Part shown: positions 1 through 35,671 of the stretch, one piece after another
Position numbering within the stretch: the first letter of the stretch is position 1
Layout: each line of letters starts with the position of its first letter
Source: Deltaproteobacteria bacterium
GTDB lineage: Bacteria; JAMCPX01
Direction of reading: 5' to 3'
Assembly: GCA_023381995.1 (NCBI GenBank)
Contig: JAMCVD010000079.1
Coordinates: 1 to 35,671 of the forward strand
DNA length: 35,671 nucleotides
The notes under the pieces: model-generated
What the model was told of the DNA's origin: nothing
What the model saw: the letters and a program-made list of their open reading frames with translations, nothing else
Databases searched by the model: none
Translations under genes and position numbers: made by a program

Positions 1-2283
1 GGCATCGTACGTATAGAAGAGTGTCCTCCCATCCGCATTCACCTTGCCCAGAATATTGCCGTTCGGGTCGTACCAGTAGTGTGTGACCCCCGTATCCGGT
101 CCATCCATCTCGACAAGCCTGCCCATATCGTCATCGGAATAGACTGTGAAGTTGCCTAACCCCCACCATCCCAGAAAGTTAGAGTTGGCATCTCTCATAT
201 AATCAAGCCCGCCGTACATATTATACATATAGGTCGTGAGCGCAGTGCTTGCCCCATAGTACGGCGTAGAGAGATGCTGTATTACCTCGCTGACCTTGTT
301 TATGGAATTGTACTGGTACCCCGTTATGCCCCCGTCGGGGTCGGTCTGCACGACCATGTTGCCGTCGCCATCATAGCCGTATGTCGTTGTAGATGAGCTG
401 CCGTTTATGACCTGGGCGAGCCGGTTGTACCTATCATAGACATAATTCGTGTACCGCACCAGGTTGTTTTGGGGACCATAGACCTTCTGGGAGAGCTTGT
501 TCCCTTCCGTGTCATACACATACACGATCTTGCCGAAGGGCACGCCCGTGGCATTGTAACGCGTGATGCTCGTTACATCGTTCCCGGGGTCATAGGTATA
601 CACGAGGTAATCCCCCAAGGGATAGGTGACCTTCAAGAGATTGCCCATTGCATCGTAGGCAAGGTACACGGTAAGGTCCATGCCTGTCGACGATGCGCCC
701 TTCTCTGTTATCGAGGTCACCTGGCCCCGCCAGTTGTAGGTCATGTCGAACTCATGGCCGTTGGGGTCCGTAATCGTGCCCACACGTCCCATGTTGTCAT
801 AGCTGCTGTAATAGGTCGTCTGGTTCAGCGCATTGGTGATGCTCGATATGTTTCCCATGCTGTCCCGGCCATAGAGCGTGATGTTTCCATCCGCGTCCAT
901 CACCCCGGTCATGTTGCCACTGCTGTCGTAGCAGTAGTATGTCGTGTAGGCATACGGTACTATGGAAGCTGACTGGTTAAAGGTATATCCGGTCTCCGTG
1001 ATGCTCAAAAGCTCGTTTGCACTGTCGTAGGTGTAATACGTCCCCTTGTTATAGGAAGGCCACTGGATGCTGCTCGTCGTTATACTCGTGGGCTGATGCA
1101 GGGCATGGTTCCATGTGTAATACGTGGTAGTGCTGTAGTAGGTATTGTAGGCGGTGGACTTTTCGGCATAGTCCCTATACTGGTCATATCCGCTCCATAC
1201 CGTAAGGTTCCCGTTGAAGTCCGTCTGGGTAAGCTTATTGCCCCGCCAGCCATACCCGGCATATTCCCCTCCCGTTCCACCGCAGGAAGGACAGGCACCG
1301 GGACCACTCTGATATAGTATAGGCTCAGAAAGAGTGAAAAAAAGATTTGACCAGCTCAACCACCAATACTGCGTACTATTCCCAAGGGAGTTCTGTATTG
1401 CATTCTTTCCAACCCCACCACTCCCGAGCGACGTGACAGTAAATGAATAAAAACCACCATACCCCAGGTAAGAGCTCAACGTGCCATCCCAATTATAGGT
1501 ATAACTCGCTATCTGTCCGTTCGGATTGGTTATGGAAGAAAGCAGGTTGCGGTATCCATAGCTCATGGTATAGCTGGTGCCATCCGGATAGCGAATGCTT
1601 AAGAGGTGCTGCATACTATCGTATAATAAGCTGTAGATATTCCCATCGGGGTCAATGACAGTAGTCGGAAGAGTGGTCGTTGAATTGGAGTACCCGTATA
1701 AAATCTTTCGCCCGACGCTGTCCGTGGTCTCGGTAATCCTGTTATAGGAGTCATAGAAGTAGTATTTGAATGCGTCTGTCCCATCGGTTTGGGCGGTTAT
1801 CTTCCCCCCGGCACCAAGGTAAGAGATAATACCGTCCGTGTCTGTATACCCGACACCGCCAGTCGCTGTGGTAAATACAAAGCCGCCGCCAGGAAATGCA
1901 TCCGTATAGTTGTACGTAGTCCTCGTGTTGTTCACACCTATGTTTACGGACACGACATTGCCGCCTTTCTCTATAATACCCACACTGCCAAGATAGGTGG
2001 TGTAAGTGATTCCATTATAAGAATCTATATAGTATAATTGTGTCGACTTCCCTGTTATATAATCTGACAACCCAAGGCTCCCCGTGTAGTTATTGGACTG
2101 GCTCGAATAGCCTAGATCAGCATTCATTTTTAATCTACCAGGTCCCGGGGACTCGAAGAGATCAAAGGTGTGAAGCATATTGCCGGAAGGAATGACCATC
2201 GGGTCCGAACTTGTCTGCGGACATTGCTGCTGCTTGACATAAGCCTTCATCGTTATGAATGGTCGGCGGTGAAAGAGTACCAT
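1..2283 (-). CDS. YD-repeat / RHS-family protein, partial (C-terminus off the left edge)
   Basis: The minus-strand frame is open without a stop from an ATG at 2283 to base 1, about 761 codons, and continues beyond the window. It encodes tandem tyrosine-aspartate repeats of the RHS/YD type, for example TTYGYDGDGNMVVQTDPDG and THYWYDPNGNILGKVNADG near the left end. The N-terminal part has the SDPM...SGNMLHTFDL entry motif that commonly precedes the repeat shell. RHS/YD proteins form large extracellular or toxin-encapsulating beta shells. The C-terminal tip, which would show whether a toxin is attached, is not in the window. This frame has no signal peptide: it is closed by a stop at 2296-2298, and the plausible export signal lies in the overlapping ORF 2162-2599, one frame away. 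The start is therefore uncertain (ATG at 2283 or 2250), and the real protein may begin at 2599 if a frameshift separates the two parts. No SD was seen at either internal ATG. Confidence 0.85.
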   Translation of the reverse strand, partial: MVLFHRRPFITMKAYVKQQQCPQTSSDPMVIPSGNMLHTFDLFESPGPGRLKMNADLGYSSQSNNYTGSLGLSDYITGKSTQLYYIDSYNGITYTTYLGSVGIIEKGGNVVSVNIGVNNTRTTYNYTDAFPGGGFVFTTATGGVGYTDTDGIISYLGAGGKITAQTDGTDAFKYYFYDSYNRITETTDSVGRKILYGYSNSTTTLPTTVIDPDGNIYSLLYDSMQHLLSIRYPDGTSYTMSYGYRNLLSSITNPNGQIASYTYNWDGTLSSYLGYGGFYSFTVTSLGSGGVGKNAIQNSLGNSTQYWWLSWSNLFFTLSEPILYQSGPGACPSCGGTGGEYAGYGWRGNKLTQTDFNGNLTVWSGYDQYRDYAEKSTAYNTYYSTTTYYTWNHALHQPTSITTSSIQWPSYNKGTYYTYDSANELLSITETGYTFNQSASIVPYAYTTYYCYDSSGNMTGVMDADGNITLYGRDSMGNISSITNALNQTTYYSSYDNMGRVGTITDPNGHEFDMTYNWRGQVTSITEKGASSTGMDLTVYLAYDAMGNLLKVTYPLGDYLVYTYDPGNDVTSITRYNATGVPFGKIVYVYDTEGNKLSQKVYGPQNNLVRYTNYVYDRYNRLAQVINGSSSTTTYGYDGDGNMVVQTDPDGGITGYQYNSINKVSEVIQHLSTPYYGASTALTTYMYNMYGGLDYMRDANSNFLGWWGLGNFTVYSDDDMGRLVEMDGPDTGVTHYWYDPNGNILGKVNADGRTLFYTYDA

Positions 2284-2599
2284 CTGAGCAACCTTCTACT
2301 ACCCAGCCAATATAATCTACCACTTCGTTACAACTAATAAGGTTGAAGTTACAATCGAGGGTACAATTCCATTCGGTAATGGGTGTACCAGAAGTACACA
2401 TGTTTGCCCATTCACAATAGCCGCAATTGCTGTCAAATCCTGGAAGCGTTGTCTGCCAGGCAGGCGGTGGTGCCCAGAAGCCTACAATATAACCGGCAAA
2501 AGTAATACCAGGCTTAAGAAATAAAACGAGAAAGAGCGAAAACAGGTAAACTCTTATTCCGTGTGTGAGTGTCGAACACACAGCCTTTGACTGCTTCAT
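2162..2599 (-). CDS. Signal-peptide ORF overlapping the YD-repeat gene; probable N-terminus of it in another frame
   Basis: This 145-residue ORF starts at the ATG at 2599, which has an excellent SD (AGGAGG, 5 nt spacing). A TTG codon 18 nt further upstream lies on the wrong side of the SD and is rejected. The N-terminus MKQSKAVCST is followed by a hydrophobic core (YLFSLFLVLFL) and a likely signal-peptidase site after GITFA. The mature part is short and cysteine-rich (CGYCEW, CTSG, CTLDC, ISCNEVVDY). It ends about 120 nt inside the YD-repeat frame with a run of unremarkable residues before the stop. A +1 shift anywhere in about 2220-2295 would join this secreted head to the YD repeats. The ORF is either the displaced 5' end of one gene (natural mutation or sequence error) or a separate small secreted protein. 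The first is more likely because the YD frame otherwise lacks an export signal and an SD. Confidence 0.65.
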   Translation of the reverse strand: MKQSKAVCSTLTHGIRVYLFSLFLVLFLKPGITFAGYIVGFWAPPPAWQTTLPGFDSNCGYCEWANMCTSGTPITEWNCTLDCNFNLISCNEVVDYIGWVVEGCSDGTLSPPTIHNDEGLCQAAAMSADKFGPDGHSFRQYASHL

Positions 2600-2703
2600 A
2601 AACTCCTCCTCGTTCAATTGTCTGCATTGTCCCCCCCCATGTAAGGGCCTTTAACAATCAACTTTCAGAGGTGCTAAGCCTATGCTGCGTTTCTCTGGAC
2701 TGT

Positions 2704-2733
2704 GTTATGCACACAAGGGAGAGTAGATGTCAA
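2704..2733 (-). promoter_or_regulatory. Candidate sigma-70 promoter for the signal-peptide/YD-repeat gene
   Basis: On the minus strand, TTGACA (2733-2728) is followed after 18 nt by CATAAC (2709-2704). It would start transcription about 100 nt before the ATG at 2599. The -35 is perfect and the -10 is weak. Confidence 0.4.
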
Positions 2734-2777
2734 AAAGAATTTTACGGAAAAATTTTGTGGATCCCTTTTACGAAACG

Positions 2778-2806
2778 AAAAGCAGCCCCATTTTCCCTCT
2801 GCTTTC
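2778..2806 (-). terminator. Possible terminator downstream of the kinase gene
   Basis: Reading the minus strand just after the kinase stop codon, AAAGCAG (2805-2799) pairs with CTGCTTT (2785-2779) across a 13-nt loop. It is followed by the T-rich stretch TTCGTTTCGT. The stem is only 7 bp, so this is tentative. Confidence 0.35.
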
Positions 2807-2830
2807 GGTATGAGACCTTGCACCAGGAGG

Positions 2831-5200
2831 TTACCTCGCCGCGTCTTTGCAGCACCTGAATCCTACCTCGATGTTTTCCGAGTTCGGGAGCATGTTATAC
2901 CTGTATGCACACCTCGTTGCCCAGTCGGGCTTTGCGAATGAGCCACCCTTTATGACCCGGTCCGCCCTGTCCTGCGCCGAGAACACGCTGTCGGTCCACT
3001 CCATGACATTGCCGCTCAAATCGTATACGCCATAACCGCTTACACACGCCCTGTAGCTGCCCGATGTGACTATGGACCTGTTTGTCCCATCCTTGTTTTG
3101 CGTATCGCATTTGGAAGCGTTCCACACGTTGCCATAGGGATATTTCAGGTTTGACGGTCCCTTACACGCCTTCTCCCATTCTTCCTCGGAGCATAGTCTC
3201 CTCCCTTCGTTTGCACAGATCTGCTCTGCCGTATTGAAGCTCACATCCGATTTCGGGACCATGCCTTCCCTGTCAGGATATTCGTACTTATCGATACAGA
3301 ACGACCTTACATATGTTCTTACATCGGCCTTCTCGGAGAAGTCCCTCAGCGGGTCCGTCATGCTGCTGCCCATGATAAAATATCCCGACGGTATATAGAT
3401 CATATCATCGGGGCACTTTGGGAGCGGTGGTGGCTTTGGTATTACCAGGGCGACCTTCCGCTCTCTTCTGGGGGGCTCGGTGCGTTTCCTTATCTTTTTC
3501 GGCGGCATGACCGGCGCTTCGACTCTGGGGGGGGGCTCGGGTGTCACGGGCTTTTGCTCCACCGGCTTTGGCTGGACGACCGGCGTGCCTGGGACAACCG
3601 GGGTGCCTGGTGCAATTTTATTTTCTTCCCGTCGTGCGGTTGTAGGGGAGACGTTTGCAACCTGTGTTTGTCGGCCGGCAGGCTTCAGCATGACCCATGC
3701 AAAGGCAACGGCACCTATTATAGCGATGGACAGGACAACAACAATCATGGCCATGGGCGATTTTTCCTTTGTTTTCGATTCTGGCGCAGGAGTCGCCGAT
3801 GGGTACGATACAACAGGGGGCTTTACGGGAGGGGGAGGGGGTTGTTCCGGGGGCACGGGCTTTTGTACCGCTTTGTCCTGTATTTCATTCGTGACGTTCT
3901 CAAGGTGTCTTGCGATTTCTTCGATGCCTTCGATCCTCTTATGCCCCTGCCTGCCCTGTCCCGCGTGTTCCGCCGGCTGTCCGATAACGGCGTCCTCGGG
4001 CTTCGATGCCTGGGCCTGCTGTCCTCCATTTATGGCCGGCACGGTCCTCTGTTCTGAAGGAACGGCACTCTTTATTCCTTCAGCCGGCTCCTTTTTTACC
4101 TTGTGAGCAGGGGGCGGCACAGGCGGCCCTGTTGCCGGTTGTTTTGATGTTTCACCCGTCTCTATGTACATGGCGAGCTCTTCGTCTATCTCTGTTTTGA
4201 GGATCCCGCTCTGTTCCATTCCCGCCGGGGCCTTCTGTGCCCATGCTTTCTCATCCAATGTTTTGGCCTTCTGACCGAATACCCGCAGCAGTTCTTGATA
4301 GAACTGGAACACGTACTGCGTTCTCCGATCGTGGTCTTGCTGGAGCGCCTTTAATAATATCTCGTTGACACCGTCCGGAAGCTCGTTGTTGTAGGTAGAC
4401 GGGGCGGGTGCAACGCTCCCCGGTACGATGCCTGTTAACATCTCGTACACGATAACGCCGAGAGAGTATATGTCGCTTGTTTTCGACAGTGCGCCGCCGA
4501 TGATAACTTCCGGGGCTATGTATTTATACGGGGTGCCGAGGTCCTGCTGTATGGATATGAAATCGAGGGGAGAGAGAGACGCCGTGATGCCGAGCTCCGC
4601 TATCTTGAGCCCGCCGGGCAGGATGAATATGTTCTCGGGCTTTAAATCGCCGTGCGTGATGCCGTTGTTGTGGACTTCTATGAGTGCCTTGCATATGTGT
4701 GTAAGTATCGATTCGAGCTCCTCGCCTTTAAAGAACTGTTTCATCTCCTTCCTCACGTCGAGCAGCTTCCTGAGGGTAAGGCCTTCTATGTATTCCGATA
4801 CGATGTAGACGACGCCGTCGTCTTCGCCAGAGTCATGTATGGCCACAATCTCCGGTATGTTCATCCCTACGATTGTCTTCACGGTGTCGAAAAAGCGTGC
4901 TTTTGCATTTTCCGATACGAAGAGGAAGGGCTTTATTTCCTTGAGGATGAAGACCTTTCTCTTCTCCCTGTCTCTCACCTTATAGGTATATCCTGTACCT
5001 TTCCTGTCGAGGATCTCCCTTATTTCGTACCGTGATCTTATCGTGTCGCCTATCTGATATTCTTTTATACCGGGTTGGGAAGGACGTGCATTTTCTTCGG
5101 TCTTCTTCTGTTTATCTGTCTTTGGAACAAGGGCCTGGCCGCAATGGGGACATACCGTTGTTCCTGATGGTACATCTTTAAGACATTTAAAACATCGCAC
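2831..5200 (-). CDS. Membrane Ser/Thr protein kinase-like protein with N-terminal zinc ribbon and C-terminal FGE-sulfatase (SUMF1) domain
   Basis: The protein has 789 residues with a GTG start, preceded by SD AAGGAG at 8 nt. Domains in order: a zinc ribbon (Cys 3, 6, 17, 20); a Hanks-type kinase domain (about 58-310); a long Pro-rich linker (about 350-480); one transmembrane helix (about 484-506); a second Pro-rich linker; and an FGE-sulfatase/SUMF1-like domain (about 596-785, ending in the typical GGSF...GFRC pattern). Kinase motifs seen are Lys87 in FILKEIK, HGDLKPEN at 183-190 and APE at 229-231. The DFG position reads ELG (202-204), so the metal-binding Asp is replaced by Glu and activity is uncertain. 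The topology puts the kinase in the cytoplasm and the FGE-like domain outside. FGE-like domains on bacterial kinases usually lack proven formylglycine activity, and none is claimed here. The GT-C-like gene lies 80 bp upstream in the same direction and may be cotranscribed. Confidence 0.9.
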   Translation of the reverse strand: MRCFKCLKDVPSGTTVCPHCGQALVPKTDKQKKTEENARPSQPGIKEYQIGDTIRSRYEIREILDRKGTGYTYKVRDREKRKVFILKEIKPFLFVSENAKARFFDTVKTIVGMNIPEIVAIHDSGEDDGVVYIVSEYIEGLTLRKLLDVRKEMKQFFKGEELESILTHICKALIEVHNNGITHGDLKPENIFILPGGLKIAELGITASLSPLDFISIQQDLGTPYKYIAPEVIIGGALSKTSDIYSLGVIVYEMLTGIVPGSVAPAPSTYNNELPDGVNEILLKALQQDHDRRTQYVFQFYQELLRVFGQKAKTLDEKAWAQKAPAGMEQSGILKTEIDEELAMYIETGETSKQPATGPPVPPPAHKVKKEPAEGIKSAVPSEQRTVPAINGGQQAQASKPEDAVIGQPAEHAGQGRQGHKRIEGIEEIARHLENVTNEIQDKAVQKPVPPEQPPPPPVKPPVVSYPSATPAPESKTKEKSPMAMIVVVLSIAIIGAVAFAWVMLKPAGRQTQVANVSPTTARREENKIAPGTPVVPGTPVVQPKPVEQKPVTPEPPPRVEAPVMPPKKIRKRTEPPRRERKVALVIPKPPPLPKCPDDMIYIPSGYFIMGSSMTDPLRDFSEKADVRTYVRSFCIDKYEYPDREGMVPKSDVSFNTAEQICANEGRRLCSEEEWEKACKGPSNLKYPYGNVWNASKCDTQNKDGTNRSIVTSGSYRACVSGYGVYDLSGNVMEWTDSVFSAQDRADRVIKGGSFAKPDWATRCAYRYNMLPNSENIEVGFRCCKDAAR

Positions 5201-5231
5201 TTATAATTCTCCTTCATGATAGGGTGTCAAA

Positions 5232-5259
5232 TTAATAGCACAACTATAGAGATAAGCAA
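5232..5259 (-). promoter_or_regulatory. Candidate promoter for the kinase gene
   Basis: On the minus strand, TTGCTT (5259-5254), a 16-nt spacer and TATTAA (5237-5232). This predicts a leader of about 25 nt carrying the AAGGAG SD before the GTG start. It lies in the 80-bp gap after the GT-C-like gene. Confidence 0.35.
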
Positions 5260-5280
5260 GAGATCGGGCGTCATGGAATG

Positions 5281-6609
5281 TCATTTCTGTGCGTCGGCCG
5301 TGGGGTAATTCTTTGCCCTCGTCTGTTTCCTCAGGTACAGGCCGTAGCCGCTGAACACCAACAAAAGCCCGGAGACCTGACCCCGGAAACGGTAGGCAGC
5401 GCCGAGATTTGTGATTGCGAGTGCGTAGGCAACCGACAATACGCCGATCATTATAAGGACAGGCATGATATCGAATTTCCCTTCTTTCAGGGCCCCTATA
5501 ATCCCCTTGATTGCATAGAAGAAGAAAAAATACCACACGAGGCTTTCCGCCGTTGCAAGGTTATGAATCATACTGCCGGTAATGTCCCATGGGAACGGGG
5601 CAAGGAAAAACATTGCTAACAATAGAGGCGAATAGATAACGGCATTTGCTGGGTTTGAGACATCTATAGTACCGAGCATCTTGGAGCCGCCCGTGTAAAA
5701 TCCGCTCCTTGTCTGCTGCAATGTCTGAAGCACGCCCTGTGGGTTCTCTCCGTAGTTCGGGACTTTTTTTGCCTCGTAGGATGAGAAGAACAAGCTGAAC
5801 GACATGGCAAACAGTGCAACGACAATGACGTTCCTCAGGAATGTTTCTCTGCGAAACGGGATAAACGAGGAGGTGATGCCCAGCAGGACTATGATCAGCA
5901 GGTATCCCCTTATGAATCCGATCAGTGCGATCGAAACAAGGATAAGCATGACGTTGCTTATCCTGAATCGTTCCTTGACCCTTAATGCAAGATGGATGAC
6001 GGATGTGATCAGGAATTGTGAATAAGGGTCTTTGGTAGGCATCGAAGACCATAGAACGAGCGAAGGCAATACCGTTACCACCATTGCGCTGTATCGCGCC
6101 GATTGCGTATTAAACAGCCGCTTTGTTATGAAATATATATTCAAGACAGACAGTGCACCGAGAAAGTTCACGAGCAGGAACAGGATGTTTGGCTTGTAGC
6201 CGAACATATAAAAGACCATTGCAGCGATGGTCGCCGGACTGTCGGGATGACCGTAATAGCTGATCGAGCCAGATAACGACTCCGCAAACCATCTGCCGTT
6301 CTCCAATATTCCGGCTTCGTCCGGCGCAAAATAGCCCGGCGGAAGGAGGGTGTGAACAAGCATGGATACGAGTATCCTTAATACGAGAGCGACCAGGAAG
6401 ATGGACACGAGATAGCCACGTTCTTCTCTGTCGGGTACAAAGAATACAAGGACGGACCATGCGATCAGGACAAAGAAGGCCAGCATTATCGTATATTCAA
6501 TGATGCCGCTGAAGCCGGGATTGAATAAAAACCAACCTATGAAGATTGCTGCCATGATGGACAGTATGTATACGAGTGCATTCGAACGCATAGCTAAAGC
6601 TGGTATCAT
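5281..6609 (-). CDS. Polytopic membrane protein, probable GT-C-fold glycosyltransferase
   Basis: The protein has 442 residues with roughly ten hydrophobic helices spread over its whole length. After the first helices there is an extracytoplasmic loop with an acidic PDEA motif (Asp97-Glu98), at the place where GT-C enzymes of the ArnT/GT39/GT83 type carry their catalytic acidic residues. A second acidic/polar stretch (TKDPYSQ) follows another helix pair. Such enzymes transfer sugars from polyprenyl-phosphate donors to lipids, polysaccharides or proteins at the outer face of the inner membrane. The acceptor cannot be inferred. The ATG at 6609 has no SD; a second ATG six codons downstream is an alternative. 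It is divergent from the small coiled-coil gene at 6762. An O-antigen polymerase or other polytopic enzyme cannot be excluded. Confidence 0.65.
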   Translation of the reverse strand: MIPALAMRSNALVYILSIMAAIFIGWFLFNPGFSGIIEYTIMLAFFVLIAWSVLVFFVPDREERGYLVSIFLVALVLRILVSMLVHTLLPPGYFAPDEAGILENGRWFAESLSGSISYYGHPDSPATIAAMVFYMFGYKPNILFLLVNFLGALSVLNIYFITKRLFNTQSARYSAMVVTVLPSLVLWSSMPTKDPYSQFLITSVIHLALRVKERFRISNVMLILVSIALIGFIRGYLLIIVLLGITSSFIPFRRETFLRNVIVVALFAMSFSLFFSSYEAKKVPNYGENPQGVLQTLQQTRSGFYTGGSKMLGTIDVSNPANAVIYSPLLLAMFFLAPFPWDITGSMIHNLATAESLVWYFFFFYAIKGIIGALKEGKFDIMPVLIMIGVLSVAYALAITNLGAAYRFRGQVSGLLLVFSGYGLYLRKQTRAKNYPTADAQK

Positions 6610-6723
6610 GTTGCGCGATTAAATCAAGAAAAACGGGAACGGGGGCGGGATCGAGAAAACGGGGAATAGGAACATATTTGATGGGGGGGGAGCAGCCGCG
6701 GTCGTTGTTTTTGAAGTTATCGA

Positions 6724-6755
6724 TTGACTTACGGCAATAAGGTGGTGTATATAAT
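6724..6755 (+). promoter_or_regulatory. Promoter immediately before the coiled-coil gene (leaderless arrangement)
   Basis: TTGACT (6724-6729) is followed by overlapping -10 candidates TATATA (6748-6753, 18-nt spacer) and TATAAT (6750-6755, 20-nt spacer). The ATG is at 6762, so transcription would start at or within a few bases of the start codon. No SD is present. Confidence 0.55.
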
Positions 6756-6761
6756 ACTACT

Positions 6762-7064
6762 ATGAGTGAACAGAAGATACCCGAGAAATTGGAAAAATTA
6801 CTGGACGCCGTAAAGCGTAACCTCGTAGAGAACATGCATTTCTTCAAAAAGAAGATCAAGCTGTACGAGATACGAAGGCAGTACAACCTGTCCGTTTATG
6901 AGCTGGGACATCAGCTCTATACGACCGCGAAGTCCGGACTCGAGGACATCAAGCTCTTTGCTCCCTCGATAGATAGATTGAGAGAGCTGGAGAGCAGTAT
7001 CGTGCGTCTGAGAGAAGAGCTGCACACGCCGTCACCGAAACGATTTATTGATAAAGAGAAATAA
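6762..7064 (+). CDS. Small coiled-coil protein of unknown function
   Basis: This 100-residue, strongly charged protein has no signal peptide or membrane segment. Heptad-like spacing of Leu and Ile, and many Lys/Glu residues, indicate helical coiled-coil regions near residues 5-40 and again at about 65-90 (RLRELESSIVRLREEL). I do not recognise a named family. The start is the ATG at 6762, which has no SD but sits about 6 nt after a TATAAT box, implying a leaderless message. It stands alone between the divergent GT-C gene and the tRNA-Ala gene, and is followed by a hairpin and T-run. Being intact, with its own promoter and terminator-like structure, it is likely a real gene. Confidence 0.7.
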   Translation: MSEQKIPEKLEKLLDAVKRNLVENMHFFKKKIKLYEIRRQYNLSVYELGHQLYTTAKSGLEDIKLFAPSIDRLRELESSIVRLREELHTPSPKRFIDKEK

Positions 7065-7066
7065 GT

Positions 7067-7105
7067 CTGGTCCAGAGCGTGACCAGGGCAGCGCGGCTTT
7101 TTTTT
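7067..7105 (+). terminator. Possible terminator after the coiled-coil gene
   Basis: CTGGTC (7067-7072) pairs with GACCAG (7081-7086) over an 8-nt loop three bases after the stop codon. An 8-T run lies at 7098-7105, about 11 nt beyond the stem, so the fit to a canonical terminator is imperfect. Confidence 0.4.
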
Positions 7106-7123
7106 ACAGGGATAGACCATTAT

Positions 7124-7197
<74 letters not shown>

Positions 7198-7215
7198 TTC
7201 TTGCCCATAAGTGCG

Positions 7216-7794
7216 TCATTGGCTGCCGCCGCCACGGTGTGTCCCCTCCATCAGCACCCTCAGCTCATCCCGTGCCCTCGAGATCCTCGATTTGACGGTC
7301 CCTATGGATATATCGAGGGTGTAAGCTATCTCTTCGTATGAGAGCCCTTCGATCTCTTTGAGAAGTATGACGGCCTTCAGTTTTTTCGACAGTTTATCGA
7401 GAGCCTTTTTCAAGGTAGCGGCCGACTGCCTCGATTCGGAAATTCTTTCGGGAGAGGGCTCGTCGGACGGCTCCTGCTCGATGAGCCTTTCGTCGTTGAA
7501 ATGGTGTTTGAACAGGGATTCGAATGTAAACTTTCTTTTATAGTCGATACAGGTGTTGACTGCAATGCGGTACAACCACGTGTAAATCGATGCGTCCTGC
7601 TTGAAGCCCTTGAGGCTCTGGTATGCCTTGAGGAACGTATCCTGTGCAGCGTCCTGCGCGTTATGATAGTCCCCGAGCATGTGGAAGCAGAGCCCGTATA
7701 TACTGTCCTGATAGGCAGCGATGATCTCGTCGAATGCAGAGACGTCCCCTTTTTTGAAGCGTTCAAGCACAGCGGGATCGTTGAGCTTTTTCAT
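7216..7794 (-). CDS. ECF-type RNA polymerase sigma-70 family factor
   Basis: The protein has 192 residues, the usual size for group 4 (ECF) sigma factors. Region 2 is seen at about residues 25-90, with the core-binding and -10 recognition pattern (DYHNAQDAAQDTFLKAYQSL, then TWLYRIAVNTCIDYKRK). Region 4, a helix-turn-helix for -35 recognition, is at about 130-180 (LSYEEIAYTLDISIGTVKSR). The linker between them is acidic. It lies 24 bp after hemW on the same strand and is probably cotranscribed from the hemW promoter. No anti-sigma factor gene follows; the next downstream feature is the convergent tRNA. Its regulon and signal cannot be told from this window. Confidence 0.93.
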   Translation of the reverse strand: MKKLNDPAVLERFKKGDVSAFDEIIAAYQDSIYGLCFHMLGDYHNAQDAAQDTFLKAYQSLKGFKQDASIYTWLYRIAVNTCIDYKRKFTFESLFKHHFNDERLIEQEPSDEPSPERISESRQSAATLKKALDKLSKKLKAVILLKEIEGLSYEEIAYTLDISIGTVKSRISRARDELRVLMEGTHRGGGSQ

Positions 7795-7818
7795 TATCGA
7801 TGCCCGGGTACGTGGAAC

Positions 7819-8946
7819 TCAGAACAGTTCCGTTACGATGCCGTCCATAACGCACATGCCTTTTGCGGTAAGGCTCAGCTTGTCGTTGTCTATCCGTATC
7901 AGGCCGTCATCCGTAAGATGTTTGAGCAACGTTTTGTTCTTCACGAGTGCTGTATCGATGCCCTTCCATGTCCTGAGGGAGAGGAATATATGCTCAAGTA
8001 TCTCTGCGTCCCTGTCCAGCACTTCGACCCTGCTTATAGGGAATGCGCTGCCGCCGTCGTTTCCGGACACCTTTCCCCTGTAGGCGGAAGGGGGGTATGC
8101 ATTCTCGTATCTCGCCTGGGCCGTCATGCCTATCCAGGGCAGTCCTGTTTTGAAAAAGCCGTGGGCGCCGGAACCTATCCCGAGGTAATCGCCGCGCTCC
8201 CAGTAGTTCATATTATGAACGGACTGAAATCCTTTTTTCGCGAAGTTGGACACCTCGTAGTGCTCGTACCCCATGCGGACCATTTCTTCATGTACCCGCA
8301 GGTAAAGCTCCTCGAATATCTCGTCGTTGAGCGGCGTGAAGCGCTTGTCCATAGACAGGGGGGTGCCCTGTTCTACCGCAAGGTAGTAGAATGAGACATG
8401 TTCCGGCCCGAGTGCCTTGACGCCGTCCAGCTCTTTCCCGATGTCCTGGGACGGAATACCGTATATGATGTCGGCATTTATATTGTGGAAGCCTGCGTTC
8501 CTTGCCTTTTCTATAGCAGAGAAAGAAGATCGGGCATCGTGGAGCCTGCCGAGCGACATTAAGACAGTGTCATCGAAAGACTGAAGTCCGATACTGAGTC
8601 GGTTGAAGCCCGCATCGTGCATGGACTTTAGCCTTTCCAAAGATGCGCTTTCCGGGTTCGCTTCTATGGTGATCTCCCTGTCGCCTTCGACCGACAGGGA
8701 CAAATACACCGCACTCAGGAGCTGCTTGAGCTGTCTGGAATCCAACAAGGACGGCGTACCTCCCCCTACGTATATGCTTTTGACCCTCCGCCCGGACAAA
8801 AACGGCCCGTAGAGCTTGAGCTCCGATCGTGCAGCCTCTATATAGGTATCAAGGTCGTTGGAGTCAGGCGTCGTGGATAGAAAACTGCAATACCTGCATT
8901 TTTTCTTGCAGTATGGTATGTGTATATAGACTGTATATGATTCCAT
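7819..8946 (-). CDS. hemW: HemW-like radical SAM protein (heme chaperone; often misannotated as coproporphyrinogen III oxidase)
   Basis: Near the N-terminus is IHIPYCKKKCRYCSF, with the CxxxCxxC cluster ligands Cys13, Cys17 and Cys20 of radical SAM enzymes in the HemN/HemW group. It is followed by the YVGGGTPS and IEANPES motifs and a C-terminal HemN-like domain. A length of 375 residues fits HemW rather than the longer HemN. HemW binds heme and an Fe-S cluster and is thought to deliver heme to acceptor proteins in the cytoplasm. I chose the ATG at 8946, because the upstream in-frame TTG (8997) would lie within the -35 to -10 region of a good promoter. The SD is the AGGA just before the ATG, in a leader of only about 7 nt. 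The sigma-factor gene follows after 24 bp. Confidence 0.9.
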   Translation of the reverse strand: MESYTVYIHIPYCKKKCRYCSFLSTTPDSNDLDTYIEAARSELKLYGPFLSGRRVKSIYVGGGTPSLLDSRQLKQLLSAVYLSLSVEGDREITIEANPESASLERLKSMHDAGFNRLSIGLQSFDDTVLMSLGRLHDARSSFSAIEKARNAGFHNINADIIYGIPSQDIGKELDGVKALGPEHVSFYYLAVEQGTPLSMDKRFTPLNDEIFEELYLRVHEEMVRMGYEHYEVSNFAKKGFQSVHNMNYWERGDYLGIGSGAHGFFKTGLPWIGMTAQARYENAYPPSAYRGKVSGNDGGSAFPISRVEVLDRDAEILEHIFLSLRTWKGIDTALVKNKTLLKHLTDDGLIRIDNDKLSLTAKGMCVMDGIVTELF

Positions 8947-8959
8947 CTTTCCTGTGCCA

Positions 8960-8988
8960 AATATAGTCTCTCTGCTGCTAATAAGCAA
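8960..8988 (-). promoter_or_regulatory. Sigma-70-like promoter of hemW
   Basis: On the minus strand, TTGCTT (8988-8983), exactly 17 nt, then TATATT (8965-8960). Predicted transcription start is about 8953, giving a leader of only some 7 nt before the hemW ATG at 8946. Confidence 0.6.
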
Positions 8989-9009
8989 GCAGCTCAATGG
9001 ATATACGGT

Positions 9010-9861
9010 ATGGATTTGTTACAACGGACACTGGAGGCCTTTTACAGGCGGTACGACTTCAAGCAGCGTATCGCCCATGATCCTGTCGAATTCCCCCACA
9101 GGTATGGGAGGCGTGCCGATAGAGAGACAGCAGGCTTTATCGCTTCCTGCCTGGCCTACGGCAGGATCGATCTGTTCAAGCCGGTGCTCGAGAGGATATT
9201 CCGTATCATGGGCCCGAGCCCTTATGGGTTCGTCCTGGACTTCGATGCCGGGAGGGACGGACGCATGTTCGACGGCATACGGTATAGGATGAATACGACG
9301 CCGGACATCGTAGCCTTTCTGCACCTGCTGTCCCGCATGCTGAACGAGTACGGCTCGCTCGGAGGATTTTTCGGCCAGGCTTTCGGTAAAGACGACCCGA
9401 ATACCATGTATGCGCTGTCGAAGTTCGTTCGGGCCTTCTATGCAGGGGACACAGCGATCGTCTATGGGAAAAGGGCGTACCCGTTCGGGCTCCTCCAGAT
9501 GCTCCCGTCGCCGGACAGGGGAGGCACCTGCAAGCGGTCCAACATGTTCCTCAGATGGATGGTAAGAAAGGACGACGGCGTCGATTTCGGACTATGGAAA
9601 TTCATACCGGCGAGCAAGCTCGTTATACCCCTTGATACGCACATAGCGAGGATCGCAAGGCACCTCGGGCTCACGGAAAGAAAGTCCATGGACATGAAGA
9701 CCGCCATAGATATTACGGAGCGCCTCAAGCGCTTCGATCCAGCGGACCCCGTCAAGTATGACTTCGCGCTCTGCCATCTCGGCATCTCGGGCAAATGTCC
9801 CCCAAAGCGCTCCCGGCTCTCGTGTCTTTCCTGCTCGTTGAAGGACGTGTGCGTCCGGTGA
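9010..9861 (+). CDS. DUF2400 / TIGR02757 family protein
   Basis: This 283-residue soluble protein matches the conserved bacterial family TIGR02757 (DUF2400). It has the N-terminal pattern with FPHRY and FIASCLAYGR, the central LLQMLPSPDRGGTCKRSNMF, the MVRKDDGVDFGLW segment and IPLDTHIARIARHLGL. The last segments resemble the helix-hairpin-helix/Asp region of HhH-GPD DNA glycosylases. The C-terminal cysteines (CHLGISGKCPPKR...CLSCSLKDVC) may bind a metal or Fe-S cluster, as in EndoIII-like enzymes. A DNA-repair-like activity is inference; the family is not well characterised to my knowledge. It is divergent from hemW with 63 bp between starts. The stop codon is almost directly joined to the 3' end of an IS remnant on the other strand. 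Confidence 0.85.
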   Translation: MDLLQRTLEAFYRRYDFKQRIAHDPVEFPHRYGRRADRETAGFIASCLAYGRIDLFKPVLERIFRIMGPSPYGFVLDFDAGRDGRMFDGIRYRMNTTPDIVAFLHLLSRMLNEYGSLGGFFGQAFGKDDPNTMYALSKFVRAFYAGDTAIVYGKRAYPFGLLQMLPSPDRGGTCKRSNMFLRWMVRKDDGVDFGLWKFIPASKLVIPLDTHIARIARHLGLTERKSMDMKTAIDITERLKRFDPADPVKYDFALCHLGISGKCPPKRSRLSCLSCSLKDVCVR

Positions 9862-9867
9862 CGCAGG

Positions 9868-10395
9868 CTGTTTGACGGTTAAAGCATCGAGCAGTTTCCC
9901 GTTATGCCAGCATCGTATCCCGGCAAGTCCTTTTTCGATATCAGGATAGATTCTCATATAGCGTTCTCAAACCGTACTATCGGTATTTCCCCGATGGTAC
10001 TGTGCCGTTGTCTGTGGTTGTATCTCTTGACCTCATAGAGTAAGACCTCCTGTGCAGATGCAAGGGTCTTGATGTTGTTCCGTGCACAGGCTCTGACGAG
10101 CCTGTCCTGCAGCCATTGATACGGGCGCTCTATTTTGCCCTTTGCCTGGGGAGACAGGGCATAGACTATGGTTACGTTGCAATCCTCAAGGATCTGTTTC
10201 CATTGCGGTGATACCTCATCCGTGATCTTGTGAGGGTCTCTCCAGATACTATCCTGCCCCTGTACAAACCTGAATATGGAATGATTATCGGTATAGTAAC
10301 GAAGCGGTAATCAAATACCACTTGTTTTCTGTATAGGGCGCCCATAAATGATGGGAGCTGTAGAATATGGCGCACTTTTGAACTTTACATGACAA
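9868..10395 (-). pseudogene. Decayed DDE integrase-type transposase remnant
   Basis: Three minus-strand fragments of one integrase-core transposase are visible in different frames. From about 10395 to 10306 there is SSHHLWAPYTENKWYLIT. From 10304 to 9954 there is a continuous piece from YYTDNHSIFRF through PQAKGKIERPYQWLQDR and RYNHRQRHSTIGEIP to a stop at 9954. From 9957 to 9868 there is MRIYPDIEKGLAGIRCW...LTVKQ. In intact relatives as I recall them, several tens of residues lie between KWYLIT and YYTDNH, and again between the RF(E/Q) segment and the RIYPD segment, so at least two internal deletions seem to have occurred. The N-terminal helix-turn-helix region is also missing. The catalytic Asp of TDN and Glu of KIERP remain, but the gene cannot encode an active enzyme. 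Confidence 0.8.
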
Positions 10396-10433
10396 GTCTG
10401 AAATTCCTCCCTCTTGACAAATACCTTGTCATG
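10388..10433. repeat. Inverted repeat at the end of the IS remnant
   Basis: CATGACAAG (10388-10396) is repeated inverted as CTTGTCATG (10425-10433). A further copy of the core, TTGACAA, lies at 10414-10420. These look like transposase-binding or terminal sequences of the decayed element. Confidence 0.45.
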
Positions 10434-10499
10434 TCGTAAAAGGTAGCCGATACTGGAAACCTACTCCTGTCGTATGTGACCTCTGGATGCAGAACTGGA

Positions 10500-10521
10500 G
10501 GGGCGATTCACGAATCGCCCC
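10500..10521. repeat. Perfect palindrome, REP/MITE-like
   Basis: GGGGCGATTC (10500-10509) and GAATCGCCCC (10512-10521) form a 10-bp perfect inverted repeat with 2 central bases. It has no T-run on either side, so it is not a canonical terminator. Similar GGGGCGATTC palindromes occur as dispersed intergenic repeats in various genomes, but only one copy was noticed in this window. Confidence 0.45.
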
Positions 10522-10542
10522 CGATGAAAGATTTGATTTAAT

Positions 10543-10560
10543 CCCCGGGAACGGGGTTTT
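10543..10560 (+). terminator. Weak terminator-like hairpin
   Basis: CCCCG (10543-10547), loop GGAA, CGGGG (10552-10556), followed by TTTT. The stem is only 5 bp. Confidence 0.3.
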
Positions 10561-10589
10561 AAATAGAAACAGTTTGAATAGGAGGCTCT

Positions 10590-10631
10590 ATGAAGACGGT
10601 AAAAGGCGTGTGTTTCACACACACACACCGT
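10590..10631 (+). pseudogene. Orphan 5' gene start cut by the IS4-family element
   Basis: A good SD (AGGAGG, 10580-10585) precedes an ATG at 10590 by 4 nt. The frame reads MKTVKGVCFTHTHR and then enters the left inverted repeat of the IS at 10632, terminating shortly inside it. The IS boundary falls on a codon boundary here and also at the right side (11956). Precise removal of 10632-11956 would therefore fuse this start in frame to the truncated ORF on the other side. The 14 residues do not look like a signal peptide, which the downstream anchored protein should have, so material may also have been lost. Confidence 0.45.
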
Positions 10632-10651
10632 CACTACTGTCCCAATGTTAA
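10632..10651 (+). repeat. Left terminal inverted repeat of the IS4-family element
   Basis: It reads CACTACTGTCCCAATGTTAA and matches 18 of 20 bases to the inverted sequence at 11937-11956. Confidence 0.85.
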
Positions 10652-11814
10652 GTAAATAAATTCAACTGGTTATGCATACCACATACTTGCTCTTCCCAAT
10701 CTATGTTTGTAAGTATCTGAGAGATCGGTATTTTCTCAAAAAGTGTTACACTCAAAATCTGTAGAATTGTATAAAGGCTGTGTTCCAGTTTCAGTTGTTT
10801 CTTTATAATAGCCACCAGCACATAAACTGAGATTGCAATCCATATTTGAGTTTTCACTGCATTGTCTGTAGTGCCGTAAAACGCCTTGATTCTCAGGTGT
10901 TGTTTTATCCATTTAAAGAACAATTCTATTTGCCAGCGACATTTATAAAGCTGAGCAATTGTCAACGCAGGTAATGTGAAATTGTTGCTTAAAAAGATTA
11001 TTCCTCTGTTATTTTCTGTATCAAAGAAACGAATCCTACGCAGATGCTGTGGATAATCTTTTCTTGCATAAAAACCTTTGACTACGATAATTTGATCGGA
11101 TTGCACGCCCGTGGTTTTGTCAACGCGCTGAGAATAAAGACGCTTAAAATTAAAATTGCTTTTCGTACGAGTTACAAAGAATGCCAAAGATTGGTTGACC
11201 CTGTAAAGGCGGGCGAAATCCAGGTAACCACGATCCATTATATAAATCGCACCGGCTTCCATAATAAGCTCATCAAGAATATTGACATCGTGAACTTTAC
11301 CATTTGTTATCTTGATAACAGTGGGTATATTCCCTCGTAAATCTAAAAGTGTATGCATCTTCACAGCGCCTTTCCCTTTACGGAATTTAGCCCACAGAAA
11401 CAATGAAAGGCAAAGATCGATAGTAGTAGCATCCAGTGCAAAAGTTGTTTGTTTGAGTTCCAATCCGAAGTCATCGTTGGAATACAAGGCTCGTGCGGTC
11501 TGGATAAGCACTTGAGCAAAGTCAGCATAGATTCGCCAGTCCCTTGTTTCATTAGCATGAGCCAGAGTATTGCGAGCAACTTTGCCTCGTATACCCATGT
11601 GATAAAGTTTGTGCTTTGTTACTCGCAGACATGTCTCAATATCTCGTAGGCTTTCTCGAAATGTTAGTTGGGCAAATGCCATGCAGAGATATTGATCCCA
11701 GCATGAAAAACTCTTTACTTTGTAATTGCCACCATACCGTTCTACACATTTGCGAAACTCATAACTTGGAATAAAATCCATAAGCTGAGAAAAAATGGTT
11801 GTTCCAGTATTCAT
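10648..11814 (-). CDS. IS4-family DDE transposase
   Basis: The transposase has 388 residues and is full length, with an N-terminal DUF4372-like region (FSQLMDFIPSYEFRKCVERY) followed by the RNase H-like catalytic core. The DDE residues are visible: Asp in FALDATTIDL, Asp in YIMDRGYLDF, and Glu in the IS4 signature Y-x2-R-x3-E-x6-K (YKCRWQIELFFKWIK). The start ATG at 11814 has SD AAAGGAG. It catalyses cut-and-paste movement of its own element. The reading frame is intact, so the copy may be active or recently acquired. Its AT-rich codon use differs from the surrounding genes. Confidence 0.95.
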   Translation of the reverse strand: MNTGTTIFSQLMDFIPSYEFRKCVERYGGNYKVKSFSCWDQYLCMAFAQLTFRESLRDIETCLRVTKHKLYHMGIRGKVARNTLAHANETRDWRIYADFAQVLIQTARALYSNDDFGLELKQTTFALDATTIDLCLSLFLWAKFRKGKGAVKMHTLLDLRGNIPTVIKITNGKVHDVNILDELIMEAGAIYIMDRGYLDFARLYRVNQSLAFFVTRTKSNFNFKRLYSQRVDKTTGVQSDQIIVVKGFYARKDYPQHLRRIRFFDTENNRGIIFLSNNFTLPALTIAQLYKCRWQIELFFKWIKQHLRIKAFYGTTDNAVKTQIWIAISVYVLVAIIKKQLKLEHSLYTILQILSVTLFEKIPISQILTNIDWEEQVCGMHNQLNLFT

Positions 11815-11936
11815 AAGCCATCTCCTTTTGTATTGCTACAAAAGTATGACTTAAAAGCATTCCCAAGCTCAAATCGATAAAAATCATTTTTGCCCTATAC
11901 TCTATTACTTTTAATATGTTACCGTGCTTTGATGAT

Positions 11937-11956
11937 TGAACGTTGGGACAGTAGTG
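11937..11956 (-). repeat. Right terminal inverted repeat of the IS4-family element
   Basis: It reads inward as CACTACTGTCCCAACGTTCA. The adjoining surface-protein ORF runs straight out of this repeat. Confidence 0.85.
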
Positions 11957-12487
11957 GGAGGTAATAATATTTATGCACAAGTTTCCTTTTATTATCCAGA
12001 TGGTACCCCTTGTGGTGAATCTCCCGTTATTTCTCTGAACAATCCATCTTCCTATCAATCCTATGCAGTTTATCCAGGGTGTACTACTATTGTACCAGGA
12101 TACAATCAAGGATGTGCTGTGTATAATGCTGAAAACGACATCTCAGGATGTACTTATGGACAAGTATATTATAATGTTCAGACATGGGGAACATCTACCA
12201 ATGTATTAAATTCCAAAGCAGATGGCCCAGTAGAATATTTTACCTTATTGAACCCAAATCCACCAGGGAATGGACAGAGTGGAGGAACTTTGGGAGGATC
12301 TACGGGAGGAATTGTGACAGGAACTGTGGTAACGTCGACTTGTACGACTGGCTGCACGCCGGGTCAATGTAGTAATAGTACAGTTCCTTTTCCACCATCG
12401 GTAACTGTTACCAATATACTGGTGCTATTTGTGCCGTTCATGTTCATATTCTTCGTAAAGAGACGGATGGGAAAGAAGAAGCGGTAA
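11957..12487 (+). pseudogene. 3' part of a surface/secreted protein gene with C-terminal membrane anchor, truncated by the IS
   Basis: The open frame enters from the right IS repeat and gives 176 residues beyond the IS boundary; the only start codon near the 5' end is a TTG within the IS repeat. The protein is Tyr-, Ser- and Gly-rich with several Cys (TGCTPGQCSNS). It has a Gly-rich spacer and a C-terminal hydrophobic helix (ILVLFVPFMFIFFV) followed by RRMGKKKR. That pattern of helix plus basic tail is typical of C-terminally anchored or sorted exported proteins, but I do not recognise a named sorting signal such as PEP-CTERM. No N-terminal signal peptide is present, so the 5' end has been lost or lies beyond the IS. 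The lipoprotein gene follows 18 bp downstream. Confidence 0.65.
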
Positions 12488-12505
12488 TACTTCTGAGGCC
12501 AGAAG

Positions 12506-13372
12506 ATGAAAGAAGTGTCTCTTATGAGAATCTTACGCTTCATTACTATTGTTATGGTGATAGCGTCTGTGGCTGGGTGTGGGAGCAACTCCAAGAGTTA
12601 CACCGCCTACACGTACACTGTAGGCAAGTGGCCCGCCGACATAGCCATAGACGCATCCGGTAATGTCTGGGTTGCGAATTTTAACTGTATAGGGAACGGT
12701 TCTGCTGTAACTGAATTGAGTTCCACAGGCGTAATCATTGGAACCTACGCAGTTGACGACCTCTACGCACATAGCATAGCGATAGATGCACTCGGCAATG
12801 TTTGGGTTTTAACCAGGACGGGGGTAACCAAATTAAGCCCTACAGGTTCACTTGTTGGAATATACGATGCAGGTTTCTTCCCAGGGGATAGAGCGATAGA
12901 TAGTTCAGGTCATCTCTGGCTAACTAATTTCCTCGAGGGCAAAATAACCAAATTAGACTCTACGGGTGTAACCATTGGGACGTATCGTGTAGGGGATAAT
13001 CCAGCTGGCATAGCAATAGATTCAAAAGGCAATGTCTGGGTTTCACGTCAAGATAATAATACAGTAAACGAATTAAGCTCTACAGGTATAACCATTGGGA
13101 CGTATGGTGTCGGTGTTACTCCAGCCGCCATAGCGATAGATTCAAAAGGCAATGTCTGGGTAACGAATAATGGAAGTGACACTGTAACCGAATTAAGTCC
13201 AGCAGGTACCACTATAGGGACTTATGCAGTTGGCCCAACCATGACCGGCATAGCGATAGATTCAAAAGGCAACGTCTGGGTTGCGAATTACAGGGGTAAC
13301 ATTGTAACCGAATTGGTTGGTGTAGCCAAGGGCCCTCAGTACTTCCCATACACCGGCCCCCAATGGCCGTGA
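12506..13372 (+). CDS. Lipoprotein with six-repeat NHL/streptogramin-lyase-like beta-propeller
   Basis: This 288-residue protein has a lipoprotein signal (IVMVIASVAGC, with Cys as the likely lipidated residue). The rest is six repeats of about 40 residues built on the pattern AIDSKGNVWV...VTELSSTG..IGTYAVG. These resemble the Vgb/NHL blades of streptogramin lyase-like propellers. Lyase activity is not implied; such domains mostly act in binding. The DNA of the last three repeats is nearly identical at 120-bp intervals (from about 13009, 13129 and 13249), pointing to recent duplication. ATG 12506 has GAGG at 7 nt; ATG 12524 is an alternative with a weaker SD. It is probably cotranscribed with the truncated upstream gene. 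Base composition is more AT-rich than the core genes. Confidence 0.8.
   Translation: MKEVSLMRILRFITIVMVIASVAGCGSNSKSYTAYTYTVGKWPADIAIDASGNVWVANFNCIGNGSAVTELSSTGVIIGTYAVDDLYAHSIAIDALGNVWVLTRTGVTKLSPTGSLVGIYDAGFFPGDRAIDSSGHLWLTNFLEGKITKLDSTGVTIGTYRVGDNPAGIAIDSKGNVWVSRQDNNTVNELSSTGITIGTYGVGVTPAAIAIDSKGNVWVTNNGSDTVTELSPAGTTIGTYAVGPTMTGIAIDSKGNVWVANYRGNIVTELVGVAKGPQYFPYTGPQWP
13009..13284 (+). repeat. 120-bp tandem repeats inside the beta-propeller gene
   Basis: The segment CATAGC(A/G)ATAGATTCAAAA and its continuation recurs at about 13009, 13129 and 13249 with very few differences, in register with the protein blades. Earlier blades are more diverged. Confidence 0.75.
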
Positions 13373-13480
13373 AATAGCTCGATACAGGTAATCGCTCATA
13401 CTGGTACAGCTTTTTTGCTATCTTATTCCCTGAAACGGGGGATCACTCCGCGGTAAAACAGAAGCAGGGTCCGGATTCTG

Positions 13481-13509
13481 TTGGATAATAGGGAAAGATA
13501 TGTTATCTT
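13481..13509 (+). promoter_or_regulatory. Candidate promoter of the lysA-dap operon
   Basis: TTGGAT (13481-13486), 17 nt, then TATCTT (13504-13509). It would start transcription about 6 nt before the ATG at 13522. A near-palindrome GGAAAGATA/TATCTTTTCC (13492-13513) overlaps the -10 and could be an operator. Both assignments are tentative. Confidence 0.35.
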
Positions 13510-13521
13510 TTCCAATTATCT

Positions 13522-14607
13522 ATGTCGTATAGACTTTTTGACAAACGGGCAGACGTCATGCGCCGGGCCCTTTTCTCCACGCTGTGCCTGCTTATGGCCG
13601 TTACACTGGCCCCGCGGTGCGGCCTGAAGGCGTCCCCGGTGCCGTACCCGCTTGCAAAGCCCGTAGCGATAAACGATCTTACAGCACTGGCAAGGGGGAA
13701 CGGCGTGATGCTGTCATGGACGATTCCGGACAAAAACACCGATGGGACCGCGCTGAAAGACATAAAAGGCTTCAACCTTGTAAGGTCCGCTATCCCTATA
13801 AAGGACATCGATACGGGCAAAAAAGAGGTCTATAAGCAATGGCGGTACGACTATAGGCCCGGTGAGCGCTACACGACGGTGAAAGATATGGATTTGAACT
13901 ACCGGGTCAGGTATTCCTACCTGGTGTTTACGGTCACGAAGAACGATATCGTGAGCGACTCGTCCAACACCGCGGTCGTCTCCTGGGACAAGCCCTTTCT
14001 CAAGCCATCCGGCATACGCGCAAAGTCCGGCGATCACTTCGTAGAGCTTTCATGGCTCTCCCCGACCGCGTACATCGACGGCTCCAGGATAAACAAGACC
14101 GTGTATTACAACGTCTACAGGAGCCCGAAGATGGGAGATTTCCCCCTGTTCCCCATAAATCCGGCACTGATATCTGGAACGACATACATCGACGGCGATC
14201 TGAAGAACGACGTCCCTTATTTTTACGAGGTAACGAGCGTGTCGAAGGTGCACGACACGCCCATAGAGAGCGTACCGTCCTCCCAGATCATCGCCGTGCC
14301 CGCTGACCTCGTATCGCCCGCGAGGCCCTATGGGGTCTCGGCCGCGCCGTTGAATGGGGGGATCGCGCTGAGCTGGGAGCCGAACACGGAGTCGAACGTC
14401 ATGGGGTACTATGTGTACAGGGAGTCGGGGAACGGCAAAGGCTTCGTCCGCGTCAATGCACGGCCGATATCCGGCACCACATATGTAGACACAGGGGCGC
14501 GCACCGGGTATACTACATACCACATAACGGCCGTCGATGATTCCCGGCAACACAACGAGAGCGCACCATCGGAAAACTATACAATACTTTACAGGAGAGG
14601 AAGATGA
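13522..14607 (+). CDS. Fibronectin type III domain lipoprotein at the head of the lysine operon
   Basis: The protein has 361 residues from the ATG at 13522, or 349 from the ATG at 13558. The N-terminus has Arg residues, a hydrophobic core (ALFSTLCLLMAVTLAP) and RCGLKASPVPYP, which resembles the CGxKG...P lipoprotein start commonly found in genes beside lysA. The Arg before the Cys is atypical for a lipobox. Three or so fnIII-like modules follow, each with DL.A...GDxVxLSW and xVYRS patterns (VMLSWTIPD near 60, VELSWLSP near 165, IALSWEPN near 275). An outer-membrane or periplasmic binding role is inferred. Its TGA overlaps the lysA ATG by 4 bp, so the two are translationally coupled. No SD is seen at either start. 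Confidence 0.8.
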   Translation: MSYRLFDKRADVMRRALFSTLCLLMAVTLAPRCGLKASPVPYPLAKPVAINDLTALARGNGVMLSWTIPDKNTDGTALKDIKGFNLVRSAIPIKDIDTGKKEVYKQWRYDYRPGERYTTVKDMDLNYRVRYSYLVFTVTKNDIVSDSSNTAVVSWDKPFLKPSGIRAKSGDHFVELSWLSPTAYIDGSRINKTVYYNVYRSPKMGDFPLFPINPALISGTTYIDGDLKNDVPYFYEVTSVSKVHDTPIESVPSSQIIAVPADLVSPARPYGVSAAPLNGGIALSWEPNTESNVMGYYVYRESGNGKGFVRVNARPISGTTYVDTGARTGYTTYHITAVDDSRQHNESAPSENYTILYRRGR

Positions 14608-15878
14608 ATTTCTTCAACTACAGGAACGGCGAGCTCTACTGCGAGGACGTGAAGGTGAGGACCATAGCGGGGAGGACAGGCACGCCCGTGTATATCTACA
14701 GCACGAGGACGCTGAGGAGACACTACGATGTTTTTAAGCGGGCGTTTGCCGGCACGGTGCCGTTGATCTGCTACTCGGTAAAGGCGAATCCCAACATCGC
14801 TATCATCTCCCTGTTCTCTTCGATGGGGGCAGGCGCGGATATAGTGTCCGGCGGAGAGCTGTTCAGGGCCGTAAGGGCCGGCGTGGAAGGCAGGGAAATG
14901 GTCTATTCCGGAGTGGGCAAGACGGCTGGAGAGATACGCTCTGCGCTCAAGAACGATATACTGATGTTCAATGCAGAGTCGCTCGAAGAGCTGGATGCCG
15001 TGGACGCCGTGGCGGGCGGTCTCGGACTCAAGGCGCCCGTAAGCATCAGGATCAACCCCGACATAGATCCCCGGACCCATCCATACATATCGACCGGCCT
15101 GAAAAAGAACAAGTTCGGCATCGATATCAGGTATGCCCGGGACGCATATGTGTACGCCAGGTCGAAGCCCAATCTGAAGATCGTCGGGGTGGACATGCAC
15201 ATAGGCTCGCAGTTGACCGACGTATCTCCGATAGTATCGGCCTTGCGAAGGGTCCTGGGGCTGGTAAGGGGGCTCGGGCGCGATGGCATAGATATACGGT
15301 ATATGGATATAGGAGGGGGGCTCGGGATAACGTACAAGGACGAGCAGGCCGCCCAGCCGGACAGGTATGCGGGGGCGATAGAGGGCGCCTTGAAAGGCTT
15401 TGGCGTCAAGCTCATACTCGAGCCAGGCAGGGTGCTCGTCGGTAACGCTGGCATTCTTGCGACAAAGGTGCTATACAGGAAACAGAATGGGACCAGGAGA
15501 TTTATGATTGTGGATGCCGGGATGAACGATCTGATAAGACCGAGCCTTTACGATGCGTACCATGAGATACTGCCGGTGATCGAAACAAGCGCAAGAAGAT
15601 TCCAACAGGACGTTGTCGGACCGATATGCGAGTCTGGCGATTTCTTTGCGCACCGGAGGAGCCTGCCTTTGCTTGAAAGGGGCCAAATGATAGCCGTTAT
15701 GAGCGCGGGTGCTTATGGGTTCTCCATGTCTTCGAACTATAATTCGAGAAAGAGGGCGGCGGAGGTGCTCGTGGACGGAGAAGATTATTATGTTATCAGA
15801 AAGCGGGAGACCGACAGCGATCTTACAAGGGGGGAGCGGATTCCTTCTTTTATCAAGGTGAGGAGTACAGATGCCTAA
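14604..15878 (+). CDS. lysA: Diaminopimelate decarboxylase
   Basis: LysA converts meso-diaminopimelate to L-lysine using PLP in the cytoplasm. This 424-residue protein has the PLP-lysine motif YSVKANPN (Lys60), the HIGSQ phosphate/substrate segment, the glycine loop DIGGGLG, EPGR, and the C-terminal CESGD and GAYG motifs with the catalytic Cys. The length fits the family. It overlaps the lipoprotein gene by 4 bp and dapF by 8 bp, placing it inside a compact lysine/peptidoglycan precursor operon. The SD is GGAGAGG before the ATG. The last step being encoded first in the operon is a common arrangement. Confidence 0.97.
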   Translation: MNFFNYRNGELYCEDVKVRTIAGRTGTPVYIYSTRTLRRHYDVFKRAFAGTVPLICYSVKANPNIAIISLFSSMGAGADIVSGGELFRAVRAGVEGREMVYSGVGKTAGEIRSALKNDILMFNAESLEELDAVDAVAGGLGLKAPVSIRINPDIDPRTHPYISTGLKKNKFGIDIRYARDAYVYARSKPNLKIVGVDMHIGSQLTDVSPIVSALRRVLGLVRGLGRDGIDIRYMDIGGGLGITYKDEQAAQPDRYAGAIEGALKGFGVKLILEPGRVLVGNAGILATKVLYRKQNGTRRFMIVDAGMNDLIRPSLYDAYHEILPVIETSARRFQQDVVGPICESGDFFAHRRSLPLLERGQMIAVMSAGAYGFSMSSNYNSRKRAAEVLVDGEDYYVIRKRETDSDLTRGERIPSFIKVRSTDA

Positions 15879-16701
15879 AAAGACTATAAAATTTACGAAG
15901 ATGCAGGGCACCGGGAACCATTTTATAGTAATAGATGCGATTAAAAAGGAAGAGAGGCTCTCTACCGAGCAGATCAAAAAGCTGTGTGCCACGGGTTTTG
16001 GAATAGGCGCGGACCAATTGTTGATGATACTGCCTTCGAGGGCCGCTGACTTCAGGATGCGCATCTTTAACGCGGACGGTGGAGAGGTGGAGATGTGCGG
16101 TAACGGTATACGGTGCGTTGCGAAGTATGTTCTCGAGCATGGGTATACCGGGAGACGCGAACTCGAAATAGAGACCCTCGCAGGTATCAAGAAGCCGGTA
16201 ATAAGGGGCGAGAGGATAAGGGTCGATATGGGCGAGCCGGCGTTCGATGCCAGGTTCATTCCGATAAGGCTCAGCGGAAGAGTAATAAACAGGGCGATAA
16301 AAGTCGAGGATGTAGAGTTCAAGATCACATGCGTATCGATGGGGAACCCTCATACGGTGATTTTTATGGATAGAATAGACAAGTTCAATGTAGCGAAGTA
16401 TGGCACCGCTATCGAAAACAACAAGCTGTTTCCCAAAAAGACCAATGTGGAGTTCGTCGAGAAGATCAACGATAACGAGTTGAAGATGCGTGTGTGGGAG
16501 AGAGGGACAGGTGAGACGCTGGGGTGCGGCTCCGGTGCGTGCGCTGCCGGTGTGGCAGGCGTGTTGAACAACAAAAACAAGGAAAAGGTATTGATCCATC
16601 TCAGGGGCGGAGACCTCGAGATAGAATGGACGAAGGACAACCATGTATACCTGACTGGACCTGCGGAAGAGGTATTCAAGGGGGAGATAGATGTCCACTA
16701 A
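15871..16701 (+). CDS. dapF: Diaminopimelate epimerase
   Basis: DapF interconverts LL- and meso-diaminopimelate without a cofactor, using two cysteines. In this 276-residue protein both are present, Cys76 in EMCGNGIRC and Cys219 in LGCGSGACAAG. The N-terminal MQGTGNHFIVID motif is also typical. It overlaps lysA by 8 bp and dapA by 11 bp. The product feeds both lysine (via LysA) and peptidoglycan. Confidence 0.97.
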   Translation: MPKKTIKFTKMQGTGNHFIVIDAIKKEERLSTEQIKKLCATGFGIGADQLLMILPSRAADFRMRIFNADGGEVEMCGNGIRCVAKYVLEHGYTGRRELEIETLAGIKKPVIRGERIRVDMGEPAFDARFIPIRLSGRVINRAIKVEDVEFKITCVSMGNPHTVIFMDRIDKFNVAKYGTAIENNKLFPKKTNVEFVEKINDNELKMRVWERGTGETLGCGSGACAAGVAGVLNNKNKEKVLIHLRGGDLEIEWTKDNHVYLTGPAEEVFKGEIDVH

Positions 16702-17581
16702 GCATATAGGCGGTATCATTACCGCACTCATAACACCGTTCAAAGACGATAGAATAGACAAGAGGTCGTATAAAGGGATTGTGGAGAGACAGATAAGGGC
16801 AGGCATACACGGTCTTGTCCCGTGCGGTACGACCGGAGAGTCCGCAACGCTCGGCTTCGACGAGCACGAGATGCTCATAGATTATACCGTAGAGGTCGCG
16901 GACGGGAGGTGCTTCGTTATAGCGGGGACAGGCTCTAATAGCACGAAAGAAGCCGTAAAGCTAACCTCTCATGCCATGAAGGCTGGTGCCGATGCAGCGC
17001 TCGCGATAACCCCGTATTACAACAAGCCCACGCAAAACGGCTTGTACGAGCACTTTCGCGCCATCGCAGAGGCCGTTGAAATACCCCTCATCCCTTACAA
17101 TGTACCGGGGAGGACGGGCGTCAACATGCTGCCCGATACTATAGCGCGGCTATCGGAGATAAAAAATATCATCGGCATAAAAGAGGCCACAGGCTCCCTC
17201 CAGCAGGTCACGGAGACCATAAAGCTGTGCAGGAAGGACTTTATAGTGCTTTCCGGGGATGATTTTACGGCACTGCCGAGTATGGCTGTGGGGGCAAAGG
17301 GCGTGATATCCGTTACCTCGAACATCGTGCCCGGGCAGATGGTGAAGATGTTCAGGGCATATGAGAAGGGTGATATGGATACCGCCAATGCTATAAACCT
17401 GAAGCTGTGGGACCTGCACTCGGCCATGTTTATGGAGAGCAATCCCATTCCTGTAAAAGCGGCCGCCCATCTTATGCGGTGGATCTCCGATGAGATAAGA
17501 CTGCCCCTTACAAGGATGACCGGAACGAACCTGGGCAGGCTTAAAGCGGTCATGGTGAGACAAGGACTTATAAATGACTGA
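16691..17581 (+). CDS. dapA: 4-hydroxy-tetrahydrodipicolinate synthase
   Basis: DapA condenses pyruvate with aspartate semialdehyde. The 296-residue TIM barrel has the substrate loop GTTGES (46-51), the Schiff-base Lys164 in IIGIKEATG, and the Tyr136 motif YNVPGRTG. All catalytic features are kept and the length is normal. It overlaps dapF by 11 bp and dapB by 8 bp. Confidence 0.97.
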   Translation: MSTKHIGGIITALITPFKDDRIDKRSYKGIVERQIRAGIHGLVPCGTTGESATLGFDEHEMLIDYTVEVADGRCFVIAGTGSNSTKEAVKLTSHAMKAGADAALAITPYYNKPTQNGLYEHFRAIAEAVEIPLIPYNVPGRTGVNMLPDTIARLSEIKNIIGIKEATGSLQQVTETIKLCRKDFIVLSGDDFTALPSMAVGAKGVISVTSNIVPGQMVKMFRAYEKGDMDTANAINLKLWDLHSAMFMESNPIPVKAAAHLMRWISDEIRLPLTRMTGTNLGRLKAVMVRQGLIND

Positions 17582-18389
17582 GCCCATCGCTGTCGCTGTC
17601 AACGGCGCTATGGGCAGGATGGGTATGCAGATATCGAAGCTGCTGCTTGAGGACCCGTCCTGTAGTATTGTGGCTGTTGTCGAGAAGAAGGGGCATCCGT
17701 CCGTAGGCGTCGACATCGGCACGGTCGTGTCCAGCAGGAAGTCCGGGGTCCTGGTCTCGGATGATTTTAATGACATAAAGGGCAGGGTAGACTGCATCAT
17801 AGATTTTTCCGCGCCCGCCTCGACGCTCTCGGTACTCCGGTACGCACAGGACAGGCACATATCCATGGTCATCGGTACGACGGGGTTCTCCGCCAAAACA
17901 GAGATGGAGGCGATTCATCGTGCGGGCAGCGAGACGGCAATTGTTATGGCCCCGAACATGAGCGTCCTGATGAACGTCGTCTTTAAGCTCGTCGAACTTT
18001 CCGCCCGGGCGCTCGGGGGCAGCTATGATGCGGAGATCGTGGAGGCACACCATAGAAACAAGGTGGATGCACCGAGCGGTACGGCACTGAAGCTGGCCGA
18101 TATCATTGCCCATGCCTACGGTAGACCGCTCGAGGAAATAGCAAGGTACGAGCGCCATGGCGCTGTTGGTGCGAGGCGCAGTGGTGAAATCGGTATTCAG
18201 TCCCTGCGCGGCGGCGACGTCGTAGGCGAGCACACGGTCATGTTCATCGGTGCCGGGGAGCGGCTCGAGATAACGCACAGGGCGACGAGCAGGGAAAACT
18301 TTGCGCAGGGCGCCGTGCTCGCAGCCAAGTGGGCCGCGGGAAAACAACCCGGCCTGTACAGCATGGCCGAAGTCCTCGGGCTAACGTAG
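17574..18389 (+). CDS. dapB: 4-hydroxy-tetrahydrodipicolinate reductase
   Basis: DapB reduces the DapA product with NAD(P)H. The 271-residue protein has the Rossmann loop VNGAMGRMG near the N-terminus, GTTGFS, and the substrate motif EAHHRNKVDAPSGTALKLA with the catalytic His pair and Lys. It is the last gene of the operon, overlapping dapA by 8 bp. It converges with the HD-GYP gene, leaving only 8 bp between stops and no visible terminator. The aminotransferase step (DapL, or DapD/C/E) is not encoded here. Confidence 0.97.
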   Translation: MTEPIAVAVNGAMGRMGMQISKLLLEDPSCSIVAVVEKKGHPSVGVDIGTVVSSRKSGVLVSDDFNDIKGRVDCIIDFSAPASTLSVLRYAQDRHISMVIGTTGFSAKTEMEAIHRAGSETAIVMAPNMSVLMNVVFKLVELSARALGGSYDAEIVEAHHRNKVDAPSGTALKLADIIAHAYGRPLEEIARYERHGAVGARRSGEIGIQSLRGGDVVGEHTVMFIGAGERLEITHRATSRENFAQGAVLAAKWAAGKQPGLYSMAEVLGLT

Positions 18390-18397
18390 GCGGTCCT

Positions 18398-19756
18398 TCA
18401 CTTCATGTACCTGTTCAGGTCTATCAGGCCTTGCTGTGCGCTCCCCACGGTCGCCACGATGGTCCTTTTGTAGTGCCGTGTCGAGGTGTCTTTTTCTTCA
18501 AGCGATAGCTCCTCCATCTGTTCTATCGCGTTGCCCGACGCATCGAGTATGAGCTTTACGAATGGCCTCTGGGTGGCCGCATCGTTCGTTCTCGTAACAA
18601 CGCCTATCTCGTTTGTATCGAGCCTTACTACCGACCCGATAGGGTATATGCCGAGTGTTTTGGTGAATGCCTTTACGTACTCCATGTCGAAATCTTCGTT
18701 TACCCGGCTGTTCAGCAATTCCATGGATTCTTTCGGATCGAACCTCCTTTGATAGGGCCGTAGTGTCGTCATCGAGTCATAGGTGTCTGCTATTGCTATT
18801 ATCCTCGAGCCCTCCGGCTGGGAGGCTATGCCATCAGGACGTGGATACCCCGAAAGATTGTATCTGAGATGATGATAGAGGACGAAATGGGCCGTGATAT
18901 CGCTTATGCCGCCTATTTCCTTTATAATGTCCCTTCCGTGCACAGGGTGTTTCCGCATCTCATCCCATTCATATTCGCTTAATTCCGATGGCTTAAGTAT
19001 TATGTCTCGATTAATTCTTGTTTTTCCGATATCGTGCAGAATGCCGGACAGCCCTACAAACAGCAAGTCGTCTCCTTTAAAATCGAGCTCCTGTGCAAGC
19101 GATAAAGAGAGTATGCCGACGTTCACGGAATGGTTGAAGGTATATTCATCGTAATCCTGGAGCATCGTAAGACAGAGGAGGGTGTTTTTGTCTTTCAGCA
19201 TGGCCTCGTTTAAATCGTTGAGCATCTCTTGTATCTTTGTTTTCTCGGGTATATGGCCGAGCCTCAACTCGCTCATTATATTGACGATCTCGTTTCTCGC
19301 CGCCGTGTATGTTTTGAAGATCTCGACCTTTACGTCCTCCTCTATCTTCTTTATCTCTACCCCCCTGACCCCCATATTCTTGAGCCTCTCCGGCAGGCCT
19401 TTCTGTTTTTTCAACTCTTCCGGCTGGATTGTGAGGCTCTCCAACAGGATGAGTATCTCCTTTTCGTTTATCGTCCTGTAAAAGATAATCCCGTTGATCT
19501 CGAGGGCGATAAGTCTGTCTATGAACTCCTCCACGCCCTTGGTCGTCGTATAAAAAGGGGTCCTGTCCACGAGCAGGGTGTTCTTGACAACGGCGACGAC
19601 CAGCTCCCTGCGCGTGGCAAGCAGACTGTGGAGTATCTCGTTGACCCCATGGACCGCCGTCTTGATCGTGGGGTGTGTCTTTGGATAGAGCGACAGGTTT
19701 TTTACTGTCCCTGTAATCAGGGTCACAAGCGTGCCGAATTGTCCGTTATCAGACAT
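18398..19756 (-). CDS. HD-GYP domain protein, putative cyclic-di-GMP phosphodiesterase
   Basis: The protein has 452 residues. Residues about 5-125 form an unnamed N-terminal module beginning LITGTVKNLSLYPKTHP. The HD-GYP domain follows at about 200-370, with HSVNVG, the metal motif HDIGK, HPVHGRDI and HHLRYNLSGYP. The GYP triad is present, though the usual HHExxDGxGYP is altered (Leu for Glu, Leu before Ser-Gly). HD-GYP enzymes hydrolyse cyclic-di-GMP. A C-terminal stretch of about 80 residues (VVRLDTNEIGVVTRTN) resembles the tail often found on such proteins. It overlaps the HEAT-like gene by 8 bp. No membrane segment, so it is cytoplasmic. Confidence 0.88.
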   Translation of the reverse strand: MSDNGQFGTLVTLITGTVKNLSLYPKTHPTIKTAVHGVNEILHSLLATRRELVVAVVKNTLLVDRTPFYTTTKGVEEFIDRLIALEINGIIFYRTINEKEILILLESLTIQPEELKKQKGLPERLKNMGVRGVEIKKIEEDVKVEIFKTYTAARNEIVNIMSELRLGHIPEKTKIQEMLNDLNEAMLKDKNTLLCLTMLQDYDEYTFNHSVNVGILSLSLAQELDFKGDDLLFVGLSGILHDIGKTRINRDIILKPSELSEYEWDEMRKHPVHGRDIIKEIGGISDITAHFVLYHHLRYNLSGYPRPDGIASQPEGSRIIAIADTYDSMTTLRPYQRRFDPKESMELLNSRVNEDFDMEYVKAFTKTLGIYPIGSVVRLDTNEIGVVTRTNDAATQRPFVKLILDASGNAIEQMEELSLEEKDTSTRHYKRTIVATVGSAQQGLIDLNRYMK

Positions 19757-21278
19757 TTATTCTTTTCCCGATCTCGTAGAGTGCGTTCCAAGCTGTTTCC
19801 CGTATGCGTGCGTCCCTACTTTCCAACAGTTTTACAAGATTTGCAAGAGCAATCTCGTTCATTGACATGGCAAGGGCCTTTATCCCCGCAAGTTTTATAT
19901 CGGGATATTGTTTTGGCAGGAGCGCGCCGGGCCCGAAAATGGATGCGATGATCACATTTACAGCGTCCCTGCCTCCGATTTCGCCGAGTACAAGCAGGGC
20001 GTCATGCTTTATGGAGTAGGGGACAGCCTGATCGGACAGTATATGCCTGATCCCGGGTATAAAGACTGCCCGCCTGTATTTGCCTATCATGCTTATCGTC
20101 AGGCTTGTTAGCCTCTGTTCGGAGCTTCCGACGATGAGCTTGTCGATGATGCCGTTGCCTGTATTCGTATTCAGATCAAACAGTGCCTGCAGTGCCTTCT
20201 TCTTTACCCTGGTGTCGTTGTTCTTCAGGGCGTGTGCTATTGCGTGTTCCGGGGCTCCCTTGATGGCTGCCGCTGTATCGATGGCTACGGTTGCTGCCCT
20301 GTGGTTGCCGGAGAGCATGATCTTCTCAAGATGGTGATACGCGCCTTTCTCGAATGCCGACAATGCCCTCGCAATGAATTTCAAAGACTGTATTGTCTCT
20401 GTCCCGATCATCATGTCCGCAAGCTCCTTTGCGGCCGGCTCGCCGACTATCTTTACCATAGCGACGGACGCGTCGTAATAGTAAGGATTGCCCGTTGTTA
20501 TCGGTGTGATGATCTGCTGTATCATGCCTTTCTCCATCGAGATGAGCTCGACCTGTTTCCTTGCCACCTCTGTGATTGCCTGCACCCCGCCTTTCCGGTA
20601 GGCGTGCTGCGTGTATGTCCTTATCGCAATGAGCGGTATCTCGTATTTCTCTATGTCTGTGAGCCTTTGTATTATCGCGATGAGCGCATCGGACAGATCG
20701 GTATACCTGGACGGGTTGTTTTCCTTTTCAATAAGGCCGATGAGCCTTATCGCCTCCTGCTCGTCGTCCGAAAGGTCCTGTACGACATTTTCGAGCTCGA
20801 CGCTGTCCTCCGGCGTCTCCACCTGCTGTTCCGATTCCTTTTCAAGCTCCTCTCTGATGGTATCATAATCGACTTCTTCCACCTCTATGCTCGAGATGTT
20901 GCCGGTAAAGAGCACCTGCTTTATGCTCCTGTCCCTGGGCAGGATAAGGTCTCCTTTCGATACCGACTGCACGAATACGACCAGTTCCTGGAGCTTGATA
21001 GTATTATGGAGTATAAGGGTTTTTATCCGTTTATAGAACAGCAGCCTCGAGAGTTTATCGAACCCCTCGATCACAGTATTGTCTATGGATATGTTCCTTC
21101 TATCGACGGAATAGATAGCGGTGTTCAAGGCCCCGAACTGCTGCTTGATGACATTGTATATACGGGTCGATGCCACAGTAAGATAAGTATGCCCCTCCGG
21201 ATAAAAGGAGAACAGTCTTATGAGCTTCTCCACTTCCGACAATATGGTTGTTTCAGGTGTATTGTTTTTTGTATTCAT
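19749..21278 (-). CDS. HEAT-repeat-like protein with an N-terminal module shared with its HD-GYP neighbour
   Basis: The protein has 509 residues. The N-terminal about 110 residues (LIRLFSFYPEGHTYLTVAST...) follow the same pattern as the start of the downstream HD-GYP protein: a YPxxHP/T turn, a strand ending in I/LVD-type residues, then a helix and ELxxFxxSL. An acidic linker follows (about 130-165). From about 170 to the end is an all-helical array with repeats of ALQALFDL, HDALLVLGEIGG and IRETAWNALYEIGK type, as in HEAT/PBS-lyase solenoids, which serve as protein-binding scaffolds. Overlap with the HD-GYP gene indicates coupled expression. A scaffold or regulator of that enzyme is inference. 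Confidence 0.75.
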   Translation of the reverse strand: MNTKNNTPETTILSEVEKLIRLFSFYPEGHTYLTVASTRIYNVIKQQFGALNTAIYSVDRRNISIDNTVIEGFDKLSRLLFYKRIKTLILHNTIKLQELVVFVQSVSKGDLILPRDRSIKQVLFTGNISSIEVEEVDYDTIREELEKESEQQVETPEDSVELENVVQDLSDDEQEAIRLIGLIEKENNPSRYTDLSDALIAIIQRLTDIEKYEIPLIAIRTYTQHAYRKGGVQAITEVARKQVELISMEKGMIQQIITPITTGNPYYYDASVAMVKIVGEPAAKELADMMIGTETIQSLKFIARALSAFEKGAYHHLEKIMLSGNHRAATVAIDTAAAIKGAPEHAIAHALKNNDTRVKKKALQALFDLNTNTGNGIIDKLIVGSSEQRLTSLTISMIGKYRRAVFIPGIRHILSDQAVPYSIKHDALLVLGEIGGRDAVNVIIASIFGPGALLPKQYPDIKLAGIKALAMSMNEIALANLVKLLESRDARIRETAWNALYEIGKRINV

Positions 21279-21292
21279 GATATGTAGACTTT

Positions 21293-21321
21293 AATATAAG
21301 TCATCTGTTACGTATCAGCAA
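21293..21321 (-). promoter_or_regulatory. Promoter of the HEAT/HD-GYP operon
   Basis: On the minus strand, TTGCTG (21321-21316), 17 nt, TATATT (21298-21293). The predicted start is near 21286, only about 8 nt before the ATG at 21278. No SD is present. Confidence 0.55.
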
Positions 21322-21404
21322 TGAAAAAATCATTCCAGTTTAAGGGGTTAATTTATAATATAGAACAATCGTTTCAAATAAAAATGACAAATCTTATGGG
21401 ACTG

Positions 21405-21432
21405 CTGACAAATATTGACGATGGGTTATAAG
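21405..21432 (+). promoter_or_regulatory. Candidate promoter of dnaK
   Basis: CTGACA (21405-21410), 16 nt, TATAAG (21427-21432), giving a leader of about 25 nt that contains the SD AAAGGAG. I see no CIRCE operator and no clear sigma-32 consensus in the 185-bp gap. Confidence 0.4.
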
Positions 21433-21463
21433 TGATTATTTTTTAGGGTAAAGGAGTAAAATC

Positions 21464-23371
21464 ATGGGAAAAGTAATAGGCATAGATTTAGGGACTACTA
21501 ATTCTGTCGTGGCCTTCGTTGAAAAGGGCGAGCCCGTCGTTATCCCTAACGAAGAAGGCAGCAGACTGACGCCGTCTGTCGTGGGCTTTACCAAGGAGGG
21601 GGAGATTCTCGTTGGTCAGGTGGCAAAACGTCAGGCGGTCACAAACGCAGAGAACACGGTATACTCCATAAAAAGGTTCATGGGCAGACGATATAACGAG
21701 GTGACGCAGGAGATGAAGATGGTGCCCTATAAGGTCGTGTCCGCGGACAATCAGGATGTGAGGATCAGCATAAAGGGCAAGCTTTATTCTCCCCCGGAGA
21801 TCTCGGCGATGATCCTCCAGAAGCTCAAGAAGGCTGCGGAGGCATACCTGGGCGAGAAGGTGACCGAGGCAGTGATAACCGTCCCTGCGTATTTCAACGA
21901 CAGCCAGCGCCAGGCGACCAAGGATGCAGGGAAGATAGCGGGGCTTGATGTAAAAAGAATAATAAACGAGCCTACGGCAGCGGCGCTTGCGTACGGTCTT
22001 GACAAGAAGAAGGAAGAGGTCATAGCCGTCTACGACTTTGGCGGCGGTACATTCGATATATCGATACTCGAGGTCGGGGAGAGCATCGTTGAGGTCAAGT
22101 CTACAAACGGGAACACGCACCTTGGCGGAGACAATATAGACCAGCGTATCATAGAGTGGATCATAGGCGAGTTCAAGAAGGACCAGGGCATCGACCTCAG
22201 CAAAGACATCATGGCCATCCAGCGTCTCAAGGAGGCGGCCGAGAAGGCCAAGATAGAGCTGTCGTCCACGATGGAGTCCGAGATCAATCTCCCGTTCATC
22301 ACGGCGGACGCATCTGGTCCGAAACACCTGGTGCTGAAGCTGAGCAGGGCGAAGCTGGAGCAGATATGCATGGACCTGCTGGAGATGAGCTTTGAGCCGA
22401 TGAAACAGGCACTAAAGGACGCCGGCCTTCAGCCCTCCGACATCAACGAGGTGGTGCTTGTCGGCGGACAGACGAGGATGCCGAAGATACAGGAGATGGT
22501 CAAAGACTTTTTCGGCAAGGAGCCGCATAAAGGGGTCAACCCGGACGAGGTCGTTGCCGTTGGGGCGGCGATCCAGGGCGCCGTGCTGTCGGGAGAAGTA
22601 AAGGACGTGCTCCTGCTCGATGTCACGCCGCTCTCGCTCGGCATAGAGACGCTCGGCGGCGTCATGACGAAGCTCATCAACCGGAACACTACTATACCGA
22701 CGCGGAAGAGCGAGGTCTTCACGACCGCTGCCGACAACCAGACGAGCGTCGAGATACACATACTGCAGGGTGAAAGGGAGATGTCTTCCGATAACAGGAC
22801 CCTTGGGAGGTTCCAGCTCGTCGGCTTGCCTCCGGCACCAAGGGGCATCCCACAGATAGAGGTCACGTTCGACATAGATGCAAACGGTATACTCAATGTG
22901 TCCGCAAAGGACCTTGCGACAGGCAAGGAGCAGAAGATCGTGATTACGGCGTCGAGCGGGCTTTCGAAAGACGATGTCGAGAAGATGGTCAAGGAGGCCG
23001 AACGGCATGCGGACGAAGACAAGAAAAACAAGGAGAGGATCGAGGTGGCCAACAACCTCGACAATCTCATCTATGGCATCCGGAAGCTCGTCAGCGACAA
23101 TAAGGACAAGCTGAATCCGGACGAGGTCAAGAGTCTGGAAGACAGTCTGGAAAAGGCCAAGGCGGTGCTTGAGGAGAGGGACATCGAGAGGATGAAGGCA
23201 TCTATAGAGCAGCTTACGAAGGCGTCGCACCATCTTGCCGAGGAGATGTATAAGAAGGCATCGACCGATGCTAAAGGCCCCGAGGCCCATACGCAGGGGA
23301 ACGGCGGCGGGGCCGGCGATGCTGAAAAGAAAGAAGACGTCATAGACGCGGAGTTCGAGGAAAAGAAATAG
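21464..23371 (+). CDS. dnaK: Chaperone protein DnaK (Hsp70)
   Basis: DnaK is an ATP-dependent cytoplasmic chaperone working with DnaJ and GrpE. The 635-residue protein has the nucleotide-binding domain ([11 protein letters not shown] at the start, [32 protein letters not shown]), the linker [15 protein letters not shown], the substrate-binding domain and a helical lid. It ends [11 protein letters not shown], the usual C-terminal signature. The SD AAAGGAG is clear. Neither grpE nor dnaJ lies beside it; instead a small heat-shock protein follows after 22 bp. Confidence 0.98.
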
Positions 23372-23393
23372 ACAGAGGAGGTGAGGGTACAGT

Positions 23394-23846
23394 ATGGCAA
23401 CAATAACAAGGTGGGACCCGTTCAAGGATCTTACGACCATCCAGGAGCGGATCAACAGACTGTTCGACGAAAATATAGGAAAGGTCAGGTTCCCGGACAT
23501 CGAGCTCGCGACAGGCTCGTGGAGCCCGGCGGTGGACATCTTTGAGACCAAGGACAACGTCGTGCTGAAGGCCGAGCTGCCAGGACTCGAGAAGAAGGAC
23601 TTTTCCATAGAGGTAAAGGACAACCTGCTCATCCTGAAGGGAGAGAGGAAGTGCGAGAAGGAAACAAAGGAAGAAAACTACTACAGGATGGAGAGGGCGT
23701 ATGGCTCTTTCACGAGGTCTTTCAACCTGCCGACGGCCGTCGACAAGGACAGGGTAAAGGCGAAGTTCAAAGACGGAGTGCTCGAGGTCACGATACCGAA
23801 GACCGAGTCGGCGAAGCCCAAGCAGATAAGCGTGGACGTAGAATAG
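23394..23846 (+). CDS. Hsp20/alpha-crystallin small heat-shock protein
   Basis: The 150-residue protein has the alpha-crystallin domain at about 38-140 (WSPAVDIFETKDNVVLKAEL, GLEKKDFSIEVKDN, the YGSFTRSFNLP segment and GVLEVTIPKTE). The N-terminus WDPFKDLTTIQERINRLFDE is typical of bacterial Hsp20. It acts as an ATP-independent holdase, passing clients to DnaK, which fits its position 22 bp after dnaK with SD GGAGG. A strong terminator closes the pair. Confidence 0.96.
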   Translation: MATITRWDPFKDLTTIQERINRLFDENIGKVRFPDIELATGSWSPAVDIFETKDNVVLKAELPGLEKKDFSIEVKDNLLILKGERKCEKETKEENYYRMERAYGSFTRSFNLPTAVDKDRVKAKFKDGVLEVTIPKTESAKPKQISVDVE

Positions 23847-23882
23847 AGCACGGGCACCGATCGGCCGCAATAGAATCTTTAT

Positions 23883-23924
23883 GAGACCCCCTTCATCCGG
23901 CTCGCGATGAAGGGGGTCTCTTTT
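23883..23924 (+). terminator. Rho-independent terminator of dnaK-hsp20
   Basis: A 15-bp perfect stem, GAGACCCCCTTCATC (23883-23897) with GATGAAGGGGGTCTC (23906-23920), an 8-nt loop, then TTTTG. Confidence 0.95.
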
Positions 23925-23995
23925 GTTCGCTCTATGATTCGCCCCCGGTCCCCGTTTTTCTGTATCATCGTTCCCCAATGCATGTTATGTGTTCA

Positions 23996-24023
23996 TTGAC
24001 AAAAAATAAATTTACGATATGTA
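23996..24023 (+). promoter_or_regulatory. Promoter of the MCP-like pair (leaderless arrangement)
   Basis: TTGACA (23996-24001), 16 nt, TATGTA (24018-24023). The predicted start falls at or next to the ATG at 24030. No SD is present. Confidence 0.5.
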
Positions 24024-24029
24024 TGGTAC

Positions 24030-26558
24030 ATGAAATTTAAGACGAAAATAACGATTGCCAATGTGATAATAACGCTCATAGCAGTCGCCGCCATATACTA
24101 TGTGACCGTCAAAACCATAAGCTTTACAATGGACGTGATAAAGTTTGTATCGATCGTCGCGGGCATCATTGTGGTAATAGCGCTCAGCATACAGTACCTT
24201 GCGAGCATAAGGCCGTTCTCGATCATAGAAGAGTTCTCTGCGAGGGTGCGCAACAACAAGACGGACGATAGATTTACTAGGCTCACCTTCTACACCGTCC
24301 TCTATTTCCCGCTCTACTTTATGGCCGTGTCGGCTGCGCAGTGGTATGTCGCGTCCATAGTCTTCTTTATCCTGCTCTATGGATTTGAGCACACGGGCCT
24401 GACGATCGCCCTGAGGACGGCCTTCGCGATCATAAGCGGTGCCACCATTGCGAATATTTTCCAGTATTTCGTGTACCAGAGATTGACGGAACCCCGGATG
24501 AGGGAGGTCCAGAGATACCTGAAGGGCACTGAGGTCTATGTAAAAAAGAGGATCGGTATCGTCGCAAAGATCTTCTTCAGCCTTTTTGTCCTGATGCTGC
24601 TGTTCCTGGTATTTATAAGGACCATCAGCAACAAGCTCATAGAGGACATCTTCAGATCGAACGGCGTCTCGTCTGCAAAGGTGGAGCTTGCCGCATACGC
24701 TCCGGCCATAAGCTCCATCCTTTCGCAGCGACTGCCTATGGAACAGACGGCCATAGCGTTGTCGAGGTTCAAACTGGGCAGCTCGGGCTACGTTCTCGTA
24801 ATGGACGATAGATATAAAGATGTCTTCCACGTATCGGACAATTACGAGAACGCCGTGCCTCTCGATGAGCTCGCCGCAAAAGACACATACAACGATTTCA
24901 AGAGTTACAGCACCCTGATCAAGGCGCCCCTGAGCGACGGCTTCTCCTTAGTCGGGGTCTATGCATGGTCCGACTATATGCCGTCCCTCTCTAAGTTTTC
25001 CGATTCCCAGAACTGGCTGCTCCTTACGATGGCCCTTATTCTCACGATCATCTCGTTGTTCATCGCAATCGATATATACCTTCCCGTAAAGGCCATCGGC
25101 TCTGTGGTGGAGAAATTGACCATGGGCAATTTCTCCACCACGAGCGGCCTGTTCGTCGAGGACGAGGCGGGGGTGGCCGCCAACGCACTCCGGAAGATGA
25201 TCGAGAACATCAAGTCCGTTATAAAGGTCATAAAGTCTTCAAGCGCCAATATCACAGGAATATCCGATAGGATGATGGATACCATCGATGGTACGCGGGA
25301 AAACATGCTCGTTCTTGACAGAGAGGTCAAAAACAATGCAGGGATCATCACCTCCGTACAAAGCACCTTGAGCCAGCTTGCGGAGTATATAGACGGCCTT
25401 CTGAACTCCATACATGATACGCTTGCGAGCAGCCATAAACTCGAGGAATCCATCGAGAGCGGCGGGAAGATACTCGCCGAAACCAAGGTATCGATAGATG
25501 CGCTCATGGATTCCGGCGATAATCTGCTGACGAAATTCGCCGCGATACAGCGGCACACGGCGGACAGCATGGGCGACATCTCTTTGGACGGCTATGGACA
25601 CCTGAGAAACGTGGATATGGACAATGAAGAGATCATCCGCAAGATAAGGACTACGATCGATTGGATGGCGGACAGCCTGAACAAGCTCGGCTCCGAGCTG
25701 CATGCGAATGTACAGTACAGAAAGCAGATGGGTAACATTTTATACAAGGTTTCGGCATTAGTCTCGACCCTCGACGAGCATGTCAACAAGATAGTCGTGG
25801 ACTTGAACAAGATCGACCTCGTCATCGACGATACGAATCTGCTTGCAATGAACTCATCCGTTATATCGGCCCAGGCCGGAGACTCGGGGAGGGGGTTCGA
25901 CGTCGTCTCGGAAGAGGTAACAAAGCTCGCGAGCGTGACGCAGGACAAGATTATAGAGGTACGCAGCCTGACCGGACTGCTCGTGAAAGAGAAAGATACT
26001 ATCATGAGCAACATGAAGGAGAAGCAGAAGTTCCTTGATGCCTTCGACGGGAAGCTGGGTCTCTTCGACAACGAGATAAGCGCCATCACCGGGAAAGTAG
26101 GCGATCTGAAGCTCGAATACGAGCAGATCGTGAAGGCCGTTAATGCCGTGTCTCTCGGGATCCATGGACTGCTGGGACACGCGGTATCGGGCAGAGACGT
26201 GCACAGGCTCATAAGCGCGGGGCTGATTCGTATAAACAAGGCCGCAGCCGATATAAACAAACATTCGAAGGCCTTCAGGGAGAGTCTGGAACAACTGAGC
26301 GGGGGATGGTCTGCTTACTCGGAAGGCCTGGGTCCTGTCTCCTCCGCACTGTCTGCCATAACCGAGCCTGCAACCATGATAAACGACCACATGAAGGCGA
26401 TAAAGGACAGGATAGGCGAGACGCAGGGACTGCTCGATCGCATCGCCGGGGCGTCCCAAAGGCTCAATGATCAGATCGGCGGCCTCGAGGTGAGGGAAGA
26501 GCTCGAAAAGCTCGTGGTTACCATTAACGAAGAGCCCAGGGAATACAGGATAATATGA
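24030..26558 (+). CDS. MCP-like membrane receptor A with divergent signalling tip
   Basis: The protein has 842 residues. Hydrophobic helices are seen at about 7-27, 35-57, 87-118 (one or two), 127-147, 180-198 and 329-349. The roughly 130-residue segment 199-328 would be extracytoplasmic. A HAMP-like stretch follows at 350-395, then a long helical cytoplasmic part. The hairpin region at about 600-635 reads TNLLAMNSSVISAQAGDSGR and GFDVVSEEVTKLA, recognisably the methyl-accepting chemotaxis protein tip, but the usual NAAIEAARAGE core is changed. The extra N-terminal helices are unlike standard two-helix MCPs. CheA/CheW coupling is therefore uncertain, and no che gene is nearby. The ATG overlaps the predicted transcription start. 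It is followed by its paralogue with a 4-bp overlap. Confidence 0.8.
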   Translation: MKFKTKITIANVIITLIAVAAIYYVTVKTISFTMDVIKFVSIVAGIIVVIALSIQYLASIRPFSIIEEFSARVRNNKTDDRFTRLTFYTVLYFPLYFMAVSAAQWYVASIVFFILLYGFEHTGLTIALRTAFAIISGATIANIFQYFVYQRLTEPRMREVQRYLKGTEVYVKKRIGIVAKIFFSLFVLMLLFLVFIRTISNKLIEDIFRSNGVSSAKVELAAYAPAISSILSQRLPMEQTAIALSRFKLGSSGYVLVMDDRYKDVFHVSDNYENAVPLDELAAKDTYNDFKSYSTLIKAPLSDGFSLVGVYAWSDYMPSLSKFSDSQNWLLLTMALILTIISLFIAIDIYLPVKAIGSVVEKLTMGNFSTTSGLFVEDEAGVAANALRKMIENIKSVIKVIKSSSANITGISDRMMDTIDGTRENMLVLDREVKNNAGIITSVQSTLSQLAEYIDGLLNSIHDTLASSHKLEESIESGGKILAETKVSIDALMDSGDNLLTKFAAIQRHTADSMGDISLDGYGHLRNVDMDNEEIIRKIRTTIDWMADSLNKLGSELHANVQYRKQMGNILYKVSALVSTLDEHVNKIVVDLNKIDLVIDDTNLLAMNSSVISAQAGDSGRGFDVVSEEVTKLASVTQDKIIEVRSLTGLLVKEKDTIMSNMKEKQKFLDAFDGKLGLFDNEISAITGKVGDLKLEYEQIVKAVNAVSLGIHGLLGHAVSGRDVHRLISAGLIRINKAAADINKHSKAFRESLEQLSGGWSAYSEGLGPVSSALSAITEPATMINDHMKAIKDRIGETQGLLDRIAGASQRLNDQIGGLEVREELEKLVVTINEEPREYRII

Positions 26559-29077
26559 AGCGGGCCAACATTTTCCTGACAGTTTTATACCTCGTCAACT
26601 CATTGATAGTGATGATGGTCTTCAGTACCGTACTCACGACGACGTACACGATAGAGATAGACGACTTTGTGCTCAATATCGTCCTCCTGGCGGCGGTCTC
26701 CATCGTCCTTTCGCTTGTTTTTTACCTGCTCAACCCCGTCCAGCTCGAGGGCATAAGGACCCTGCTGGACGAGAGGTATGACGACTCTTCCATGCGAAAG
26801 CTCGATCTGCTGGTCACCTATCCTCTGAGGGCGATACCCGTCTTTGCGACCGTATGGCTGGCCGGCATGGTCCTCTACCTGCTTGCAGGGGGGCTGACAC
26901 ATATAATCAAAGCACACGCGATGCCCCTCGGCTTCCTGTTTTCCGTTTTGTTCGTCATTGTGCTCGGCATCGTTTCGCAGACTTACTCCTTCAAGATTGC
27001 TACGAATGCATACATCTCGAGGGCCATAAAGAAGCTCAAAGTCATGGAACTAAAGAGCATCTATATACCCATCAAGTACAAGATCATAGGTATCTCGAGC
27101 ATGGTGATCGTGAGTGCCTACCTCGTCCTCGTGTACAGTGCCTATAACGGGGCCATGATATATGTGGGCCACGACGTCTATAGCAATACCCTCCGGACAG
27201 CCTCCGGCATCGCGTATACCATGGACAACAGCGCCGATCCGGAGAGCATACTGAAAGGTCTGTCCGGCAGGTTTGGTGGCAAATACAATTTCTATCTCTA
27301 CGACATGGTGGATAAGTCCGTAAAGAGCTATTCCGACGCACAGTTGAACGGCGACGTGGTAAGGCAGCTCGACAGGGAGGACGTCGTGTACGACAAACGG
27401 AACAATCAGGTGTTGTTCCTCGTGAACAGGCCCGTGACGATAAACGGCAAGAGCTATCGCCTTCTGGCGGGTATAAACAGGGACTTTTTTAATGCCCCCC
27501 TGCGTGGTTTCCTGTATAATCTGATCCTGTCCGGCATACTGATACTCATCGTCCTTATTATAACCGATATGCTCATATCGAATGACATATCCTCACACGA
27601 GAAGAGCCTGTCGGATTATTCCGTCATGCTCTCGAACAAAGAGCTTACGCACCTGCCGGAGATAGTCTCGACGGACGAGATCGGCGTGATTGTAAGCAAC
27701 ATAAGGATGCTCGTCATGAACTTCAGGGACTCCATGCTCAGGATCTCGAAAGACATAGACTCGATGAGCGGTGTCGCGACTTCGACTTCCAGCGGCATAT
27801 CCGGCATAAAGTCGGCCATCGCCGAGCAATCGAAGTATACCGATGAGCTGGTCGGTATCATTCGTTCGGTAAAGGGCGTGTCGGAGCAGATAATCAAGGG
27901 GAGTGCACCACTGAACGAGGCAACGGCAAACAATGGGCGGCTCGTCGTGCAGGCACTGCAAAAAAACAAGGAGCTGACGGTTTATCTGAACAGCGTGTCG
28001 TACCAGATAGCGCGGATATCAGCGCTCCTCACCGGCAATATAACTGTGTACGAAGATATACGGAACAATATCATCAAATTAAGCGATATCGTCGCCTCGA
28101 TCGGAACGGCATCGGGCGAAATAGACGCCGGCACGTCCGCTATGAATACGCTCCTGGCCCGGTTCTCGGAGTCCGTCAATACCATAAGAACATTGAATAC
28201 GCGGGCTGCGGAGTTCAAGAAGGACATCGAGGCGCTGCTGAGCGAGGTGATAAGCATAACGGACAATGTCCTCACCCTGCTTTCCGCATTCCTTTCGCAC
28301 ATCCAGCAGGCGAACGAGATGCTGGGGATTATCAACAATATAGCCGAGCGTACGAACCTCCTGTCCGTTAACGCCTTTATACTTGCTGCCTCCCATCAAA
28401 CGGAGGGTAAGAACTTCAAGGTGGTGGCGGAAGAGATCAAAAAGCTCGCGGACAGGGCCAGGACCGGCTCCAGGGACGTATCGAACTATATAACGAGGGT
28501 GAGGAGGAATGTGGACGAGATCCTCACAGGCATGAAAGACATGAACAGCTTTATACTACTCACGAGGCAGTCTTTTTCCTCTATCAACTCGATAGAGGCA
28601 AAGGTCGATGAGCTGGCTGCGTCCGCCATCGACCTGTACGGAGACAGGGCAGGCAGGGCCGTATCTCCCGTGGACAGGGAGACGCTCCACAATCATGGTG
28701 CGGCCGTTGGGGGGTCCGTCAGGGCACTCGTCGACGACATATCTTCGGCGGTCAGCTCGATGTCTGACATAAACAATGCGTTTACGGGGATAAAGTCCTC
28801 GCTCGAGAGGATGTCCGGGATCAACGAGGCGGACAATGCCTCCCTGACCGCTATAAACCATTCCGTCGAGGACATAAAGACCTTTACAGGCTATATAAAC
28901 GACAGCCTTGCCGTCGACGTCAGCAATCAGATACAACTGTCTCAGAATTCGGCGATGGAATTGAGCGGCCGAATCAAGGACAACGAACAGACCATCCATG
29001 GGCTGGAGGGCATCGTCGGGCAGCTCACGTCCGAGCTCGAATCCCTGAACAGGGCCATAAAATCGTTCATAGTATAA
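26555..29077 (+). CDS. MCP-like membrane receptor B, paralogue of receptor A
   Basis: The protein has 840 residues and the same layout as receptor A. Helices are at about 7-27, 38-58, 92-113, 123-143, 175-197 and 321-340, with an extracytoplasmic segment of about 120 residues (198-320), a HAMP-like linker and a long helical region. The tip at about 592-635 reads INNIAERTNLLSVNAFILAA then SHQTEGKNFKVVAEEIKKLA. The MCP frame is clear, but the conserved Glu and the AGExGRGF part are replaced by a different sequence. The two receptors have similar length and arrangement, and the ATGA overlap makes equal expression likely, so a heteromeric receptor is a reasonable inference. recO follows one base after the stop codon. 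Confidence 0.8.
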   Translation: MKRANIFLTVLYLVNSLIVMMVFSTVLTTTYTIEIDDFVLNIVLLAAVSIVLSLVFYLLNPVQLEGIRTLLDERYDDSSMRKLDLLVTYPLRAIPVFATVWLAGMVLYLLAGGLTHIIKAHAMPLGFLFSVLFVIVLGIVSQTYSFKIATNAYISRAIKKLKVMELKSIYIPIKYKIIGISSMVIVSAYLVLVYSAYNGAMIYVGHDVYSNTLRTASGIAYTMDNSADPESILKGLSGRFGGKYNFYLYDMVDKSVKSYSDAQLNGDVVRQLDREDVVYDKRNNQVLFLVNRPVTINGKSYRLLAGINRDFFNAPLRGFLYNLILSGILILIVLIITDMLISNDISSHEKSLSDYSVMLSNKELTHLPEIVSTDEIGVIVSNIRMLVMNFRDSMLRISKDIDSMSGVATSTSSGISGIKSAIAEQSKYTDELVGIIRSVKGVSEQIIKGSAPLNEATANNGRLVVQALQKNKELTVYLNSVSYQIARISALLTGNITVYEDIRNNIIKLSDIVASIGTASGEIDAGTSAMNTLLARFSESVNTIRTLNTRAAEFKKDIEALLSEVISITDNVLTLLSAFLSHIQQANEMLGIINNIAERTNLLSVNAFILAASHQTEGKNFKVVAEEIKKLADRARTGSRDVSNYITRVRRNVDEILTGMKDMNSFILLTRQSFSSINSIEAKVDELAASAIDLYGDRAGRAVSPVDRETLHNHGAAVGGSVRALVDDISSAVSSMSDINNAFTGIKSSLERMSGINEADNASLTAINHSVEDIKTFTGYINDSLAVDVSNQIQLSQNSAMELSGRIKDNEQTIHGLEGIVGQLTSELESLNRAIKSFIV

Positions 29078-29078
29078 G

Positions 29079-29822
29079 ATGGACATATTTACATCCGAGG
29101 GCATGGTCATAAACAGATTGAGGTATCTCGAATCGGACCTGATCGTTACCATCCTGTCGAAGGACCATGGCAAAATAAAGGCCATTGCAAAAGGCGGTGC
29201 CAGCAGCAGGAAGAGGTTCCCCGGTGCCTTCGAAACGGGCAATATCGGAGAGTTTGGCTTCGTAGAAAAGAGCCCGTACCAGCTTGCGCATCTGGCCCAC
29301 GCAAAGATAGACAACTATTTGATACGGCTGAAGAAAGACTACGAGAAGACCCTCATGCTCATCTATCTGTCGGGTCTGACGGACGTCATGACCCCTGAAC
29401 ATCAGTCCAGTCAAGTGCTGTTTTCCACACTGAGCGATGCCGTCCTGTTCCTCGAGGACAACAAGCGGCTTGACCAGGTGAGGCTGTTTTACGAGCTGCA
29501 GCTCCTGAGGATAAACGGTCTGCTCCATGTCGTCGGAAGCTGCGAATTATGCAAAGCGCCGTTTGGCGGCGGCCACGATGTCAACCTGATCGCCGGGACC
29601 GGGAGGTTCATCTGTGACTCGTGCATACCCGGGGAAGGCGAAGTCTGCCGCATACCTTTGTCTTTGTTGACAATCATAAAATCAACGGCTAAACATAATA
29701 CCTGTTTGGGCGACTTCTCGGAGATAGAAGTACCGTCGGCGCTCTTTGGCTTTACCAGAAGGATAATCAGCTCTTACATCGACAAGCCATTGAAATTGTG
29801 GGACATGATTGATAATTTATAA
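29079..29822 (+). CDS. recO: DNA repair protein RecO
   Basis: RecO loads RecA on gapped DNA together with RecR. The 247-residue protein has the N-terminal OB-fold (SEGMVINRLRYLESDLIVTI then AKGG), the helical middle and the zinc motif CELC...CDSC in the C-terminal domain. The length is normal. It starts one base after receptor B and is followed by the M50 protease gene after 5 bp, so it seems to be carried in that operon. Confidence 0.93.
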   Translation: MDIFTSEGMVINRLRYLESDLIVTILSKDHGKIKAIAKGGASSRKRFPGAFETGNIGEFGFVEKSPYQLAHLAHAKIDNYLIRLKKDYEKTLMLIYLSGLTDVMTPEHQSSQVLFSTLSDAVLFLEDNKRLDQVRLFYELQLLRINGLLHVVGSCELCKAPFGGGHDVNLIAGTGRFICDSCIPGEGEVCRIPLSLLTIIKSTAKHNTCLGDFSEIEVPSALFGFTRRIISSYIDKPLKLWDMIDNL

Positions 29823-29827
29823 TCCCG

Positions 29828-30742
29828 ATGAATAAAGATTATTTGGACAATACACAGATAGATCTCGAGAGGCTCCATGACGATTTCTATGGGTGGAAGC
29901 CGCCCGTGCAGCAGAAGATCAAGATAGCCACGCCAGTCATCCTGTTTATCGTAACGTTCGTGGCGGTGGTCTTTGCGGGCGCACTGCAATACGGCGTAAA
30001 CCCCTTTACCCATCTTGGAGAGGCGTACCGGGGGCTGCCGTTCGCGCTTATCCTGATGGGCATATTGCTGTCTCACGAGATGGGGCATTTCCTCATGTCG
30101 AAGCACCACGACGTCGTTGCCACTCTCCCTTACTTCATACCGGCCCCGAACATCCTCGGCACTTTCGGCGCGTTCATACGCATGAAATCGCCGATACCGG
30201 ACCGCAATGCGCTCGTCGACATCGGCGCGGCAGGCCCTCTGGCAGGGTTCCTGATCGCACTGCCCGCCCTGATCATAGGCGTGAGAATGTCGCCGCTACG
30301 TCCCGTCGCCTCGACAGGTGGCCTCAGTCTTGGGAATTCCCTGCTTGTCAGTCTTGTATCTCTGTTGGTCAGGCCGAGCATCCCGGCCGGCCATGAGCTT
30401 GTATTGGGCCCCATTGCGTTCGCAGGGTGGATAGGCATGTTCGTTACCGCGATGAACCTCATACCGATAGGGCAGCTTGACGGCGGCCATATCGCGTATG
30501 CGCTGTTCGGCAGGTGGTACAACGCCATTGCACGGCTGGCGCTCATCGTGCTCGTCGTAATGGGCATATGGGGGTGGGGCGTATGGCTGTTCTGGGCGTT
30601 GATCATATTGATCCTCGGTATCAGACACCCGAGCCCCATAGACCCGTATCAGCCCCTGGACGTGAAGAGGAAGTACATTGCGTGGTTCGCCATGATTATC
30701 TTGATAATAACCTTCATCCCTGTGCCGTTCTCCGGGATCTGA
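29828..30742 (+). CDS. Site-2 protease family (M50) intramembrane metalloprotease
   Basis: The 304-residue polytopic protein has the zinc motif HEMGH (83-87) in a membrane helix and the second motif NLIPIGQLDGG (from Asn210, with Asp218-Gly219), as in S2P/EGY-type proteases. Conserved YFIPAPN and FGAFIRMKSPIPDR segments resemble the plant EGY-like bacterial subgroup. There is no PDZ domain, which separates it from RseP. It cleaves membrane-embedded substrates; candidates cannot be named, although an ECF sigma factor lies elsewhere in the window. It is cotranscribed with recO. Confidence 0.93.
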   Translation: MNKDYLDNTQIDLERLHDDFYGWKPPVQQKIKIATPVILFIVTFVAVVFAGALQYGVNPFTHLGEAYRGLPFALILMGILLSHEMGHFLMSKHHDVVATLPYFIPAPNILGTFGAFIRMKSPIPDRNALVDIGAAGPLAGFLIALPALIIGVRMSPLRPVASTGGLSLGNSLLVSLVSLLVRPSIPAGHELVLGPIAFAGWIGMFVTAMNLIPIGQLDGGHIAYALFGRWYNAIARLALIVLVVMGIWGWGVWLFWALIILILGIRHPSPIDPYQPLDVKRKYIAWFAMIILIITFIPVPFSGI

Positions 30743-30780
30743 CAAGACAGGCTTCTCTCCCGCTTGCGAGTAGAAGGGAA

Positions 30781-30822
30781 ATATCGAAGGACCACGTTGT
30801 GCACAGCGTGGTCCTTCGATAT
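30781..30822. repeat. Long perfect hairpin without a T-run
   Basis: ATATCGAAGGACCACG (30781-30796) pairs perfectly with CGTGGTCCTTCGATAT (30807-30822); the 10-nt loop contains GTGCAC. It lies between the M50 gene and the lipoprotein gene, 22 bp before the latter's ATG. Neither strand has a T-run, so it is not a standard terminator. Confidence 0.75.
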
Positions 30823-30843
30823 AAGGTACAAAAAGGAGAGTGT

Positions 30844-31179
30844 ATGAGGATCAAGAGATTAAAGCATGTATGGTTCATGACAGTACTGTTGTCGTCAGGG
30901 ATGTTCTTTTTTTCCTGTGGCCCGCCTTACTACTTCCTGAAGCCGAACACCACATCGCATGACTTCCTCAAGGACGAGTATGAATGCTCCAGAGAGGTAT
31001 CGCAGTATATGTACAATATACAGCTCTACGAAGGCGGTAGCGATTATGACAAGGTCTTTCAGGAACAGTGGTGCGAGTGCATGGGCATAAAAAACTGGAA
31101 ATATCAGCAATCCAAGACCCCGTGCAAAGGGTGCTTCAAAGCCGACAGGACGGACTCGGACTGTAAAGGCAAGCTGTGA
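30844..31179 (+). CDS. Small cysteine-rich lipoprotein
   Basis: This 111-residue protein has an N-terminal signal (MRIKRLKHVWFMTVLLSSG, then MFFFSCGPP) in which FFSC is the likely lipobox. The mature part has several Cys (YECS, WCECMG, PCKGCFK, DCKGK), some perhaps forming disulfides in the periplasm. The ATG at 30844 has SD AAAGGAGAG and is preferred over upstream in-frame codons that lie in the hairpin and in the M50 gene. I do not recognise the family. It overlaps the OmpA-family gene start by 4 bp, suggesting a joint envelope role. Confidence 0.8.
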   Translation: MRIKRLKHVWFMTVLLSSGMFFFSCGPPYYFLKPNTTSHDFLKDEYECSREVSQYMYNIQLYEGGSDYDKVFQEQWCECMGIKNWKYQQSKTPCKGCFKADRTDSDCKGKL

Positions 31180-32762
31180 GGCGGGCAGGGTACATCTCAT
31201 TCTTCCTGGTTCTGCTTCTGTCACCGGGGGCATACGCGGGGCCGGCCGAGAGGAGCGGCGTGGCATTGAGTTACGGCTGGACCGGGCTGCCCTCTTTTGC
31301 AAAGAGTGCCTTCGGTAAAAGCACGGACACGACGTATAATCTCGAAGGCTCCTCCATAGGCGTGAGCTATATATCGTACGGGGAGAGAGGCCCGGACGGG
31401 ATGTTTTCGGGGAGGTACACGCTTACCTACGCCCATTACCACTCGCTTCCGAACGCACAGGAATTCACGGCACAGAACGCGGACGTCTTTATGTTCGACG
31501 CCGCGGAGATCCTCACGATGTTCCCCTCGCAGCCTGTGAACCTCTACACGGGCATAGGTATGGGCTGGGGCGTCATCCGTGTATACCACTGGGGCCAGCC
31601 TGCACCGGGAGCCGATCCCAATTCGGTCAAGAGACTGAAAAACGCGACCAGGACCGTGCTACCCTTCCCGACGATCTACATACCCATCGGTCTGAATGTA
31701 AGGGTCAGGGATTTCATAATAAGCGCAGAGTCGGGCATCAGGGACTTTCCGTATCTCGTCGGCATGGTCACCTATACGTTCGGTGCCGAAAGGCACGTAA
31801 GGGTCCTGAGGGGGCCCATTCAGATGTCTTCCATATCCGAGACAGGGAAGGTCTCCGGCAGGGTCGTTGACAGGGACACGGGGGCGCCTATCGGCATGGC
31901 AGTGATCGAGATGAAGGACACAGGAAATACCGACCTCTCGACGGGGCCGTCGGACGGCACCTTTACCACACCTGGACTCAGGCCTGGCAACGTGGATCTG
32001 CATGTCTTACGAGAAGGGTACACGGCGGGGTCTGTTACCGTTACGGTGAATGCAGGCGAGACCGTCTCAACGACGATCCCCCTCGAAAAGCGGCAGACCA
32101 CCGGGACCGCCTATGGTACGGTCTCGGACACGCAGGGAAGGCCGCTTTCGGCCGCTGTATCCGCCGTCCCGGAGGGCGCGGGAGCAGGGGGGCCGGCGCA
32201 GACGACGGCAGACCCTGCTACAGGCAGGTTCCTGCTCCAGCTTAAGGCGGGGAGCTATGCGGTATCAGCGTCCCTCTCCGGATACGGTACCGTCACAAAG
32301 ATCGCAGCGGTACGTACCGGTATAAGAACAGGTATTGACTTCACGTTGCATACGGGGCATGCACCGCCCCCGACCATCACGAAAGAAAGGCCGAGGGTCT
32401 TCATAGAGAAGGAGAAGAAGAGGATCGTCATAACGGAATCGATCTTTTTCAGAACGGGCAGGGACAGGATTCTCCCACGCTCGTTCGGCCTCCTCGACGA
32501 GGTCGCGATCGCGTTGCGGCAGAACCCTGGCATAAAGATACGGATCGAGGGCTATACCGACAGTACGGGGAGGGACCAGGTCAACATGAGACTGTCTCAG
32601 GCAAGGGCGGAGGCCGTCATGAAGTACCTTGCGGGCAAAGGCATATCCCCCGACAGGATGACCGCCAAAGGCTACGGCAAGGCCAATCCCATAGCGAGCA
32701 ACAGAACCGCGGTGGGCAGGGCAAAGAACAGGCGCGTCGAGTTCGTTATAACGGGACAGTAG
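31176..32762 (+). CDS. OmpA-family protein with N-terminal barrel-like region and two carboxypeptidase-regulatory-like domains
   Basis: The protein has 528 residues with a GTG start overlapping the upstream TGA. There is a signal peptide (YISFFLVLLLSPGAYA). Residues about 25-225 alternate polar and aromatic residues as in an outer-membrane beta barrel (GVALSYGW, GRYTLTYAHY, YTGIGMGWGVIRVY). Two Ig-like domains of the carboxypeptidase regulatory type follow (about 226-306 and 312-390: GRVVDRDTGAPIGMAVIE and GTVSDTQGRPLSAAVSA). The C-terminal OmpA domain (about 405-528) has GYTDSTGR, LSQARAEAV and the GYGKANPIASN loop, which binds peptidoglycan. It likely links the outer membrane to the cell wall. 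No terminator was recognised before the next promoter. Confidence 0.9.
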   Translation: MRRAGYISFFLVLLLSPGAYAGPAERSGVALSYGWTGLPSFAKSAFGKSTDTTYNLEGSSIGVSYISYGERGPDGMFSGRYTLTYAHYHSLPNAQEFTAQNADVFMFDAAEILTMFPSQPVNLYTGIGMGWGVIRVYHWGQPAPGADPNSVKRLKNATRTVLPFPTIYIPIGLNVRVRDFIISAESGIRDFPYLVGMVTYTFGAERHVRVLRGPIQMSSISETGKVSGRVVDRDTGAPIGMAVIEMKDTGNTDLSTGPSDGTFTTPGLRPGNVDLHVLREGYTAGSVTVTVNAGETVSTTIPLEKRQTTGTAYGTVSDTQGRPLSAAVSAVPEGAGAGGPAQTTADPATGRFLLQLKAGSYAVSASLSGYGTVTKIAAVRTGIRTGIDFTLHTGHAPPPTITKERPRVFIEKEKKRIVITESIFFRTGRDRILPRSFGLLDEVAIALRQNPGIKIRIEGYTDSTGRDQVNMRLSQARAEAVMKYLAGKGISPDRMTAKGYGKANPIASNRTAVGRAKNRRVEFVITGQ

Positions 32763-32838
32763 GCCCTTTTGTACCGCATATCCATAGTATCTCTGCATGG
32801 AGTATGGCGCGGAGTGGTCGGCGAAGCGGGCTGCAGGG

Positions 32839-32867
32839 TTGACTATCGAGACCGTAACTGATATACA
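32839..32867 (+). promoter_or_regulatory. Promoter of the LysM-cupin-manC operon
   Basis: TTGACT (32839-32844), 17 nt, TATACA (32862-32867). The predicted start near 32874 leaves a leader of about 15 nt, just enough for the SD GAGGAGG (32879-32885). Confidence 0.65.
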
Positions 32868-32888
32868 TGGGGAAAAACGAGGAGGGTT

Positions 32889-34052
32889 ATGAAGAATATA
32901 AAAGCGAGAACGGTAGCCGGTCTCATCTGCGGTGCGATAGCGGTTCTGTCGTCGGTCTACGGTATGACGGACTCCAACAAAGACGCAACGGTCTATGTCG
33001 TCAAGCAGGGCGATACGCTCTGGAACATAGCGATACGGTTTAATGCAAGCCCATGGCTCTGGCCAAAGCTATGGGAACAGAATAAATACATAACCAATCC
33101 GCACCTTATCTATCCGGGCGAGCAGATAACGCTCCTCCCTTCGTCTGCCGCGCCCCTGACGGGCATCGCAGCGGCAGCGCCCGTAACTACGGCGGCACAG
33201 CCTACCGAAGAGGCCGCACAACTGCCGGAGCAGGAGGGAGCGCCCCCGACGACGGAGGCGGAAGAGCAACCGATGGAACAGCCGGAAGAGCAGGCCCCTC
33301 CTTCTATAGAGACAGCCACGCCGTACGGCATGCAGTTTGTAAACGTCGCTGCAAATACCTACGTCTATCCGTCCATAGGTTCTTCGGGCTTTTTGGCCAC
33401 GGAGAAGCTGTCGGCAGCGGGTGAGATAGTCGCGGCGGGTACGAGCGGGAGGACGATATTCGGCGAGCACGATGTGGTATTTATAAATCTTGGCTCCGGC
33501 TCGGGCGTAAAGAAGGGCGATCAATTTTCCATTTACGAGACGGGGGAGAAGGTCTATGACCCCGGGTCCGGCGATTTTCTTGGATACAAGATAAGGATCC
33601 TTGGTGTATTGAAGGTCACAAAGGTCGAGGACAGCGTGTCCACCGCCGATATCGTCTCGTCGTACAAGCAGATAAAGGTACACGACAAGCTTGTCCCGTA
33701 CGAGCCGGGTACAAAGAACATAGACCTGACATTGGCATCGAACCCTATCGAAGGGTACGTTCTCTGCGGGAAGACCGATCAAAAGATCCTGGGAGAAGAC
33801 AATATCGTATACATAGATAGGGGGAGCAATAACGGCGTACAGGTCGGCAACACGTTCGTGATATACAGAGACAGAAAGCCCGTCGAAGACCCGGCTACAG
33901 GCAGGACCCTCCACCTGCCCAAGGAAGTGCTGGGCAAGCTCCTGGTCATAAGCGTCCACAATAATACCTCTACGGCCATTATAACGAAGAGCGTCGAAGA
34001 GATAGGGAGGGGCGACAAGATACTCGCGGACACGGCCTCCGGCATCATATGA
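32889..34052 (+). CDS. LysM-domain envelope protein with two tandem C-terminal repeats
   Basis: The 387-residue protein has a signal peptide (about 1-25, ending VLSSVYG). Next comes one LysM domain (about 36-82: YVVKQGDTLWNIAIRFNASP ... NPHLIYPGEQITL) of the type that binds peptidoglycan. A Pro/Glu/Ala-rich linker (about 85-145) follows. The rest contains two related segments of about 75 residues, each with a GSGSGVKKGDQFSIY or GSNNGVQVGNTFVIY turn, a DP-G motif and a strand ending in GRGDKI or VHDKL. A cell-wall-associated, periplasmic role is likely. The TGA overlaps the next ATG by 4 bp, so it is coupled to the cupin gene. Confidence 0.88.
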   Translation: MKNIKARTVAGLICGAIAVLSSVYGMTDSNKDATVYVVKQGDTLWNIAIRFNASPWLWPKLWEQNKYITNPHLIYPGEQITLLPSSAAPLTGIAAAAPVTTAAQPTEEAAQLPEQEGAPPTTEAEEQPMEQPEEQAPPSIETATPYGMQFVNVAANTYVYPSIGSSGFLATEKLSAAGEIVAAGTSGRTIFGEHDVVFINLGSGSGVKKGDQFSIYETGEKVYDPGSGDFLGYKIRILGVLKVTKVEDSVSTADIVSSYKQIKVHDKLVPYEPGTKNIDLTLASNPIEGYVLCGKTDQKILGEDNIVYIDRGSNNGVQVGNTFVIYRDRKPVEDPATGRTLHLPKEVLGKLLVISVHNNTSTAIITKSVEEIGRGDKILADTASGII

Positions 34053-34402
34053 CGACGCGGAGGATCGACAAGCCGTGGGGCTACGAGCTCGTGTGGGCAG
34101 AGTCTGATCTCTACATCGGCAAGGTACTGTTTCTGAGGGCCGGCACGCGCTCGAGCCTGCAGATGCACAGGCAGAAAGACGAGACGATGTTTTTGAGCAA
34201 GGGCAGGGTAATGCTCGAGTTTCCCGACTCACCCGGCCCCGGCGATAGGCAGGTAGAGTTGAAAGAAGGCTCCAGCATACGGATACACCCCGGGACAAGG
34301 CACAGGATAAATGCCGTAACGGACTCTTACCTATACGAGGTCTCGACCCCGCACATGGACGACGTGGTAAGGTTTGAGGACGACTACGGGAGGACCGGGT
34401 GA
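34049..34402 (+). CDS. Cupin protein of the phosphomannose isomerase C-terminal type
   Basis: This 117-residue single cupin begins KPWGYELVWAESD, followed by the metal-binding pattern around LQMHRQKDETMFLSKGR, then IRIHPGTRHRINA and YEVSTPHMDDVVRFEDDYGR. It resembles the isomerase cupin fused to the C-terminus of bifunctional ManC (PMI-GMP) proteins, where it makes mannose-6-phosphate. Here it is a separate gene directly before manC, overlapping it by 4 bp. The substrate is inferred from that context; a role as a sugar-binding cupin remains possible. Confidence 0.85.
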   Translation: MTTRRIDKPWGYELVWAESDLYIGKVLFLRAGTRSSLQMHRQKDETMFLSKGRVMLEFPDSPGPGDRQVELKEGSSIRIHPGTRHRINAVTDSYLYEVSTPHMDDVVRFEDDYGRTG

Positions 34403-35487
34403 ACGTATACGGCGTTATAATCGCGGGCGGGCAGGGCAAGAGATTATGGCCCCTTTCGAGGACGGCAAGGCCAAAGCCCGTCCTGGCGGTACCCAAGGGC
34501 CTCCCTCTTATCAGGCAGGCACTTGGAAGGCTCGGACAGGTCGTCGAGAGCAGGAACATAATGGTCGTGACGAATGAGGAGGTCTTTGCTCCCACGTACG
34601 ATGCGATCAGAGAACTGCCCGTCGAGAATGTGATATCCGAGCCCATAAGCAAGAACACCGCGGCCGCCATAGGGCTTGCGTGCGTCCACATACTTGCGAA
34701 AGAGAAGGACGCGGTCGTGATCGTTACACCCTCCGATCACTATATCAAGGACGAGGGACAGTTTGCGCGGCTCTTGAAGAGGGCGGTTGGGACGTGCAGC
34801 GAATCGGACGTCGTTATCGTTTTCGGCGTGAAGCCGAGGGGACCGTCGACCAACTACGGCTACATTGCCAGAGGAGAGGGGCTGGAGGGCCCTGACGTGC
34901 AGAAGGGGGCGCACGCTCTCTGCAGGGTGACCGGATTTACGGAGAAGCCCTCGAGGGAGCGTGCTGAGCAGTTCATATCCGAGGGCTATCTCTGGAACGC
35001 CGGCGTATTCGTTTTCAGGGCGAGCACGATGATCGCGGCGATACGAAAGCACCTGCCGGAGCTCGCGTCTGCGCTCGATACGATCAAGCAGCACATGAAA
35101 GGGCCGTATGAAAGGAAGACGATCAAGGAGGAGTATGCGAGACTGAGCGACATATCCGTCGACAAGGGAATAATAGAGAGGCTTGACAATATGGTCGTCA
35201 TGGAGATGGACACGGAATGGGCCGACCTCGGCAGCTTCGAGCAGATAGCGGACATCATGGTACCCGGGGACGAGAACGGCAACCAGAGGATCGGGAGTGG
35301 CTTCGATCTCAACAGCACGGATACGCTTGTCATAAGCGAGGACAGCCTCGTGGTAACGGCCGACGTGCACGATATCATAGTCGTGGTCTCTGAGGGCAGG
35401 GTCCTGATAGCGAGAAAGGGCAGCGACAATACGATATCGGCCGTAGTGAGCAGGTTGAAGGCGGACGGATTGAAGGAATACCTGTGA
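34399..35487 (+). CDS. manC: Mannose-1-phosphate guanylyltransferase
   Basis: It makes GDP-mannose from GTP and mannose-1-phosphate for surface polysaccharides. The 362-residue protein, with a GTG start, carries the nucleotidyltransferase signature AGGQGKRLWPLSR...PKP at the N-terminus, then NTAAAIGLA, TPSDHYI, NYGYI and FTEKP plus WNAGVFVF. A C-terminal left-handed beta-helix-like part follows. The isomerase cupin domain found on many ManC proteins is absent here and supplied by the upstream gene, which overlaps by 4 bp. Confidence 0.93.
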   Translation: MNVYGVIIAGGQGKRLWPLSRTARPKPVLAVPKGLPLIRQALGRLGQVVESRNIMVVTNEEVFAPTYDAIRELPVENVISEPISKNTAAAIGLACVHILAKEKDAVVIVTPSDHYIKDEGQFARLLKRAVGTCSESDVVIVFGVKPRGPSTNYGYIARGEGLEGPDVQKGAHALCRVTGFTEKPSRERAEQFISEGYLWNAGVFVFRASTMIAAIRKHLPELASALDTIKQHMKGPYERKTIKEEYARLSDISVDKGIIERLDNMVVMEMDTEWADLGSFEQIADIMVPGDENGNQRIGSGFDLNSTDTLVISEDSLVVTADVHDIIVVVSEGRVLIARKGSDNTISAVVSRLKADGLKEYL

Positions 35488-35518
35488 TGGTCCCGGTGTT
35501 TCCGTTGTCCGGAAGGCG

Positions 35519-35671
35519 ATGAAGAACCAGAACTTTAATCTATTGAAGAACAGGATCCTGGGAAGAGAAGCAAGGATATCCATAATAGGGCTCGGCTACG
35601 TCGGGCTGCCGTACGCGATAGAGTTTGCACGGAACGGCTTCAGGGTCACGGGCATCGTACGTGGGAGCAAA
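35519..35671 (+). CDS. Nucleotide-sugar dehydrogenase, N-terminal fragment (runs off the right edge)
   Basis: Fifty-one codons are visible. The Rossmann motif ISIIGLGYVGLPYAIEFARN is that of the UDP-glucose / UDP-ManNAc dehydrogenase family (WecC/TviB-like), NAD-dependent enzymes that make uronic-acid nucleotide sugars. The start is the ATG at 35519 with SD GGAAGG. It lies 31 bp after manC on the same strand, supporting a surface-polysaccharide cluster continuing to the right. The exact substrate cannot be decided from the fragment. Confidence 0.85.
   Translation, partial: MKNQNFNLLKNRILGREARISIIGLGYVGLPYAIEFARNGFRVTGIVRGSK

Follow-up and report, generated by a model that had tools for sequence, protein, structure and literature searches.

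What does a membrane protein do when its inner half is built like a Ser/Thr kinase but reads ELG at the DFG motif, and its outer half is built like the formylglycine-generating enzyme (FGE)? The gene that raises this question lies in the window, i.e. the whole stretch of DNA analysed here (35,671 nucleotides), with the following features.

5209-5214, minus strand: AAGGAG, likely ribosome-binding site, with an 8-nt spacer to the GTG start
2831-5200, minus strand: whole coding sequence, 789 aa, with zinc-ribbon motif, degenerate Hanks-type kinase, linker, transmembrane (TM) helix, linker and FGE-type domain
5141-5194, minus strand: zinc-ribbon-like CxxC-x10-CxxC, residues 3-20, from the conservation of its four Cys
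4286-5053, minus strand: kinase domain, residues about 50-305, from Pfam, AlphaFold2 and matches to the PknA, PknI, Stk1 and PknB folds (Z 24-28)
4940-4942, minus strand: beta3 Lys87, kept, invariant in 60 of 60 alignment rows
4883-4885, minus strand: Thr106 at the alphaC Glu position, from the motif alignment
4646-4648, minus strand: catalytic-loop Asp185 (HGD), kept in the window protein, from the motif alignment
4589-4597, minus strand: Glu202-Leu203-Gly204 replacing DFG (codons GAG CTC GGC)
3686-3754, minus strand: TM helix, residues about 483-505, from the sequence
2840-3421, minus strand: FGE-type (C-type-lectin-like) domain, residues 594-787, from Pfam, AlphaFold2, fold matches and Cys counts

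The earlier note had read a chain of zinc ribbon, kinase, Pro-rich linker, TM helix and FGE-like domain, and this is borne out by Pfam (Pkinase, residues 68-282, E 2.8e-33; FGE-sulfatase, residues 648-784, E 3.3e-27), by the four-Cys motif and by the hydrophobic helix; the Pro-rich linker joins the kinase domain to the helix and a second linker precedes the FGE-type domain. Cys 3, 6, 17 and 20 of the zinc-ribbon motif are invariant in six of six aligned rows; the matches of Pfam zinc-ribbon models to the protein all stay below cut-off. Structure prediction of both domains, which the same note had proposed, was carried out with AlphaFold2 on alignments of window sequences and fetched relatives. 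Residues 1-330 (60-row alignment) give a complete bilobal fold resembling PknA, PknI and Stk1, with a pLDDT of 91.9 (Z 27.9, rmsd 2.0 and 245 aligned residues against PknA 4x3f), and residues 585-789 (42-row alignment) give a domain with the FGE and SUMF2 folds, with a pLDDT of 96.5 and Z of 23-25 (up to 24.6). The inner domain has a Hanks-type (PknB-like) kinase fold; against the profile of PknB PASTA kinases, NF033483, the protein scores 173.8 bits, under the NCBIfam cut-off of 450.

In a phmmer alignment to StkP, ELG stands opposite DFG and HGD opposite HRD, and the motif alignment places Glu at 202 with Lys87 and Asp185 kept, residues and numbering as previously given. The kinase also keeps Lys187, Asn190, the APE Glu and the alphaF Asp. 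The losses extend beyond ELG: Thr106 occupies the alphaC Glu site in a helix (97-113) devoid of any Glu, the GxGxxG loop reads DRKGTG with two glycines gone, and in the catalytic loop, His183-Gly184-Asp185, Gly replaces the HRD Arg. Among the residues by which an active kinase is recognised, the beta3 Lys and the HRD Asp are thus present, the alphaC Glu and the DFG Asp absent. Since its DFG Asp is Glu, the protein is by its motifs a pseudokinase under the definition given in the accessible part of PMC12599244, which asks that at least one of the beta3 Lys, HRD Asp and DFG Asp be missing. The loss of the alphaC Glu is no proof of inactivity.

Our sample of the own phylum comprises nine genomes of one family and four genera; an orthologue or a fragment of the gene was found in seven of them, the remaining two genomes being incomplete. 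The catalytic motifs are readable in six orthologues: HGD/ELG in the window, G001 and G002, HGD/EFG in G003, HGD/DFG in G004 and HGN/DLG in G007. Glu at the DFG Asp site, found in four of these six and in no other of the 138 kinase rows (140 before identical ones were merged, rows with fewer than 200 aligned sites and duplicate loci having been dropped beforehand), is encoded by GAG or GAA in four separate genome assemblies, which rules out a sequencing or assembly error, or chance, as its origin. G003 and G007, which belong to one genus, have a kinase-domain identity of 79% and an FGE-domain identity of 88%; the title of the G007 contig (L050) gives a coverage of 0.77, so that its single-base states, HGN included, could be errors. 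G004 carries on contig C59 (L141:3-551) a second, truncated FGE end, 76-77% identical to that of the window, while its full copy on C17 has diverged; this end is either a second gene or a binning error.

Between the window gene and its same-genus orthologue in G001, dN/dS is 0.077 in the kinase domain and 0.089 in the FGE domain, whereas the linkers give 0.32 and 0.42; purifying selection thus acts strongly on both domains. Across the six orthologues, with segment borders set after seeing the alignment, alphaD and its linker are invariant at 20 of 23 positions and the catalytic loop at 12 of 13; the alphaC region, invariant at 3 of 25, is the least conserved part.

A scan of named genomes and a search of 195 genomes from the phylum of G035, which we take from named relatives to be Myxococcota, brought many relatives with the full architecture: at least 48 of the 195 hold a single near-full-length match, and in others the match is split. 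We built a tree from 93 of the 138 rows, after removing eleven motif columns, which include the catalytic positions and the alphaC site; it comes from a quick search and has long branches. It places the window protein in a clade of 61 non-HRD rows (SH-aLRT 95), which come from several phyla and share its architecture; some of them are near-identical (clustering at 80% identity leaves 40 representatives). Of the 61, 56 are without the alphaC Glu. The catalytic Asp is kept in 43 and missing in 18, with at least 12 changes within the clade, while the DFG Asp is kept in 57 and replaced by Glu in four, with two changes, these counts being parsimony minima on one tree; 39 rows keep both Asp and 22 are without one of them. 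The beta3 Lys persists while the other catalytic residues drift. All 32 rows outside the clade have intact motifs, a contrast which is partly by construction because 22 of them were picked for canonical motifs; in the own phylum, the 11 distinct non-clade kinases examined all read HRD and DFG. The rest of the architecture is steady: a hydrophobic helix separates kinase and FGE domains in each of the 55 clade rows having both, and in 54 of 61 rows a zinc-ribbon motif precedes the kinase. The clade has besides gained sites of its own, mostly in alphaD, the flank of the catalytic loop and the activation segment: Arg144 (frequency 0.95 inside vs 0.30 outside), Glu189 (0.95 vs 0.13), Phe214 (0.85 vs 0.07) and Leu194-Pro195.

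These comparisons change the weight of the ELG motif. A family search for its conservation had been proposed, and ELG proves not to be a family hallmark: Glu is confined to four of the 138 rows, all own-phylum orthologues, and Asp-bearing homologues exist, such as G004 of the same family and the 57 clade rows mentioned above. The suggestion of a weakly active kinase or pseudokinase is on the other hand strengthened, because of the additional losses in the window kinase (alphaC Glu, glycine loop, HRD Arg) and because catalytic residues have been lost repeatedly within the clade; sensing through the FGE fold, the other part of that suggestion, is a conjecture.

The first alternative to inactivity is that the protein has remained an active though slow Ser/Thr receptor kinase of conventional type, in which Glu202 would hold the metal, the loss of the alphaC Glu would be compensated, as it is in other unusual kinases, and the FGE-type domain would be the sensor. 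The change from Asp to Glu is conservative, the fold is complete, and a salt bridge may replace the alphaC Glu in the DYD kinases, according to the portion of PMC12599244 consulted. Besides, the genome of the window contains six kinase genes by our search, the other five all with HRD and DFG, and an architecture twin with all motifs intact (L001:337-2439, G000:C134), a 700-aa protein with zinc ribbon, HRD and DFG kinase, hydrophobic helix and FGE-type domain. Lys87, Asp185, Lys187 and Asn190 of the window protein, and the 39 clade rows with both Asp, speak for this alternative and are to be counted against the pseudokinase reading. Against activity, several catalytic features have gone together, the catalytic Asp has changed repeatedly within the clade, and the alphaC region is precisely where the orthologues are least conserved. 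Residual kinase activity is a serious rival, although we consider it unlikely.

The kinase fold might alternatively perform another nucleotide chemistry, e.g. AMPylation or glutamylation, activities that the available sections of PMC12599244 ascribe to the pseudokinases SelO and SidJ. The invariance of the beta3 Lys and of the loop Asn amid the drift of other residues would fit such an activity; however, no family-wide substitute catalytic residue stands out, and the gained sites, given their position described above, do not favour it either. We hold this reading to be improbable.

Could the outer half be the enzyme instead, carrying out formylglycine or related thiol chemistry under the control of the kinase half? 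Its fold is that of FGE, and each of its ten Cys recurs in 47 to 55 of the 55 clade rows. The catalytic pair of human FGE, with its copper role, is Cys 336 and 341 (numbers from PDB titles). In an alignment to the human enzyme, Cys764 is the counterpart of the second, and 54 of 55 clade rows have a Cys there; the first has none, its place lying close to Asp759, a site with Asp in 37 of 55. The domain has the FGE fold but, by this alignment, not both catalytic Cys. Its best profile match is moreover SUMF2, the FGE paralogue, and no sulfatase (PF00884) was found in the own genome, 84% complete, in which we found six FGE-type genes. With the first Cys missing and no sulfatase found, a sulfatase-maturing enzyme is disfavoured, and we judge an enzymatic outer half to be very improbable. 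The FGE domain of the intact twin is without several of the ten Cys (e.g. RLPTEAQWEKAARG vs RLCSEEEWEKACKG in the window protein). Pseudokinases are not alone in having the ten-Cys type, for a Cys-rich FGE domain is also joined to the intact kinase of L067. Cys-rich FGE-type proteins, 34-35% identical to the outer domain, are also found on three viral contigs of 200-278 kb (L129, L130 and L131).

That the gene is simply decaying, ELG being one step of the drift by which several consensus residues were lost, is hardly credible for an open frame with so low a dN/dS in its kinase part and an orthologue or fragment in every own-phylum genome but the two incomplete ones. The low dN/dS of the domains, the near invariance of alphaD and catalytic loop and the clade-specific sites together indicate, at the level of the alignments, that fold and surface are conserved.

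On balance we favour, with reserve, the reading in which the inner kinase fold has mostly ceased to transfer phosphate and acts as a regulated binding module of a single-pass membrane pseudokinase; judging from the residues kept and lost, the window protein is probably a signalling scaffold rather than an enzyme. With its N-terminus inside, the protein would have a cytoplasmic kinase domain and an extracytoplasmic FGE-type domain. The latter, Cys-rich and presumably not itself an FGE, would bind a ligand or a protein of the envelope, and this binding might alter the clustering or the conformation of the protein across its single TM helix. Inside, the kinase fold would have lost phosphotransfer but perhaps still grip a nucleotide through Lys87 and Asn190, and its highly conserved face (alphaD, alphaE, activation segment) could be offered to a partner in the cytoplasm, for which an intact kinase is plausible.

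A wider proposal, which we put forward tentatively, is that the clade forms a family of receptor-like proteins across phyla, with an inner kinase and an outer FGE-type domain that are both dead enzymes and transduce signals as scaffolds beside intact zinc-ribbon-kinase-TM-FGE twins, like the one in the genome of the window. If true, this family would correspond in bacteria to those receptor pseudokinases whose partners are active receptor kinases. Few studies have dealt with bacterial pseudokinases, and the clade offers one architecture in several phyla, whose catalytic residues drift while the remainder of the kinase domain is tightly held. It also offers natural single-residue pairs (HGD/EFG vs HGN/DLG among congeners, and DFG from a sister genus) and, for the window protein, an intact twin encoded by its own genome, so that activity, nucleotide binding and partner binding are directly comparable.

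The neighbourhood of the gene designates no partner: none is kept adjoining the window locus across the own phylum. In two loci of deeper branches, L044:1660-7098 and L046:1955-6684, both on the minus strand, the clade gene directly precedes a TonB-dependent receptor gene; a PF04392 substrate-binding protein comes after the receptor in L044 and follows the clade gene in L045 and L067. As L067 has an intact kinase, we claim no partner. Neighbours of the dUTPase (dut) kind (L047, L052, L057, L058 and L064, the last checked by Pfam) or of the adenylosuccinate-lyase (purB) kind (L047, L065, L070, L074 and L092, of which L070 was checked) recur beside the clade gene in Myxococcota-like loci; a cluster of response-regulator/GGDEF neighbours in eight loci was judged generic because their positions differ among loci. 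In L069:5433-10361 and L070:5617-10163 the degenerate gene is directly preceded, on the same strand, by one for an intact Ser/Thr kinase. In the window itself, a small ORF that contains Cys and begins close to a hydrophobic stretch at its N-terminal end (2162-2617, minus strand) lies just downstream of the kinase gene and overlaps an RHS-repeat gene (1-2283, minus strand) cut by the contig end. The window also contains a DDE transposase with DUF4372 (10648-11814, minus strand), a row of lysine/diaminopimelate genes (14604-18389, plus strand: PLP decarboxylase, DapF, DapA, DapB) and two adjacent overlapping genes (24030-26558 and 26555-29077, plus strand) of about 840 aa each, both with MCP signalling domains.

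How does this protein compare with known systems? Fusions of kinase and DUF323 (FGE) were described in 2005 and 2007 (PMC1262709, PMC2176072): these chlamydial and cyanobacterial Ser/Thr kinases have, like the window protein, a kinase followed by a C-terminal FGE-type domain, then called NirV/DUF323 and now FGE-sulfatase. The N-terminal zinc ribbon and the loss of catalytic residues belong to the window protein and are absent from the available parts of these descriptions, the comparison being one of descriptions only. The kinase-FGE fusion has thus been known since 2005, and we found the degenerate zinc-ribbon-kinase-TM-FGE clade nowhere in the literature searched; some of its members may be listed in the published myxobacterial kinome (PMC2572974). 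For Myxococcus xanthus, the accessible text of PMC6791715 gives 99 such kinases, of which 11 are counted as pseudokinases. Neither FGE nor formylglycine occurs in the text of the 2025 review of bacterial pseudokinases (PMC12599244); in the part of its Table 1 available to us, one bacterial pseudokinase has Glu at the DFG site (EIG, Nocardia asteroides U5EIF8).

Outside kinases, SUMF2 (pFGE, PDB 1y4j), termed a non-functional counterpart in the portion of PMC1262709 at hand, has the FGE fold in common with our outer domain but carries no kinase. In the type 9 secretion ring, PorK/GldK likewise uses an FGE-type fold, as a structural part of the envelope; unlike the window protein it is a lipoprotein and has no kinase, and its profile, TIGR03525, gives the window protein 50.2 bits, far under the cut-off of 350. 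Among the bacterial pseudokinases presented in the sections of PMC12599244 consulted, the families ActPs1-3, GLW, CP1, DYD and DLHK share with the window protein the loss of at least one triad residue, and many are membrane-bound. The DYD proteins are also without the alphaC Glu, but Arg replaces their beta3 Lys and their motif is DYD, whereas the window protein keeps Lys87 and reads ELG, which places it outside that family. EssB/YukC is a single-pass membrane protein whose cytoplasmic kinase-like domain is a non-catalytic scaffold, as we propose here; it differs in that all three motifs are degraded and no FGE-type domain is described in the same sections.

Follow-up and report, generated by a model that had tools for sequence, protein, structure and literature searches.

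In M. xanthus, 13 of the 21 chemoreceptors are orphans, and the che3 operon encodes two adjacent receptors of duplication origin, Mcp3A and Mcp3B, with six predicted transmembrane (TM) helices each (PMC3945109). In Geobacter, the receptor EsnA is encoded elsewhere than the CheW and CheA proteins of GSU2222-2220 but interacts with them in two-hybrid tests (PMC5585712). Orphan receptors are thus common, and they can dock on a che cluster that is encoded far away. Receptor hairpins range from 12 to 32 paired heptads; class 64H is the longest common class (PMC6628036) and is represented in Desulfuromonas (PMC8235581). Receptors of mismatched length tend to segregate and are thought not to mix (PMC3945109, PMC6628036). 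In E. coli-type receptors, E385 and R388 form an ionic lock between dimers (PMC8144572). Finally, 64H MCPs with the tip NAAIIAxQxGE occur in CheA-AAA-CheW clusters; comparable systems are esnBC of Geobacter (GSU2220-2222) with its orphan receptor EsnA and the beta-group che clusters of delta-proteobacteria.

The pair of receptor genes that we describe here, A and B, shares features with several of these systems. Like Mcp3A and Mcp3B, A and B are adjacent and have six TM helices each; unlike them, by the published description, Mcp3A and Mcp3B are 595 and 605 amino acids long, have a HAMP domain that is recognized by Pfam, belong to class 40H, and lie in a che operon (PMC3945109). EsnA resembles A and B in its orphan gene location and differs in its class (40H) and in its GAF sensor (PMC5585712). 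The NAAIIAxQxGE-tip 64H MCPs have an MCPsignal domain and arm lengths as in A and B and carry E385I and R388Q as A does. In contrast to these MCPs, A and B each contain six TM helices but neither methylation motifs nor the class glycines, and the turn of B is rebuilt.

A and B lie on the forward (+) strand of a contig of 35,671 nucleotides (C48) from a draft genome of Deltaproteobacteria (2.1 Mb, 84% complete); this whole contig is the window that we analyzed. Gene A (24030..26558, +) encodes an MCP-like receptor of 842 amino acids and gene B (26555..29077, +) one of 840. Both reading frames are intact, and they share 4 bp as ATGA (26555..26558, +), which contains the stop codon of A and the start codon of B and points to translational coupling. 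Both proteins match MCPsignal (Pfam PF00015, cut-off 34.6 bits), A with 69.8 bits at residues 571-712 and B with 56.6 bits at residues 551-681. They are homologous to each other by BLASTP (E = 4e-12, 23% identity across 467 amino acids) and by profile-profile comparison (E = 3e-16 over 673 columns, which is most of both lengths); their N-terminal halves compared alone gave a marginal match (E = 0.01). The gene for recO (29079..29822, +) begins 1 bp 3' of B and is probably in the same operon (TIGR00613, 107 bits against a cut-off of 48.7), and it is followed by a gene for a site-2 type membrane protease of family M50 (29828..30742, +; Peptidase_M50, 74 bits). A scan of the window's proteins against Pfam and NCBIfam found no other che family, and the Pfam scan found no output domain on A or B. 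The original prediction, which was made from the sequence alone, had described two similar proteins that overlap by 4 bp, with no che genes nearby and with recO and an M50 protease downstream, and all of this held up.

It had also given each protein six helices or more. By hydropathy there are six in each and no more, with four before the TM-sensor-TM unit. In both proteins, these four helices come first; TM5 and TM6 then flank a PAS/Cache-like domain, and a HAMP-like segment leads into a long coiled-coil hairpin. In A, the TM helices span residues 7-25, 36-54, 98-116, 123-141, 177-195 and 329-347. The four extra ones (24048..24452, +) also appear as helices in the AlphaFold2 (AF2) model, with low to moderate confidence. 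The region from TM5 through TM6 (24558..25070, +) was delimited by hydropathy and AF2, and its extracytoplasmic part (about residues 196-328) has a pLDDT of about 75-84, consists of helix and sheet in the model, and has no match in Pfam; we infer a PAS/Cache-like fold for it. Between TM6 and the coiled coil of A, the HAMP-like segment (25071..25229, +) matches Pfam HAMP with E = 0.012, which is below the cut-off, and has a DExG motif at residue 378; the corresponding part of B has no Pfam HAMP match but has the DExG motif as well. In B, the TM helices span residues 6-24, 38-56, 85-103, 122-140, 177-195 and 323-341 (extra four at 26570..26974, +, by hydropathy). Its PAS/Cache-like domain (about residues 196-322), together with TM5 and TM6 (27083..27577, +), was recognized from hydropathy, from strands in the AF2 model, and from a Foldseek match to the PAS domain of a sensor kinase (3cwf; probability 1.00 over 92 columns, but E = 0.028). 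Confidence in the full-length AF2 models of the two proteins is low (pLDDT 62 and 57), and we used them for the order of helices and the outline of domains only.

Among solved or integrative models of MCPs, the best structural and sequence matches of A and B are McpB-McpC and YvaQ-McpB of B. subtilis (PDB 9a69, 9a65) and the Thermotoga hairpin 2ch7. Unlike A and B, these are ordinary receptors, each with two TM helices and a canonical tip. Loci L162, L149, L161, L169, L170 and L171 also encode large MCPs, for which five or six TM helices are predicted and whose tips are of the AAIIA or ASIIA type; they span several unrelated families, and their N-terminal halves have no Pfam name.

The hairpin tip of A (residues 600-633; 25827..25928, +) reads DDTNLLAMNSSVISAQAG..GRGFDVVSEE, and DDTNLLAMNSSVISAQAG is invariant across the 8 orthologues of A. 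From the orthologue alignment and a table in Tsr numbering, A has the changes E385I, R388Q, A382S, A383S and A386S and retains N376, N381, G390, G393, F396, V398 and E402. Because I385, Q388 and G390 are each present in 8/8 orthologues, A fits the NAAIIAxQ-tip class; S382, S383, M380, D397, T404 and V409 are also fixed in 8/8 and are specific to the family. The tip of B (residues 598-631; 28346..28447, +) is rebuilt, and the pattern ERTNLLS(V/I)NAFILA.S.QT......F.VVAE is kept in 7 orthologues. Its changes are A383F, E385L, R388S, A389P/H, G390Q, E391T and, in most orthologues, G395N. As A383F, E385L, R388S, G390Q and E391T are present in all 7, B falls outside the NAAIIAxQ-tip class.

Both E385I and R388Q are found in the receptor of the lineage's che cluster, M1 (NAAIIASQSGEYGKSF), and in a second receptor of the lineage, M2 (NAAIIANQAGEHGKGF); the residues of the ionic lock are thus missing from A, B, M1 and M2. 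A degenerate DNA pattern for the E385I/R388Q tip matched 33 of 386 genomes, while the reversed pattern, as a control, matched none, and in several other families the receptors with such tips lie in clusters of the type CheA-CheW-MCP-zinc-ribbon response regulator (RR)-HEAT-CheR-CheB. The central changes in A's tip are thus part of a widespread class, and those of B are not. The original prediction had quoted both tip sequences exactly and had called both tips altered. Both do differ from E. coli, but the central changes of A are common to M1, and only B departs radically.

Among orthologues of A, and likewise of B, identity is 0.85-0.90 in the tip and just 0.12-0.40 in much of the arms, whereas in M1 and M2 the identity of the arms is about 0.7-0.99. 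The tips of A and B are under strong purifying selection, and this contrast between tip and arms implies that the tip is in use. In B, the residues 389P/H, 390Q and 391T, without the turn glycine, may block contact with CheW or CheA.

If the N-terminal arm of the hairpin is counted from the DExG motif up to the tip, and the C-terminal arm from there to the end of the protein, the two arms have 239 and 225 residues in A, 241 and 225 in B, 241 and 225 in M1, and 241 and 226 in M2. By residue count, this is consistent with 32 heptads per arm, and thus with class 64H, in A, B and M1; a C-terminal arm of 225 residues is also found in several six-TM receptors elsewhere. With arms of equal length, A could pair with B, and both could enter the arrays of M1. 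We also searched for a relaxed methylation motif, [AGST]xx[EQ][EQ]xx[AGST]. It was absent from 15/15 sequences of A and B, while 38/39 comparators had at least one; these, like the glycine counts below, are counts over related sequences and not independent events. M1 has 5-6 motifs against 1.6 expected. In the arms of A and B merely 0.2-0.3 matches are expected by chance, so the absence is partly compositional and reflects a lack of enrichment rather than active removal. Methylation motifs are a common feature of receptors, though not a strictly defining one. The class glycine at +70 from Tsr T375 is present in 0/15 sequences of A and B and in 36/39 others, and the one at -49 is present in 0/8 of A, 4/7 of B, and 38/39 others.

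A is present in 8 of the 9 genomes of the family, and B adjoins A in all 8 of these, although B is split over contigs in two genomes and cut by the end of a contig in one. A conserved pair, for which the original prediction had proposed a search as a check, is therefore what we found. The ATGA overlap is exact in 8/8 genomes, down to about 42% (A) and 33% (B) identity, and the start codons of the orthologues of A and of B align. The overlap is thus not due to chance. Furthermore, at each of the 7 loci whose contig extends beyond B, recO lies 1-11 bp 3' of B and is followed by the M50 gene, and the M50 gene is the last conserved member of this A-B-recO-M50 block. In the ninth genome (G005), A, B and the M50 gene are all missing; because the M50 gene is missing along with the receptors, the locus is probably unassembled in this fragmented assembly rather than lost. 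We considered a link between the pair and the dnaK and hsp20 genes upstream in the window, and rejected it because these genes are not conserved upstream in the relatives.

Beyond the nine-member family, the next nearest genomes sampled are related at the level of domain only, and the phylum of one of the sampled genomes (G064) is a single genome. A profile of the N-terminal half of A found no convincing orthologue in the 377 genomes from other families among the 386 that we searched; a match at L018/L046 is a sensor kinase-like protein and not an MCP. A peptide-pattern scan of GTDB contigs, which is sensitive to close relatives only, found no orthologue outside the lineage; the records from within it are metagenome-assembled genomes. 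In a tree of the receptors, which carries long-branch warnings, A is placed apart from M1 and M2, and its branch is very long, at 3.6 changes per column. We discarded a grouping of B with L162_835 (support 95/92) because of such a warning.

The lineage has a single common chemosensory pathway. In the genome of the window, contig C104 carries the genes for CheA, two CheW proteins and M1, together with those for an AAA ATPase, a HEAT protein and a response regulator with a zinc ribbon, and CheR is encoded elsewhere; the ATPase was assigned by homology to sister genomes, which are also the source of the order with CheR and CheB. The sister genomes have the complete cluster, CheA-AAA-CheW-CheW-MCP-RR-HEAT-CheR-CheB, in which the order CheA-ATPase-CheW recalls Geobacter GSU2222-2220. 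(At L034, L150 and L151, too, an AAA ATPase gene sits between CheA and CheW, as in GSU2220-2222.) Proteins with a CheW domain are found in 8/9 genomes of the family and CheR in 9/9. The flagellar export family FHIPEP was found in 0/9, although the positive controls worked; it is therefore unlikely that this pathway drives flagella. By searches with PF00015 and CheW, the receptors throughout the lineage are just A, B, M1 and M2, plus an extra cluster in one genome (G008). This extra receptor (L047, contig C195) has the canonical tip NAAIEAARAGE, with matches to a CheW domain and to CheR on the same contig; G008 is the only one of the nine genomes in which it was seen, and it is either a recent acquisition or contamination.

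A look-alike of the pair lies within a che cluster of another lineage. Locus L159 of genome G296 encodes CheA-CheW-CheW, then a pair of six-TM receptors (847 and 872 amino acids) whose genes overlap by ATGA, and then an M1-like receptor. The 847-residue protein has a degenerate tip and matches the N-terminal half of A (E = 8e-5, hhalign probability 61%), while the 872-residue protein does not match the N-terminal half of A and has no profile match to B. This pair is like A and B in its tandem six-TM receptors, its ATGA overlap and its one degenerate tip, but unlike them it is inside a che cluster and keeps some methylation-like motifs. This suggests that A and B may descend from the receptors of an L159-like che cluster. 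(At this locus, positions 8524-18000 of contig C31, the TN of the tip motif of the first coupled receptor is replaced: DADTLALNAEIISEQVGARGGGF.)

The reading that we favor, with roughly even confidence, is that A and B are an orphan, co-translated and probably heteromeric 64H pair, without methylation adaptation, that is docked on a non-flagellar chemosensory pathway; we infer the heteromer, the docking on CheW, the lack of adaptation, and the signal. A and B would be made from one mRNA and would probably assemble together, and the retention of the pair with its translational coupling in 8/8 genomes makes a heteromer plausible. They would then serve as orphan inputs to the lineage's common pathway: a stimulus sensed by the TM and PAS-like part would reach the tips by way of the coiled coil, and the tip of A, at least, would dock on CheW and CheA. 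The tip of B, with its rebuilt turn, would be the partner, placed at the trimer axis or serving as a modulator. As recognizable methylation motifs and the class glycines are gone, the pair is not expected to be adapted by CheR and CheB, and it may report an absolute level rather than a change. On this reading, A and B look like a specialized receptor in two parts that serves the cell's non-flagellar chemosensory pathway, and not like a wholly new system. Against a pair docked on this pathway, A and B are outside the che cluster with recO and M50 as stable neighbors, the turn glycine of B is gone, and A lies on its long branch away from M1 and M2.

An alternative is that the conserved tips bind a different partner, so that A and B would form a heteromeric sensor that works without CheA and perhaps acts on the product of a neighboring gene, for instance the M50 protease. 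The original prediction had argued for a different output from the changed tips and the absence of nearby che genes; that argument is not supported, as the genome has CheA and CheW and as M1 shares E385I, R388Q and the hairpin length with A. Its observations are confirmed and its interpretation is in part upheld. A CheA-independent output is possible, mainly on account of the tip of B, which is rebuilt and invariant for its novel sequence. The changes in A that are specific to the family and fixed in 8/8, the stable linkage to recO and M50 without che genes, and the loss of adaptation features also fit such a sensor. But E385I and R388Q are shared with the receptor of the lineage's own CheA/CheW cluster, the hairpins are as long as those of che receptors, and the look-alike pair of another lineage is inside a che cluster. 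Moreover, neither mark of CheA independence, a genome without CheA and CheW or an output domain on the receptor itself, is found for A and B. Overall, we consider a CheA-independent sensor rather unlikely.

A somewhat less probable alternative is that A and B form separate homodimers that share an mRNA for dosage, with no specific complex between them. Duplicated tandem receptors are known, as in Mcp3A and Mcp3B with their six predicted TM helices each (PMC3945109), and A and B are far apart in sequence and in evolutionary rate. However, sharing for dosage has to contend with the strict 1:1 retention with a 4-bp overlap in 8/8 genomes, with equal arm lengths, and with the absence of the same hinge and methylation features from both proteins. 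It is very improbable that A and B are once-ordinary receptors decaying toward pseudogenes: the arms are poorly conserved and the glycine and methylation features are gone, but wherever contigs are complete both frames are intact, with proteins that are 33-77% identical, and identity in the tips stays at about 90% despite the drifting arms.

Returning to the docked pair, a more specific version, which we think quite unlikely, is that A and B would form an obligate heterodimer that has dropped methylation adaptation, with A as the outer subunit that faces CheW and CheA and B at the trimer axis. In ordinary dimers both of these places are filled by two identical subunits; ordinary mutation cannot dissect the trimer-facing from the kinase-facing role, and single-chain receptors were engineered to do so (PMC4692393). 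If the specific version is true, A and B would be a natural pair of equal length with two distinct conserved tips, which would allow the roles of the subunits to be separated directly. They would also be receptors without methylation or hinge features that nevertheless have a strongly selected tip, in a lineage whose pathway is probably non-flagellar.

Several other genes were noted in the window, all on the reverse (-) strand. At 18398-21278, an HD_5 protein overlaps a 509-residue HEAT-repeat protein by 8 bp, and the two might be a signalling pair. At 2831-5200, a Ser/Thr protein kinase domain is joined to a domain like sulfatase-modifying factor (FGE), and at 10648-11814 there is a transposase with DUF4372 and DDE_Tnp_1 domains.
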